NCBI GenBank assembly: GCA_946500895.1 | Contig: CAMMXG010000007.1 | Location: forward strand, 1 to 53,772 | Length of the DNA: 53,772 nt | Source of the DNA: an uncultured Mycoplasma sp. | GTDB taxonomy: Bacteria > Bacillota_I > Bacilli_A > RF39 > UBA660 | Reading direction: 5' to 3' | Shown: positions 1 through 53,772 of the stretch, piece by piece | Layout of the letters: each line of letters starts with the position of its first letter | How positions within the stretch are numbered: position 1 is the stretch's first letter | Notes under the pieces: model-generated | Seen by the model: the letters and a program-made list of their open reading frames with translations, nothing else | What the model was told of the DNA's origin: nothing | Databases searched by the model: none | Position numbers and translations under genes: made by a program

Positions 1-48
1 ATCTCAAATTAAAAGAACTATTTCTAGTCCTTAAGTTGTTGGCATTGC
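1..48. repeat. 48-bp inverted repeat, left copy
   Basis: Positions 1-48 are the exact reverse complement of 53718-53765. The repeat begins exactly where homology to the DUF1016 protein ends. Outside the match, one base differs and then CAGTG is shared before the sequences diverge. Confidence 0.95.
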
Positions 49-337
49 ACAGTGTGGCAAGTATTGGAAAATATAAATAAAATTGTCTAAATCTAGATAA
101 ATTCGTATAATTATATCCTTTGCCATAAGCTTGCGTTAATTGAATTGACCACTTCTTTATTAGTTCGTTTCCATACTCTGCACGATTTAATCCGCCTTGG
201 GCTTCTACAATAATTTTGCCGATGTGCCAATAAGTTTCTACTAAACTATAATTTTCTTCTATTCTTCTTGCTCTTTTTCCTATTTCATTTTTCTTAATTA
301 AATGTTCTATTTCTTGGTAATATTCTTGTTCTTTCAT
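1..337 (-). CDS. DUF1016/YhcG-type nuclease, N-terminal half (partial)
   Basis: This is the N-terminal part of a YhcG-family protein. The family has a DUF1016 N-terminal domain and a C-terminal PD-(D/E)XK nuclease domain, and is often found in restriction-modification or mobile regions. The reading frame starts at ATG 337, behind an AGAAAGGA ribosome binding site, and runs off the left edge. The protein begins MKEQEYYQEIEHLIKKNE and shows the family's ENYSLVETYWHIGKII and GYGKGYNYTNLSRFRQFY-like stretches (read by eye). Homology ends at FPILATLC, about position 50. The last residues are translated from a 48-bp repeat, not from family sequence. The matching C-terminal half lies at the other end of the window, so the gene is either split or cut by an assembly break. 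Family assignment is from recognition. Confidence 0.75.
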   Translation of the reverse strand, partial: MKEQEYYQEIEHLIKKNEIGKRARRIEENYSLVETYWHIGKIIVEAQGGLNRAEYGNELIKKWSIQLTQAYGKGYNYTNLSRFRQFYLYFPILATLCNANNLRTRNSSFNLR

Positions 338-385
338 GGACTTTCCTTTCTAAGTCCTACACTCCTATAAACAAGATTTAAATTA

Positions 386-414
386 CTTATATCATACTTA
401 TTTTATATTGTAAA
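386..414 (-). promoter_or_regulatory. Promoter of the left DUF1016 gene
   Basis: On the minus strand a TTTACA box (409-414) lies 17 bp from TATAAG (386-391), upstream of the ribosome binding site and ATG at 337. This fits a vegetative sigma-A promoter. Confidence 0.6.
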
Positions 415-429
415 GAGCTAATTTTATAA

Positions 430-531
430 AATGAAAAAGCTATTAACAAAATTTTTTCTCTTACTTATGGATATGCTATATGTAAAAAATATGGTGTATC
501 TCTTGACTACCTTTATGGCAAAATAAAATAG
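430..531 (+). pseudogene. Remnant of an XRE-family regulator (C-terminal end)
   Basis: The frame 430-531 is open from a stop at 427 and ends in TAG. Its last residues, KKYGVSLDYLYGKIK, match the typical end of a small XRE/Cro-type helix-turn-helix domain, where a GVSLDYLYG segment follows the recognition helix region. No start codon or N-terminal helix-turn-helix is present, so this looks like a decayed fragment. It sits beside the DUF1016 gene, consistent with an old accessory insertion next to the conserved era operon. Confidence 0.5.
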
Positions 532-552
532 TTCAGATATTTTTGAACTATT
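527..552. terminator. Bidirectional terminator after yqzL
   Basis: AATAGTTCA (527-535) pairs with TGAACTATT (544-552). A T-run follows on the plus strand and a T-rich stretch on the minus strand. The yqzL stop codon lies inside the stem. Confidence 0.75.
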
Positions 553-640
553 TTTCGTTTCTTTCAATTTCTTTATATGTTAAATAATCTTCTATTTTTC
601 CGGATTTTTGAAATTTTTTCCAAGCTTCCTTTTTATTCAT
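548..640 (-). CDS. yqzL: YqzL-like small protein
   Basis: This 30-residue protein begins MNKKEAWKKFQKSGKI and ends IEDYLTYKEIERNEK. The W..F...G.I..YL.YKEIER pattern matches the YqzL family, a short Bacillota protein of unknown function. In Bacillus, yqzL lies next to era, and here it is the next gene downstream of era on the same strand. It has a good ribosome binding site (AGAAAGG) upstream of ATG 640. It is the last gene of the yqfC-yqfD-ybeY-dgkA-era operon, and its stop codon lies within the operon's terminator. The assignment rests on the motif plus conserved gene order. Confidence 0.7.
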   Translation of the reverse strand: MNKKEAWKKFQKSGKIEDYLTYKEIERNEK

Positions 641-692
641 GATACTCAACCTTTCTATTTTAATTATGGGCTATCATGAATAAATTTATTCA

Positions 693-1574
693 TTAAAAAT
701 CTAAAAATCCTAATTCTTTAATATAACGTTCTTTATCTTTCCAATTTTTTATTGTTTTTACAAATAATTCTAGATATACTTTTTTTCCTAACATGCTTTC
801 TAATTCTACTCTAGCACGTGTTCCTACTTCTTTTAGTCTTTCTCCTTTTTTACCAATAATAATTTTTTTAATTGTATCTCTATCAACAATGATATCAACA
901 TGGATTTCAATTAAATCTTTTTTCTCTTCATAGTATGAAGTATGACAAGTAAGACTGTGAGGTATTTCTTCTACAGTTACATCAAATAATTTTTCTCTTA
1001 CAATTTCACTTATCATAAAATATTTGCTGTTACTTGTTTTTATTCCCTCTGGAAAATATCTTACATCATCTTTTAAATATTTTTTTATTACTTCAATTAA
1101 TCTTTTTACATTGTCTTTGGTTAAGGCTGATATAGGAACAATTTCGGCGAAAGGATATAAATCTTTATATTCATTAATATTATATAAAATATCCTCTTCA
1201 CTTATTTTATCTATTTTATTTAATACAAGAATTACTGGTGAATCTGTTTTTCTTAAGACGTCCATAATAAAGCGATCGCCTTTACCTAAACCCGTACTAG
1301 CATCCACCACAAATAATAAACAATCAATATCTTTTACTAGAGACAAAGCTTGTTTATTCGTGATTTTTCCTAATTTGTTCATGGGTCTAATTATTCCGGG
1401 AGTATCCATGAATACTATTTGATAGTCATCTTCATTGTAAATACCTTGAATAATATTACGGGTTGTCCCTGCTACTTTTGATGTAATAGCAACTTTTTCA
1501 TTAATTAAAGTATTTAATAAGGTAGACTTCCCTACGTTAGGTCGTCCAATTAAACTTACAAAACCACTCCTCAT
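693..1574 (-). CDS. era: GTPase Era
   Basis: Era is a GTPase that binds the 3' end of 16S rRNA and helps mature the 30S subunit at the membrane. The 293-residue length is normal. The G1 motif GRPNVGKST is near residue 10, G3 is DTPG near 57, and G4 NKID follows near 117. The C-terminal KH domain contains IIGKKGERLKEVGTRARVELE, the RNA-binding signature. Start ATG 1574 has the ribosome binding site TAGGAGGAG. It lies 9 bp downstream of dgkA in the conserved ybeY-dgkA-era order, so it is probably co-transcribed with them. Nothing unusual is visible. Confidence 0.98.
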   Translation of the reverse strand: MRSGFVSLIGRPNVGKSTLLNTLINEKVAITSKVAGTTRNIIQGIYNEDDYQIVFMDTPGIIRPMNKLGKITNKQALSLVKDIDCLLFVVDASTGLGKGDRFIMDVLRKTDSPVILVLNKIDKISEEDILYNINEYKDLYPFAEIVPISALTKDNVKRLIEVIKKYLKDDVRYFPEGIKTSNSKYFMISEIVREKLFDVTVEEIPHSLTCHTSYYEEKKDLIEIHVDIIVDRDTIKKIIIGKKGERLKEVGTRARVELESMLGKKVYLELFVKTIKNWKDKERYIKELGFLDF

Positions 1575-1583
1575 AGACTCCTC

Positions 1584-2015
1584 CTAAAATATTTTACTAA
1601 ATACATCTAAAAAATATGGGCCAAATACAAATAAACTAATAACTATTGAAACAATAGACATAACAAAACTTGCGGCTGAACCACAGTCTTTCGCTACTTT
1701 AGCGAGCGGATGAATTTCCGTTGTCGTTAAATCTACTGCTGCCTCGATCGCTGTATTAATTAACTCTAAAGCTAAAATAATGCCTAAAGCAATAAAGATA
1801 ATTGCCCATTCTGATAATTTGATTTGGAAAATAATTCCAAGAATGACTGCAAGTAATACGGCACATCCATGAATCCATAAACTTTGTTCATAGCGGTATG
1901 CATAAAATAAGCCATCTAGTGAATACTTTATGCTTTTAATAAAACGCATTGGACCATAAACTTTTACTTTTTCTCTTACAAATTGTTCTTTCTTATCTTG
2001 TGATTCCTGCTTCAT
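1584..2015 (-). CDS. dgkA: Diacylglycerol/undecaprenol kinase, DgkA family
   Basis: This small integral membrane kinase has about three transmembrane helices. In Gram-positive bacteria the family mainly phosphorylates undecaprenol, feeding the cell-wall lipid carrier pool. The protein of 143 residues contains the family signature ELINTAIEAAVDL plus the nearby AKVAKDCGSAA segment. The N-terminal 30 residues are charged and longer than the minimal family core. It overlaps ybeY by 23 bp and sits 9 bp before era, so it is translationally linked within the operon. Confidence 0.93.
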   Translation of the reverse strand: MKQESQDKKEQFVREKVKVYGPMRFIKSIKYSLDGLFYAYRYEQSLWIHGCAVLLAVILGIIFQIKLSEWAIIFIALGIILALELINTAIEAAVDLTTTEIHPLAKVAKDCGSAASFVMSIVSIVISLFVFGPYFLDVFSKIF

Positions 2016-2439
2016 TTAATATCAACTCCTGTAATGCAAACATAACTTTTTCCTCTTCTTTATTCATATGATCGTACCCGAGTAGATGTAGTAATCCATG
2101 AACTGTTAAAAAACTTAATTCTCGTTTGATACTGTGACCATAGTCCTCGGCTTGTTCTAACATTCTTGGGATACATATATATATATCACCTAAAACGCGA
2201 ATGTCATTATCGATGGCATCTTTCGTATCTTCTAAGGCAAAGGATATGACATCCGTTACTTTATCCATTTCGCGATATTCTTTGTTTATCCTTTGAATTT
2301 CATTTGAATCTACGAAAATGATACTAAAACAAGCATTTTTAACGTCTTCATGTTTTAGTACGCGCTTTACCACATCATCTAAATAGTCATAGTTAAAATC
2401 AACATGAACTAAATCATTTATTTCATAGGTATTTTTCAT
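1993..2439 (-). CDS. ybeY: Endoribonuclease YbeY (rRNA maturation)
   Basis: YbeY is a zinc-dependent endoribonuclease needed for 16S rRNA 3'-end maturation and ribosome quality control. The 148-residue protein has the zinc-binding signature HGLLHLLGYDH (three His, family form HGxLHLxGYDH) near residue 115, and the conserved DVISF segment near 65. The start overlaps the end of the upstream VanZ-like gene by 4 bp. Its place between yqfD and dgkA/era matches Bacilli, although phoH and yqfF, which normally lie between, are absent here. Confidence 0.96.
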   Translation of the reverse strand: MKNTYEINDLVHVDFNYDYLDDVVKRVLKHEDVKNACFSIIFVDSNEIQRINKEYREMDKVTDVISFALEDTKDAIDNDIRVLGDIYICIPRMLEQAEDYGHSIKRELSFLTVHGLLHLLGYDHMNKEEEKVMFALQELILNEAGITR

Positions 2440-3062
2440 AAAATATTTACTCCCATTCGACTAAGTAAATATAATACCATAATTACGAGAATAATTAAAC
2501 ATAAAATATTATAAATTAAATCTCTTTTAAAGATTCCTGGTAAATATTTCTTTATCGCGTTTAATGCTACATATATTAAGAAACCAATAATGGCTCCTAA
2601 AGAGTTTAGGATAATGTCATCGACGTCAAAGCTTCTTCCTATACATAATTGGACAAATTCAACTGTTGCTGAGGATACAACACTTACAATTAAAATGGGT
2701 AATATTCTTTTTGGTTTAATATAAGTTGATATTAAATAACCAAAAGGAATAAATATTACAATATTGCCAATTACATTCATTAAAAAAGCTTCTGAACCAA
2801 TTTCATAGCGAAATATTTCAGTAAATGGCACTAGATTATATCCTCTAACTGTGTTAAGTTCTGCTCTAGTTAAAAGTTCATATAATAGTAAAATATATAC
2901 AATAAATAAAAGATTGGAAAATTCTTTGTAAAAAACTAATTTTTCATTACTACTTTTTATGGCTGCAATTCTTACAACAGCAAATATAACAAGGAAAATG
3001 GTCAACATTGGCCACATATTGTCTATTGATTCAGTTAGTATATTCATTATATTCTTCATCAT
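2436..3062 (-). CDS. VanZ-like membrane protein
   Basis: This VanZ-family integral membrane protein has about five hydrophobic segments. The family signature is visible: NLVPFTEI, then NVIGNIVIFIPFGYLI, then SATVEFVQL and RSFDVDDIILNSLGAIIGF. VanZ family members are associated with glycopeptide tolerance, but the molecular function is unknown. The start chosen is ATG 3062, because GGAGTG lies at the right distance. A longer frame reaches 3083 but has no separate ribosome binding site. It is inserted between yqfD and ybeY, where Bacillus has phoH and yqfF. A second VanZ-like gene lies at 45972-46640. Confidence 0.85.
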   Translation of the reverse strand: MMKNIMNILTESIDNMWPMLTIFLVIFAVVRIAAIKSSNEKLVFYKEFSNLLFIVYILLLYELLTRAELNTVRGYNLVPFTEIFRYEIGSEAFLMNVIGNIVIFIPFGYLISTYIKPKRILPILIVSVVSSATVEFVQLCIGRSFDVDDIILNSLGAIIGFLIYVALNAIKKYLPGIFKRDLIYNILCLIILVIMVLYLLSRMGVNIL

Positions 3063-3079
3063 TGGTATCACTCCTAGCA

Positions 3080-4210
3080 TCACTCAAAATACTCTTTTAC
3101 TCCTATTTGTTCTCTTACAGCAAGGAACATATCTATATATATATTATTATTTTTTATGTCTTTTTGCAAGACTTTTTCTTCAATAATGCTCTCAAAGTTG
3201 TCTAGTTTTAAATCCAATTTTTCACGAACTAACTCTATTAGTTTTTGGGTAGCCTCTTCCTCTTTATATTCTATTTCTTCTATTTTTACTTCATATTCTT
3301 TTTGTAAGTAAAATTCAAAGCCAAATATTTTAAATAGATAAACATTTTCTACTCTTTTTTCACCTTTGATGCGACTTTTTAAAAGTACTGTTTCATCACT
3401 TCCTTTTTTCATCATTAAATTATAACGCATTTTGCCAGTATCATTCCTAATCTCTTCAACCATTGGCATACTCGCACTTACATTGTACCAAACTTCGGCA
3501 TAAACAGAACCACTAGCACATACATTTGCTTTTACCTCATCGTTTAGTTTAATACTGCCATTAATTAAGATATCGCCCTTTGCTACATAGTCATTGATGC
3601 TTACTTCTGCTACACCCTTCGTAGTAGCAATACTTTTAATAATACCCGATTTACTTGCTACAATATGACAAGTAGAGTAATCTTTTTCATAATCATTAAT
3701 AATTCTTTCTTCGACGCGAACATTAATAACCATACCCTCGACATCTATTTCTAACCATTCAATTCTATCTTGATATTCTTCTTTAATGTTTTCAATTATA
3801 CGCTCATATTCGTCATAACTTTTCTTAAAGCTTAGTTTGGTTACACCATTTTCTTTTAATGATTCCATGATTAACTCTCTAAGCGTACTATCTTCATGGA
3901 TGACGTTGACACTTACTATTAAGTTAGAAAGAATTAAAAAGATAACACTTGCAAAAATAATGCCAATAATAATTAAATTATTTTTCTTTAATTCACTCTT
4001 TAATTTATATATACCCGTTTCATCTATTACTTCTACTTTATAGCTTACTAAATATTTTTTTACTCTTTTTAAGTCTTTATCTAGGATCATAAACTTTAAA
4101 TACTCTTTTTCGTAGTGTATCTCTTTTATATCTACATTTAATCTATTTAGTTTTAATAAAAGACTTGTCTTTTTTGGTGTTTTTATGCGTACTAAGATAT
4201 AATGTTTCAT
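3080..4210 (-). CDS. yqfD: Sporulation protein YqfD
   Basis: YqfD is a forespore-mother-cell sporulation protein family of unknown biochemical role, expressed with yqfC under mother-cell control in Bacillus. The 376-residue protein has a soluble N-terminal domain of about 80 residues, one transmembrane helix (about 85-105), and a long extracytoplasmic domain with repeated beta-rich segments such as KSGIIKSIATTKGVAEVSINDYV. ATG 4210 overlaps the yqfC stop, so the pair is translationally coupled. Its presence supports an organism that sporulates or recently did. Confidence 0.92.
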   Translation of the reverse strand: MKHYILVRIKTPKKTSLLLKLNRLNVDIKEIHYEKEYLKFMILDKDLKRVKKYLVSYKVEVIDETGIYKLKSELKKNNLIIIGIIFASVIFLILSNLIVSVNVIHEDSTLRELIMESLKENGVTKLSFKKSYDEYERIIENIKEEYQDRIEWLEIDVEGMVINVRVEERIINDYEKDYSTCHIVASKSGIIKSIATTKGVAEVSINDYVAKGDILINGSIKLNDEVKANVCASGSVYAEVWYNVSASMPMVEEIRNDTGKMRYNLMMKKGSDETVLLKSRIKGEKRVENVYLFKIFGFEFYLQKEYEVKIEEIEYKEEEATQKLIELVREKLDLKLDNFESIIEEKVLQKDIKNNNIYIDMFLAVREQIGVKEYFE

Positions 4211-4449
4211 CTTTTAAACCTCATTGTATTAATTATCCCTTTAATTAACATTTCATGTTTATCCATACTAGATATACTTAAATCATCACCTTCAATTACA
4301 AGAATAAATTCTTTTAATTTTAATTCTATTAAAGTATCACTTAGACTAAGTAATTCTTCATAATAATAAACATGAAGGCAATTTTTGAATAAATCAATGA
4401 AATATTCTTGGTCATATAAAAAGCTTTGTAAATTCTTCATGATACGCAT
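4207..4449 (-). CDS. yqfC: Sporulation protein YqfC
   Basis: This short protein of about 80 residues has the YqfC core LSDTLIELKLKEFILVIEGDDLSISSMD, where LIxLxLKxFxLVIxGxxLxI is the family pattern. The gene is the usual partner of yqfD and its end overlaps the yqfD start. ATG 4449 is preferred over GTG 4458, because AGGTG lies six bases before that ATG. The same AGGTGAAG-N3-ATG arrangement recurs at recU and spoIIGA, with a similar GGTGAAG-N3-ATG at the class B PBP gene. Confidence 0.88.
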   Translation of the reverse strand: MRIMKNLQSFLYDQEYFIDLFKNCLHVYYYEELLSLSDTLIELKLKEFILVIEGDDLSISSMDKHEMLIKGIINTMRFKR

Positions 4450-4490
4450 ATGCTTCACCTAAAAAATTATATGCAAACTCACAATTAAAA

Positions 4491-4510
4491 AAACCTAATT
4501 ATATAGGTTT
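4491..4510 (-). terminator. Terminator of the HD-domain gene
   Basis: AAACCTA pairs with TAGGTTT across the stop codon, followed on the minus strand by a run of T. It separates the HD gene from the yqfC operon. Confidence 0.7.
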
Positions 4511-5046
4511 ATTCTTCTTGACATTACTCTTCTACTCTTCTTAGTATCAGCGAGTTTTATAGCTATTTCTATGTAGGCACGTTTGCTAAATACTTCATAA
4601 ATACTACAAAATTTATCAACGATACAAACAATAACGCTTTCTTTATATTTTGGTGGACTAAAAGTTAGTGGAAACATGTGCTTAGATATAATATCTGCTT
4701 CAATGCGATTTACATTATAATCACGTCTAGCATTAAATAGCGCAATGGTTGGATGAATTCTGCCATGCAATCCTACATCTTTGGTTGGCTTATATTTGGT
4801 ATGCCAATCATATAAGAAATAATCATGTAAAAGTGCTCCTCTAATTAATTCTTTTTCATGAACTTTGAGTTTCAATAATTTACATAAGCGATAAGAAAAA
4901 TAAGCTACGGCAATACTATGTAATAAACAACTTGTATTTCCGTGTTGAATATAACGATTCATTTTTAAATATTTTTTCTTACTCATTATTTCTTCTAAAT
5001 AACTTTTGAACACTAAGTCTTCTACTACCCTGTTTTTTATCTTCAT
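4495..5046 (-). CDS. HD-domain phosphohydrolase-like protein
   Basis: This 183-residue protein has HD-superfamily features: TSCLLHSIAVAYFSYRL with an early His, then RGALLHDYFLYDW carrying the HD pair, then HGRIHPTIAL and a later His in SKHMFPLTFSPP. These fit a metal-dependent phosphohydrolase, but the substrate cannot be told. The N-terminal 25 residues are basic. It is a single gene with its own terminator, between yqfC and an unknown gene. The start at 5046 has only a weak ribosome binding site (GGAGC). Confidence 0.8.
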   Translation of the reverse strand: MKIKNRVVEDLVFKSYLEEIMSKKKYLKMNRYIQHGNTSCLLHSIAVAYFSYRLCKLLKLKVHEKELIRGALLHDYFLYDWHTKYKPTKDVGLHGRIHPTIALFNARRDYNVNRIEADIISKHMFPLTFSPPKYKESVIVCIVDKFCSIYEVFSKRAYIEIAIKLADTKKSRRVMSRRINLYN

Positions 5047-5098
5047 TGTAATGCTCCTAAAAATTAAATTCTAATAAAATACTAATATAAAATACTAT

Positions 5099-6232
5099 CT
5101 ATGTCAAGGTTCTTTTTCTTGATAAGGTGTTATCAGCAAACATTTCTAGTTTTTTTAGTTCGCCTTTAGATAACACACTTTCTCTTTGATTTTTTATATA
5201 ATTTATGATATTTAGCCAACGCTTAGAACCTAATAAATATAAATTGTTGATTAATTTTAAAATTGTTTTTTCTTCCTTTAAAGTTTTATTTAATATATAA
5301 GGAAGATATTTTTCGTTTACTTGCATTATCAAAAAAATTAACTTAGCATCCGTAATATCTTTTAATACTTTGTTTATTAATAGATTGGTATTTTCACAGT
5401 CTGTAGTGCAAGCAAGTGTAAAAGTAATATCTTCACTCAAATTAAATAAGTAATGCTTAAGAAGTAATGTTTGTTTCTCCTCTTTTAAAGTTTCCATTAA
5501 ATGTTTTGTGGTGTTAAAATCATTTAATAAGATGATATCATCAATTAATAATGGATTAGGATTGGCTTTGGTCGCTTGATAAATATAAAATAAATACTCA
5601 CCTTTTATCTTTTTATCACAATCTAAAGCTAGAATATCATTTTTTAATTCTATTAATTCTTCTTCTCTTGTTTTTAGAGCATAAGCTAAAAGATTTATTT
5701 TTTGAGGATAATTTTGAATAATTTTAGAAATTAATCTCTTTTTTTCTTCTAAACTAATATCTTCAAATAGACAAATCCAAAAACGAGTATTATTGCTTGA
5801 TAAGATTTTATCTTCAATTTTTTCATCATGAAAACCATTTAAGTTATGAATATATATGGCAATTTCGCTTAAAGGCTTATTTATAATATCTTCATTAATA
5901 GTAGCAATTTCCTTTTTATAGTGTTCAGGATTTCTGGCCATAATATTGGCAATTCCATAAAGAAAAATGGGATTATGAAAAAACTTATGATAATAAGACT
6001 TTATATACTCAGAAGCTAACTCTTGATGAGATAAAATGGCATCATCGGTTAAACTTTGTAGTAAAGTATAAAATAAAATGTATTCTTCATTAGCAACTGC
6101 ATATTTTAATATTTCATTAATTTGCATATCATTTAAATACTTTAAACTAGCATCATCATCGACAATTAATTGCTTTAATTTTTGGTAATTTTTCGTTAAA
6201 TAATAAAATTTTATTTTTAATTTTAAATTCAT
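5099..6232 (-). CDS. Hypothetical helical protein
   Basis: I do not recognise this 377-residue protein. It is charged and soluble-looking, with no signal peptide or membrane segment. It appears almost entirely alpha-helical, made of successive helices of about 20-35 residues (for example YHKFFHNPIFLYGIANIMARN), which could be a solenoid of irregular repeats. The ribosome binding site GGGAGG lies before ATG 6232. It is transcribed from the pgsA side, after the pgsA terminator. No catalytic motif is evident. Confidence 0.7.
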   Translation of the reverse strand: MNLKLKIKFYYLTKNYQKLKQLIVDDDASLKYLNDMQINEILKYAVANEEYILFYTLLQSLTDDAILSHQELASEYIKSYYHKFFHNPIFLYGIANIMARNPEHYKKEIATINEDIINKPLSEIAIYIHNLNGFHDEKIEDKILSSNNTRFWICLFEDISLEEKKRLISKIIQNYPQKINLLAYALKTREEELIELKNDILALDCDKKIKGEYLFYIYQATKANPNPLLIDDIILLNDFNTTKHLMETLKEEKQTLLLKHYLFNLSEDITFTLACTTDCENTNLLINKVLKDITDAKLIFLIMQVNEKYLPYILNKTLKEEKTILKLINNLYLLGSKRWLNIINYIKNQRESVLSKGELKKLEMFADNTLSRKRTLT

Positions 6233-6253
6233 ATAAACCTCCCTGTAAAATGA

Positions 6254-6275
6254 AAAAAGCCTTTCACAGCTTTTT
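6254..6275 (-). terminator. Terminator after pgsA
   Basis: AAAAAGC (6269-6275 read on minus) pairs with GCTTTTT (6254-6260) around TGTGAAAG, then T-rich sequence follows. Confidence 0.7.
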
Positions 6276-6867
6276 ATTTGGCTTTAAATGTATCTTTGGT
6301 ATTATAGTAATATTGACATGCACTAATTACAGATAAAATTGTTGCAATAATTAATAAGGCATCAGCAATATTTAGACCAATTAGTTCAAATGGTAAATTA
6401 TAGAACATCGTTAAAGCCATACCAATCATCATACACATTGTTTTAGCTTTGCCGGTAAATGAAGCAGCGACTACTTTGCCTTTTTTACCACTAGCCATTT
6501 TAAATGAATCAACAAAAATATCACGAGTAATAATGATTACTGGTATCGCAATACTAATCATACCATCATAAGCAAGAATAATAAGTAGGCCATTTACTAA
6601 TACTTTGTCAGCAATAGCATCCATTACCTTACCAAAGTCAGTAACTAAATTTCTACTTCTCGCAATATGTCCATCTAAGAAGTCTGTTAGGGCAGCTAGA
6701 ACAAATAAAATTCCGGCAATAATGTATTTTAAGTCAACGATTATTTTTCCCGCTACATTAAATGTAGGAAAAACAATACCTAGACTATCCCAAGGAATGA
6801 TTAGCATAATTAAAATAATAATTGCTGTAATAATTCTTCCAATTGTTAATTTGTTTGGTAAATTCAT
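6274..6867 (-). CDS. pgsA: CDP-diacylglycerol-glycerol-3-phosphate 3-phosphatidyltransferase
   Basis: PgsA makes phosphatidylglycerol phosphate, the committed step to phosphatidylglycerol. The 197-residue membrane protein carries the CDP-alcohol phosphotransferase motif DGxxAR...G...D...D as DFLDGHIARSRNLVTDFGKVMDAIADK (about residues 63-88). At least four further hydrophobic helices are present. It begins MNLPNKLTIGR, typical of the family. It lies 9 bp downstream of the RodZ-like gene, reproducing the ymfM-pgsA order of Bacilli. Confidence 0.96.
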   Translation of the reverse strand: MNLPNKLTIGRIITAIIILIMLIIPWDSLGIVFPTFNVAGKIIVDLKYIIAGILFVLAALTDFLDGHIARSRNLVTDFGKVMDAIADKVLVNGLLIILAYDGMISIAIPVIIITRDIFVDSFKMASGKKGKVVAASFTGKAKTMCMMIGMALTMFYNLPFELIGLNIADALLIIATILSVISACQYYYNTKDTFKAK

Positions 6868-6876
6868 AATATCCTC

Positions 6877-7347
6877 CTAAAACCTTACATAACCTATTTC
6901 ACTTGTGGTGTGATTATCAATGGTAATTTGTTTCACACTCCATACAATAGCAAGTATAACCAATAAAAATATTACTATATAGATTCCTATATAATAAGCA
7001 TTATTATGTTTTCTTGGTTTTCTTGTATATGGACTGGAAATTTTACTCGTTTCTTCTTTCGCATCTTTTTTAGCAATTTTCTCGATTTCTTTTACTGGTA
7101 TTTTGGATGTATATTCAAACATATATTCATTAAATTCATCAATTAGTTTTTCACTATCCAATCCTAAATATTTGGCATAACTACTAATATAATCTTTTAA
7201 TTCAAATATATCTTTGAAACAGCCAATTTTTCCTTCTTCAATGTTCATTAAAAAATTAGCATTAATATTTAAATCTGAACTTGCTTCTTCAATACTTACC
7301 CCTGATTGTTCTCGAGTCGTTTTTAAAAGACTCCCAATACTATCCAA
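6877..7347 (-). CDS. RodZ/YmfM-like helix-turn-helix membrane protein
   Basis: The 156-residue protein has an N-terminal RodZ-type helix-turn-helix (GSLLKTTREQSGVSIEEASSDLNI, then FLMNIEEGKI; about residues 5-60). A basic linker and one transmembrane helix (about 117-138) follow, and then only a short outer tail. RodZ links MreB filaments to the elongation machinery. This one lacks the large periplasmic C-terminal domain, as in some Firmicute YmfM proteins. Position directly before pgsA supports the assignment. Start ATG 7347. Confidence 0.8.
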   Translation of the reverse strand: MDSIGSLLKTTREQSGVSIEEASSDLNINANFLMNIEEGKIGCFKDIFELKDYISSYAKYLGLDSEKLIDEFNEYMFEYTSKIPVKEIEKIAKKDAKEETSKISSPYTRKPRKHNNAYYIGIYIVIFLLVILAIVWSVKQITIDNHTTSEIGYVRF

Positions 7348-7379
7348 GGTATTTCACTCCAATCTTTTTTTAATTTCAA

Positions 7380-7743
7380 AATAATAATCTTCATAAGCCA
7401 TGTTCTGTTCCCTTGTGGGCGACAAATATTTATCTTCTAGTTAAAACTAGACCCTTACGCCATTTTATTCTTTTGTAAGAGCTCTCCTACCAAATTTTGG
7501 ATTTCTCACTTGTGGGGTTTACCGCGTTCCATTTCCACCGTTTCCAGTTTGTACGTTACTATGGCACTTTATGGATTACTCAGTCATGAGTATACACTTT
7601 TAGACTTTTTATCCGCCGTTAGCAAAATGCTACCTTAGGTTATTTTTTCCCTAAGCACAAACACTACAGCCATCACAGGTCTGTGTGAGCATGGACTTTC
7701 CTCTACATAATACTTATGCAGCATTTGTCCGAATATTATTATT
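7380..7743 (-). ncRNA. rnpB: RNase P RNA, class B
   Basis: Read on the minus strand, this 364-nt stretch contains the conserved GAGGAAAGTCCATGCTC near the 5' side, then AAAGTGCCATAGTAACG, GGAACGCGGTAAACCCC, AAATTTGGTAGGAG, and GGAACAGAACATGGCTTA near the 3' end. The order and spacing match the Bacillus class-B RNA. The ends are set by helix P1: AATAATAATATTC (7731-7743) pairs with GAAGATTATTATT (7380-7392) with one mismatch. The 5' strand of P1 overlaps the gpsB stop codon, and the gpsB-rnpB order is typical of Bacilli. Confidence 0.96.
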
Positions 7744-8068
7744 CATATTTTCCAAATACAACTTTTTCTAGTTGACTAATTCTTCTTAGTAAATCAACAT
7801 TACTAGTATTATTACCATTATTAGATGATTCACTTGCCACTAATTGTTCTCTTAAAGAACGAATTTCCGCCTTTAGTTTGGCATTATCTTCCGTTAAATC
7901 TCTAATTTCCTTTTCATTCCTTTTGATAATGTTGATAAACTCTGTATAGTCACGAATTACCATATCTAGGTATTTATCTACTTCTTGAGGACGATATCCT
8001 CTAGCATCAATCTTAAACTCTTTATCAAGAATTTCTTGAGGAGTTAAATAAATTTTATCACTATACAC
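7739..8068 (-). CDS. gpsB: Cell division protein GpsB (DivIVA family)
   Basis: GpsB is a coiled-coil adaptor that coordinates PBP1 and other wall synthesis proteins during the switch between division and elongation. The 109-residue protein has the DivIVA N-terminal motif FKIDARGYRPQEVDKYLD (about residues 18-35), a coiled coil (about 40-75), a Ser/Asn-rich linker, and a short C-terminal helix (LLRRISQLEKVVFGKYE). The start is GTG 8068. Its promoter is visible upstream, and rnpB follows directly. Confidence 0.95.
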   Translation of the reverse strand: MYSDKIYLTPQEILDKEFKIDARGYRPQEVDKYLDMVIRDYTEFINIIKRNEKEIRDLTEDNAKLKAEIRSLREQLVASESSNNGNNTSNVDLLRRISQLEKVVFGKYE

Positions 8069-8092
8069 TTTATCACATCCTTACACACACTA

Positions 8093-8122
8093 ATTATAAT
8101 ATTTTTAAATGCTTTTTGTCAA
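8093..8122 (-). promoter_or_regulatory. gpsB/rnpB promoter
   Basis: TTGACA (8117-8122) and TATAAT (8093-8098), 18 bp apart on the minus strand, form a near-consensus sigma-A promoter 25 bp before the GTG of gpsB. Confidence 0.8.
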
Positions 8123-8237
8123 TCTCTTTATATGAATTGTAGGATAATGTCAAATTATGTGTAAATCACATTTATTATATTTTTCGTGCATATCTTTATA
8201 TATTATGGTAGAATATTTATAAAGGAGATTAGAGTTT

Positions 8238-8735
8238 ATGAAAAATAAAATAGTTTTTGTTGTTGTGTTTTTAATTTTTTTTATGATTGGCTTTTTAGGA
8301 GTAAGAGGATTTTTGAATCAAGAGAAAGAAAAAACTTTTGATTTAGATGGGTTTCATATCACTCTTACTAACCAGTTTCAAGAAGAAGAGATGGATGGTG
8401 TTACTGTATATTTAGAAAGTGATTATGTAGGTATTGCCGCTTACCAAGAGTCTTTTGCTGATTTAGAAATTGTTGGATTAAATGGTGATTCCACTTTAGA
8501 TGAATATATGCAGGTAGTTATTCAAAATAATGGTGGCAATGAAGAAATAATGCATGAGGATGGCCTTACTTACGTTGAATATGAAGAAGAAATTGATGGA
8601 GAAACATATTATTATTTTGTTACTGTTTTTAAAGGAGAAGATTCTTTTTGGGTTGTTAATTTCTTTTCTTTAGCAAGTAATAAAAGCACATATCAAGATG
8701 ACTTTGTTAAATGGGCACAATCAATTGAAGTTTAA
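8238..8735 (+). CDS. Hypothetical membrane-anchored protein
   Basis: The 165-residue protein has an N-terminal hydrophobic anchor (residues 3-25, KNKIVFVVVFLIFFMIGFLG) and no lipobox Cys, followed by an acidic extracellular domain. The outer part alternates beta strands and contains a DGETYYYFVTVFKGEDSFWVVNFFS segment with a final FVKWAQSIEV helix. That layout resembles small PsbP/DUF-type lipoprotein domains, but I cannot name a family. It has a strong ribosome binding site (AAAGGAG) and stands alone. Confidence 0.7.
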   Translation: MKNKIVFVVVFLIFFMIGFLGVRGFLNQEKEKTFDLDGFHITLTNQFQEEEMDGVTVYLESDYVGIAAYQESFADLEIVGLNGDSTLDEYMQVVIQNNGGNEEIMHEDGLTYVEYEEEIDGETYYYFVTVFKGEDSFWVVNFFSLASNKSTYQDDFVKWAQSIEV

Positions 8736-8837
8736 ATTGGAATTTTTCCAATTTTTTTATTGTAAAGCGGAAGTAAAGCAACTTAGGAATGTAGATATTT
8801 TGAGTCATTTATAGTATAATTAATTAAGGTGAAGTGC

Positions 8838-9422
8838 ATGAATTATCCAAATAACATCAAGAAAGTTTATAAGAAAGAAATTAATTATAAAAATCGTGGT
8901 ATGGATTTAGAAAACCTTATTAATGATGCTTGTACATATTATTTAGAACATGATATGGCCGTTATTTATAAAAAACCTACCCCTATTGGAGTCGTGGATG
9001 TAGATTATAAAAATGGTGCAGTCATTCATAAGGCTTATTTTAAAGAACCCTCTACCCTTGATTATAATGGAATTTATAAAGGAAAATATATTGAATTTGA
9101 TGCGAAAGAGTGTGCATCAAAAACAAGTTTTCCTCTTAGCAATATTCATCTTCACCAAATTAAACATATTGAACATATTTTAAAACACGGAGGAATTGCT
9201 TTTTTAATTATTAGTATGAATAGTAATTATTATTTATTTAAGGGTGATGATTTGCTTTCTTTTATTAAAGATAATAAGAGAAAGAGTATTCCCTACTCTC
9301 TAATACAAGAAATAGGTTATCCTCTTAAATTCAATTATAATATTGGTATTGATTATTTAAAAGGAATAGATGAAGCTTATAAAGGAGTTGGTTATTTTGA
9401 AAATACCAAAAATGAAAGTTAA
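8838..9422 (+). CDS. recU: Holliday junction resolvase RecU
   Basis: RecU cleaves Holliday junctions during recombination and repair in Bacilli. The protein has the family landmarks NYKNRGMDLENLIN near the start, YKKPTPIGVVDVDY, DYNGIYKGKYIEFDAKE (metal-binding Asp/Glu and Lys of the nuclease core), and KTSFPLSNIHLHQIKH. The start chosen is ATG 8838, because AAGGTGAA lies upstream. A GTG at 8829 would overlap that site. Its end overlaps the start of the class A PBP gene, the same recU-ponA pairing as in Bacillus. Confidence 0.95.
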   Translation: MNYPNNIKKVYKKEINYKNRGMDLENLINDACTYYLEHDMAVIYKKPTPIGVVDVDYKNGAVIHKAYFKEPSTLDYNGIYKGKYIEFDAKECASKTSFPLSNIHLHQIKHIEHILKHGGIAFLIISMNSNYYLFKGDDLLSFIKDNKRKSIPYSLIQEIGYPLKFNYNIGIDYLKGIDEAYKGVGYFENTKNES

Positions 9423-12000
9423 AAAGAAAGTTAAAAGTGATGTGAAAGAGCATAAGCCTAAGAAGAAGAAAACAGGTAAAACAAAAAATACGATTCTCAT
9501 TATTTTAATTAGTTTGGGAATTATTATTGCTTCTACTGTACTTGCTTTTGCTTTATATATTATTATTACTTCGCCAGATTTCGTAGCACAAGAATTATAT
9601 ACGAAAGAACCTACTATTTTGTATGATATGAATGGTGAGGAAATCACAAGAATTGGTAATGAAAATGTAGAATTAGTTACTTATAGTGATTTACCACAAG
9701 TACTTGTTGATGCTTTAATTGCAACCGAAGACTCAAGATTCTTTCAACATAATGGGTTTGATGCAGCAAGATTTATTCGAGCAAGTTTAGGTCAACTAGC
9801 TGGTCAAGATGCTGGTGGTGCTTCTACCCTATCCATGCAAGTAATTAAAAATACTTATACGGATGGTACTAAAACAGAGGGTATTGAGGGTATTGTTCGT
9901 AAGTTTACCGATATTTATATGGCTGTATTTAAACTAGAAGCTAGCTATACCAAAGAAGAAATTATTGAATTTTATTTTAATAGCCAGTGGCTTAGTGGTG
10001 GTTCTATAAATTATGGTTCTATTAATGGTGTTGAACAAGGTAGTCAATATTATTTTGGTAAGTCGGTTTCTGATTTAACTTTAGCTGAAGCTAGCCTACT
10101 GGTAGGTATGTTTAATAATCCATCTTTATATAATCCTTATACTAATCCAGAGGGTTGTAGTAATAGACGTTCTACTGTTTTAAGTCTTATGGTAAGGCAT
10201 GGATATATTACTGAAGAAGAAAAAGAATTTGCAGAGTCTATCCCTGTTCAAAGCTTACTTGCAGACCATACAGAAGATGAAAACTCAAGTATGTATCAAG
10301 CATTTATCGATTATACGCTTTTAAAAGTTCAGGAAGAAACTGGTGATGATCCAAGAAAAGTACCAATGGAGATTTATACAACACTAGATCCTAGTATTCA
10401 AGAGACTTTATATTTACTAGAAACTGGAGAGCTATATACATTTGCTACAGAAAAAGTTCAGTTTGGTATGGCAGTTACAAGTACTGAAGATGGTTCCGTG
10501 CTAGCCCTATCAGGTGGTAGAAATTATGTTGCTTTAGGTATAAATAGAGCTGTTAGTACTGAGTATAAGGGAATTAGAAATCATATTGGTAGTACAGCGA
10601 AAATCATTTTTGACTATGGACCTTATATTGAATATTTAAATGGTTCAACTGGACAATTATTTTTGGATCGACCTTGGAGTTATTCTAATGGTACTTCTAT
10701 TGTTAACTCGAGTCGTGATTATTGGGGAGAAGTAACAATGCGAAGAGCTCTTATTAATTCTCGAAATATTCCTGCTATTCAAGCAATGCAACAAGTAGCC
10801 AATGAAGTAGGAATGGATCAAATTGCTGAATTTGCTAGTAATTTAGGTATCGATTATGGTGAAGAATTATATGAAGCTGCTGGTTTAGGTGGTTCTGGCG
10901 GTTCTAATCCACTTAGTATGTCGGCGGCCTATGCAGCCTTTGGACGCGGCGGAATTTATATTGAACCTTATTCATTTACTAGAGTTGTCTATATAGAAAC
11001 AGAAGAAGAATATAATCATCCAATTGTTCAAGAACGAGTTATGAGCGAAGAAACTGCTTACATGATTACCGATATTTTAGTTGATGCAGGAGTAAGTGGT
11101 GTTGGTGGTAACTTTAGTATTAGCGGTACTGATATAGCAGCAAAAGGTGGTACTTCAACTATTGATAGTGAATCAGCCAAACAATTAGGTGTTCCTAGTT
11201 ATACGACACCAAACCATTGGAATATAACCTACTCCCCTGATTATTCAATTGCACTATGGTTTGGATATGATGATTTAAGAGAAGGCTATTTAACTAGTGG
11301 TACTGGTTATGGTCCAAGACGTCAAATTATGGCAGCAGTTGCTAGAAGAATATATAAGACTGGTTCAAGATTCGAACAACCTAGTGGTGTTGTATCAGCA
11401 ACTATTGAACTTGGTACGTATCCATTGCAACTTGCTAGCGAACATACTCCTAGTAGTTTAAAATCGACTGAGCTATTTAAAGCTGGATACGAGCCAACTG
11501 AAGTATCTAGTAGATTTGATACTTTAGCAAATCCAACTAATGGAACGTCTACTTATGATGGTTCAACGATTCGAATTACTTGGGATGCAATAGATACTCC
11601 AGATGCCATTAATCCAGATTATTTGGAAGAGTACTTTAATGGAACCTTTAAAGATTTATATGGTAGTGACTATGCTGAAGAATATTATCAAGCTAGATTA
11701 TCTTATAATAACTCTAATATTGGTACAATTGGATATCAAGTATATTTACAGGATGCTAGTGGTAATTTAATAAGTTTGGGATATACAACTAATAATTATT
11801 ATACTTATACTGCTTCGCCTGGAACGAACTATACATTTGTTGTTAAATCAGCATATAGTATTTTTAAAGATAATATGAGTACTGGACTTACTATTACTGC
11901 AGAAACGAATATGGATAGTAATATTGGTGATATGGTTGATCCTGATACACCAGATGATGAAGATGAAACTACTCCACCAGTAGATACTGGATTAGAGTAA
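9397..12000 (+). CDS. Class A penicillin-binding protein (PBP1a-like)
   Basis: This bifunctional peptidoglycan glycosyltransferase/transpeptidase has a basic cytoplasmic tail and one transmembrane helix (about 30-60). The GT51 domain shows ATEDSRFFQHNGFD (catalytic Glu) and GASTLSMQVIKN. The transpeptidase domain has the active-site Ser in GSTAK (about residue 400), SRN, and the third box KGGTS (about 583), where KGG replaces the usual KTG. A fibronectin-like C-terminal domain and an acidic tail follow. The start is probably TTG 9397, behind AAAGGAG (9381-9387), rather than ATG 9370. It overlaps recU and ends at a clear terminator. Confidence 0.94.
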   Translation: MKIPKMKVKKKVKSDVKEHKPKKKKTGKTKNTILIILISLGIIIASTVLAFALYIIITSPDFVAQELYTKEPTILYDMNGEEITRIGNENVELVTYSDLPQVLVDALIATEDSRFFQHNGFDAARFIRASLGQLAGQDAGGASTLSMQVIKNTYTDGTKTEGIEGIVRKFTDIYMAVFKLEASYTKEEIIEFYFNSQWLSGGSINYGSINGVEQGSQYYFGKSVSDLTLAEASLLVGMFNNPSLYNPYTNPEGCSNRRSTVLSLMVRHGYITEEEKEFAESIPVQSLLADHTEDENSSMYQAFIDYTLLKVQEETGDDPRKVPMEIYTTLDPSIQETLYLLETGELYTFATEKVQFGMAVTSTEDGSVLALSGGRNYVALGINRAVSTEYKGIRNHIGSTAKIIFDYGPYIEYLNGSTGQLFLDRPWSYSNGTSIVNSSRDYWGEVTMRRALINSRNIPAIQAMQQVANEVGMDQIAEFASNLGIDYGEELYEAAGLGGSGGSNPLSMSAAYAAFGRGGIYIEPYSFTRVVYIETEEEYNHPIVQERVMSEETAYMITDILVDAGVSGVGGNFSISGTDIAAKGGTSTIDSESAKQLGVPSYTTPNHWNITYSPDYSIALWFGYDDLREGYLTSGTGYGPRRQIMAAVARRIYKTGSRFEQPSGVVSATIELGTYPLQLASEHTPSSLKSTELFKAGYEPTEVSSRFDTLANPTNGTSTYDGSTIRITWDAIDTPDAINPDYLEEYFNGTFKDLYGSDYAEEYYQARLSYNNSNIGTIGYQVYLQDASGNLISLGYTTNNYYTYTASPGTNYTFVVKSAYSIFKDNMSTGLTITAETNMDSNIGDMVDPDTPDDEDETTPPVDTGLE

Positions 12001-12005
12001 AATTT

Positions 12006-12037
12006 AACCTCATTTCATAATAGAAATGAGGTTTTTT
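12006..12037 (+). terminator. Terminator of the recU-PBP operon
   Basis: AACCTCATTTC (12006-12016) pairs with GAAATGAGGTT (12023-12033), followed by a T-run. It also faces the convergent gene at 12036. Confidence 0.9.
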
Positions 12038-12926
12038 ATTTGAGATAAGGTGTAATTTTGACTCTTTTTCTTAGATAACTATAATCTAAATTTTCTATTT
12101 CTTTTATCCTTTCTTCCCTTTGCAATATTTCATCTAAATATAAGAAAAAATCAATGCTGTCTTTGGTTGTTCCAAATACATTATATAAAGCTTGATCTAA
12201 TTCATAAAAGCTCTTGTATAAAGAACTATAATAAAATCTTTTAAATAAATATTCTGATTCAAATAATGGTAAACAAGGAATGGTTATTATTTCATAGGCA
12301 TATCGATAATTTTTTGGAAGTTTAAAGTTGTATAATAAGTTTCTTATTTTTTCATCTTTTATGCGAAATTTTTTTAATAAATTAATATTGTCTAAATAAA
12401 TTTTTACTAAATAACTATTAAAAGCTTCATCTATGGCATTATAGTATATATTTGTACTAGTTCCTTCGGCAAGTCCACTATAAAAATATGGTTTATCACT
12501 TAGGCAAAATTCTGGAAATATCTCATTTATTGCGTGTTTTAGTTCATGAGTTACATTGTCAAATATTTGATAGAATTCATCAACTGGACCAATAATAATT
12601 AATTGTTCATTTTCTAATTGATTTTCTTTAATAAAGCTTCCAAAATAAGCAGAATTATCATTGGTCAATTTATATAGAAATTCTTCTTCTAATGGTTCTC
12701 TAAGAAGTTTTTGATAAATTTTTACAACTGCTTCATTAGTAAATAAAATATAAGTATAACTTAAAACCTCCATAATCAAGTCTTCTATTTCATCATCTAA
12801 CATAATCATACTTAAGTAAGAAATAGTAAGAATATTTATTTCTTCTTCAGTATAGTGGAAATGGTTAGTAATTTCTTTTATTGTTGCTTTTATTTCAATT
12901 ATTTTATTATTTATTTTCTCTTCCAC
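12036..12926 (-). CDS. Hypothetical protein with a HExxH-type motif
   Basis: I do not recognise this 296-residue protein as a named family. Near the middle it has VTHELKHAINE (HELKH, residues 127-131), matching the HExxH zinc-protease signature, followed about 25-40 residues later by acidic residues (AEGTS, AIDEAFNS) that could supply a third ligand. The N-terminal 100 residues are helical. No signal peptide is seen, so a cytoplasmic metallopeptidase-like role is possible but unproven. The start is GTG 12926. It lies just after sigE on the same strand, but a sigE terminator comes between. Confidence 0.65.
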   Translation of the reverse strand: MEEKINNKIIEIKATIKEITNHFHYTEEEINILTISYLSMIMLDDEIEDLIMEVLSYTYILFTNEAVVKIYQKLLREPLEEEFLYKLTNDNSAYFGSFIKENQLENEQLIIIGPVDEFYQIFDNVTHELKHAINEIFPEFCLSDKPYFYSGLAEGTSTNIYYNAIDEAFNSYLVKIYLDNINLLKKFRIKDEKIRNLLYNFKLPKNYRYAYEIITIPCLPLFESEYLFKRFYYSSLYKSFYELDQALYNVFGTTKDSIDFFLYLDEILQREERIKEIENLDYSYLRKRVKITPYLK

Positions 12927-12962
12927 GTTGCATCACAAATAATTATTTTAAATTAATATAAA

Positions 12963-12990
12963 AAGCAAGCTATAGTTTCATAGTTTGCTT
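12963..12990 (-). terminator. Terminator of spoIIGA-sigE
   Basis: GCAAGCTAT (12965-12973) pairs with ATAGTTTGC (12980-12988) with one G-T pair, and T-rich sequence follows on the minus strand. The sigE stop codon lies inside the hairpin. Confidence 0.7.
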
Positions 12991-13653
12991 TAATTTTTTA
13001 ATAACCTTTTTTTCTATTCTCGATATATAACTTTGTGAAATACCCAGTTTTTCAGCGACTTCTTTTTGGGTATATTCTTCTGTATTATTTAAGCCATATC
13101 TAAGAGTCATAATTTCTTTTTCTCTTTCATCTAATGATTTAATTTCACGCGTTAATATTTCTTTATTTAAAACTTTTTCATATTCATTAGGGACATAATC
13201 TATTTCTGTTCCTAAAATATCTTCTAAATGTAATTCATTACCTTCTGAATCATAATTTAGAGCATCTTCAAAACTAATCTCACCTCTTCTTTTTTTATTT
13301 TTTCTTAGAAACATTAGTATTTCATTAGATATACAACGCGATGCATAAGTTGCTAGTTTGATATTTTTATCTAATTTATAAGTATTAATTCCTTTAATTA
13401 ATCCAATTGAACCAATACTGACTAAATCTTCTACATCATATCCAGTATTTTCATATTTTTTAGCTAAAAATACTACTAATCGTAAATTATGTTCAATTAA
13501 TTTATTTTTGGCATCCATATCTCCCTTTCCAGCTTTTATAATACAGTCTCGTTCTTCCCTTTCTTCTAAAGGAGGTGGAAGTTTATCCGTAGATCCCACA
13601 AAGAAGCAATCATTGTATTTTGATTTTAACCATAATAATATTTTATTTATCAT
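12970..13653 (-). CDS. sigE: Sporulation sigma factor SigE
   Basis: SigE is the early mother-cell sigma factor. It is made as an inactive membrane-associated pro-protein and activated by SpoIIGA. The 227-residue protein has sigma-70 region 2 (NLRLVVFLAKKYENTGYDVEDLVSIG, then GINTYKLDKNIKLATYASRCISNEI) and a region 4 helix-turn-helix at the C-terminus (YTQKEVAEKLGISQSYISRIEKK). The N-terminal extension of about 25 residues corresponds to the pro-sequence. ATG 13653 overlaps the spoIIGA stop, which favours SigE over the similar SigK. Unlike Bacillus, sigG is not next door but lies 35 kb away. Confidence 0.94.
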   Translation of the reverse strand: MINKILLWLKSKYNDCFFVGSTDKLPPPLEEREERDCIIKAGKGDMDAKNKLIEHNLRLVVFLAKKYENTGYDVEDLVSIGSIGLIKGINTYKLDKNIKLATYASRCISNEILMFLRKNKKRRGEISFEDALNYDSEGNELHLEDILGTEIDYVPNEYEKVLNKEILTREIKSLDEREKEIMTLRYGLNNTEEYTQKEVAEKLGISQSYISRIEKKVIKKLKQTMKL

Positions 13654-14402
13654 ATTTCCTCCAATATCTTATAGTTTAATAAGCAATCTACTCCATTTAA
13701 TTTAAACGATTCTTCACTTAAACCAATTAAGTAGTTTGTTAGTTTTTTATTATCAATTATAATACACTTTGGTTTAATACATTCCAGCAAACCATGGTGA
13801 TTTAAAGCGTTATATGGCACATACATTGGACTTCTTATATTGATACTTCCCTTTATCTTTTTCTTATTAATTAATATAATCGGTTTGTTGGTAATTGGAT
13901 CAGTGAGTTTATTTCCTGTATCTAGAAAGCCTGTTATATTTAATTTATCATTATCGTTAAATACAATACTTACTTTATAATAATAATTTTTTATTTCTTT
14001 TAAGGCAGTGATACTTTTGATAAAGATATATAAAATGATGGGAGCAATTAGAAGTAAAATTAAATAGTTACTATTTTTAAATTCAATATTTAAATAATAT
14101 ATGAAACCTCCTAATATGATACTTACCATGTATAGATAGATTACATTATAAGTTGTATATTTTATGTTTTTATAACCAAAGGCAATTAATACCATGATGA
14201 TTCCCATGATTATTTTTAAAATGGTAAATATAATACTTGAGAAAGGAATAAATAAACTTAAAAGAGTTAATTCGCCAAAAAGTGATGCTAAGACTAATCT
14301 GTAAATTTTACTGAATCTCTTTAAAGTGATATTTATTGTTAAAAGAATTAATAAATCAAATAAGAAATTTATTATTATTAATATGTCTATGTATATAATC
14401 AT
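13650..14402 (-). CDS. spoIIGA: Pro-sigma-E processing protease SpoIIGA
   Basis: SpoIIGA is a membrane aspartic protease that cleaves pro-SigE after septation. The N-terminal half has five hydrophobic helices. The soluble C-terminal half carries the aspartic protease motif GFLDTGNKLTDP (about residue 165), followed by the NKPIILI strand. ATG 14402 is chosen because GGTGAAG lies just upstream. The longer frame to TTG 14414 has no ribosome binding site. It is translationally coupled to sigE by an ATGA overlap. Confidence 0.93.
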   Translation of the reverse strand: MIIYIDILIIINFLFDLLILLTINITLKRFSKIYRLVLASLFGELTLLSLFIPFSSIIFTILKIIMGIIMVLIAFGYKNIKYTTYNVIYLYMVSIILGGFIYYLNIEFKNSNYLILLLIAPIILYIFIKSITALKEIKNYYYKVSIVFNDNDKLNITGFLDTGNKLTDPITNKPIILINKKKIKGSINIRSPMYVPYNALNHHGLLECIKPKCIIIDNKKLTNYLIGLSEESFKLNGVDCLLNYKILEEI

Positions 14403-14445
14403 ATGCTTCACCAATATGATTATATATTATTTGTTCTAAAAAAAA

Positions 14446-14452
14446 TGTCAAA
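14446..14452 (-). promoter_or_regulatory. Possible Spo0A-like box upstream of spoIIGA
   Basis: TTTGACA on the minus strand (TGTCAAA on plus) lies about 45 bp before spoIIGA and resembles the 0A box TGTCGAA with one change. TATAAT sits 21 bp downstream. In Bacillus, spoIIG is activated by Spo0A from a sigma-A promoter with unusually long spacing, so the arrangement is suggestive. It is a single weak match. Confidence 0.35.
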
Positions 14453-14454
14453 CA

Positions 14455-14487
14455 AAAAACAAGATTTTAAAATTTCTTGTTTTTTTA
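14455..14487. terminator. Hairpin with T-runs on both sides
   Basis: AACAAGA (14458-14464) pairs with TCTTGTT (14475-14481) through an AT-rich stem. T-runs flank it on both strands, giving a possible bidirectional terminator in the gap between spoIIGA and the XRE gene. Confidence 0.5.
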
Positions 14488-14676
14488 AATCTTGTAGTTC
14501 TTTTAGTGATAATTCAGTTTTAAATTATTTTTTTCTTTTTATTTTGGAAGTATAGCTTCACATACTTTTAGCGCTTTTAATGGTAAAATATGGTAAACAT
14601 AGGCAAAATGTAACTAGTTATAATTTTCATATTTAGGTTAATGATATACTTTTTTTGAGCCTAAAGGAGGATGGAA

Positions 14677-14922
14677 ATGAACAGATTAAAGGAACTTAGA
14701 GAAGATAGAGATCTGTATCAAAAAGATATTGCTAAGTTAATTCATATTGATCAATCTAATTATAGTAAATATGAACTAGAGAAAATTAATATTCCGGTTG
14801 AAACTTTGCGTCAACTTGCTGATTATTATAATACCTCTATTGATTATATTTTATATAGGACGGATGTTAGAAAAGCTTATCCTAAAAGTATCGTAAATGA
14901 AAAGACAGTTCAAACAAACTAG
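14677..14922 (+). CDS. Small XRE-family transcriptional regulator
   Basis: This protein of about 81 residues is almost only a helix-turn-helix domain: LKELREDRDLYQKDIAKLIHID, then SNYSKYELEKINIPVETL, then LADYYNTSIDYILYRTD. ATG 14677 is preferred over ATG 14671, because AAAGGAGG (14663-14670) would abut the latter. A TATAAT lies at about 14615. It stands alone, converging on polC, and has no visible partner to show its target. Confidence 0.85.
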   Translation: MNRLKELREDRDLYQKDIAKLIHIDQSNYSKYELEKINIPVETLRQLADYYNTSIDYILYRTDVRKAYPKSIVNEKTVQTN

Positions 14923-14937
14923 AACTGTCTTTTCTTT
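14900..14937. terminator. Bidirectional terminator between XRE gene and polC
   Basis: AAAAGACAGTT (14900-14910) pairs with AACTGTCTTTT (14923-14933), followed by T-rich sequence. It serves the XRE gene and, on the other strand, probably polC. Confidence 0.8.
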
Positions 14938-14938
14938 T

Positions 14939-17900
14939 TTAAAAATCAAATAAACTTAATTGACTTGTTTCTGGTAAATTGCCAAATATTCCTAAGCTTT
15001 TTAGTTTATCAACTGTTGTTCCATTTACATGACCGCGCATCCCAAAATCTTCAATGCTATAGAAAGGTTTAATATTTCTTTCTTCAATGATTTTGGCCGC
15101 TACACTATCTCCTAGGCCATCTAAGGTTCTAAATGGACAAATTAAAGTTACACCATCATCAGCGAGAATAAAGTTTTTACCATCACTTTTTTCAATATCA
15201 ATGTTTCCAAACTTAAATCCTCTTGCTGTTGCTTCTAAAGATAGCTTCAATGTTTCAAGAACACTTGATTCTTTATTCGTTGCATTAAAACCTTTATTCA
15301 TTATTTCATTCATACGTGCTTTTATCGCGTCATAACCTTTGACCATCGTTTCCAATTCGAAATCATCAAATCTGGTTGAGAAGTAGGTCGCATAATAAAT
15401 GCCTGGCATATGAACTTTGAAATAAGCAATTCTAAAGGCACTCATAACATAAGCGGCAGCATGAGCTTTTGGGAACATGTATTTAATTTTTTCACAAGAA
15501 TTAATATACCAATCAGCGATACCTGCTTCCTGCATTTCAGCCTTGAATTTCGCCCATCCTTCGGGATCTTTGCTTGCTTTTCCTTTACGAACAAACTCCA
15601 TAATTTTGAAAGCTTTGATTGGGGCCATGCCATTATACATCAAGTATACCATGATATCATCACGACAACCAATAACATCACTAAAGGGAACAATGTTATT
15701 CCTAATTAATTCTTGAGCATTCCCTAGCCATACATCGGTACCATGAGAAAGCCCTGATATTTTGATTAGTTCGGAAAATGTTTTTGGTTTGGTATCTACA
15801 AGCATACCAATGGTAAATGGTGTTCCAAATTCAGGTACACCTAGTGTTCCTGTTTCATTCATGATTTGTTCTTTGGTAACACCAAGAGGTTCTGGTGATA
15901 AGAAAATACCCATTGTTTCTTTATCATCCATTGGCACAGTTGTTACATCAATTCCTGTTAAATCTTGAATCATTCTAAGTTGGGTTGGGTCAGTATGACC
16001 TAAAATATCTAGTTTTAAAACATCCTCATCAATAGCATGGTAATCAAAGTGTGTTGTTCGCCATGCAGCATCAATATCTTCGGCTGGATATTGGAATGGG
16101 GTAAAATCAAAGACATCCATGTATCCTGGTATTACTACTATTCCTCCAGGGTGTTGGCCTGTTGTTCTTTTGACTCCAGTACATCCTTTAGCAAGTCTTT
16201 CTATTTCGGCGTTATTTAATATAATTCCTTTTTGTTCGGCATACCCTCTTACAAAACCAAAAGCTGTTTTTTCAGCAACTGTACCAATCGTTCCAGCGCG
16301 ATATACATTATCTACACCAAATAATACTTTGGTATAATCATGAGCTGCTGCTTGATTTAAATCGGAGAAGTTAAGGTCGATATCCGGAACTTTATCGGCA
16401 TTAAATCCGAGGAAAGTAGCAAATGGCATGTCTTGACCATCTTTTGTCATTAATGTTCCACACTTTGGGCAAGTTTTATCTGGTAAGTCAAAACCACTTT
16501 TATAAATACTACCATAAGATGTCCCATCATCATCTTCAAAACTTGAATATTTACAATTCTTACAGCGATAATGTGGTGATAAAGCATTGACCTCAGTTAT
16601 TCCCATCATCGTAGCAACAAAACTAGAACCTACTGAACCACGAGATCCAACTAAGAAACCATCATCATTACTCTTCTTTACTAATTTTTGAGCAATTAAA
16701 TAAATAACGTCAAAGCCTCCACCAATGATACCGCCCAAGGTTTTCTTTACTTTTTTATCAATATCCGCTAGAGGGTCGGTTTCTTTTTCCGCTTTTAATT
16801 CTACTTCTAAAGTTTCTTTTTCTTCGTTACTTGCACTCTTTATCTTTTCTGCTAATTCTTCTATTTTGGCATTATGCTCTTTTTCTAATTTTAATACCAA
16901 CTCATCTTTTACTACTCTTTTTACTTCATCAAAGCCTTTTAAAATTGTTTCATGAAGTATACTAAAGGCTTTCGTTGTCAGTTCATCGCCACTTAAGTGT
17001 TCTTCTCTTTCTAGTCTTGCTTTGATACTTTCTAGGACACTATCACCATAAAGTTCTTTTGATATACGCTCTTCAATATTAAGTGGTAATGGATCTCCAT
17101 ACCAATCAGCAGCTTTTTTATAAACCATTTCTGTTACAGTTTCAACAGAGTTTTCAATTCTTGGAGAGAATGGTACTCCCCCAGTTTGAATAATTACTTC
17201 CACTTCTTCAATCATATCTGCAATTTTATTGGTGTTTTCTACAACGATTTCATATGCTAAATCTTTACCTAAAAAGGCAAATTCATCTAACATTTCTTCC
17301 GTTGTTCTAATATGCATATCAGGTTGTTCTATTCCTCTTTTATTTAATGGATGTAATTTACCATTGGATTTTTGAGCAATAATAATATCTCGATAAATTT
17401 TATCTTTAGGTGTTAAATAATGAGCATCACTTGTTGCTACAACTAACTTTCCAGCATCGCGAGCTACACGAATAATTTTCTTTAAATGTTCTTCTAAATC
17501 ATTCATTGTTTTAAAACCACTGGATTCCATTTGTAATAAATGTTTAAAAGTACTAATTGGTTGTACTTCAATGTAATCATAAAATTGCATTAAATTAGCT
17601 AATTCTTCGTCATCTTTGGTTTTCGCTTCTTCAAATATTTCACCATTAATACAACCACTACCAATTAAAAGGCCTTCTCTTAGTTTTTTTAATTCGCCAC
17701 GAGGAAGTTTTGGTTCACTATTTTTAAATAAATAAGTAGTATTAGCATAACTAATAATCTTAAATAGATTTTTTAAGCCTACTTTATTTTTAACTAAACA
17801 GCATAAATGAAATGGAAATGAGAACTTAATTAATTCACTAATATCTACTGAATTAAATAACTTTGTTGTTGTTTCAATGTTTCTAGAATCTAGCTCTTCA

Positions 17901-19957
17901 CACATTTTATGAAAAGCATGAGCCGTTCCCTCAGCATCATAATCTGCTCTATGATGAGCATCTTCATCCCATTCAATTTTGTATCTTCTAACTAAAGTTG
18001 TTAGTTTATGATTGGGCCATTCTGGGTGTAGCATACGAGCCATACTCATCGTATCTAAGACAGTATTATTAAATTCGCCAAGATTATATTTGTTACAAGC
18101 TGCACTAATAAAGCCAATATCGAACTTCGCATTGTGAGCAACCATTGGAAGATCACCAGTCCATTCTAAGAATCTCTTGGTAACTTCTTCTTCAGAATCA
18201 TGACCAGCAAGCATATCATCAGTAATACAAGTTAGATCAATAATCTTCTGTGGTAATGGTCTTTTTGGGTCAATAAATTCATCAAAACGATCGGTAATTA
18301 CACCATCTTTAATCTTTACAGCACCAATTTCAATCATTTGGTCAGAACCAACATAAAAACCAGTCGTTTCGGTATCAAAGACAACATATTCTTGGCCTAA
18401 TAAATCATACTCTTTTAAATTAAAGATAAAATCGATATCATCATTTACAACATTTAACTCAGCACCATATAAAACTTTAAATCTTTCATCACCTGTTTTT
18501 CCTTTGTTTACGTCATTTACAGCATGAAAAAGATCTGGATAAGACTGAACAGCATTGTGGTCAGTTACAGCGATGGCTTTATGTCCTAGTTTTAAGGCAT
18601 GAGATACAAGAGATTTGGCTTCTATTACACCATCCATGGTACTCATCATCGTATGAGCATGTAATTCTACTCTTTTTACAGGAGCATCATCTGTTATTTT
18701 TTGCTCTTTAGAGTCAATGATTTCTATATTCCATAATTGTAAAACCATTTCATGAGAATAATTGTCAAATTCAACATTTCCCGAAAACCGAAACCATTTG
18801 CCTTTTTTTACTGCACCTTTTATCCCATTTTTGATAAGAGCAAATTCTTTTTTGTTCTTTTTAAATACTTTAGCTAAAATACTATTGGTATTATCGCTTA
18901 TTTTTAAAGTCATAATATTAATGGTATCTTTTTCTAATAATTCATCACCAAAAACATAGGCTTCTACAACAATATTTTCTTCGGCACCTAAAATATTCTC
19001 AAGAGGAGTTACACTTCCCTCTTTGTGTTCACCTAAAATGATGTTAGGGTTTTCATTTTGAGCAATAATAATTTCTTTATTTTCAATTTTTTCAATATTT
19101 CTGATACTCATCGCTAAACACTTAGAATAAGAATCAAAATCAATATTACCATTTAATCTAAACCAATCATCTTCTTTTAATATTTCTTTTATTTTTAAAT
19201 ATTCCTCTTTATCTTTGAAAAATGCTTTAGCAAGCATACTTTTAGAATTGTCATTGACGTTTATTGTAATAATATTAATATTTTCTCTTTCTAAAACAGA
19301 TATAGATTCAATATAACCTTCTATAGTAATATTTCTGCCTACGTTATTGATAGAAAGAATATTTACTGGTTCTTTCGTAATCGCTTTTCCCAGAATAATA
19401 TCCCCTGGAGTAAACTCTTTTACAACTTCTTTATATTCTATTGGTGCTTGAACTTCTGCTAGCTCTTTAGATACATTTTCTCTTAATTCTTCATTTAACT
19501 TAGTTGTAATAAAAAAATCTTTTAAACCATATTCACTCAACATTTTTAATATATTGTATTCTTCTTTTTTGATATTTTCCTCTTCAGCCGGACTCATTAC
19601 TTCAAAAATGATAATATCATCATCAATGATGGGAGTTCGTTCTACTAAACTAATTAATGATGGTTTTTTATCTACTAGTCTTTTTACAATTGTCTTCAAG
19701 TATTCTAGACATTCTTCGCTTTTTACTTCATCATAATTTATCATAATATTACATTTATATTCGCCATTTATTTTGTTTTTAGAAGCATGAAATAAAGAGT
19801 CTATTTCATTTATAGGTAAAACTTTTTTACTATGAAGATAGATGTTAAAAACCTCTTCTTTTTTGTTTAAAACTACTTTTTCAATTTCTATTTCATCAAA
19901 ATTGTTTGTTTCAGGCGTAAAATTAATACTTTTGAAAAAAGAATGGATATCATGCAT
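14939..19957 (-). CDS. polC: DNA polymerase III alpha subunit, PolC type
   Basis: PolC is the main replicative polymerase of low-GC Gram-positives, with built-in 3'-5' proofreading. Domains in order: N-terminal domain (1-185); two tandem OB-fold-like units (about 188-295 and 308-418); PHP part 1 (RVELHAHTMMS, about 430); exonuclease (EYVVFDTETTGF, about 525-690); PHP part 2; palm and fingers with catalytic Asp in DKVPDIDLNFSD; and a CKNCKY...CPKCG zinc site. At about 1672 residues it is some 235 longer than B. subtilis PolC. The extra comes mainly from the second OB unit and a Glu/Lys-rich coiled-coil insert (about 970-1072). Start ATG 19957; the gene overlaps dnaE. Confidence 0.97.
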   Translation of the reverse strand: MHDIHSFFKSINFTPETNNFDEIEIEKVVLNKKEEVFNIYLHSKKVLPINEIDSLFHASKNKINGEYKCNIMINYDEVKSEECLEYLKTIVKRLVDKKPSLISLVERTPIIDDDIIIFEVMSPAEEENIKKEEYNILKMLSEYGLKDFFITTKLNEELRENVSKELAEVQAPIEYKEVVKEFTPGDIILGKAITKEPVNILSINNVGRNITIEGYIESISVLERENINIITINVNDNSKSMLAKAFFKDKEEYLKIKEILKEDDWFRLNGNIDFDSYSKCLAMSIRNIEKIENKEIIIAQNENPNIILGEHKEGSVTPLENILGAEENIVVEAYVFGDELLEKDTINIMTLKISDNTNSILAKVFKKNKKEFALIKNGIKGAVKKGKWFRFSGNVEFDNYSHEMVLQLWNIEIIDSKEQKITDDAPVKRVELHAHTMMSTMDGVIEAKSLVSHALKLGHKAIAVTDHNAVQSYPDLFHAVNDVNKGKTGDERFKVLYGAELNVVNDDIDFIFNLKEYDLLGQEYVVFDTETTGFYVGSDQMIEIGAVKIKDGVITDRFDEFIDPKRPLPQKIIDLTCITDDMLAGHDSEEEVTKRFLEWTGDLPMVAHNAKFDIGFISAACNKYNLGEFNNTVLDTMSMARMLHPEWPNHKLTTLVRRYKIEWDEDAHHRADYDAEGTAHAFHKMCEELDSRNIETTTKLFNSVDISELIKFSFPFHLCCLVKNKVGLKNLFKIISYANTTYLFKNSEPKLPRGELKKLREGLLIGSGCINGEIFEEAKTKDDEELANLMQFYDYIEVQPISTFKHLLQMESSGFKTMNDLEEHLKKIIRVARDAGKLVVATSDAHYLTPKDKIYRDIIIAQKSNGKLHPLNKRGIEQPDMHIRTTEEMLDEFAFLGKDLAYEIVVENTNKIADMIEEVEVIIQTGGVPFSPRIENSVETVTEMVYKKAADWYGDPLPLNIEERISKELYGDSVLESIKARLEREEHLSGDELTTKAFSILHETILKGFDEVKRVVKDELVLKLEKEHNAKIEELAEKIKSASNEEKETLEVELKAEKETDPLADIDKKVKKTLGGIIGGGFDVIYLIAQKLVKKSNDDGFLVGSRGSVGSSFVATMMGITEVNALSPHYRCKNCKYSSFEDDDGTSYGSIYKSGFDLPDKTCPKCGTLMTKDGQDMPFATFLGFNADKVPDIDLNFSDLNQAAAHDYTKVLFGVDNVYRAGTIGTVAEKTAFGFVRGYAEQKGIILNNAEIERLAKGCTGVKRTTGQHPGGIVVIPGYMDVFDFTPFQYPAEDIDAAWRTTHFDYHAIDEDVLKLDILGHTDPTQLRMIQDLTGIDVTTVPMDDKETMGIFLSPEPLGVTKEQIMNETGTLGVPEFGTPFTIGMLVDTKPKTFSELIKISGLSHGTDVWLGNAQELIRNNIVPFSDVIGCRDDIMVYLMYNGMAPIKAFKIMEFVRKGKASKDPEGWAKFKAEMQEAGIADWYINSCEKIKYMFPKAHAAAYVMSAFRIAYFKVHMPGIYYATYFSTRFDDFELETMVKGYDAIKARMNEIMNKGFNATNKESSVLETLKLSLEATARGFKFGNIDIEKSDGKNFILADDGVTLICPFRTLDGLGDSVAAKIIEERNIKPFYSIEDFGMRGHVNGTTVDKLKSLGIFGNLPETSQLSLFDF

Positions 19958-22862
19958 GATTATCACCTACTACTTTCTGTAATCCATTAATGTTTATTTG
20001 ATAACTATCAAATCTTTTGGTTACTAAACCTTGTACTGCTATTATATCACCTTTTTTAATATTTTTAATTAGAGAATATCCATTTGGAAACAAAACAAAT
20101 TCCCCATTTCCAGTTTCATCACTTCCTGTAATAAAAGCCATTTTATCCCCTTTTTTGGTTTCAATTGTTTTAATTTTTTCTACTAACACCACAGTTTTAA
20201 TTCTTTTATCAAAATAAGAAGCAATATTTTCTAATTTCATAATGCTTTTATTATTATATTTACTTGCGGGATGATTGGTCACATAAAAGCCATATGAATT
20301 TAATTCCATATTTCTTAAAGTATCATCGTCATATTCTGGATATTCAGTTATTATTGGTTTCATAACAAACTCTGCATCTAAATCACTGATTAAACCGGCA
20401 TAATTTATCGCTGCATCTAAATTTTCCATCATTGTTTGTTTGGTGAGATTAAAATGATCTAAAGCACCAGCTTCAATTAGAGAAGTAATTGTCTTTTTAT
20501 TATTACTTTTACCATAAACTCTTGATACAAAATCTAAGTAATCTTTAAAATTTCCATTTTGTTCCCTTTCTTCTAATATGGCAGCAGAGGCAGTTATGCC
20601 TAAATTTTTAATACTACCTAAAGGAATCATTAAAGAATCTTTTACTACTTTATAAGTTTGTAAGGCAGTATTTACATCTGGTTTTAAGATTTTAATTCCT
20701 ACTTTTCTTGCTTCATCAATATATTCTTTTGTTTTAATTTCGCTACCTAAACTCATATTTAAAAGATTGGTAATAAAATATATGGGAAATTTTACTTTTA
20801 AATAAGCCATTTCGTAACCAATTAAAGCATAACATACCGAATGAGCTTTGTTAAATCCATAATTAGCAAATTTTAAAATTAAATCATAAATCTCTATTGC
20901 TAACTCTTTTTTATATCCTCTATTTATAGCATTATTAATAAAATGTTCTTTGTCTTGTAAAATAACACTTTCCTTTTTTTTGGACATTGCTCGTCTAATA
21001 TTGTCTGCTTCAGCATAAGAGTACCCTCCTATTTTAACGAGTATTTGCATGACTTGCTCTTGATAGACAATTACACCATACGTTTCTTTTAAAATTGGCT
21101 CTAAATCAGCATGAAGGTAAGTTACCGATTCAAGCCCGTGCTTTCTTCTAACAAACATGTCAATATTATTCATTGGACCTGGTCTAAATAAGGCAACACT
21201 TGCAACTAAATCAGAAAAACTCGATGGTTTTAGTTTTTTCATTAAGTTTTTCATACCACTGCTTTCATATTGGAATATTCCTTCTGTATCGGCATTACTA
21301 AATAATTTAAATATTTCTGGATCATTTAAGTTAATTTTACTTAAATCTAAAGAAGTTCCGGTGTTTTCTTTGATTAATTCTAAAACATTTGCAATAATCG
21401 TTAAATTCCTTAAGGCAAGAAAATCCATTTTGAGTAATCCTAAAGGTTCTAAATATTCCATTGTAACTCCGGTCATAAAGGTTCCCGAATTATAGTTTAA
21501 TGGTATTACTTCATCTAATTGGACACTCGATATAACAACACCAGCAGCATGGGTTGATATATGTCTTTTTAAACCTTCTATTTTTAAAGCTATTTTATAT
21601 ACTTCTTTTAAGGATTTGTTTTGATGTAAAAATTCTTTTACTTCTATCTTTTCTAGATTTTCTTTTAATGACGTTTTGGCATCAATTAGACTTACAAACT
21701 TGTCCATTAATTCGGGATTTATCTGTAAAACGCGTCCCGTATCTCTTAAGGCTTGTTTTGATGCAAGAGTACCAAAAGTCATGATAGGTGCAACATTCTT
21801 TTCACCATATCTTTTTCTTACATAATCAATCACTTCACCACGTTTGGTGTATTCAAAATCAATATCAATATCCGGCATGGTAATTCGCTCAGGATTTAGG
21901 AATCGTTCAAAAAGTAAATCATATTTTATCGGATCAACATCCGTAATGCCAATAGAAAAACTTACTAGAGAACCAGCAGCACTGCCTCTTCCAGGTCCTA
22001 CTAAAATATTATTTTTTTTAGCATATAAAACATAATCATAGACAATTAAAAAATAGTCAACAAAACCCATTTTATTTATTACACTTAATTCATAGTTTAA
22101 TCTGTCTTGATATTTTTGAGGTATCTTGCCATTTAATCTTTTCGTAAGACCTTTTTTAGCTAAAGTGCTTAAATATTCATAAGAGTTAATTTCTTTGTTG
22201 TAAACTGGAATATAATAACCTTTTTGATTGATATCTAAATTAATATCTTTAATAAAGTTTTCAGTTGTTTCTTCATCTTCTTTTTTTACTACTAAGTTTA
22301 AATAATAATTATTATAATTTTCTGTAATTTCACTAGCTAAACAACCCTTATCTATTGCTTCTAAATATTTTAAATAAATTGTATCTTCATTCGTCAAACA
22401 TCTTGTTTCTTTTATATAAAGGGCTTTGTCTGTTTTTAATAAAGCTTCAATTTTTTCGGTATCATTTTTATAACTTAAATAGGCATTTGGAAAAATATTC
22501 AATAACTCATAAGAATTTCTTGGTAAAACAATTTTTATATTTTCTAAATGTTCTTTAATATTTTCCAAAGTTAATTCTTTGGTTTCTTTTAAAGTGTGGA
22601 TTTTTAGTAAATTTTTATAACCATCATTATTCCTAGGATATAACATCATTTCATAATTATCTATGTTTAAATCTAGACCAATAATAGGTTTTAGGTGACT
22701 CGCAGTCATTTTGGTGAAGAATTCCATGACACCATATAAGTTTTCGTCACATATAGCACAACTAGTGATATTATGTTTCATTAAAAATTCAATTAATGAA
22801 TCTACTTTGATTGTACTTTTCAATAAGCTATATTCTGTTTTGATTTTTAATGGTACAAACAT
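19950..22862 (-). CDS. dnaE: DNA polymerase III alpha subunit, DnaE type
   Basis: DnaE extends RNA primers before handing over to PolC in Bacilli. The 970-residue protein has an N-terminal PHP domain (FVPLKIKTEYSLLKSTIKV), the polymerase core with VGPGRGSAAGSLV and catalytic PDIDIDFE, QYESSGMKNLMKKL, the NYGFNKAHSVCYA motif, and a C-terminal helix-hairpin-helix plus OB domain (NPASKYNN to the end). The PHP His cluster is reduced relative to active PHP domains. Its last 8 bp overlap the polC start, so both replicases are made from one message. A TATAAT lies about 25 bp upstream of the ATG. Confidence 0.96.
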   Translation of the reverse strand: MFVPLKIKTEYSLLKSTIKVDSLIEFLMKHNITSCAICDENLYGVMEFFTKMTASHLKPIIGLDLNIDNYEMMLYPRNNDGYKNLLKIHTLKETKELTLENIKEHLENIKIVLPRNSYELLNIFPNAYLSYKNDTEKIEALLKTDKALYIKETRCLTNEDTIYLKYLEAIDKGCLASEITENYNNYYLNLVVKKEDEETTENFIKDINLDINQKGYYIPVYNKEINSYEYLSTLAKKGLTKRLNGKIPQKYQDRLNYELSVINKMGFVDYFLIVYDYVLYAKKNNILVGPGRGSAAGSLVSFSIGITDVDPIKYDLLFERFLNPERITMPDIDIDFEYTKRGEVIDYVRKRYGEKNVAPIMTFGTLASKQALRDTGRVLQINPELMDKFVSLIDAKTSLKENLEKIEVKEFLHQNKSLKEVYKIALKIEGLKRHISTHAAGVVISSVQLDEVIPLNYNSGTFMTGVTMEYLEPLGLLKMDFLALRNLTIIANVLELIKENTGTSLDLSKINLNDPEIFKLFSNADTEGIFQYESSGMKNLMKKLKPSSFSDLVASVALFRPGPMNNIDMFVRRKHGLESVTYLHADLEPILKETYGVIVYQEQVMQILVKIGGYSYAEADNIRRAMSKKKESVILQDKEHFINNAINRGYKKELAIEIYDLILKFANYGFNKAHSVCYALIGYEMAYLKVKFPIYFITNLLNMSLGSEIKTKEYIDEARKVGIKILKPDVNTALQTYKVVKDSLMIPLGSIKNLGITASAAILEEREQNGNFKDYLDFVSRVYGKSNNKKTITSLIEAGALDHFNLTKQTMMENLDAAINYAGLISDLDAEFVMKPIITEYPEYDDDTLRNMELNSYGFYVTNHPASKYNNKSIMKLENIASYFDKRIKTVVLVEKIKTIETKKGDKMAFITGSDETGNGEFVLFPNGYSLIKNIKKGDIIAVQGLVTKRFDSYQININGLQKVVGDNHA

Positions 22863-22926
22863 GATATCACCCCACTATAAATATTATAGCAAAAATAATT
22901 TGGTAAAAAAAGCTTTTGTTTACAGT

Positions 22927-23441
22927 TTATAATGAAAAAACAAGCTGTGTTGCTTGTTTATCTTTGGATAGATGTGTCAAATCCAAACTCTTCTTTATTT
23001 TTTTAACAAAAGCTATAATTTCAGCCATATCTTTATTTGATAAGTATGGTTTAGTAGCAAGATCTTCTCTTCCTATGCTGATTAAAAACGATTTTAAATC
23101 AATGTATTTTGTAATATTAATTTGAGTTGGTACTTGATAAAACATATCAGTATCAAATTCTTGATATAAAATACTTGGCAAATTTTTTTCTAAAGCATTT
23201 TTACTACCAAATAATCTTGAATTTTTTACAGAAACAAAATCTCTTCTTTCTAATCTGTTTCCGGTTATATGTTCACTACAATTTATTTCTGTTGTATAAA
23301 AATCTATTACAGCAAAAATATCTAATTTTTTTCATATTCACTACTAAAAATATATTCAGCGATTACTAAAGCTTTATTTTTAACTTTCCATGGTTTTACA
23401 TCAAGAATATTGAAAAACGGATATTCTATTTCCCTCCATTT
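22927..23441 (-). pseudogene. Frameshifted hypothetical gene
   Basis: Two minus-strand frames join into one continuous protein. The 5' part (WREIEYPFFNILDVKPWKV...FSSEYEK) hits a stop after a run of seven A (23326-23332 on plus). One extra base there would continue it into KLDIFAVIDFYTTEINCSEH and on to ...DKQATQLVFSL, ending at 22927. The 5' end also lacks a start codon after a TAA at 23442-23444. I do not recognise the family; it is a soluble alpha/beta-looking protein. It is either a decayed gene or a sequencing slip in the A-run. An internal ATG 23181 would give only an 84-residue fragment. Confidence 0.6.
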
Positions 23442-23494
23442 TTACTTAGAAAAACATTTTATATCTATTATTTTATTTGTCAATAAAAAATAGA

Positions 23495-25804
23495 TTATCT
23501 TGTTCGGTCTTTGTTTAAATAATATTCATCTAATGTTAAATCATTTTCTGTTAAATATTTTGCTAATTTTGGACCAACATATCTTAAATGCCATGGTTCA
23601 TACTTGTATCCTGTTATTTCTTCTTTGCCTTTAGGGTATCTTAATATAAAACCATATTTATAACAGTTTTCATGAATCCATTTCGTAATTGGTGCATTTT
23701 CAGGTAACTCATCAATATACTCACCATCTATTACAATTCCACAATCAATGGCAAGGCCACTTTCATGTTCACTTGTTCCAGGAAGTGCTACTTTATCGTA
23801 GGCGGCGTTTCCCATTTCTTTTATATAGTTTTGTAAAATAATTTCTTGATATTCTCGAGTGCGATATCCTGAATCAATCCATAATTCGTATCCTTGTTTT
23901 TTTACATCTTCTTTTAAAAATTGAAATGCATCATTTACAAGAGAAGATATTGTTAGTTTTGTCCCAGGAATTAATGGGGAATAGTAAGGATTATTTATTT
24001 CAATTATATTGGAAGCTTCATAGTCATCTGGTAAAGGATTTTCTTTATTTACTAATATGTCTATATCAGGAAAATTAAAAGGATTTAATCCTTCTCTTTT
24101 GGATTTATTCATTAGATTTCCCATCTTTATTTGATTATCAATAATAGCAGATAATTCACTATATAAATTTTCTGTTGCTAAATTATTTAGAAAATTGTAT
24201 TTAATTTTGGCAATTAGTTCAGGATAATCTCTAAATATATTATCTATTAATAAATCAATTTCTTCTTTCGTTAAAGGTTCTTTTCTTTTACTATTTAGTT
24301 CTTCAATTATTTTAGATAAAAAGGTATGAAATCCTATATTGAAAGAATTCTCTTGATCTATTTTTTTTACTGCTTCATTTTCTTTCCGATTGGAACTTAA
24401 AGCTTTTTTTAATTCATCATAGAAATAACTTATAACATGAGCATTATAACTTCCTTTATTTCTTAATTCTTCTTCTAATTTTGTATATAAAGTCGGATTT
24501 TCTCTAGATATTTTATCTATTAGCTCATAAATGTGAGATACTTCTAAAGTAGGATATTCTATTTTTAGTTTTTTTACTAAAGAACTAATAAATTCTGTAT
24601 AATTTTGAATAAAATCATAATCTTTCACAAAATGTTTAAATGCTTCTATATTTGGTTTTACCGTTACGTTTTCAAAAGTATTAGGATCTGCTAGAGGTCC
24701 AATAGGATTCGAGCCCATCCTTGATAGCTCTACTTGAATGTCAATTCCATATCTTAAACGTAAATATTCATTCATATAACTGTAAGGATCTTCTGTTTCA
24801 ATAATATCATAAGCATTTTTAGTTCTAAATATACGAGATGATATATAATTTTCAATGACTTTTTTGTCATAATCAATATCATATAAGTTAATAATTCCTT
24901 CTTCTTTTACTGGTCTTTGATACATTTTGCCCATTACACTATGATAGTTAAAGTAAGCAATAATTTCTACTCCTGGTTCATAGTTTAAATTTTCAAAGAA
25001 GTTTAAAATAGCTAAATTTTCTGGTTCAAAATAGAAGTTTTTTAAATTTTGACATGGTGTATTTATTGGGCCTGGAATATCTTTTCTAGTATTAGCATAA
25101 GCTAGATGATTATATACAGGAGCGTTTGCTTCTAATAAATTCTTTATAGCTGGATTGTATGGTACATTTTGACTTAAATCAATGCCATTGGCATTTGCTG
25201 TCCATGCAGCCAAAACACCGATAGGATAATTATTTTTATTAACAATATCTAAAACACTATCTTTTATTTCTGGATAGTTTTTTAAGTATTCATCTAAGTT
25301 CACATCATCAAATAAAGCTTGATATGCCTTTTTTTCTCTAAGAGCACTTTCAGGTAATTCACCTTTTTTTACTTTAGCTGGTATCGTCGTATCGGCTCTG
25401 TAACTTGCCCAATAAACTTTGGCTCTTGCTATTTTTTCTTCTTCTGTCGTAGCTTTTCCTAAATATAAATCTTGCATTTCGGTTGTAATTAGATATCCTT
25501 CAGGATTGACAATAGGAATGAAATCGATGGTGTATTCATCAGCCTTAAAACTATCATCTTTGGACATTGCTTCCATTAAGCGTACAGCAAAAATGGTTGT
25601 AATAATTTCAGCTGCATGATAAGAACCACTTACAACAATATGTTTTGGTCCATTTCCGATAGTGTAGTGATTGATTGGCAAACCAAAACTAGTATAACCT
25701 AGTGGTTTTTGTTTTAATATTTGATTTATATTTTCACTGCTATTTATCATTTCTTCTATTTTATTATTTACGTCTTGATAATCCAGATATTGAAATTTAT
25801 TCAT
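23495..25804 (-). CDS. M14 carboxypeptidase fused to VanY-type D,D-carboxypeptidase
   Basis: This 769-residue two-domain peptidase has an N-terminal zinc M14 carboxypeptidase-like domain (about 1-395) with GSYHAAE (HxxE zinc ligands, 63-66), NPEGY, NYHSV (third His) and QVELSRMG (catalytic Glu). A helical linker of about 170 residues follows. The C-terminal M15B/VanY domain has SGYRTREYQ, GTSEHESGLAIDCG (His and Asp ligands) and EPWHLRYVG. M14 bacterial members often cut gamma-D-Glu-mDAP bonds, and VanY trims terminal D-Ala, so peptidoglycan-peptide turnover is the likely role. No signal peptide is seen. ATG 25804 has GGAGG five bases upstream; the frame to 25816 would swallow it. Confidence 0.9.
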   Translation of the reverse strand: MNKFQYLDYQDVNNKIEEMINSSENINQILKQKPLGYTSFGLPINHYTIGNGPKHIVVSGSYHAAEIITTIFAVRLMEAMSKDDSFKADEYTIDFIPIVNPEGYLITTEMQDLYLGKATTEEEKIARAKVYWASYRADTTIPAKVKKGELPESALREKKAYQALFDDVNLDEYLKNYPEIKDSVLDIVNKNNYPIGVLAAWTANANGIDLSQNVPYNPAIKNLLEANAPVYNHLAYANTRKDIPGPINTPCQNLKNFYFEPENLAILNFFENLNYEPGVEIIAYFNYHSVMGKMYQRPVKEEGIINLYDIDYDKKVIENYISSRIFRTKNAYDIIETEDPYSYMNEYLRLRYGIDIQVELSRMGSNPIGPLADPNTFENVTVKPNIEAFKHFVKDYDFIQNYTEFISSLVKKLKIEYPTLEVSHIYELIDKISRENPTLYTKLEEELRNKGSYNAHVISYFYDELKKALSSNRKENEAVKKIDQENSFNIGFHTFLSKIIEELNSKRKEPLTKEEIDLLIDNIFRDYPELIAKIKYNFLNNLATENLYSELSAIIDNQIKMGNLMNKSKREGLNPFNFPDIDILVNKENPLPDDYEASNIIEINNPYYSPLIPGTKLTISSLVNDAFQFLKEDVKKQGYELWIDSGYRTREYQEIILQNYIKEMGNAAYDKVALPGTSEHESGLAIDCGIVIDGEYIDELPENAPITKWIHENCYKYGFILRYPKGKEEITGYKYEPWHLRYVGPKLAKYLTENDLTLDEYYLNKDRTR

Positions 25805-25819
25805 TTTAACCTCCATAAT

Positions 25820-25846
25820 AAAAAAACTTAAATTTTATAATTTAAG
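25820..25846 (-). terminator. efp terminator
   Basis: CTTAAATT pairs with AATTTAAG, followed on the minus strand by seven T. The efp stop lies in the stem, and the next gene's ribosome binding site follows. Confidence 0.75.
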
Positions 25847-26402
25847 CTCTAGATGAGTATTTACCATCTTTGGTAGATACAATTATTTTTTCTCCTTCAC
25901 TAATAAATAGTGGAACTTTTACAATATAACCAGTTTCAATTTTTGCGTCTTTTTGAGCATTATTAGTCGTATTGCCTCTAACTGCTGGTTCTGTTTCAAT
26001 TACTTCATATTCCACTTTTTCAGGTAAAGTAATTCCTAATATTTCACCATCATAATAATCAACCGTAATTTCCATTCCTTCTTTTATGAATTTTACTTGA
26101 TCACCAAGAACTTTTGTTGAAATTTCTACTTGTTCATAGGTATCATTATTCATAAATACATAATTGTCACCAGCTGAATATAGATATTGCATTGGCATTC
26201 TATCTATATGCGCTTTTTCAATTTTAATATTGGTATTATATGTATCTTCAGTAATTGAACCAGTTCTTAAATTACGAAGTTTCATTCTTACAAAAGCTGA
26301 TCCTTTTCCTGGTTTTACATGTTGAAATTCCACAATTTGATATAAATTGTTATCCATGATAATGGTCATACCATTTTTAATATCATTGATATTAATATTC
26401 AT
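25842..26402 (-). CDS. efp: Elongation factor P
   Basis: EF-P rescues ribosomes stalled at polyproline stretches. The 186-residue protein has a KOW-like N-terminal domain with the tip loop VKPGKGSAFVRMKLRNL, where the Lys of PGKG is at the position that is modified in many bacteria. The two OB domains that follow end in DGKYSSRA. The conserved TVDYYDGEILGITLPEKVEYEVIET is present. It follows rpmG and a small basic protein on the same strand. Confidence 0.97.
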   Translation of the reverse strand: MNININDIKNGMTIIMDNNLYQIVEFQHVKPGKGSAFVRMKLRNLRTGSITEDTYNTNIKIEKAHIDRMPMQYLYSAGDNYVFMNNDTYEQVEISTKVLGDQVKFIKEGMEITVDYYDGEILGITLPEKVEYEVIETEPAVRGNTTNNAQKDAKIETGYIVKVPLFISEGEKIIVSTKDGKYSSRA

Positions 26403-26409
26403 ATCTTAA

Positions 26410-26580
26410 TCACTCCTCACTCTTTTTAAATATTCCAAATCTTTTTTTCTTTTGTCTTACTCTTGATGTTGTTGTAAAATTTGGATTTATATTTTCGGTT
26501 TTACTTCTACCATAAACAGCTGTAATTGTTGGATAATTTCTTACTGTTGGTTTTTTCAAACTATATTTTCTTTTACTCAT
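26410..26580 (-). CDS. Small basic hypothetical protein
   Basis: A 56-residue frame starts ATG 26580 (MSKRKYSLKKPTVRNYPTI) and ends at TGA 26410-26412, just before efp. It is strongly basic at both ends (RQKKKRFGIFKKSEE near the C-terminus), which suggests RNA or ribosome binding. It lies between rpmG (L33) and efp with short gaps, so it is probably in the same operon. I do not recognise the family. A conserved position among translation genes would support a ribosome-linked role, but this is inference. Confidence 0.6.
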   Translation of the reverse strand: MSKRKYSLKKPTVRNYPTITAVYGRSKTENINPNFTTTSRVRQKKKRFGIFKKSEE

Positions 26581-26605
26581 AACTCTTTACCACTTTTCTT
26601 TATTT

Positions 26606-26770
26606 TTACTTCTTTTCTTTTACTACTTGATGTTTACGACATTTTGGACAATACTTCTTAATTTCTAGACGATCAGGAGTATTTTTTTTGTTCTTACTTG
26701 TACATCTTAGTTCTTCACCACATACAGTACATCTTAAAGTTACATAATTTCTATTTTCATTTTTTGCCAT
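26606..26770 (-). CDS. rpmG: 50S ribosomal protein L33
   Basis: The 54-residue protein begins [20 protein letters not shown] and has [21 protein letters not shown] near its end. CxxC pairs at 14/17 and 41/44 mark it as the zinc-binding (C+) form of L33. The Bacillota pattern NTPDRLELKKYCP...H is intact. The start has an AGGAGGTG ribosome binding site. Confidence 0.96.
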
Positions 26771-26816
26771 GAGGACACCTCCTTTTAATCAAAGCTAGAA
26801 GTATTATACCATTAAA

Positions 26817-28781
26817 TCAGTCACTTGAAAAGAGAAAATCGTTAATTCTTCTAGCAATTAAGCGATTTACTGGCGAACGATAGGTACTATTACTATCTAG
26901 ATTGCTCGTATTAGGACTTATGACAACAATTGAATACTTAGGACTATCAAATGGAGCATACATTAAAAAGGTATTACTTAAAACAAATGACTCTAATGTG
27001 CCATCATTATCACTATCAATATATGATTCACTAGTACCCGTTTTTCCCGCTGCATTAATATTTTGATTTACATACCAATATCCCGTACCACTTCGCATGA
27101 CACTGTTAAATCCAAGTTTAATTCTATCAAAATACTTTTCCTCTAAATTTACTTTGTTTAGTTCTTCTACTTCGTTTTCTAGAATTACTTCTTCATTATT
27201 TTTTATACTATTCATAATATTTAATTTTAGTCTAGAACCAGATGAGGCAATCGTATTAATATATTGTAATAATTCTACGGGCGTATATAAATCATATTGG
27301 CCAATGGCTAAATTCATCAGTAGATCTGGGGCTATGGTGCTACCTTTTAGGCCTGTACTTTCATCAGGCAAATCGATTTCTGTTTTAGCACCTAGACCAA
27401 ATTCGGCAAAAGTGTTTCTGTAAATATTAAAGTGTTCTTCGGTTGCGGTCGCTTTCATATTATATGTGTAATTATATCCCATGATACCTAAAGCAATAAT
27501 AAATTGATAGTAATTGGAACTTAGTGCTAGAGCTTCAACATCATTTAAAGTTCCAAGTCTTCGATAAGAACATTTAGCAGGCATATTTGCAAGTTTTACA
27601 CAACTATCAGTGATTTGTGTTCCTATATCAATGATTCCCTCTTTGTATCCGACACTCATCGATGCGCCTTTTACGGCACTTCCTACTGTATAAGCATTTT
27701 TAATCACATTGATACTTACATCTTGAAAAGAATAGTCCTTGCCATTTGTTATTAGTCTGATTCCGGCGATAGCTTTAATATTGCCTGTTAAAGGATCACT
27801 TACTAGAGCAAAACTTTCTTTGTAAAATTCAGTATTCGCTGTTTTTTTGGCTTTTAACATTTCTTCTTTAATAATACTTTCTACTTCTAATTGAATATTA
27901 ATATCAATATTTAAAACTAAATCATTTCCCCTTTTCGCTTCACTTACTAGTTCTAAAGTATTATTATTTCCTACTTTATATACTGCTTTTTCTCCTTTTA
28001 AATACTCTTCATAATATTCTTCTAAACCACTTATTCCCACTTTATCAGTTAGGCTATATCCTTCACTTAAAAGATACTCTTTTTCTTTTGGTAAAGAATT
28101 ACTAATGGAACCAAAAATGGTTTTTAAAGTATCATCATATAAATATACTCGCTTCCATTCCATTTCCCCAAATACTCCTGGTAAGTTTGCTTCTATTATA
28201 CTTGCATAAACTTTATCACTTACATCACTCATTAAACATTTATTATCATAACTATAACCATCATTCATTAAAAAATAAAAATATGAACTATATTTCTCTA
28301 AATCCGTCATTTTATTTAGCATTTCATCGGTAATTCTTTCTAATTTCATTTGTTCTAAATCAGCACTCGTTAATTTTCTTTCATTATACAATTCATATTC
28401 TTCACACGTTATTAATAAATCTACTTCATTACTATATTTTATCATGTAAAAATCTTTTAATTTAGATTCACTATATTCATATTCAAAATTGGTTAATTTA
28501 GCTAGGGCCTCAGCAATATTTAATTCTTCTTTTAGTGTGATATTAGAAGGTTTATGGTAAAAAACTGTATTTACACCAATATTGTCTACTAATACATTTC
28601 CGTTTATATCAAGAATTCTTCCTCTAGGTGCAGAAGAACCTGTTACATACACTTCGTTTATGTTCCTTGCTTGATTTAAATAATATTCTTTTTCTTTATA
28701 AGCCAAATTATAAACACGAATGATAAAAATAGAAAATATTAAAGAAAGTAATGTTATCATTAAGACTAATTTTTTTGGCAT
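26817..28781 (-). CDS. Class B penicillin-binding protein (transpeptidase)
   Basis: This monofunctional peptidoglycan transpeptidase of the PBP2/FtsI type has one N-terminal membrane helix (MPKKLVLMITLLSLIFSIFI) and the dimerisation-domain start PRGRILDINGNVL. The active-site motifs are SAVK (in AYTVGSAVKGASM), SSN (in ALSSNYYQ) and KTGTSE. About 655 residues is a normal length. The last part, SNTFLMYAPFDSPKYSIVVI, matches the PBP2/SpoVD group, but I cannot tell MrdA from a sporulation PBP. ATG 28781 is chosen because GGTGAAG is immediately upstream; the frame extends to 28793. Confidence 0.93.
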   Translation of the reverse strand: MPKKLVLMITLLSLIFSIFIIRVYNLAYKEKEYYLNQARNINEVYVTGSSAPRGRILDINGNVLVDNIGVNTVFYHKPSNITLKEELNIAEALAKLTNFEYEYSESKLKDFYMIKYSNEVDLLITCEEYELYNERKLTSADLEQMKLERITDEMLNKMTDLEKYSSYFYFLMNDGYSYDNKCLMSDVSDKVYASIIEANLPGVFGEMEWKRVYLYDDTLKTIFGSISNSLPKEKEYLLSEGYSLTDKVGISGLEEYYEEYLKGEKAVYKVGNNNTLELVSEAKRGNDLVLNIDINIQLEVESIIKEEMLKAKKTANTEFYKESFALVSDPLTGNIKAIAGIRLITNGKDYSFQDVSINVIKNAYTVGSAVKGASMSVGYKEGIIDIGTQITDSCVKLANMPAKCSYRRLGTLNDVEALALSSNYYQFIIALGIMGYNYTYNMKATATEEHFNIYRNTFAEFGLGAKTEIDLPDESTGLKGSTIAPDLLMNLAIGQYDLYTPVELLQYINTIASSGSRLKLNIMNSIKNNEEVILENEVEELNKVNLEEKYFDRIKLGFNSVMRSGTGYWYVNQNINAAGKTGTSESYIDSDNDGTLESFVLSNTFLMYAPFDSPKYSIVVISPNTSNLDSNSTYRSPVNRLIARRINDFLFSSD

Positions 28782-28844
28782 AGACTTCACCATTATTAGT
28801 ATTTAAAAAATCTTTTTTTTCATACAATATATTAGGTGATATTG

Positions 28845-29105
28845 ATGTATAATTTAATTAAAGCCTATATGGGAAGAATGACAATACAAGATGTTAATAA
28901 TTTTGCTATTAGTAAAAATATAAACTTAAGTCCTGAAGAGCTTCAATTTGTTTATGATTTTATTAGTAAGAATTGGGAACAAGTAGTTAAAAATCCAAAA
29001 TTGCTTAATTTAGATCGCTATAAAGATCGCTTTAGTCCGGAAAACTTTGAAAAAATTAAAAAACTCTTTTTAGAATATAGTTCTCGTTATTCTTCTTTTA
29101 TTTAA
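28845..29105 (+). CDS. DUF2624 family protein (YqfT-like)
   Basis: The 86-residue protein begins MYNLIKAYMGRMTIQDVNNF and contains LSPEELQFVYDFISKNWEQVVKNP then LLNLDRYKDRFSPENFEKIKKLF. The overall pattern (short N-terminal helix, a helical pair, then a further helix) fits DUF2624, whose Bacillus member yqfT lies beside the endonuclease IV gene. Here nfo is the next conserved gene, on the other strand. AGGTGAT lies before ATG 28845. Function is unknown. Confidence 0.6.
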   Translation: MYNLIKAYMGRMTIQDVNNFAISKNINLSPEELQFVYDFISKNWEQVVKNPKLLNLDRYKDRFSPENFEKIKKLFLEYSSRYSSFI

Positions 29106-29111
29106 TTTTTT

Positions 29112-29162
29112 TAAAAGCAAGAAGTAGTGTCGGAATTTGTCGAACTGTTTTTCTTGCTTTTT
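29112..29162 (+). terminator. Terminator of the DUF2624 gene
   Basis: AAAAGCAAGAA pairs with TTCTTGCTTTT around a 28-nt loop, followed by a T-run. It overlaps the -35 box of the next plus-strand promoter. Confidence 0.7.
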
Positions 29163-29182
29163 TTGATATAGTAGTTCATAAT
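29154..29182 (+). promoter_or_regulatory. Promoter of the candidate type I toxin transcript
   Basis: TTGCTT (29154-29159) lies 17 bp from CATAAT (29177-29182). The predicted start of transcription is near 29189, giving a 5' leader of about 95 nt. Confidence 0.5.
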
Positions 29183-29283
29183 AAATAACTGTTATTCACT
29201 TTGGTGGTAGCGCCTGCTTCATTTTGTAAGTAGTTTAAACTACTTGAGTATTCAGGGGGTTTAACCGAAAGCAGGTGATGTAA

Positions 29284-29367
29284 ATGAACGAAGAAATTAA
29301 GTATTTGTTTATTATAATAATTATGCTTATCTCTGTAATTAGAGATGAACATAAAAAAAGTCGCTAG
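29284..29367 (+). CDS. Candidate type I toxin peptide (27 residues)
   Basis: ATG 29284 opens a 27-residue frame, MNEEIKYLFIIIIMLISVIR then DEHKKSR. It has a short acidic head, one hydrophobic helix and a charged tail, the layout of type I membrane toxins. The leader (about 29189-29283) is structured: CGCCTGCTT (29211-29219) can pair with AAGCAGGTG (29269-29277), hiding the AGGTG ribosome binding site, and an 18-bp palindrome lies between them. A promoter-like pair on the opposite strand would make an RNA covering the whole peptide gene. I cannot name the family. Hydrophobicity, hidden start site and antisense promoter together make the case. Confidence 0.5.
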   Translation: MNEEIKYLFIIIIMLISVIRDEHKKSR

Positions 29368-29376
29368 CCCAAAGGC

Positions 29377-29418
29377 ATAGCGTTTACCCACAAGTAGGCG
29401 CTATCCACTTAGTGGATA
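29377..29418. other. Two hairpins at the 3' side of the peptide gene
   Basis: ATAGCG (29377-29382) can pair with CGCTAT (29399-29404). TATCCAC (29402-29408) can pair with GTGGATA (29412-29418). They share bases and may be alternative folds at the 3' end of the toxin RNA and the 5' end of the antisense RNA. Confidence 0.45.
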
Positions 29419-29432
29419 ACACTTACATATTT

Positions 29433-29461
29433 AATATAACATAATTTACTTAAATTAACAA
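29433..29461 (-). promoter_or_regulatory. Promoter for a putative antisense RNA
   Basis: On the minus strand TTGTTA (29456-29461) lies 17 bp from TATATT (29433-29438). Transcription would start near 29425 and run antisense through the 27-residue peptide gene. No protein need is apparent for this transcript. Confidence 0.45.
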
Positions 29462-29517
29462 GTATAACTTAAATATAAAATTATCTAAAAAAAAATTAAT
29501 TATACCTTTTTATATAT

Positions 29518-30432
29518 TTAATGTTCTTTACGATAAAATTGTCTTATATCATTCATCATATTGGAATTAAAATTACCATTTCTAATCATTTCTATTTCAA
29601 ATTTATAGGGAGGATATATTCTTGCTTTATCATCGTCTGTTTCTCCTATATATGGAGTTTCAAGAATTTTAGGAATATTGCTTAATTTAGGATTATTAAT
29701 GATATTTAATATTGTATCAAATCCAAGGGTTCCATAGCCAATATTCGCATGTCTATCTTTGTGAGCACCTAATTCATTTTTACTGTCATTTACGTGAATA
29801 CATTTAATATAATTGATGCCTATTTGTTCATCGAACTTTTTTAAGAATTCATCAAACTCTGTCATATTATATCCAGCATCATTTAAGTGACATGTATCAA
29901 TACATACACCAATAAATTCTTTTTTATTTATGTGATCAATTAAATATTTTATTTCTTCCAAAGTGCACCCTATCTCTGTTCCCTTGCCTGCCATCGTTTC
30001 TAAGAGAATCATAACAGAATGATCTTGTTTTAGAATTTCATTTAAAGCAAATACGATGTTGTCTAAAGCTATATTTCTTTCTATTCCAACACTAGATCCG
30101 GGGTGTAAGACAATATATTTAATCCCCATACTTTCACATCTTCTAATTTCTTCCGTTAAAAAACTAATACTAAAATTATATTTTCTTTCGTCTAAATTAT
30201 TGGCTAAATTAACAATGTAAGGAGCATGACATATTACTGTGTTAATATCGATATTGTTTTCTTTCATTAAATTCCAAGCTTCCTCTGTACTTTTCATATC
30301 TATTGGCTTTCTTAAAGTATTTTGAGGGGCTCCGGTATAAAACATAAAAGTGTTTGCTCCATAACTTAAAGCTTCTTTTACACTTCCAAGTAAACCCTCT
30401 CGTCCAAAAGATACATGTGAACCTATAATCAT
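29518..30432 (-). CDS. nfo: Endonuclease IV (AP endonuclease)
   Basis: Nfo cuts DNA at abasic sites in base excision repair. The 304-residue TIM-barrel protein has the family's metal-binding segments: IGSHVSF, ICHAPYIVNLAN, YIVLHPGSSVG, LLETMAGKGTEIG, IDTCHLNDAGY, IHVNDSKNELGAHKDRHANIGYG and ILETP. All zinc ligands of the family appear present. The ribosome binding site AGGTGG lies before ATG 30432. It is a single gene near the DUF2624 gene. Confidence 0.97.
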   Translation of the reverse strand: MIIGSHVSFGREGLLGSVKEALSYGANTFMFYTGAPQNTLRKPIDMKSTEEAWNLMKENNIDINTVICHAPYIVNLANNLDERKYNFSISFLTEEIRRCESMGIKYIVLHPGSSVGIERNIALDNIVFALNEILKQDHSVMILLETMAGKGTEIGCTLEEIKYLIDHINKKEFIGVCIDTCHLNDAGYNMTEFDEFLKKFDEQIGINYIKCIHVNDSKNELGAHKDRHANIGYGTLGFDTILNIINNPKLSNIPKILETPYIGETDDDKARIYPPYKFEIEMIRNGNFNSNMMNDIRQFYRKEH

Positions 30433-30468
30433 TTTTTACCACCTACTAACATTATAAAATAAACAATT

Positions 30469-30495
30469 AAAAAAATCTAGCTTTTAGGCTAGATT
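30469..30495 (-). terminator. Terminator of the pilin-like gene
   Basis: AATCTAGC pairs with GCTAGATT and is followed on the minus strand by a T-run. Confidence 0.75.
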
Positions 30496-30916
30496 AATTT
30501 GCACTACATGTTGTTGAAGCACTGTCGGCTGATGCTTCTACATCATCACTTGTTACATCAGGTGATACACCATTAATCATGTATTGACCATTTGATAACC
30601 AAATTTTATATGAATAATTTCCATCTTCGCCAACCTCAATAGAAATACTTCCGGTATAGTTTTCATCATCTTTTTCAATTAAACCAGAATTAATTAATTC
30701 ATCATATGAATAGCAAGCTGAGTTTCCTGAATTATCTTGAATATATAATGTTTGGGCAGCTTTGACTAAAGTATTTGCTTCCATGGCAAGTACTTGTTTT
30801 CTAGCACTGTCTGCCATCGGAACTACAGCATTGGTTGCAATTAAAACAATTACAGATAATATAACAATTACACTTAATAATTCGACTAAAGTAAAACCTT
30901 TTTTATTTAAACACAT
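30494..30916 (-). CDS. Type IV pilin-like (pseudopilin) protein
   Basis: The 140-residue protein has a class III prepilin signal: short basic leader MCLNKKG, cleavage expected before FTLVELLSVIVIL, with Glu at mature position 5. One hydrophobic helix follows. The outer domain has two Cys (ACYSYDE and TTCSAN), which could form a disulfide, and an acidic/Ser-rich tail. It resembles ComGC or minor pilins, but no prepilin peptidase, ATPase or other com genes are nearby. It sits alone between nfo and the glycosyltransferase gene. Confidence 0.85.
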   Translation of the reverse strand: MCLNKKGFTLVELLSVIVILSVIVLIATNAVVPMADSARKQVLAMEANTLVKAAQTLYIQDNSGNSACYSYDELINSGLIEKDDENYTGSISIEVGEDGNYSYKIWLSNGQYMINGVSPDVTSDDVEASADSASTTCSAN

Positions 30917-31009
30917 TTATCGTCACCTTCTAAAATAATTATATCAAAAATCTAGGTTTAGTCAACTCTTAAATATGCAATTTCGAAGTTTTCTGAAAAA
31001 AATGTCGAA

Positions 31010-32224
31010 TTAATTTAAAATATTTTCAATGTTTACATTTCTGGTATGACGTACTTGTTCCCATCTTTTTGTTTTCTTAAATAAACATATGATATTAATC
31101 GGTATCCAGGTCAATATAAAGAATGAGAACCCTAATATTCCTTTATAATGATCTTTTATTTTTTTATGTAGTAATTTCACTACGAAAATATTTAAAATAA
31201 TACTTCCTATGTAAAATAAAGCAAAAAAGTAAAGACTAGAAAAATCAATTACAATCATATCCATTGTTAAACCTTTAATAAATTTAAATATAACCATTAA
31301 TAAGGGCAAAGCAAAGGATATTACTTGAACTAATGGCGATAAATAATATAATAGGCAATCAAAGGAAAGGAAAGATCCTTTTTTCCAAAAGTTTTTTGTT
31401 AAACTGGTTCCCAATCTTTTTAGGCATTCAAAACAACCACTACTCCATCTTTTTCTTTGATCCCAGGAAACTTTAAATTCAGTTGGATGTTCATCATAAG
31501 TTATTGCATCTTTAGCAAAAGCAATTTTAATATTATTTAGAGCACATATGCCGGTAAATTCACTGTCTTCTGTCAGTGTTTTAACAGGAAAGCCATATTC
31601 GTCTATTACCCTTTTTTTAATGCAAAAACCTGTACCATTAATCGCCGAAGATCTTTTTAGAACCATTCTTGAGTTGTTGTAAAAAACATTTTGCAAATAA
31701 TAAAACATTGTATAACTTCCGGTTAAATAATTATCACTTGGATTTTTGGCATCACGAAAACCTTGAGCGACTAAATATCCTTCATTTAGAGTATCATTCA
31801 TCGCTTTTAGGAAGTTTTGGTGAACAATATTATCAGCATCAAAAATCACATAAGCATCATAATCACTATTTTGTAAATAAGCAAAAGTATATTTTAATAC
31901 TTCCCCTTTACTTTTAACTGGCTTATCTATCTCAATTATTTTAGCACCTTTTTTTAAGGCTACTTCTTTTGTGTTATCCGTGCAATTATTGGGAATGGCA
32001 TAACAATCAAATAAATGCTTAGGATAGTCAAGTTTATTTATGCTTTCAATTAAACTTGCAATTACTTCTTCTTCATTTCGACAAGGAATTAAAATGGCAA
32101 ATTTATGTTCTTTATTACTGATTAATTTTTTCTTTCTTTTTTTAAAAGTAAATAAGCCCGTTATAACAAAATACATGCTAAATAGAAAACACAAAACCAT
32201 TACTACATTGTATACTATATTCAT
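31010..32224 (-). CDS. Family 2 glycosyltransferase, membrane-bound
   Basis: This 404-residue GT2 enzyme is of the processive poly-sugar synthase layout. One N-terminal membrane helix is followed by a cytoplasmic catalytic domain with ILIPCRNEEEVI, FDADN (DxD), LTEDSEF (catalytic Asp) and WDQRKRWSSG (QxxRW). At least three C-terminal membrane helices follow. Sugar and product cannot be told. Start ATG 32224 is 2 bp from the gntR stop, so it is probably the last gene of the ABC-GntR operon. No dedicated exporter or deacetylase is nearby. Confidence 0.88.
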   Translation of the reverse strand: MNIVYNVVMVLCFLFSMYFVITGLFTFKKRKKKLISNKEHKFAILIPCRNEEEVIASLIESINKLDYPKHLFDCYAIPNNCTDNTKEVALKKGAKIIEIDKPVKSKGEVLKYTFAYLQNSDYDAYVIFDADNIVHQNFLKAMNDTLNEGYLVAQGFRDAKNPSDNYLTGSYTMFYYLQNVFYNNSRMVLKRSSAINGTGFCIKKRVIDEYGFPVKTLTEDSEFTGICALNNIKIAFAKDAITYDEHPTEFKVSWDQRKRWSSGCFECLKRLGTSLTKNFWKKGSFLSFDCLLYYLSPLVQVISFALPLLMVIFKFIKGLTMDMIVIDFSSLYFFALFYIGSIILNIFVVKLLHKKIKDHYKGILGFSFFILTWIPINIICLFKKTKRWEQVRHTRNVNIENILN

Positions 32225-32225
32225 T

Positions 32226-32580
32226 TTACTTCATCCTTTTTATTATTTCTTCCTTTTTGATTCCATAGGTTTCTAATTCTTTCGTAATCTCATTTATTTT
32301 ATTTATTAATTCTTCAATTTTTAATTCTTTCGCTTTCGAAGTGTTATCACTGATGAAAGTTCCTTTGGTAGATTTAGAAATGATGAGTCCATTTTCTTCT
32401 AGAATATCGTAAGCCTTTTTTACAGTATTCGGGTTAATTCCTAAATCATAGGCAAGAGAGCGAACACTAGGAATTTGACTTCCTGGAGTTAATGCTCCTA
32501 GTGTTATTAATTTTTCTACTTCTCTTACTATTTGTTCATAGATGGGCTCTCTTTTCGTATAATCAATATTAATATTCATT
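32226..32580 (-). CDS. GntR-family regulator, YtrA type
   Basis: This short GntR regulator of 118 residues has a winged helix-turn-helix with the pattern PIYEQIVREVEKLITLGALTPG, SQIPSVRSLAYDLGINPNTVKKAYDILEENGLI. Only a short helical tail for dimerisation follows, which defines the YtrA subfamily that controls ABC transporter operons. ATG 32580 overlaps the permease stop by 12 bp; the frame extends further upstream but without a ribosome binding site. It probably binds the inverted repeat at 35442-35462 upstream of its own operon. Confidence 0.9.
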
Positions 32581-34548
32581 ACCAGCCACTCCATCTGCTT
32601 GCATTTCCCTAAACTCATTAAGTAAAGACTCATATTCTTGGTTATCTTTTAAATTTTCTTTGTAGCTGTCAAATTCTTCTTTAAAGGCTGTAATATCACT
32701 AATGGTAATTGTATATTCTTTCATTAAATCATATACACGAATATAGGCCATATCTTTATTTACATCTATTTTATTATCATTTTGTAAATAGTAGATAAAT
32801 TTATCAATGTTACTTCTTATTACATAATTAAATACATAATAATCTTCATCTGTAAATAAATCACTTTCGTAAGCATATAAATCATAATATGATTCATAAT
32901 TTGTTTTTTCTTGATATTTAATGAATAATTCATTTTGATAAGTTATTATTTTATTAAATAATTCTTCGCTTAATTTAACAGGTATCATAATACTCTCATA
33001 ATGATGGTTATGATAACTATATAAGAATAATGTATCGGTATTGGATAAACTATCAATGTTAAATTCATCTATTTTATCAATATTGTCTTTTATTAAATTT
33101 GTGATTTCTTTGGTAATTGGAATCGTTGTATTATTATATTCGATATAATTGATGCGGTTAAAGTTGAAGTTTTCAATTTTTTCTTTATTCCAAATGTTTA
33201 ATTCATCTTGAAGTAAACTATTTAATGTTTCATCAATATCTGCAGTTACTTCATATTGAGTATTTCCAGATGTGAATATAAAGTTATAAACATAACCTAC
33301 TCCTGTGGTATTTTCTTCTAATAAGGATTTGATAACACTATTAATTAAATCTTTATCCGTTATTTTCATGCCCTCATAATTAATAGAATCAACCTTTTTA
33401 ATTGCTTTTTGAGGATTATCAAAAACTTCAAAGTTTAAAGCATATACTCCTGTAAATAGGCAGAATAATAAAACACTTATTACTAATGATTTAAATGGTT
33501 TATATATTTCTCTTCGAGTAATTAAGTCATAGACAATAGAATAAATAATGATACCCACGATTGATATTAGCCAACCAATAGCACCTGTTGATTCAATAAT
33601 TGCATACGTTACTAAACAAACCGGGAAAAGCGTAATTCCTTTTACAAGATAATGAACAAAGGAATTTTTGAAACTTGTTTCATTATTTTCCATTTTTCTT
33701 CTTTTGAAAGCAAAGTAACCAATTACAGAGTATATAACACTTAGAACAACCATTTTAATTAAACTCATGGAATTATAAAAGGTATCATTCTCATTAGCTG
33801 CTTCATTTAACATAGCTAGTGGGGCAGTAAAATTGTAAGTCATTAGTTTTCCATAATATAAATTGTACTCATTATCAAGTAAATGTTCTTCACAATTAGA
33901 ATTGTTATAACAATAATAATTCGTTGGTTTGCAATCTTCGTTATCACATACAATATAATTATTTCCGAAATAATAGTCTTGGGTTAAATAATTTATACCA
34001 TTTAAGTAAGGCACGATTAGAAGAATTATTAAAGCGACAACGATACTGGTAATCAAGTTTCCCGATAAAATAATTGCCAAATTGGTAACAGTAAACATGA
34101 AAACATAAGAAATAAACCAGAATAAAAAGTAGTCTATTAATAAAGCAAAAGGAATGGTTAAACTTTCAAATACTAAACCAAATAAACCAAATATTAAGGT
34201 GTTTATCATCATGAAAATGAGAAGAACTAAAATACCACCTAGCGTATTGGTTATAAAAATGCTTCTTCTACTAATTGGTTTTGACATAATGAAATCGACA
34301 CTTTTCTTCTTTAAAATAAAACCAAATAAAGTTACTGATAAAGATAAGGGAATAAATATCATTCCCGCATAAGTTAGCAAACTTAACTCATTAAAAGTTA
34401 ATAAATTAGTATTACTTGTAGTAAGTAATATAATTAAGAAAATAATATTAATTATTGGGATTACACCAAGTAGAAAAGCAAGTAATCCCTTAGATTTTCT
34501 AATATTTTCTTTAAAGAAATTAAAATTAAATAACGCTTTCAAATTCAT
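32569..34548 (-). CDS. ABC transporter permease
   Basis: This 659-residue multi-spanning membrane protein has about six N-terminal helices, including IMSKPISRRSIFITNTLGGIL, typical of ABC-2 type permeases. A Cys-containing outer loop (DNEDCKPTNYYCYNNSNCEEH) and three or more further helices follow. The C-terminal 280 residues form a soluble, extracytoplasmic-looking domain without a known motif. It pairs with the ATPase gene upstream (overlap 23 bp). The substrate is unknown; YtrA-type systems often respond to cell-envelope stress. Confidence 0.85.
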   Translation of the reverse strand: MNLKALFNFNFFKENIRKSKGLLAFLLGVIPIINIIFLIILLTTSNTNLLTFNELSLLTYAGMIFIPLSLSVTLFGFILKKKSVDFIMSKPISRRSIFITNTLGGILVLLIFMMINTLIFGLFGLVFESLTIPFALLIDYFLFWFISYVFMFTVTNLAIILSGNLITSIVVALIILLIVPYLNGINYLTQDYYFGNNYIVCDNEDCKPTNYYCYNNSNCEEHLLDNEYNLYYGKLMTYNFTAPLAMLNEAANENDTFYNSMSLIKMVVLSVIYSVIGYFAFKRRKMENNETSFKNSFVHYLVKGITLFPVCLVTYAIIESTGAIGWLISIVGIIIYSIVYDLITRREIYKPFKSLVISVLLFCLFTGVYALNFEVFDNPQKAIKKVDSINYEGMKITDKDLINSVIKSLLEENTTGVGYVYNFIFTSGNTQYEVTADIDETLNSLLQDELNIWNKEKIENFNFNRINYIEYNNTTIPITKEITNLIKDNIDKIDEFNIDSLSNTDTLFLYSYHNHHYESIMIPVKLSEELFNKIITYQNELFIKYQEKTNYESYYDLYAYESDLFTDEDYYVFNYVIRSNIDKFIYYLQNDNKIDVNKDMAYIRVYDLMKEYTITISDITAFKEEFDSYKENLKDNQEYESLLNEFREMQADGVAGNEY

Positions 34549-35425
34549 AACCTAACGCCTCCATTTGATAAATAAATACTTCTTCTAAAGTAAGAGGTAA
34601 ATAATCTAATATAATTGGATTTAAACTCTCTAAATACTTTCTACTATCTTTCCCCTCTTCATCTATAATTAAAGTTGCTACACTGCCAATTTTTTTATAA
34701 GATAGAATCTTTAATTTCTTAAATGTTTTTTTATCAAAATCTTCCTTTAAGGATATTTGAACTTTAAACATATTTGTTTTTAAAGTATCAATATCACTTT
34801 CAAATAAAATATTGCCTTTATATAATAATCCTAAATTATCACATATATCTTCTAATTCTCTTAAATTATGAGAAGTCATAATAATAGTTGTATCTTTTTT
34901 GCTCATAGCATCTGATAGTAGTTTCTTAAAGTATTTTCTGACCACTGGGTCTAGACCATCAAATGTTTCATCTAAAAAGATATATTTAGCATTAGTTGCT
35001 AGAGCACAAATAAGTGCACATTGTCTTTTCATTCCTTTAGAAAAACTACTTATTTTAGCATTGGGATTTAACTTTAAAGTATTTGCTGTATTAATTACAT
35101 AATTCATATCAAAATCATGATACATTGCTTTATAAAACTCAGCCATATCCATTAAAGTATAACTAGGATAAAAATATAGGTCATCTGGTACAAAGACCAC
35201 CTTTTGCTTTAAAGCCTCATTGTCATATGCTTCTTCATTATCTATAAGAATGTTGCCACTATCAGGAATGTAAATACTATTAATTAGTCTTAATAGTGTT
35301 GATTTACCTGCCCCATTAGCACCAACCAAACCATAGATAGCATTGTCTTTGATTTTACAATTCAAGTTTTCTAAGACATAATTCTTGCCATCAAAACTTT
35401 TTGATAGATTTTTAATTTCAATCAT
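34526..35425 (-). CDS. ABC transporter ATP-binding protein
   Basis: The 299-residue ATPase has Walker A GANGAGKST (about residue 38), the Q-loop area VVFVPDDLYF, the signature FSKGMKRQ (a variant of LSGGQ), Walker B KYIFLDETFDGLD and the switch His in MTSHNLRELED. It is the first gene of the operon ATPase-permease-GntR-glycosyltransferase. The layout fits YtrB-like ABC-2 systems. The promoter and a GntR operator are visible just upstream. Confidence 0.93.
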   Translation of the reverse strand: MIEIKNLSKSFDGKNYVLENLNCKIKDNAIYGLVGANGAGKSTLLRLINSIYIPDSGNILIDNEEAYDNEALKQKVVFVPDDLYFYPSYTLMDMAEFYKAMYHDFDMNYVINTANTLKLNPNAKISSFSKGMKRQCALICALATNAKYIFLDETFDGLDPVVRKYFKKLLSDAMSKKDTTIIMTSHNLRELEDICDNLGLLYKGNILFESDIDTLKTNMFKVQISLKEDFDKKTFKKLKILSYKKIGSVATLIIDEEGKDSRKYLESLNPIILDYLPLTLEEVFIYQMEALGYEFESVI

Positions 35426-35441
35426 AATCTCTCTCCTTAAT

Positions 35442-35462
35442 TGTATTATATGTACTAATACA
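35442..35462. promoter_or_regulatory. GntR (YtrA-type) operator
   Basis: TGTATTA (35442-35448) and TAATACA (35456-35462) form a perfect 7-bp inverted repeat with a 7-bp spacer. It lies between the -10 box and the ATPase gene, an ideal place for autorepression by the GntR encoded in the operon. Confidence 0.7.
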
Positions 35463-35467
35463 GTTAT

Positions 35468-35496
35468 AATATAACATGAAATATAAAACTTTGCAA
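35468..35496 (-). promoter_or_regulatory. Promoter of the ABC-GntR operon
   Basis: TTGCAA (35491-35496) and TATATT (35468-35473) are 17 bp apart on the minus strand, immediately upstream of the operator. Confidence 0.65.
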
Positions 35497-35497
35497 T

Positions 35498-35529
35498 AAA
35501 AAAATGTAAAGTTTTTATTCTTTACATTT
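35498..35529 (-). terminator. Terminator of the surface-protein operon
   Basis: AAATGTAAAG pairs with CTTTACATTT (perfect 10-bp stem), followed on the minus strand by a T-run. Confidence 0.8.
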
Positions 35530-37304
35530 TAAACTACTACATATGGGTCTGTTGATGTGCCTGAACCTGATAATGTAAGACTTCCTTTTAAATTAATGAC
35601 TGGTCGGACACCAACTGTAGTATTCACACCAGCAGAATCGATGAAGCCATCTGAATAAACGCGGAATACGCGAGCGTAACTAGCACTAAAGGCATAGGGC
35701 GACATAGTCCAATAATATTGGCCTGTATAGAGATAGTAATTGCGATTACTTCTTCCTACTACGCCTCCCGAGTATGCTGTTTCATCCGCTGTAATTAGAC
35801 CTATTGGATAATCTAATATTTTATTTCCATTACCGCTTTCTTTCATTGTATATAAATCACTATCATTGTCACATTCAAAGGTTGGTGTTTTATTGTAAGA
35901 TAATCGAATATATGTTCCGTAATAGGTTGTGGTTGTTTCAGTTCCACCACTTCCATTGCTTGTATTTTCTCTAGTACTTGGTGTTCTGTCTCCGCAAAAT
36001 CCAGCATTTGTATCAATCTTGCCTGTATAATCAATAAGATTACTTTGATACCAACTGTCTAGTACTCCTTTAATTGTGCTATTTGTTCCTAAACCACGCA
36101 CTTGTCCAGTCGTATACATATATCCTACATAAGCATTATTATTATATGAACTATTGAAAGCGCTTGTTCCAATTTGCGTTTCTGCTCCTGTTGTTGTTGT
36201 GCTTGTTCCATTATAAATAAGTCTGATTGTTCCATCTCCATTGATGCGGATGATTCGCCAGTAGAATCCTCCAAATTGTACCCAGTTATCAGTTGGATTT
36301 CCTGCAAAATAATATACTTCTCCATCACTATCATATTGAGTACTATCAAGTGATTTATATATTGTTCCAGTGGTTGTTTCTTCCATTGTTATACTAAAAT
36401 CATCTCTTGTTAAAATGGTATCATAATGAGATAGGATATACTCTCTTCCTGCATATGGATTATATTCATCAAAATAAAGGGTGCATTCTGTATTAGTTGT
36501 GTTTAGATTTGATACATATATCTCTTCTTCTTTACTATCCCATCCGATACTGGCATTATTATTACATGTACTTTCTTCTGTATTTAATGTATATCCTTCA
36601 CTTGGGATATTATTACTTTGCTCATAGGTTCCATTATTTTCTATATAGATTCCTGCTATGGTCAAATCACTTGTTACTTCATTTTCTTCGATTGTGATTT
36701 CACCACTAAATGTGCCTCCTATATCTATATTTTGACTTTCATCTAAATTTGGATATTCTAATATGACATAATAATATACTACTTCTCCATCTAAACTTGA
36801 TGTTATAAATTCATCTGGTATTAATGTTACTTTTGTGTTTCCATTTTCTATTGTTCCTGTTGATATAATACTTCCTAAAGCATCTATATTACTTATACTA
36901 CATTCTTCATAATAAATTTTACTTGCTCCTAAATTTCCTATTACTTTATTACAACTTGCACTTACATCCATTTCACTTGTTGTTTTATATACAGTGTAAT
37001 TAATAGGAGTATTTAAAGTATTTGTTCCTTCCCATATGACATTATATGGTATTAAAGTATTATCTCCCGTTGCCGTTAATTTAATACTTGATACATTTTG
37101 ATGTCCTGGATAAACATCTAAATCATTAAATGATAAAGAACCTTCTACTATTAATTCTGAACCTTTTATTGTAGCAGTAGAAGCTTCTATTTCTGTTCCA
37201 CTTCCACCTACAAAACTAGAAGCAGCAAAATATGCTAGAGATACTCCTATTACTACTAATAAACAACTTACTATGATTATTAATTTTTTATTCTTCTCTT
37301 TCAT
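35529..37304 (-). CDS. Surface protein with SipW/TasA-like N-terminus and VRPVINL C-terminal domain
   Basis: This 591-residue exported protein has an N-terminal membrane signal (KKLIIIVSCLLVVIGVSLAYF) and then a beta-rich segment with LTATGDNTLIPYNVIW, resembling camelysin/TasA-type domains. A shared module at about 290-330 (TLRDDFSITMEETTTGTIY-like) is followed by the conserved block FAGNPTDNWVQFGGFYWRII and the end piece YYWTMSPY...GVRPVINLKGSLTLSGSG. The C-terminal domain resembles the DUF6273 or sulfatase-modifying/C-type-lectin-like fold (recognition by eye). The stretch between WTMSPY and GVRPVINL differs strongly from its tandem paralogue. ATG overlaps the upstream stop by one base. 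The ligand is unknown. Confidence 0.8.
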   Translation of the reverse strand: MKEKNKKLIIIVSCLLVVIGVSLAYFAASSFVGGSGTEIEASTATIKGSELIVEGSLSFNDLDVYPGHQNVSSIKLTATGDNTLIPYNVIWEGTNTLNTPINYTVYKTTSEMDVSASCNKVIGNLGASKIYYEECSISNIDALGSIISTGTIENGNTKVTLIPDEFITSSLDGEVVYYYVILEYPNLDESQNIDIGGTFSGEITIEENEVTSDLTIAGIYIENNGTYEQSNNIPSEGYTLNTEESTCNNNASIGWDSKEEEIYVSNLNTTNTECTLYFDEYNPYAGREYILSHYDTILTRDDFSITMEETTTGTIYKSLDSTQYDSDGEVYYFAGNPTDNWVQFGGFYWRIIRINGDGTIRLIYNGTSTTTTGAETQIGTSAFNSSYNNNAYVGYMYTTGQVRGLGTNSTIKGVLDSWYQSNLIDYTGKIDTNAGFCGDRTPSTRENTSNGSGGTETTTTYYGTYIRLSYNKTPTFECDNDSDLYTMKESGNGNKILDYPIGLITADETAYSGGVVGRSNRNYYLYTGQYYWTMSPYAFSASYARVFRVYSDGFIDSAGVNTTVGVRPVINLKGSLTLSGSGTSTDPYVVV

Positions 37305-38554
37305 TATGCTGCTCCTTCTACTGTATATGGATCACTACTTGTTCCTGAACCAGCTAAAGTTATATCTGCTTTCAGATTGATGACTGGACGTACACCAAAT
37401 GGATTAGTTACCAGGTAGACACCACCATCGCTGGTGAGCCAACCAGCACTATCAACAAGGAATATACAAGCATAAGCAAAATCTCTATTAAAATTGTATG
37501 GTGACATGGTCCAATAGTTTTGCCCTGTATATAGATAGTAATCTTCGTTAGTCGTATTATACAGTCCGCCAGCATAGGCCACTTCATCTGAGCTAATTAA
37601 TCCGATTGGATAGCTTAATGCTCCGTTTCCATCTTCACTTCCGCTTGTTGTATACAAATTGCTATCATTTTCACATTCGAATGTTGGTGCTTTGTTAGTA
37701 ATAAGTCTGATATATGCTCCATAATAGGTTGTACTCGTTCCTGTTCCTCCTCCACTGGATCCCGATGTATTCGTATAAGATGTCCGATCTCCACAGAATC
37801 CTGCATTGCCATCTAAATACCCTGCATAACTTGCTAGATTATTTTGATACCACGCATCAAGTACTCCTTTGATTGTACTATCACTAGTTAATCCATGTAC
37901 TTGATTGATTTCATACATATATCCCACATAGGCATTATCATTATAACTGGTATTGAATGCACTCGTTCCTATTTGAGTATCTGAACTTGTTGTGTTAGCT
38001 GATGTTCCTTGATAGATCATCCTTATACTTCCATCTTCGTTAATTCGAATAATTCGCCAATAAAATCCTCCAAATCTTACCCAGTTATCTGTTGGGTTTC
38101 CTGCAAAATAATATGTTCTTCCTTTAGATGTATCTGCATAGTAGATTGTTCCTGTTGTTGTATCTGTTACTGTCACACTAAAATCATTTCTTGTTAGTTG
38201 TGTTGGGTAATTTTCTAGGATTTGTTCTCCAGCATTTGGTTCATAAATATTAAAATACATATAACATGTTGTTCCATCTGCTTCAAGATTATTTAAATAT
38301 AATTTATTATCTTTCCAAACTGGTGTGGCATTATTGGTACATATACTTCTTTCTGTATTTAGAGTATATCCTGTTTGAGGTAAGCTTGATGTTTCTTCAT
38401 ATCCTCCCTCTTCTTTTTCTATATAAAATGCTAATGAAGTATTTGTTGTATCTTCTTTTTCTTCTATTAGTACTTGTTTTTCTTCTTTTGGTATGCTTAA
38501 TATTCCTATCGTTAATACTACTATTCCTACTAAAACTAATCCTACTTTTTTCAT
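37304..38554 (-). CDS. Surface protein, tandem paralogue with VRPVINL domain
   Basis: The 416-residue exported paralogue of the next gene has a signal anchor (KKVGLVLVGIVVLTIGILSI) and then a short linker in place of the long beta-rich domain. The shared TGYTLNTERSICTNNATPVW module, FAGNPTDNWVRFGGFYWRII and YLYTGQNYWTMSPY...FGVRPVINLK follow. The central blocks are nearly identical between the two proteins, while the stretch after WTMSPY is different in sequence and about six residues longer here. ATG 38554 is chosen because AAAGGAAG precedes it. It is the first gene of a two-gene operon. Confidence 0.8.
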   Translation of the reverse strand: MKKVGLVLVGIVVLTIGILSIPKEEKQVLIEEKEDTTNTSLAFYIEKEEGGYEETSSLPQTGYTLNTERSICTNNATPVWKDNKLYLNNLEADGTTCYMYFNIYEPNAGEQILENYPTQLTRNDFSVTVTDTTTGTIYYADTSKGRTYYFAGNPTDNWVRFGGFYWRIIRINEDGSIRMIYQGTSANTTSSDTQIGTSAFNTSYNDNAYVGYMYEINQVHGLTSDSTIKGVLDAWYQNNLASYAGYLDGNAGFCGDRTSYTNTSGSSGGGTGTSTTYYGAYIRLITNKAPTFECENDSNLYTTSGSEDGNGALSYPIGLISSDEVAYAGGLYNTTNEDYYLYTGQNYWTMSPYNFNRDFAYACIFLVDSAGWLTSDGGVYLVTNPFGVRPVINLKADITLAGSGTSSDPYTVEGAA

Positions 38555-38609
38555 ATAATCTTCCTTTACTCCATTCATTTTATATCAGATAAATACTTTA
38601 TCCAAGCGA

Positions 38610-38628
38610 TTCGACAAAACTTGTCAAA
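38610..38628. promoter_or_regulatory. Inverted pair of Spo0A-like boxes upstream of the surface operon
   Basis: TTCGACAA (38610-38617) and TTGTCAAA (38621-38628) form an inverted repeat with a 3-bp gap and one mismatch. One arm is an exact 0A box (TGTCGAA on minus). It lies 56 bp before the ATG and includes a TTGACA that could serve as -35. Binding is not shown. Confidence 0.4.
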
Positions 38629-38749
38629 GTTTCTTTTTTTATAGTTATATTATGCCTATCATAATATATTTCTAATATACATTATTATTGAGCAAAAATC
38701 AATAGTTTTGTTACTATTTGCGTACTTATTTTTTGACTTTTACAATTAC

Positions 38750-39007
38750 TTATTCATAACTCATTTGCGTTACATCATAACCATAGTATTCTAAAATACT
38801 TACTGCTTTTCTTGATTTTGTTCCTTTGTTACATACAATAAAATAACGTTTATTTTTATCAAGTAGTGTTTTATAATTAAGCATTAACTTTTCATATGGT
38901 ATATTAATACTGTCAGGATGATGGAAGTCAGCATAATCTAGAGGATGTTGAACATCTATTAAAGTACCCATATTTTTATAATAATCTTTTATATTTAATC
39001 TTTTCAT
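38750..39007 (-). CDS. Rhodanese-like domain protein
   Basis: The 85-residue single-domain rhodanese has LIDVQHPLDYADFHHPDSINIPYEKL and the active-site loop YFIVCNKGTKSRKAVSILEYYGY, with the catalytic Cys in CNKGTKSR. The family carries sulfur from thiosulfate or persulfide to acceptors. It is short but complete. It stands alone upstream of the surface-protein operon, with an AT-rich gap on both sides. Confidence 0.88.
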   Translation of the reverse strand: MKRLNIKDYYKNMGTLIDVQHPLDYADFHHPDSINIPYEKLMLNYKTLLDKNKRYFIVCNKGTKSRKAVSILEYYGYDVTQMSYE

Positions 39008-39142
39008 AGTTCATCACAATTTATTTTATGACATATAAAAAATAAGACTTAGTTCATTTGTCTTATTTTTTGTTTATAAATATCATATCTTTTATTAATT
39101 TTACATATAATAAAGTGAAAGTCATAGATTGGTTAAATACAC

Positions 39143-39198
39143 TAACCTTAAAATATAATTCGGATTTCGATATTTTAAGTTACATAACCTTAAAATAT
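39143..39198. promoter_or_regulatory. Three copies of a TAACCTTAAAATAT box
   Basis: TAACCTTAAAATAT occurs at 39143-39156 and 39185-39198, with an inverted near-copy (one base shorter) at 39170-39182. The last copy abuts the -35 box of the toxin-antitoxin promoter. They look like binding sites for a regulator, possibly giving a palindromic operator. Confidence 0.55.
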
Positions 39199-39199
39199 T

Positions 39200-39228
39200 T
39201 TGACTTTCTAACTAAAGTGTGGTATATT
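39200..39228 (+). promoter_or_regulatory. Promoter of the type III toxin-antitoxin locus
   Basis: TTGACT (39200-39205) and TATATT (39223-39228) are 17 bp apart. Transcription should start at about 39236, about 20 nt before the first RNA repeat. Confidence 0.75.
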
Positions 39229-39256
39229 ATACACACAGGAAATTATATAATTGGTT

Positions 39257-39292
39257 GCGTTGTGAAGATTGATATCGAGGAACATATTAGTC
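39257..39292 (+). repeat. Antitoxin RNA repeat, copy 1 (36 nt)
   Basis: The unit starts GCGTTGTGAAGATTG and ends GGAACATATTAGTC. It differs from copy 2 at one base (C at 39276, T at 39337). The period between copies is 61 nt. Confidence 0.95.
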
Positions 39293-39317
39293 AACCAAAT
39301 AATTTCATCGATGAATA

Positions 39318-39353
39318 GCGTTGTGAAGATTGATATTGAGGAACATATTAGTC
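39318..39353 (+). repeat. Antitoxin RNA repeat, copy 2 (36 nt)
   Basis: This is the second unit, 35 of 36 bases identical to copy 1, with different flanking helix arms. Confidence 0.95.
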
Positions 39354-39365
39354 TATTCTAGTTGT

Positions 39366-39399
39366 AGGAAACTCTACTATGTAGGGTTTCCTTATTTTT
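39366..39399 (+). terminator. Terminator between antitoxin RNA and toxin gene
   Basis: AGGAAACTCTAC (39366-39377) pairs with GTAGGGTTTCCT (39381-39392) with one G-T pair, followed by TATTTTTA. Type III systems use such a leaky terminator to set the ratio of RNA to toxin. Confidence 0.88.
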
Positions 39400-39415
39400 A
39401 TATCAGGAGGTTTAA

Positions 39416-39793
39416 ATGTTAAATGGTCAAATATATAATATAGACTTTAGTGGTAATAAAGGTTCTGAAATAAATAGTATTCATCTGGGTATTATATTTC
39501 CTATGCCTGGAGTAAGTAATATGGTGTTTTGCATATTTCTTACTAGTCCTAAAGCCAAACATTTTAAAACTATTAATGATTTTAATTCAAGGAATTATTT
39601 AGAATTAAGATATCAAAATCTTGTATATATAGATCAAACAGATTCTATTGCTTTATTAGATCAAATGCGAAGTATATCAATAAAAAGATTGTTAAATACG
39701 TATCATAATATTATTTTAAATGACAAAAATATTCAATTATTAACATTAAAAGCAACTAAGTATTTAAGAAATGTTTTGAAGCAAAAAATATAA
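39416..39793 (+). CDS. Putative type III toxin, MazF/ToxN-like endoribonuclease
   Basis: The 125-residue protein begins MLNGQIYNIDFSGNKGSEIN, has a predicted beta-barrel core with HLGIIFPMP and MVFCIFLTSPKAKHF, and continues ELRYQNLVYIDQTDSIALLDQ, MRSISIKRLLN and a C-terminal helix. The G.IY..DF..N.GSE start, the loop with Thr-Ser and the DQ.R.IS end recall the MazF/PemK fold shared by type III toxins, but I cannot place it in ToxN, CptN or TenpN. AGGAGG lies six bases before the ATG. It directly follows the RNA repeats and terminator and has no protein antitoxin partner. It is shorter than classical ToxN (about 170). Confidence 0.75.
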   Translation: MLNGQIYNIDFSGNKGSEINSIHLGIIFPMPGVSNMVFCIFLTSPKAKHFKTINDFNSRNYLELRYQNLVYIDQTDSIALLDQMRSISIKRLLNTYHNIILNDKNIQLLTLKATKYLRNVLKQKI

Positions 39794-39896
39794 TTACTCT
39801 TAATGATAATTGGAACAGTATATATGCTCACATAAAAGTAAGTATTACTTGAGTATTACGCACGAAATTTCAATAATGTTTATCGAGGTTTTATCA

Positions 39897-39935
39897 CATA
39901 AAAAATCCCATAAATTTAAGATTTAAGGGACTTTT
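39897..39935 (-). terminator. Terminator of the coupling-protein gene
   Basis: AAGTCCC and GGGATTT arms flank an AT-rich loop. T-rich sequence follows on the minus strand. Confidence 0.6.
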
Positions 39936-39949
39936 ATTGATTTACAAAA

Positions 39950-42286
39950 TTATTCATTGAAGAAATCATCAAAGAATTCATCATCTGTTATAACATTGTC
40001 ATTAACAATAATACTATCAGCATCCACATTAATTTTTGGTTTATTTTGATTATTTATATTTGGCTCTTCTCTTTTTGGCTCAGCTGGTTGTGTTATTTGA
40101 TTTTGGTTTAAATTATTTATATTATTGTTTGTTACTACTTCTTCTGTTTTAGTTACTGGAGGAACAGGATTTTCCTCAGGAACTGATGTTGGTTCTGTTT
40201 TTGGAGCAGTCGGAATGTTTGAAGCCACTTGTTCCATTTTTTTGTTTGATGCTTCCATTTCTGCTTTTTGTCTTGCCTCTTCTTCATCTAGCTCTTTTAA
40301 TCTTCTGTCAATGTCTTTCATCATTTGATCAATATCCATATCTGATAGGCTACTCATTGGTTTATTAAACATTGGATTAGAACTAAATGGTGATGAAGAT
40401 GGTGTTTGGTTTATGCCATTATTTGGCATTGAATTCATTGCAGATTGTCCACTATTTGGTGTTGGTGATGAAAATGGATTCATCATACTACTAGTTGTAA
40501 ATGGGTTACCAAAGTTAGTACTAAATGGTGTAGAACTATTATTGTTATTTTCAAGGTTGTTCATCATTTGTTTTCTTTTTTCTTCGGTAACATATTTCTT
40601 TAAATCAAATAATTCAATCTTTTTGATTTCTCTATTTGGATATGGAGCTTCTTCTCTTGTCATTCCCCAATCCATTTTAAAATCTGGTTCTAATTTTGTT
40701 TTAAAAGGATTCATACGAAGTCTAATAATGATTGCTTGGAATAACTTTAACTTTTGTAAGTCTGATACGGTTACTAGTGGAGTTGATGCAGTTTTATCTT
40801 TTTCTTTTGATTTTACTTCTCCACACATTTTAGATATTTCTTCTAGAGCGGCTAACTCAGTAGATATTAAGTATACTAAATTACCACAGTTACCTTTGAT
40901 AATTTCTGCTACTTCTTTGCCATATACATCATTTAATTGAGCAAAGTTTTGGATGATAAAGGTAAATCTAATATCACGAGAACGAGCTGCAGAAACCATT
41001 GAATCCACATCTTTTAGAGGTGGCATATTCGCAAACTCATCCAAAATAAAGTTTGTTCTAAATGGAAGTTTACCACCATTTTCTTGAGCTACATCAATTA
41101 ATGTTTCATAGCATTGTTTAATAAATATTGTCATTAAAGAGTGATATGTTTTTTTCTCATCATGAATAATCATGAATACTGCTGTTTTTTCACGACCAAT
41201 ATCTTGCATGTTAAAATCACTGTAAGCAAGCATTTCACTAAGACTTTCTCTTGATGAGAATAGTCTTATTTTTTGTCTGAATGTAGAAAGAATTCCACCC
41301 TTGGTTTCATTTGGAGCATTAATTGTGTTTGAGGCAAAGATGTATGGACTTGATTCTGCTCCTTTTAAATTAAAATATTCTTTAATATAATTACTTGTAG
41401 CATAACGTTCTTCGCCGACACTGGACATATAGTTAATACTATTTAAGTTTACTTCTTTTTCTTTGGCATCGTAAAATAATCCTAATGCTAAACCTGAGAA
41501 ATAGTCGGCAGCACTTTTTTCCCAGAAATCAGAATCATTACTTTTCTTGGTTTGGTCATATAATATATTTAGCGCAACGTCATCTAATAATTCCGTTGAT
41601 TTATCAGTATTTCCCTCTTTATAATACCTGTAAGGTAAAGTTAGAGGATTCCATGCATTACCATGAGCAGGCTCTCTAAAATTTAAAACAATAATTTTAT
41701 AGCCACGTTCTTTTAAGGCTGATGCTGCATATTTATAAATTTCACCTTTTGGGTCAGTGATAATCATTGATTCACCTTTTTTAGCAAGTAAGTTAACCAT
41801 TGGTTTTACAATTGTTTGGGTTTTACCAGAACCAGTAGAACCAATTACTAAATTATGGTATTCACCATTATCTACCCATATTTCTTTACCATTATTAATT
41901 AAAGGAATTCCTGCTGCATTTAGAGTTTCGGCTTTTGGATCAACTTTTGCTACATTGGTATCATTTTTGATTTCTTTTTCGGTTGCCCATCTTGCATAAC
42001 CACTTTCTTGTTTTTCGCCTAGTTTGATGCCAAAACCTTTTCCTTTTTCTTTATTAAATATATAAGAAGACACACTTGAAAATATTAAAACTAAAGCAAT
42101 TACAAACATAAATAAAGTAAGTACAATATAATCACCGGTAAAAGCTTCAAATGGGAGTAAGCCATAAAATTCACCTTCATTGATAAAAGATGAGAAATTT
42201 AAAACAGCAATAGCACATAAATATAGTAGTAAAATACAATATAAACAAAATATTAAAGCATCTTTTGGTGTTATTTTAAACTTCAT
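39950..42286 (-). CDS. Type IV secretion coupling protein, VirD4/TraG family
   Basis: This membrane-anchored ATPase of 778 residues has two N-terminal helices (about 10-35 and 50-75). Walker A is VIGSTGSGKTQT, the Walker B region is ESMIITDPKGEIYK, and the TraG signature FILDEFANMPPLKDVDSMVSAARSRDI is followed by FIIQNFAQLNDVYG. The C-terminal 220 residues are disordered and rich in Asn, Pro and Ser with an acidic end. In conjugation, such proteins link relaxase-DNA to the secretion channel, but no relaxase or channel gene is present here. ATG 42286 has GGGAGGA upstream. The gene stands alone. Confidence 0.92.
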   Translation of the reverse strand: MKFKITPKDALIFCLYCILLLYLCAIAVLNFSSFINEGEFYGLLPFEAFTGDYIVLTLFMFVIALVLIFSSVSSYIFNKEKGKGFGIKLGEKQESGYARWATEKEIKNDTNVAKVDPKAETLNAAGIPLINNGKEIWVDNGEYHNLVIGSTGSGKTQTIVKPMVNLLAKKGESMIITDPKGEIYKYAASALKERGYKIIVLNFREPAHGNAWNPLTLPYRYYKEGNTDKSTELLDDVALNILYDQTKKSNDSDFWEKSAADYFSGLALGLFYDAKEKEVNLNSINYMSSVGEERYATSNYIKEYFNLKGAESSPYIFASNTINAPNETKGGILSTFRQKIRLFSSRESLSEMLAYSDFNMQDIGREKTAVFMIIHDEKKTYHSLMTIFIKQCYETLIDVAQENGGKLPFRTNFILDEFANMPPLKDVDSMVSAARSRDIRFTFIIQNFAQLNDVYGKEVAEIIKGNCGNLVYLISTELAALEEISKMCGEVKSKEKDKTASTPLVTVSDLQKLKLFQAIIIRLRMNPFKTKLEPDFKMDWGMTREEAPYPNREIKKIELFDLKKYVTEEKRKQMMNNLENNNNSSTPFSTNFGNPFTTSSMMNPFSSPTPNSGQSAMNSMPNNGINQTPSSSPFSSNPMFNKPMSSLSDMDIDQMMKDIDRRLKELDEEEARQKAEMEASNKKMEQVASNIPTAPKTEPTSVPEENPVPPVTKTEEVVTNNNINNLNQNQITQPAEPKREEPNINNQNKPKINVDADSIIVNDNVITDDEFFDDFFNE

Positions 42287-42348
42287 ACTAATCCTCCCGA
42301 TCACAAACTAAGTTTATTATACTACAAAACCATTAAAAGGAAAAGAGA

Positions 42349-42804
42349 TTAATTGATTTTGTAGGGATAAAACATATTAAAATATACCGTGTTATCAAAG
42401 TAGAATTCTTCTAAATTATAGGTGTTTGCATACACCTCAAAAAAATCTACTAATATTTTGTATTCTTCGTTCATTTCATAATGAAGACGTGATGCAACTA
42501 AATAATAATAAGCAGTATAAAAATTAAATTCATCTAAATTGTAGTTTTCTTTTAGCTCTTCTATTTCATCGCTGTATTTTTCAAAAAAAGCATATGCACT
42601 TTCCTCTGGATTTTTATATATTTCTGTATCATTATGATAACAATATTCTTCATCTATTTCTTCGGTACAATTTAAAGTAGTAAATTCATGATGTAAAAAC
42701 AGATAAGAGTTGATACCTAAAAATAAAATTACAATTACTAATAAAATTAATAACACTAAAAAAAGACGATGTTTATCAAAGAAGCTAACTACTCTTTTTA
42801 TCAT
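42349..42804 (-). CDS. Hypothetical single-pass membrane protein
   Basis: The 151-residue protein has one N-terminal membrane helix (about 13-35, FLVLLILLVIVILFLGINSY) followed by an acidic outer domain rich in Tyr and Glu. Two Cys (NCTEEIDEEYC) are close together. I see no known family. It overlaps the uppS end by 20 bp and so is co-transcribed with it. Confidence 0.7.
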   Translation of the reverse strand: MIKRVVSFFDKHRLFLVLLILLVIVILFLGINSYLFLHHEFTTLNCTEEIDEEYCYHNDTEIYKNPEESAYAFFEKYSDEIEELKENYNLDEFNFYTAYYYLVASRLHYEMNEEYKILVDFFEVYANTYNLEEFYFDNTVYFNMFYPYKIN

Positions 42805-43495
42805 TCAATCCTCCAAAGCGACGGTCTCTATTTTCGTACATGAATAAAGCTTTGTTAAATTCTGATTTATCAAAATCTGGAAAATAGGTATTTGTAAAAT
42901 AAAATTCACTATAACTCATTTCATAAAGCATAAAATTACTTACTCTAAGTTCGCCACCAGTACGAATTAATAAATCAATTGGTGGTAATTCATGGTACAT
43001 GTAATGATTAAAATCTTCTCTTTTAAAATTACTTACATCTAAACCATTTTTGATGTCTTCAGCAAGACGTATTGCCCCATCAATAATTTCTTCTTGGCCA
43101 CCATAATTTAAGCAAATATTTAGAATTCCCGCTGTATTATCTTTCGTTTTTTTCTCAATATTGTTTATCGCTTCTATGACATCACTTCTTAAGTTTGTCT
43201 TTCTTCCGGAAATTACTACTTTAACTCCCTTTTTATTTATTTTTTCAAACTTAGTATTAAAATATTTTACTACTAAATCCATTAAGTAATTTACTTCTTT
43301 TGCATCTCTCTTAAAATTATCAGTTGAAAAAGCATATACACTTAATACTTTTACTCCCATATCTATGGCATGAATGGCTAACTTTTCTAGAGTTTTACTT
43401 CCCTCTAAATGTCCTGCACTACGAACAAGTCCTCTTTTCGTTGCCCATCTGCCATTTCCATCCATAATGATTGCTACATGTTTTGGTACGTTCAC
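42785..43495 (-). CDS. uppS: Undecaprenyl diphosphate synthase (isoprenyl transferase)
   Basis: UppS makes the C55 lipid carrier for wall synthesis. The 236-residue cis-prenyltransferase has the substrate loop HVAIIMDGNGRWATKRGL (catalytic Asp in MDGNGRW), SVYAFSTDNFKR, ICLNYGGQEEI, DLLIRTGGELRVSNFMLYEMSYSEFYF and PDFDKSEFNKAL. The family's usual RTSGE is RTGGE here. Start GTG 43495. Usually followed by cdsA, but here by a membrane protein of unknown function. Confidence 0.95.
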   Translation of the reverse strand: MNVPKHVAIIMDGNGRWATKRGLVRSAGHLEGSKTLEKLAIHAIDMGVKVLSVYAFSTDNFKRDAKEVNYLMDLVVKYFNTKFEKINKKGVKVVISGRKTNLRSDVIEAINNIEKKTKDNTAGILNICLNYGGQEEIIDGAIRLAEDIKNGLDVSNFKREDFNHYMYHELPPIDLLIRTGGELRVSNFMLYEMSYSEFYFTNTYFPDFDKSEFNKALFMYENRDRRFGGLNDKKSS

Positions 43496-43532
43496 AAAAA
43501 CACCATCCTTTGCATAAATTATAACATAGATG

Positions 43533-43561
43533 TTGCATGAAAACTATATATTTGTTATAAT
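43533..43561 (+). promoter_or_regulatory. tRNA promoter
   Basis: TTGCAT (43533-43538) and TATAAT (43556-43561) are 17 bp apart, with transcription expected to start two or three bases before the tRNA. Confidence 0.75.
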
Positions 43562-43569
43562 TTAGTTAT

Positions 43570-43643
43570 GCTGATTTAGTTTAGTGGTAAAACAGATGCA
43601 TGGTAAGCATCAGAGGACTGTTCAATTCAGTCATTCAGCACCA
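43570..43643 (+). tRNA. tRNA-Thr (anticodon GGT)
   Basis: The cloverleaf folds by eye. Acceptor GCTGATT pairs with ATTCAGC with one T-T mismatch at position 6-67. The D arm is GTTT/AAAC with loop AGTGGTA. The anticodon stem GATGC/GCATC encloses ATGGTAA, giving anticodon GGT (Thr). A 4-nt variable loop is followed by T stem GACTG/CAGTC. The discriminator A and CCA end are encoded. U33 and A37 fit a Thr tRNA. The T loop reads TTCAATT rather than the usual TTCAAAT. Confidence 0.85.
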
Positions 43644-43769
43644 TTATGAAATCTGCTCGAGCCTAAAGGTTAGAGCTTTCGATAAATATCAATTATACAA
43701 GAAAATTCCAATAGAAAAACGACTTATCAAAAAGTTTTTTTATGTTATTAATATGTCAAGGAAACTTGC

Positions 43770-43868
43770 ATAAAATAAAAAAGGGAACATTTAACATGCC
43801 ATTGTTGAGCGTTGCCATATACGATGGTTCCACCTAAATCATTGGATGAGCTAGGTGGATTTCTTTTA
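43770..43868. terminator. Back-to-back terminators between tRNA and XRE gene
   Basis: Hairpin CCACCTA (43830-43836) / TAGGTGG (43852-43858) with T-rich tail serves the plus strand. GGAAC/GTTCC (43784-43831), with an inner CCATTGT/ACGATGG stem and a T-run at 43770-43783 on the minus strand, serves the XRE gene. The two share bases. The rest of 43644-43770 shows nothing I can assign. Confidence 0.6.
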
Positions 43869-43929
43869 TATTAGAGTTATTAATAATAATCTTAAAAGCT
43901 TTAAATATGCTACTCTTTCGTACCATCAG

Positions 43930-44379
43930 TCATTTGTTATCTTTCCATTCGTGATAAAGTATATCTTTTAAAACGAGCATACTATCTAAAGTATTATAGT
44001 TATAATTGCTACTTAATTCATTCAGCAATTTTCTAATTTCTTTAGCATATCTTGATATATCTACTGTATTTTGATATGTTGCAAGTATTGGATACTTTTT
44101 ACTCCAAGCATTTGTCCAATCTATTTTAGCTTCTTTTTCTTCATTGGTATTTTTTATTACTTCTTCAATTTCTTTTATATCCATATCAAACTCTATTAAT
44201 TCATCTAAAGATAAATTATATAATTTGGCTAGTTTTTTAGCCTGATAAATATCTGGTATTGTTTCATTTGTTTCCCATTTAGAAATCGTTTGCCTTGTTA
44301 TACCTAATTTTTCTGCTACTTTATCTTGGGATAATCCTGCTCTTTTTCTTGCTTCAAATAAATTATTTCCTAAATTCAT
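43930..44379 (-). CDS. XRE-family regulator
   Basis: The 149-residue protein has an N-terminal helix-turn-helix (NNLFEARKRAGLSQDKVAEKLGI, TRQTISKWETNETIPD, then KKLAKLYNLSLDEL) and a C-terminal helical domain of about 85 residues of unknown function. ATG 44379 is chosen because GGAGG precedes it. It is divergent from the small protein and M29-homologue operon. A shared AAGTAGTAT sequence at both -10 boxes suggests it controls itself and that operon. Confidence 0.87.
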   Translation of the reverse strand: MNLGNNLFEARKRAGLSQDKVAEKLGITRQTISKWETNETIPDIYQAKKLAKLYNLSLDELIEFDMDIKEIEEVIKNTNEEKEAKIDWTNAWSKKYPILATYQNTVDISRYAKEIRKLLNELSSNYNYNTLDSMLVLKDILYHEWKDNK

Positions 44380-44398
44380 ATTTTTTACCTCCAACTTC

Positions 44399-44520
44399 AG
44401 TATACTACTTTTAGAAACTTTTTTCTATCAATCCTTTTTTACAATTTTGCTCTTTTTATTAACAATCTTTTGTTATCTAAACAAATAAAACTTTATATTT
44501 AACATTATAAGTAGTATAAT
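44399..44520. promoter_or_regulatory. Divergent promoters with twin AAGTAGTATA sites
   Basis: AAGTAGTATAAT (44509-44520, plus) contains TATAAT at 44515-44520. On the minus strand AAAGTAGTATA (44401-44411) overlaps a TATACT at 44399-44404. The same 9-bp word over both -10 boxes, in inverted orientation, suggests a common regulator, probably the XRE protein. Confidence 0.5.
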
Positions 44521-44538
44521 ACAAATTGAGGTTTTGAT

Positions 44539-44715
44539 ATGAAAGTATATGGTAAAATTAGTGAATTTAAAAGAATGAATATTAAAGTAATTTTAAATGA
44601 TAATGAAGTTTTATATGAAGGTAAAGTCGAAGATGCTCCTTTGAATATCAAAGAATTGCATTTTAGCAAAGTTATGCTAGGTAAAATTACTGAAATCTAT
44701 GTTTATGAACTTTAG
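44539..44715 (+). CDS. Small hypothetical protein before the M29 gene
   Basis: The 58-residue frame starts MKVYGKISEFKRMNIKVI and ends KITEIYVYEL. It appears to be a small beta-rich protein with no membrane segment. A TATAAT lies 18 bp upstream and TTGAGG serves as ribosome binding site. It is 6 bp before the M29-like gene, whose GGAG site overlaps its stop codon, so the two are one operon. The family is not recognised. Confidence 0.65.
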   Translation: MKVYGKISEFKRMNIKVILNDNEVLYEGKVEDAPLNIKELHFSKVMLGKITEIYVYEL

Positions 44716-44721
44716 GAGAAA

Positions 44722-45963
44722 ATGATGAAAAACTTAAAAGAAAAATATATAGAATTATTATTAAATAAGTGTATTTATTCCCAAAACAATCAGCAGTCTT
44801 TATTTATTTATTATGATAAGATAAATCAAGATTTTATAAAAGATTTGATAGAAACTGCTAGAAAACAAGGCTTTAAAAATATTTTAATGGATGAAAAAGA
44901 TATCAAGTTAGAGCATCAGCTATTGCAAGAATTATCTGTAGAAGAAATTGGAAAACACCCTTATTTTTATAATCAAAAGTGGAATCAGGCACTAAATAAA
45001 AATTGTGTTTTTCTCCTTGCTTCAACTTCATTTCCTAACTATTTGGATGATATTGATTCTGAGAAAATAAAAGCTGCTAACGAAGCTAAAATAAAAACAC
45101 AAGAAAAATATTTTAAAAGAGTTATGAATGATTCTCTATCTTGGACTATTTTTCCTCTTTCTAATCCTATATGGGCAAATAAATTATTTCCTAATGACCC
45201 TCAAGCACATCTAAAACTTCAAAATCTTATTTATTCTTTTTGTATGCTTAATAATAAATATCCTTTTCAAAAATGGAATTATATCATCGATATTGAAATG
45301 AAAAAAACACATTTTTTAAATCAATTAAATATTAAAGAACTTATTTTACATAATAGTTTAGGTACACATCTAACTTTAGGACTTGCTCAAAATTATATCT
45401 TTCGTTCTTTAGAAAATAATCATTGTATCGAAAATATGCCAACCTATTCTTTTTGGACTGCTCCCCATAAATATCATGTAGAAGGAATTGTTTATGGTAG
45501 TTTACCTATTACATATTATGGACATCAAATTGAAGATTATTGGTTTTTATTTAAAAACGGAAAAGTCATTCAGTATGATGCTTTAAAAGGGAAAAAATTT
45601 TTAGATGATTATTTTTCTTTAGGAGATAGCTATAAAAGATTAGGTGAAATTGCTATTACTGATTACCTTTCACCTATTGCTAAAACTAAACTCAATTATT
45701 TTAATAATATTATTGATGAAAATATTGGTACACATCTAGCTCTTGGTAGTGCTTATCAAAATACGATTTTGAATGGCACTAATATGTCCGAAATAGAATT
45801 AGATAAAGCTGGTTGCAACGTTTGTCCACAACATATGGATTTTACAATTGGTACTAATGATTTAACTATTATTGCTAAAACTTATGATAATGAAGAATTT
45901 GTTATATTTAAAAATGGTAATTTTAATTATGATTTAATTCATAAAAAAAGTCCGTTTATTTAG
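44722..45963 (+). CDS. M29-family aminopeptidase homologue, metal site altered
   Basis: The 413-residue protein matches M29 (AmpS/AmpT) aminopeptidases across its length: DSLSWTIFP, ENMPT..F.TAPHK, RLGEIAI (Glu309), IDENIGTHLALGSAY (His338, Tyr345) and HMDFTIGT (His371, Asp373). Known M29 enzymes use two metal ions, with a Glu from the motif NMPTEEVF. Here the EE pair is Tyr242-Ser243, read clearly from ACC TAT TCT. One metal ligand is therefore missing, so activity may be lost or changed. The other ligands are intact. It is probably controlled by the divergent XRE regulator. Confidence 0.85.
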   Translation: MMKNLKEKYIELLLNKCIYSQNNQQSLFIYYDKINQDFIKDLIETARKQGFKNILMDEKDIKLEHQLLQELSVEEIGKHPYFYNQKWNQALNKNCVFLLASTSFPNYLDDIDSEKIKAANEAKIKTQEKYFKRVMNDSLSWTIFPLSNPIWANKLFPNDPQAHLKLQNLIYSFCMLNNKYPFQKWNYIIDIEMKKTHFLNQLNIKELILHNSLGTHLTLGLAQNYIFRSLENNHCIENMPTYSFWTAPHKYHVEGIVYGSLPITYYGHQIEDYWFLFKNGKVIQYDALKGKKFLDDYFSLGDSYKRLGEIAITDYLSPIAKTKLNYFNNIIDENIGTHLALGSAYQNTILNGTNMSEIELDKAGCNVCPQHMDFTIGTNDLTIIAKTYDNEEFVIFKNGNFNYDLIHKKSPFI

Positions 45964-45971
45964 TTTAATGC

Positions 45972-46640
45972 CTATTTTAAAATTATCTTATTTATTATTT
46001 TGTTTACTTTTTTAACTTTAAATAATCCATATATTATTAGGGCACCAAGTAAATTTAATATTAAATCATCAATATCAAAATGACCTGATAAACTTAAAAA
46101 TTGTAAACTTTCAATTGCTAAAATAATAGCAATATTCGTTAAAATAAAATTTTTTAATTTATTTTGTTTTTTAAAAAGTAGTGGTAAAAAGATACCCATA
46201 GGCGCAAAAGCAATAAGATTTCCTAATAAATTAATGATAGCTACCCTATCTTGTCTTGAAATATATAGAGAAATTGTTTTAAAAGGAATTAAATTGTTAT
46301 TTTCTAAATAAACTTCCAAATTTTCTTTACTCCAATCAAAGATATTTAAACCGCTTCTTCCATAATCACTATCAAATAGAGTTAATTGTATTAAAGTTAT
46401 AATATATATAATAAAGATAGCATATAAATATATTTTCATAGGTTTATTATTTTTTAAAAATTTAGATAGTAAAATGCTTCCTAAATAACAAAAAAATGCT
46501 AGCAAAAGCAAAAGAATAATTCTATCTATTTCATCCATACCAACTCTTGGGGCTAATTCTAAATACATGTAAAAAGCTAAAACAGCAAGACCTAATAAAT
46601 AAAAAATAATACTACTTATAATCAATAATACCTTTTTCAT
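45972..46640 (-). CDS. VanZ-like membrane protein (second copy)
   Basis: This 222-residue VanZ-family protein has about five membrane helices and the family blocks NLIPFKTI, NLLGNLIAFAPMGIFLP, IESLQFLSLSGHFDIDDLILNLLGALI. It overlaps the upstream XRE gene by 4 bp, and so is probably regulated by it. It is related to the VanZ-like protein at 2436-3062, but has an extra N-terminal helix. Confidence 0.88.
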   Translation of the reverse strand: MKKVLLIISSIIFYLLGLAVLAFYMYLELAPRVGMDEIDRIILLLLLAFFCYLGSILLSKFLKNNKPMKIYLYAIFIIYIITLIQLTLFDSDYGRSGLNIFDWSKENLEVYLENNNLIPFKTISLYISRQDRVAIINLLGNLIAFAPMGIFLPLLFKKQNKLKNFILTNIAIILAIESLQFLSLSGHFDIDDLILNLLGALIIYGLFKVKKVNKIINKIILK

Positions 46641-47386
46641 ATTGTTTCCCTTTCACACATTAAATTTGATTTTTTTATAATTTTTTCTAATTCTTTTTCA
46701 TTTGCTTTATTAATCTTATCTAAAGAAATGTCAGTATGAAAAACTTTTATATTCTTACTCTTATCTATTTCTATTATATGCCAATAACCAAATGATTCTT
46801 TTTGGCCATCTATTAGTTTAGCCATGCTATCCCACGATTCAAAGTGACTTCTTCTTTTGTTTGCTAAGTAAATTTTAGTTGTAAAAAAATATATTTCCTC
46901 TGTATCATTTTCAATTAAAGTATAATAAGTATTAAGAATACTTAATCCACGTATTTTAAAAGTAAGCTTAGAATCATCTATATTACATTTCATCATTCTA
47001 TCATCATAAGAAACATTAAATTCTATTAGAGAAATTTGATTTACTAATATCATGATAGTAAATAATAATATAATAATGATAATAGTTATTTTTATATACA
47101 TCCTTTTATTTTTTTTCATTTTATCTAATAAATTGATGGTTATTTCATCTGTCTTTTCTTGATAGTTATTTTTATTCAGTTTTTCACCACTTAATAATTC
47201 ATTTATAGTAATATCTAATTCTTTACATAATTTAGTAAATAAAGATACATCTGGTAAACATCTGCCATTTTCCCATTTAGAAATAGCTTTATCTGTTACA
47301 TTTAAAGTGCTTGCTAACTCTTCTTGTGTTAAATTTTTCTTTTTGCGGCACTCTTTTATAAACTTTCCTATCTTTTCTTGGTTCAT
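46637..47386 (-). CDS. Membrane-anchored XRE-family regulator
   Basis: The 249-residue protein has an N-terminal helix-turn-helix (KIGKFIKECRKKKNLTQEELAS, TLNVTDKAISKWENGRCLPD), then one membrane helix (about 94-116), then an outer domain of about 130 residues. A membrane-bound HTH protein with a sensor-like outer part, coupled by overlap to vanZ, suggests an envelope-responsive one-component regulator. That role is inference. Confidence 0.87.
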   Translation of the reverse strand: MNQEKIGKFIKECRKKKNLTQEELASTLNVTDKAISKWENGRCLPDVSLFTKLCKELDITINELLSGEKLNKNNYQEKTDEITINLLDKMKKNKRMYIKITIIIIILLFTIMILVNQISLIEFNVSYDDRMMKCNIDDSKLTFKIRGLSILNTYYTLIENDTEEIYFFTTKIYLANKRRSHFESWDSMAKLIDGQKESFGYWHIIEIDKSKNIKVFHTDISLDKINKANEKELEKIIKKSNLMCERETI

Positions 47387-47474
47387 ATTTACACCTCTTG
47401 CTTTTATTATATAAGAAGTATTAAATAAAGGAATATACCAAAGGTAGAGTTTAATAATTTATGTAAATTAAATG

Positions 47475-47503
47475 TAAAAAGATAAGCTTTTGAGGCTTAT
47501 CTT
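47475..47503 (-). terminator. Terminator of the RDD-NUDIX operon
   Basis: AAGATAAGC pairs with GCTTATCTT (perfect 9 bp), followed on the minus strand by T-rich sequence. Confidence 0.8.
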
Positions 47504-47928
47504 GTTTTTGACTTTTCAATAATGTTATTTTCTTTAGCAAAGTTTAGAAAATCTCTTATGGAATTAGATACATTGTAATTTTCCCCTAAACTATACCAAT
47601 GATAAATTAATATTTCTTCATTTGGTACTAAAGGAACATTAATTTTTTTATGAGCTAGAAAAACATGCATTCTAATGGTCAAATTAGGATTACTGGCTGC
47701 TTGTTCTGTTTGTTCAAATACAAGTTCTAATTCATCATCATTGATGGTAAAGCCACCGTGAATTTCTTCACTAACTTCTCTTTTGGCAGCTTCAATTAGT
47801 GTCTCGCCTTCTTCCACTCCACCACCAATAAATGTGTAAGAATTTGTTTTACTACTTTTCCTTGATTGCACAATTAATAATTTATTATTTTCAATAAAAG
47901 CAATTCCAACTACTTCTTTAATTTTCAT
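47497..47928 (-). CDS. NUDIX hydrolase
   Basis: The 143-residue protein carries a Nudix box GGGVEEGETLIEAAKREVSEEIHGG (pattern GX5EX7REUXEEXGU), the pyrophosphatase signature that binds metal. Substrate class cannot be read from sequence. It overlaps the RDD gene by 11 bp. Confidence 0.92.
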   Translation of the reverse strand: MKIKEVVGIAFIENNKLLIVQSRKSSKTNSYTFIGGGVEEGETLIEAAKREVSEEIHGGFTINDDELELVFEQTEQAASNPNLTIRMHVFLAHKKINVPLVPNEEILIYHWYSLGENYNVSNSIRDFLNFAKENNIIEKSKTR

Positions 47929-48631
47929 TTTTTTCTTCTTTCTTTTTCCTTGATTTTTTAGGTTTAATAATTTCTACTTCATCTTTTTCTTTCGTTTCTT
48001 CTACTACCTCTAAGTTTGCTTCATCTCTTACATCAATTACTTTCGTACCTGCTAGAATATCATGTAATCCTCTTCCATCTTTCCAAAATAGAATCATTAA
48101 GAATAGAATAATCATTAAAATCATATCAAAGTTAGAAGCCGCAGTATAAATCTTTAAATACGTGCTTTCTTTGAAACAAATAGCAATTAAAGTACATAGA
48201 TTTAAAATGACACCATTTAGAATAAATGCTCTAATAAAGTAATTATACCATTTTAATTCTTTACCTTTATTACTTACAATTTTAATACCCATAATTCTTT
48301 TTCCTAAAGTTTGGCCTTTTGTAAAGTAAACGAAGATACCAAAATACAAGAATATAATAATAATATTTCCTATAGTATATACATATCCTGTACTATTTAA
48401 TTCATAACTTAAATCATTAATTTGTTCTGAAAATTCTTTCGCTGTAATTTCCTTGCTGTAATATTGTTCAGCAACAGCATTATATTCTTTTGATGCTTCT
48501 AAATATTCATCATATCTAGGATTAATGAATGTTATATACACTAAAGCAGTACTTACTAGTGTTATTAATAAATAATCAATAATATAAGCTACTATTCTTT
48601 TTAATGGTACATTACTTGTCAAATCTATCAA
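47918..48631 (-). CDS. RDD-family membrane protein
   Basis: This 237-residue protein has about four membrane helices and the RDD landmarks PLKRIVAYIIDYLLITL (Arg and Asp), TLGKRIMGIKIV and GRGLHDILAGTKVID. The C-terminal 35 residues are highly charged (KEKDEVEIIKPKKSRKKKEEK). RDD proteins are of unclear function, some linked to salt or membrane stress. TTG 48631 sits very close to its AGGAG site; TTG 48622 is an alternative start. Confidence 0.88.
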   Translation of the reverse strand: MIDLTSNVPLKRIVAYIIDYLLITLVSTALVYITFINPRYDEYLEASKEYNAVAEQYYSKEITAKEFSEQINDLSYELNSTGYVYTIGNIIIIFLYFGIFVYFTKGQTLGKRIMGIKIVSNKGKELKWYNYFIRAFILNGVILNLCTLIAICFKESTYLKIYTAASNFDMILMIILFLMILFWKDGRGLHDILAGTKVIDVRDEANLEVVEETKEKDEVEIIKPKKSRKKKEEKNEN

Positions 48632-48673
48632 CTCCTAAAAAGTATTATAAACGTTTTTTCATTTAATGTAAAG

Positions 48674-49450
48674 TTATTTAATCATTCTTTTTAAACTTAG
48701 AATAGCACTTTTTTCAATACGGGATACTTGAGCTTGAGAAATATTTAAAGATGCTGCAATTTCCATTTGAGTTTTGCCGACAATATATCTTTCAACTAAT
48801 ATTTCTCGTTCTCTTTCTTTTATTTTATTTAGTCCTCTTCTAAGCGAAATAAGCATATCTTTATCACTATTTAAGTCTTTTTTGTCAGCAATCTGATCCA
48901 TTAAATAAATGGTATCGCCTCCATCATTATAAATAGGTTCGAATATACTCATCGGTTCTTTTAGGCTATCTAGGGCTTGAGCAATTTTATATTCTTCTAC
49001 GCCTAGTTCACTTGCAATCTCACTATTGGTTGGTTCGTATCCATGGACATTAAAATAAGATTCTTTGTATTTTAGGATACTATATGCTAAATCTTTGATG
49101 CTTCTACTAATACGAATACTGTTATTATCTCTGATGTATCTTTTAATTTCGCCAAGAATTAAAGGTACTGCATAAGTTGATAGTTTTAAATTATATGATA
49201 AATCAAAATTATCAATCGCTTTAATTAAACCAATTACCCCTACTTGGAATAAATCATCCATGTTGTAATTGCCTTTGTTAAAACTCCTTAAAATGCTTAA
49301 GACTAATTTTAAGTTACCATTTATTAACTCTTCTTTCGCATTTAAATCGCCATTTCGATACCTTTCAAATAGTTTAATCATTTCATTACTATTTAATACT
49401 TTTAATTCACTCGTGTTAATTCCGGTAATATCTACTTTGTATCTAGCCAT
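48674..49450 (-). CDS. sigG: Sporulation sigma factor SigG
   Basis: SigG is the late forespore sigma factor. The 258-residue protein starts MARYKVDITGINTSELKVLN, the SigG-specific N-terminus (KVEICGVNTSxLPVL in Bacillus), where anti-sigma factors bind. Region 2 is DDLFQVGVIGLIKAIDNFDLSYNLKLSTYAVPLILGEIKR, and region 4 is TQMEIAASLNISQAQVSRIEK. AAAGGAG lies before the ATG. It stands alone, whereas in Bacillus it follows sigE directly. Confidence 0.95.
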   Translation of the reverse strand: MARYKVDITGINTSELKVLNSNEMIKLFERYRNGDLNAKEELINGNLKLVLSILRSFNKGNYNMDDLFQVGVIGLIKAIDNFDLSYNLKLSTYAVPLILGEIKRYIRDNNSIRISRSIKDLAYSILKYKESYFNVHGYEPTNSEIASELGVEEYKIAQALDSLKEPMSIFEPIYNDGGDTIYLMDQIADKKDLNSDKDMLISLRRGLNKIKEREREILVERYIVGKTQMEIAASLNISQAQVSRIEKSAILSLKRMIK

Positions 49451-49499
49451 TTAAAAAACTCCTTTCCTTTTATTTATGGGAAAGAAGTCTTATTTTTAT

Positions 49500-50139
49500 T
49501 CACTTATTTTTTCTTCTATTATAGTAATTTAATTTTCTTGTTAAAGAAAGTGCTGTACCAGCTGTACTATGAGAATAAAGTTCTTCAGGACTATTGTGTA
49601 ATGGTACACCTGATGCCATTAACAAATCAATTACGCTTAAGTCATTCATGTAGGGATTTAACATATAAATATCTAAAGCACTGGCTTGATTGATAAAACC
49701 ATAACTCTCGCATAAATCTGTAACATTAATTCCTTTTTCTATTAAATATTTCATGATTTCACGTCGCTCTAAATAAATTGATTCTTTTCGATATTTCTTA
49801 TATTCATCTGCTAAAACTTTAGTAGCATATTGTAACTTCTTTCTATCTATTTTCGTTAACTCAAAAGTCACAAATGAAGGTCTATCCATGCAACTAGCCA
49901 TTAATGCATTTTCGCCATTTTGGTTTCTTAAATTAATATCTGCACCATGTTCTACTAAAAATTTGACTTGATGGAGCCATCCTCTATAACTTGCAAACAT
50001 AATTGGATTAAAATTTAAATTTTTCTTCTTTAAATCTATTAATATCAATACCATCATTTATTAATCTTTTTACTTTTTCTTCAAAATTTTCATTTATAGC
50101 TATTTCTAAAAACAAATCATTTATATTATATCTTGCCAT
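49500..50139 (-). pseudogene. Ankyrin-repeat protein gene with a frameshift
   Basis: ATG 50139, behind AAGGGGAT, starts MARYNINDLFLEIAINENFEE and reads ...DGIDINRFKEEKFKF before a stop. One base fewer in the AAATTTTAAT tract (about 50010-50015) continues into NPIMFASYRGWLHQVKFLVEHGADINLRNQNGENALM, a clear ankyrin repeat, and on to 49500. The span is 640 bp (not divisible by 3), consistent with a one-base insertion. The alternative start inside gives a 185-residue frame in the wrong register for the first repeat. It lies 16 bp after the Fic gene. It could also be a sequencing error. Confidence 0.7.
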
Positions 50140-50155
50140 TTAAAATCCCCTTATC

Positions 50156-50806
50156 TTAAAATTTCATTCCATCAATACAATAATCATAAATGTATTTTTT
50201 TATTTCTTCATTATTATTTGTTTCATAATATTTGATTAATAATTTATAAAATTCAGGCTGTTTATTAATAGGAATGCTGATAATTCCACATCCATTTTCA
50301 ATCATTATTTTATTGGCAATTAGCATAGCAGTTCTCTTATTTCCATCCAAGAAGATTTGTTTTCTCATTAAATAAAGCATCATATTAATTGCTCTTTCAG
50401 TATTAGATTCACCGGCTACTCTGTCTAATTCTTCTTTAATTTGACTTTCAAATGGTATAGGTGGTTGCCATGTTGTGCCTCCAATATTCACCGGTGTAGA
50501 ACGAATTATTCCCGGATTATAAAAAATTCCTTCTCCTATTATCTTGTTAATTTGACAAATATAAGCTAAATTAAGTTCTAAATCGATATCATTTAAAAGA
50601 AATTGCCAAGCTTTCTTTAAATTGTTAATTGCAGTTATTTCTTCAACTTTATATCCTTGAACGCTGTATCCATCAAAAATCACTTGTGTATCGGGATAAG
50701 TAACAGCAATACCTTCTAAATTAGCACTTTTCCATATATAATCAACAATATTTCTTTTAGCAATAAATATATTTTGCTCTTTAGTTAGTTTATATAAATC
50801 TTGCAC
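50156..50806 (-). CDS. Fic-domain protein with substituted active-site His
   Basis: Fic enzymes transfer AMP or other groups to target proteins through HxFx[DE]GNxR. In this 216-residue protein the motif reads QIFLDGNKRTAM (150-161), so the catalytic His is Gln while Phe, Asp-Gly-Asn and Arg remain. Near the N-terminus SANLEG (27-32) matches the inhibitory helix motif [ST]xxxE[GN] of class II Fic proteins. The rest, PVNIGGTTWQPP, fits the family. GTG 50806 follows AAAGGACG. The ankyrin gene is next in the operon. Confidence 0.88.
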   Translation of the reverse strand: MQDLYKLTKEQNIFIAKRNIVDYIWKSANLEGIAVTYPDTQVIFDGYSVQGYKVEEITAINNLKKAWQFLLNDIDLELNLAYICQINKIIGEGIFYNPGIIRSTPVNIGGTTWQPPIPFESQIKEELDRVAGESNTERAINMMLYLMRKQIFLDGNKRTAMLIANKIMIENGCGIISIPINKQPEFYKLLIKYYETNNNEEIKKYIYDYCIDGMKF

Positions 50807-50861
50807 TTAAATCACGTCCTTTAATCATTTAAATTATATCATAAAATATTGTATTTATAAA

Positions 50862-53045
50862 CTATATCCAAAGAGGATTGATATCTACTTCTAAAAATAC
50901 ATTTTTATTCGTTCCATATATTTCATCTAATTCTTTTAAAGCTCTCATTAAATATTCATCAAAACGATATTTTATCGTAATACTAAAACGATAAATATTA
51001 TTTCGTTTGAAATTAGAAGCAGTTGATGGACCTAAAATAATACTTGTTTTATCTAAATGATTTTCTAAATATTTTTTTACCTTGCTCGCTTCCCTACTTG
51101 CCTCATTATAATCAATACTTCCAATTTTAATGTTTGCTAGATAATAATATGGTGGATATTTTAGGATTTTACGTACCTTCATTTCACTTTGATAAAATAA
51201 ATCGTAACCGTGATTTTTTACTGCTTTTATGGTTTCATTATCAGGATTAAAAGTTTGAATAATGACCATCCCTGGTGTGATGCTTCTCCCTGCTCTTCCA
51301 GCCGCTTGGTCTAGTAAACTAAATGTCCTTTCACTACTTCTAAAATCAGGGATATTTAGGGACGTATCAGCGTTTATTACTCCTACCAATGTACATTTGG
51401 GAAAATCTAGGCCTTTGCTAATCATTTGCGTTCCAATTAAAATGTTATATTCTTCGTTTCTAAAAGCTTTGATAATTTTGTCATGGGCACCTTTCCTGCT
51501 TGTCGTGTCTGCATCCATCCGAATGGCTCTCGCATTAGAATATTTTTCTTTAATGATTTCTTCTAATTTTTCCGTTCCCATGCCCATATAATTTAATCCT
51601 TTTTCGTGACACTCTGGACATATGTCATCTTTTATTTTCGTATATCCACAATAATGACATCTTAAAGTGTTTGATGTTTTATGGTAAGTAAGGGATATTT
51701 CACAATGAGGACATTTATAAGTAAAGCCACAATTACTACAGGTGATAAAAGTTGAAAATCCTCTTCTATTTAATAGTAATATAACTTGTTCCTCTTTGTC
51801 TAAACATTCTTTGATTTTTTTATCTAATAATTCACTAATGGTGAAATTTCTTTTTTGGAGTTCCTCTTTCATATCCACAATAAAAACTTCAGGAAGCGGT
51901 AAGTTATTAGCGCGCTTTTTTAAAGTAATTAATTTATATACTCCCTTTTTGGCTCTAGCCATAGATTCTAGTGATGGCGTGGCACTTCCTAGAATTAATG
52001 GACAATTATGATATTTACTTCTTTTCTCGGCAATATCTCTAGCATGATATCTTGGGTTACTCTCTTGCTTATAAGTATCACTGTGTTCTTCATCCATTAT
52101 AATAATACCTATATTTGTTAAGGGTGCAAAAACAGCACTACGTGTTCCTATCACTATTTTAATTTCATTGTCTAATATTTTTTTGTATTCATCATATTTT
52201 TCTTTGGCAGATAAACCACTATGGAGTATTGCAACATCACTACCGAAATTTTCATAAAAAATATTTACGATTTGTTCTGTTAAACTGATTTCTGGTACAA
52301 GTAGAAGAGCACTCTTATTTTGATTTATTACTTCTTTGATTAAACTCATATAAACAAGGGTTTTTCCACTTCCAGTTATACCATATAATAAAAAAGTTTC
52401 AGCTTTATTTAAAGAAGACATTATAGTATTAAAAGCATTTTGCTGTTCGGCATTTAATACTTTATTATCTATTAATGTTTCTTTTTTAACTGCTTTTTTC
52501 TTTATTCTTTTTTCAATTTTTACTAAATCTAATTTTATTAATTCTCTTAGACTTGCAGTATTCACTTCTTTTTTATCAATTTCTTTTTCTGTTAATAATC
52601 TTTCTAAAATATTCGTTTTATTGCTTTTTCGATGACTATTAATAAAATTCCCAATTTCTTCTTTACTTTTATTTAAAGTAATATAATAATTATAATCATT
52701 GTAATCTCTTGCTTGTTCTTTTACTTTTAGGGCACTAGGAAGCATGGTTTGGTAAGCAGTGATTAAGTTACATAGAGTAATTTTTTGCATATAGTGACCT
52801 AGTTCTAATAATTCTTGATTTAATATTAAAAATTCATCTTCAATACTTGCTACTTCTTTTAGTTCATATGTTCCCTCATAAGTATCAGTTATTTTTAGAA
52901 CAATTCCATGAACCAAACGATTGTTAAACGGAACAAGCACTTTCATTCCTACTTTTAATTTTTCTTTTAAGTTTGAAGGTATTTTATAGGTAAACGCTTT
53001 ATCCAGTGATTTTACAGGATATTCAATAATACAATATGCATACAT
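50862..53045 (-). CDS. priA: Primosomal protein N' (replication restart helicase PriA)
   Basis: PriA restarts stalled forks. The 727-residue superfamily 2 helicase has an N-terminal DNA-binding domain (VPFNNRLVHGIV), Walker A LLYGITGSGKT, DEEH box (IIMDEEHSDTYKQ), RYHARD, GSATPSLES, the zinc-binding Cys clusters CSNCGFTYKCPHC and CHYCGYTK.CPEC, and motif VI region LLDQAAGRAGR. Length and motifs are complete. Confidence 0.97.
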   Translation of the reverse strand: MYAYCIIEYPVKSLDKAFTYKIPSNLKEKLKVGMKVLVPFNNRLVHGIVLKITDTYEGTYELKEVASIEDEFLILNQELLELGHYMQKITLCNLITAYQTMLPSALKVKEQARDYNDYNYYITLNKSKEEIGNFINSHRKSNKTNILERLLTEKEIDKKEVNTASLRELIKLDLVKIEKRIKKKAVKKETLIDNKVLNAEQQNAFNTIMSSLNKAETFLLYGITGSGKTLVYMSLIKEVINQNKSALLLVPEISLTEQIVNIFYENFGSDVAILHSGLSAKEKYDEYKKILDNEIKIVIGTRSAVFAPLTNIGIIIMDEEHSDTYKQESNPRYHARDIAEKRSKYHNCPLILGSATPSLESMARAKKGVYKLITLKKRANNLPLPEVFIVDMKEELQKRNFTISELLDKKIKECLDKEEQVILLLNRRGFSTFITCSNCGFTYKCPHCEISLTYHKTSNTLRCHYCGYTKIKDDICPECHEKGLNYMGMGTEKLEEIIKEKYSNARAIRMDADTTSRKGAHDKIIKAFRNEEYNILIGTQMISKGLDFPKCTLVGVINADTSLNIPDFRSSERTFSLLDQAAGRAGRSITPGMVIIQTFNPDNETIKAVKNHGYDLFYQSEMKVRKILKYPPYYYLANIKIGSIDYNEASREASKVKKYLENHLDKTSIILGPSTASNFKRNNIYRFSITIKYRFDEYLMRALKELDEIYGTNKNVFLEVDINPLWI

Positions 53046-53090
53046 GATTTTACCTCCTTATAATATTTTATCAAAAACTTACTTGATATT

Positions 53091-53714
53091 CTATCTTTTT
53101 TGTAATTCATAATATAATGGTATTATATCATTACTTTTTACAAAATTAACTATAAAATTATCACTTTCTTTGGATATAATTATTCCTATCGTTTTATTAT
53201 GAAATGGCTTTTTTATTATTTCATCTACTAATTTCATGTAAAACTGTATTTGAGCTTTATCTTCTTTTCTTAAACTTCTAGTTTTTAGTTCTACTACAAT
53301 AAAACAGTTTAATTCATAATTAAATAATAAGATATCGATGTAATAATTATTTTTACCATCATTTATTTTATACTGATGCCCTGCATATAAAAATCCATTC
53401 CCAAGTTGTTTAAAGAAATAATCCAAATTAGCTAAAATACTTAATTCTAAATCATGTTCATTTTTAACTTCATGACCAACTGGAATAATGATTGGATTTT
53501 TCATGTTAGTGGTAATTGAATTCTTTTTTGGAATTTCAATTTCAATTTTTTCTGATTTATCAACCAAACGTTCATAGGAATTAGATTTAATTTCATTAAT
53601 TAGCTCTCTTTTAGACAAATTGTTCTTAATACAAAGATTAATGTAGTAGTTTCTTTTGTTTTCATTTTCAATCGAAAGAAGATATCGGTAATGTGTCCAA
53701 GAAAGTTGGCCCAC
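53091..53714 (-). CDS. DUF1016/YhcG-type nuclease, C-terminal half (partial)
   Basis: The frame starts at GTG 53714 (VGQLSWTHYRYLLSIENEN), which is where DUF1016 homology resumes. LSWTHYR.L..I.NE..R.YYI is a hallmark of this family. The PD-(D/E)XK nuclease part has DGKNNYYIDILLFNYELNCFIVVELKT (Asp, then ExK-like ELK) and ends QLYYELQKR-like. Upstream, the frame stays open to a stop at 53739-53741, but that stretch is the 48-bp repeat. The N-terminal half seen at 1-337 would join as ILATLC followed by PVGQLSW. Whether this is one split gene or two paralogues is unresolved. Confidence 0.75.
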   Translation of the reverse strand: MGQLSWTHYRYLLSIENENKRNYYINLCIKNNLSKRELINEIKSNSYERLVDKSEKIEIEIPKKNSITTNMKNPIIIPVGHEVKNEHDLELSILANLDYFFKQLGNGFLYAGHQYKINDGKNNYYIDILLFNYELNCFIVVELKTRSLRKEDKAQIQFYMKLVDEIIKKPFHNKTIGIIISKESDNFIVNFVKSNDIIPLYYELQKR

Positions 53715-53717
53715 TGG

Positions 53718-53765
53718 GCAATGCCAACAACTTAAGGACTAGAAATAGTTCTTTTAATTTGAGAT
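53718..53765. repeat. 48-bp inverted repeat, right copy
   Basis: This is the exact reverse complement of positions 1-48. Seven more bases (AATATAG) lie between it and the right edge. Confidence 0.95.
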
Positions 53766-53772
53766 AATATAG

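Follow-up and report, generated by a model that had tools for sequence, protein, structure and literature searches.

Two different genes of the DUF1016/YhcG family are split, one at each edge of the window (the whole stretch of DNA that was analysed, 53,772 bp), by copies of the same insertion sequence (IS). We regard it as highly probable that these copies lie in palindromes internal to the DUF1016 genes and that such a palindrome is read by the protein of the gene that carries it. The more general reading, which we also consider probable, is that a bacteria-wide nuclease family encodes an in-frame hypervariable palindrome read by its own ParB-like domain, making up a rapidly diversifying self-recognition unit as well as a landing site for mobile elements.

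The genome (1.28 Mb, 53 contigs, 71% complete) contains the window as contig C7 in full, so that both window ends are assembly breaks. A side observation from its interior is that polC-type and dnaE-type DNA polymerase III alpha genes adjoin with a slight overlap (14939–22862). The original prediction had described positions 1–48 as the reverse complement of 53718–53765, and the match is confirmed with 0 mismatches; the chance expectation for a 19-bp part of this terminal repeat is 0.00. Forty-seven of the 48 bp are the left end (LE) of the IS, while the 48th is the last base of a target duplication, a G at both sites by coincidence (on the strand read into the element). The LE of IS copy 1 occupies 1–47 on the minus strand (CAATGCCAACAACTTAAGGACTAG...) and continues off the contig; the same end is present at 53719–53772 and at contigs C24 and C33. 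Next to it, gene A (48–337, minus strand) encodes the N-terminal part of a DUF1016_N protein (Pfam PF17761, E 6.8e-19), whose C-terminal part is at the end of C2. Its positions 48–56 (minus strand) are the 9-bp target duplication CACACTGTG, the core of the gene's palindrome, matched exactly beside the right end (RE) of the element at the C2 end. At the other edge gene B (53091–53718, minus strand) encodes a C-terminal part of DUF1016, that is, the end of DUF1016_N and the YhcG_C nuclease domain (Pfam PF06250, E 5.8e-31), with the N-terminal part at the end of C30. Here the 9-bp target duplication is CCCAGTGGG (53710–53718, minus strand), again the core of the gene's palindrome and again with an exact match beside the RE, at the C30 end; the LE of IS copy 2 follows at 53719–53772 (plus strand) and continues off the contig, as assigned from comparison of end types and from target duplications. 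An N-terminal half thus stops at the left repeat and a C-terminal half starts at the right one, as had been predicted and as Pfam confirms; both window halves and the intact paralogues exceed the Pfam cut-offs for DUF1016_N and YhcG_C and are therefore members of the family.

The two ends of the element differ (LE CAATGCC..., RE CAACGCC...), the terminal repeats being imperfect and ∼18 bp long: CAAYGCCAACAACTTAAG. The genome search for further copies of the 48-bp arm, which had been suggested, yielded LE copies at the ends of C24 and C33 and a related arm, CAACGCCAACAACTTAAGAATTAG, which is the RE, at the ends of C2, C19 and C30. Element ends are confined to seven contig ends in the genome, all of them within DUF1016 genes, intact or degraded, and at the same codon. 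To pair them, each N-terminal half was combined with each C-terminal half (12 combinations) and scored for a shared direct repeat. Exactly three of the 12 have a 9-bp duplication in common, each uniting an LE with an RE, and all the others share at most 1 bp. The left end of C7 and C2 share CACACTGTG exactly, and the joined empty site is a palindrome with 10/10 pairs; C30 and the right end of C7 share CCCAGTGGG exactly, the joined site having 9/10 pairs and an open DUF1016 frame; C19 and C33 share GACAGTGTC exactly, with 8/10 pairs in the joined empty site. The half-sites of the two window ends are different (TTGCCA/CACTG and TTGGCC/CACTG), without a common target duplication.

Because each 9-bp duplication pairs with another contig end, the half-genes at the two edges of the window come from distinct paralogues. 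The inverted repeat of 48 bp represents the left end of the IS. DUF1016 genes are indeed split at it, but two genes, one at each window end, rather than the single one that had been proposed. The in silico join of the two halves, which had been read as one gene, is a chimera of paralogues, as the different half-sites and the lack of a common duplication demonstrate; it reads like a family protein because the paralogues are alike. Two of the causes originally offered are correct and together give the answer: a transposon that extends beyond the window, and the breakage of two paralogues at one repeat. An assembly artefact had also been considered; the assembly at the window ends is fragmented at the repeat, not wrong. 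Contig ends run 47–55 bp into the element, and from these lengths we infer that the assembler halted where IS copies merge. Among our own candidates, the idea that 'class 1' and 'class 2' arms mark two distinct elements was dropped, the arms being two ends of one IS, and a small hairpin element or loop inversion, conceived from contig-end lengths, was superseded.

At least four DUF1016 paralogues of the genome have the IS in their palindrome; all four copies seen sit in DUF1016 palindromes, and every insertion is within a palindrome centred on CASTG. The hallmark of the IS4 family is a DDE transposase with a YREK motif. Neither the interior of the IS nor a transposase (a linked one had been named as something to look for) was found in the contigs of the genome that were examined, and IS4 is thus a candidate family; a search in the genus likewise found no transposase with the same ends and no IS relative having one. 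Related genomes carry similar termini, CAATGCC[GA]TCAACT[TA]AAG (L053 and L057 at contig ends of G012; L055 in G022), which are probably ends of related insertion sequences, and no transposase was seen beside them. IS231 has the consensus ends CAT-------AA--TAA and a duplication of 10–12 bp, and in the IS4 family the duplication is about one helix turn (PMC2266710). Like the IS231 subgroup, the IS described here has a terminal CA, AA at positions 11–12 and TAA at 15–17, and, like the IS4 family, its duplication is about one helix turn (9 bp at three sites); unlike the subgroup, it has A and not T as the third base and a duplication of 9 rather than 10–12 bp, and thus its ends fall outside the definition of IS231 (CAT start, 10–12 bp duplication).

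The insertion of the IS is itself an ordinary event; what makes the site special, and was overlooked in the original prediction, is the palindrome in the DUF1016 gene. In a related genome another DUF1016 gene (L402; G032:C45 9500–10639) is host to a group II intron (Rfam RF02001, group-II-D1D4-3, 130 bits) that starts a few bases downstream of the palindrome (near position 500). Since both IS copies and a group II intron are found there, mobile elements use DUF1016 palindromes as landing sites.

Where the IS inserts, intact DUF1016 paralogues carry a short in-frame palindrome centred on CASTG (layout arm-CASTG-arm') at fixed codons (89–97 in the numbering of the L097:1719-2621 protein, used throughout); its arms differ from gene to gene and are hypervariable between paralogues, yet complementary. 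In a sample that ranged from Bacilli to E. coli and Nostoc, about 90% of the DUF1016 genes have it at the same codons. All but one of the 127 gene sites obtained by scanning public genomes have at least 6/9 pairs. Pairs ±3 to ±9 are Watson–Crick in 70–98% of cases, vs 27–54% expected from column composition (123 genes), and in a set of 171 genes the mean is 6.39 of seven pairs, vs 2.42 (sd 0.10) with arms shuffled. Comparison of 72 pairs of sister genes (median identity 83%) showed that both sides had changed at 198 positions and one side alone at 37. In a broad independent sample at least 8/9 pairs in the loop were seen in 115 of 144 genes, as against nine of 287 control windows from the same genes.

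The palindrome was observed in Nostoc, Pseudoalteromonas, Methylobacter, Granulicella, Cetobacterium, Paraburkholderia, Deinococcus, Rhodococcus, Arthrobacter and viral contigs, which together with E. coli extends it to cyanobacteria, Acidobacteriota, Fusobacteriota, Deinococcota and Actinomycetota; the centre differs in Deinococcus, Rhodococcus and Arthrobacter. Single-sequence scans for viral relatives found almost nothing. The E. coli K-12 yhcG gene (L049:17828-18955) has three tandem in-frame palindromes with one common core and different outer arms, and another E. coli lineage has two; in two other E. coli strains about 80 bp are lost between palindromes and the frame is broken, while the remaining yhcG interruptions in this species are ordinary IS deletions. 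A minority DUF1016 subfamily (L351, L352, L357 and L365) is without the palindrome, having instead a loop such as YPDYNMINENLSWSHY, and offers a natural contrast for the palindrome's function.

Residues encoded by the palindrome were left out, and mutual information was computed for protein columns against palindrome pairs. Five residues stood out: 78 and 79, which precede the F-Y motif, 100 (W+1), 103 (W+4) and 128 (LS-V-REL). In the set of 171 genes, C:G occupies pair ±4 in 84/84 cases when residue 103 is Arg or Lys and in 2/70 otherwise; ±3 is A:T in 67/68 genes with Ser100 vs 18/93, and C:G in 42/45 with Lys or Arg at 128 vs 1/116; ±8 is G:C in 65/70 with Lys or Arg at 78 vs 8/93; and ±6 is G:C or T:A in 78/87 with Lys or Arg at 79 vs 8/73. 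The rules carry over to 66 held-out genes, for which identity to the closest training gene has a median of 64%: the ±4 rule gave 25/25 and 0/35 and a basic residue 128 was accompanied by C:G at ±3 in 21/21. Changes in 84 disjoint sister pairs were concordant rather than opposite in 12 vs 0 cases for ±4 and residue 103, 23 vs 1 for ±3 and residue 100, 14 vs 0 for ±3 and residue 128 and 26 vs 0 for ±8 and residue 78. An unbiased scan of sister pairs (2051 residue-by-pair tests) produced ten couplings that are significant after Bonferroni correction; every one is in DUF1016_N, and the nuclease domain has none. The palindrome spans only codons 89–97, so it does not encode the coupled residues, which lie as far as 35 codons away. 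The residue–base pairings are Arg/Lys with G, Glu with C and Gln with A. Methylobacter and Granulicella follow the code (Thr100 and Arg103 with G:C at ±3 and C:G at ±4), as does E. coli (Ser, Val and Val with A:T at ±3 and G:C at ±4, aligned by eye), and so do genes A and B of the window, except for Glu128 of gene A, where Val is usual. This covariation strongly supports the prediction that the DUF1016 nuclease recognises the palindrome within its own gene.

The predicted structure of the N-terminal domain (pLDDT 87, pTM 0.80) has as its 11 best structural matches only ParB/Spo0J/Noc DNA-binding domains (Z 6.6–8.3; 5.2 for the next, unrelated row), several of them solved on parS or NBS palindromes. 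The similarity to ParB is confined to the fold; a Z near 8 for a helical domain can reflect a common arrangement, and the Foldseek E-values are not significant; the model is thus suggestive of a ParB/Noc-like DNA-binding fold for DUF1016_N. No solved structure with sequence similarity to the DUF1016 family was found. The coupled residues fall in model helices 74–86, 99–105 and 128–136, and two of these are connected by a loop that consists of the palindrome-coded residues.

We propose that the N-terminal domain would read its own gene's palindrome base by base, as a dimer, with residues in three helices specifying pairs ±3, ±4, ±5/±6 and ±8. The DNA sequence that a protein recognises would then lie within the gene encoding it, and the two would change in step. 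Binding and dimerisation at the palindrome are what we infer from the sequence patterns; as to their purpose, self-regulation by binding within the gene appears the most likely, though we favour it only tentatively. It fits better than scattered targets because the sites do not recur elsewhere in the genome. Palindromes found genome-wide number 22, about half of them in DUF1016, with 8.6 expected, and are thus near chance outside the family; no further copies of the palindrome cores exist in the genome beyond the gene itself or an identical copy. Dispersed targets of the nuclease were rejected on these two grounds.

Our second choice, which we hold to be rather unlikely, keeps the same recognition but lets the nuclease cleave the palindrome, either within the gene that encodes it or in copies that arrive from outside (self-targeting, exclusion or a homing-like process). 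The C-terminal domain is similar to EndoMS/NucS, to Hjc and to restriction nucleases of type IIG, and the resemblance to the first two agrees with an earlier description of YhcG as a PD-(D/E)XK protein of unknown function with an unassigned helical N-terminal domain (PMC1189080). The family is the phage-defence candidate PDC-S02 in PADLOC, a listing that is compatible with self-regulation as well as self-targeting and leaves both standing. DUF1016 genes occur near type I restriction genes and on plasmids, and paralogues are numerous, with fast-changing palindromes: DUF1016 is matched 26 times in this 1.28-Mb genome and as many as 20 times in relatives, frequently by tandem copies, whereas no match occurs in other members of the genus. 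Two of the copies (C13:32485-33021 and C37:389-925) have equal match scores, the same palindrome and the same stop, and are either a recent duplication or an assembly duplicate. Against self-targeting, every functional gene would keep its own target uncut, which calls for an extra condition (single-stranded or cruciform DNA, or methylation); the sites are without further copies in the genome, and half-sites common to two genes of one genome are not avoided (one identical, 1.5 expected). Domain swapping at the palindrome was considered separately and not adopted, the identity comparison being noisy.

A role at the RNA level alone, with an mRNA hairpin that binds the protein or influences translation and no part for DNA, is improbable. 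An in-frame inverted repeat without mismatches would fold once transcribed, but the arm mismatches on the sense strand are more often A.C than G.T (45 vs 18 in 171 genes, 35 vs 17 in 123 genes). An RNA stem would show the opposite bias, so selection of the palindrome as DNA is the more likely; the Arg/Lys–G, Glu–C and Gln–A pairings and the ParB-like fold also point to duplex DNA. We see still less room for selfish coding palindromes of the Rickettsia kind, or quasi-palindromes kept by templated mutation, without recognition by a protein. The tandem in-frame copies in E. coli (three) and others would suit them, but they do not predict covariation with residues so distant from the site, which holds in held-out genes and sister pairs, and the site is fixed in one gene family, with palindromes elsewhere in the genome near chance. 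Virtually nothing speaks for the original picture of one DUF1016 gene split by a palindromic element of ∼101 bp, or of a 54-kb invertible cassette, for which the perfect inverted repeat at both contig ends could be cited (and homologous LE copies could in principle recombine): both ends are LE, the half-sites differ without a common target duplication, and each half has its exact partner on another contig.

YhcG/DUF1016 proteins are widespread; they occur in E. coli K-12, are counted among defence candidates and previously had neither a function nor an N-domain assignment; deletion of yhcG is synthetic-lethal with dnaB, dnaN and parE alleles (PMC2672614). The open-access DUF1016/YhcG literature yielded no mention of the palindrome, its coupling to the protein or the ParB-like fold of the N-terminal domain; earlier reports are possible, and the self-recognition unit is, as far as can be told, of a new kind. 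The data provide a fold hypothesis for the N-terminal domain, a residue-to-base code and a precise target, the gene itself, which makes function directly testable. Hundreds of hypervariable site–protein pairs would be a natural library for protein–DNA recognition. Target duplications and end types, for their part, can show which contig ends of a draft genome belong together.

A close parallel is with ParB–parS and Noc–NBS, where a palindrome is read by a dimer, as proposed here, and where specificity residues include Arg and Gln contacts (ParB: PMC7383237). ParB reads parS with helix 4 and residues of helices 6 and 8 (PMC7383237); in DUF1016 the coupled residues likewise lie in three helices, a parallel drawn from helix order, without atomic superposition. 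As in ParB, residues match bases of a palindromic site, in DUF1016 by covariation only. One B. subtilis parS is within the spo0J gene itself. Unlike ParB, DUF1016 is fused to a PD-(D/E)XK nuclease, and the CTP-binding N-terminal domain of ParB was not found in DUF1016 proteins, in which Pfam gives DUF1016_N and YhcG_C only. Unlike parS and NBS, the DUF1016 site is hypervariable between paralogues and placed at fixed codons of the gene, and no scattered sites were found in this genome. The arrangement differs from that of a homing endonuclease, whose gene is part of an intron or intein inserted in the target site: an intact DUF1016 gene is a plain ORF, and the site lies within its reading frame. 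Rickettsia palindromic elements are in-frame palindromes inside protein genes (PMC4316617), and in this they are like the DUF1016 palindrome; they are, however, dispersed over many genes, whereas the DUF1016 palindrome occupies one site in one family, with arms that are gene-specific and matched to the protein.
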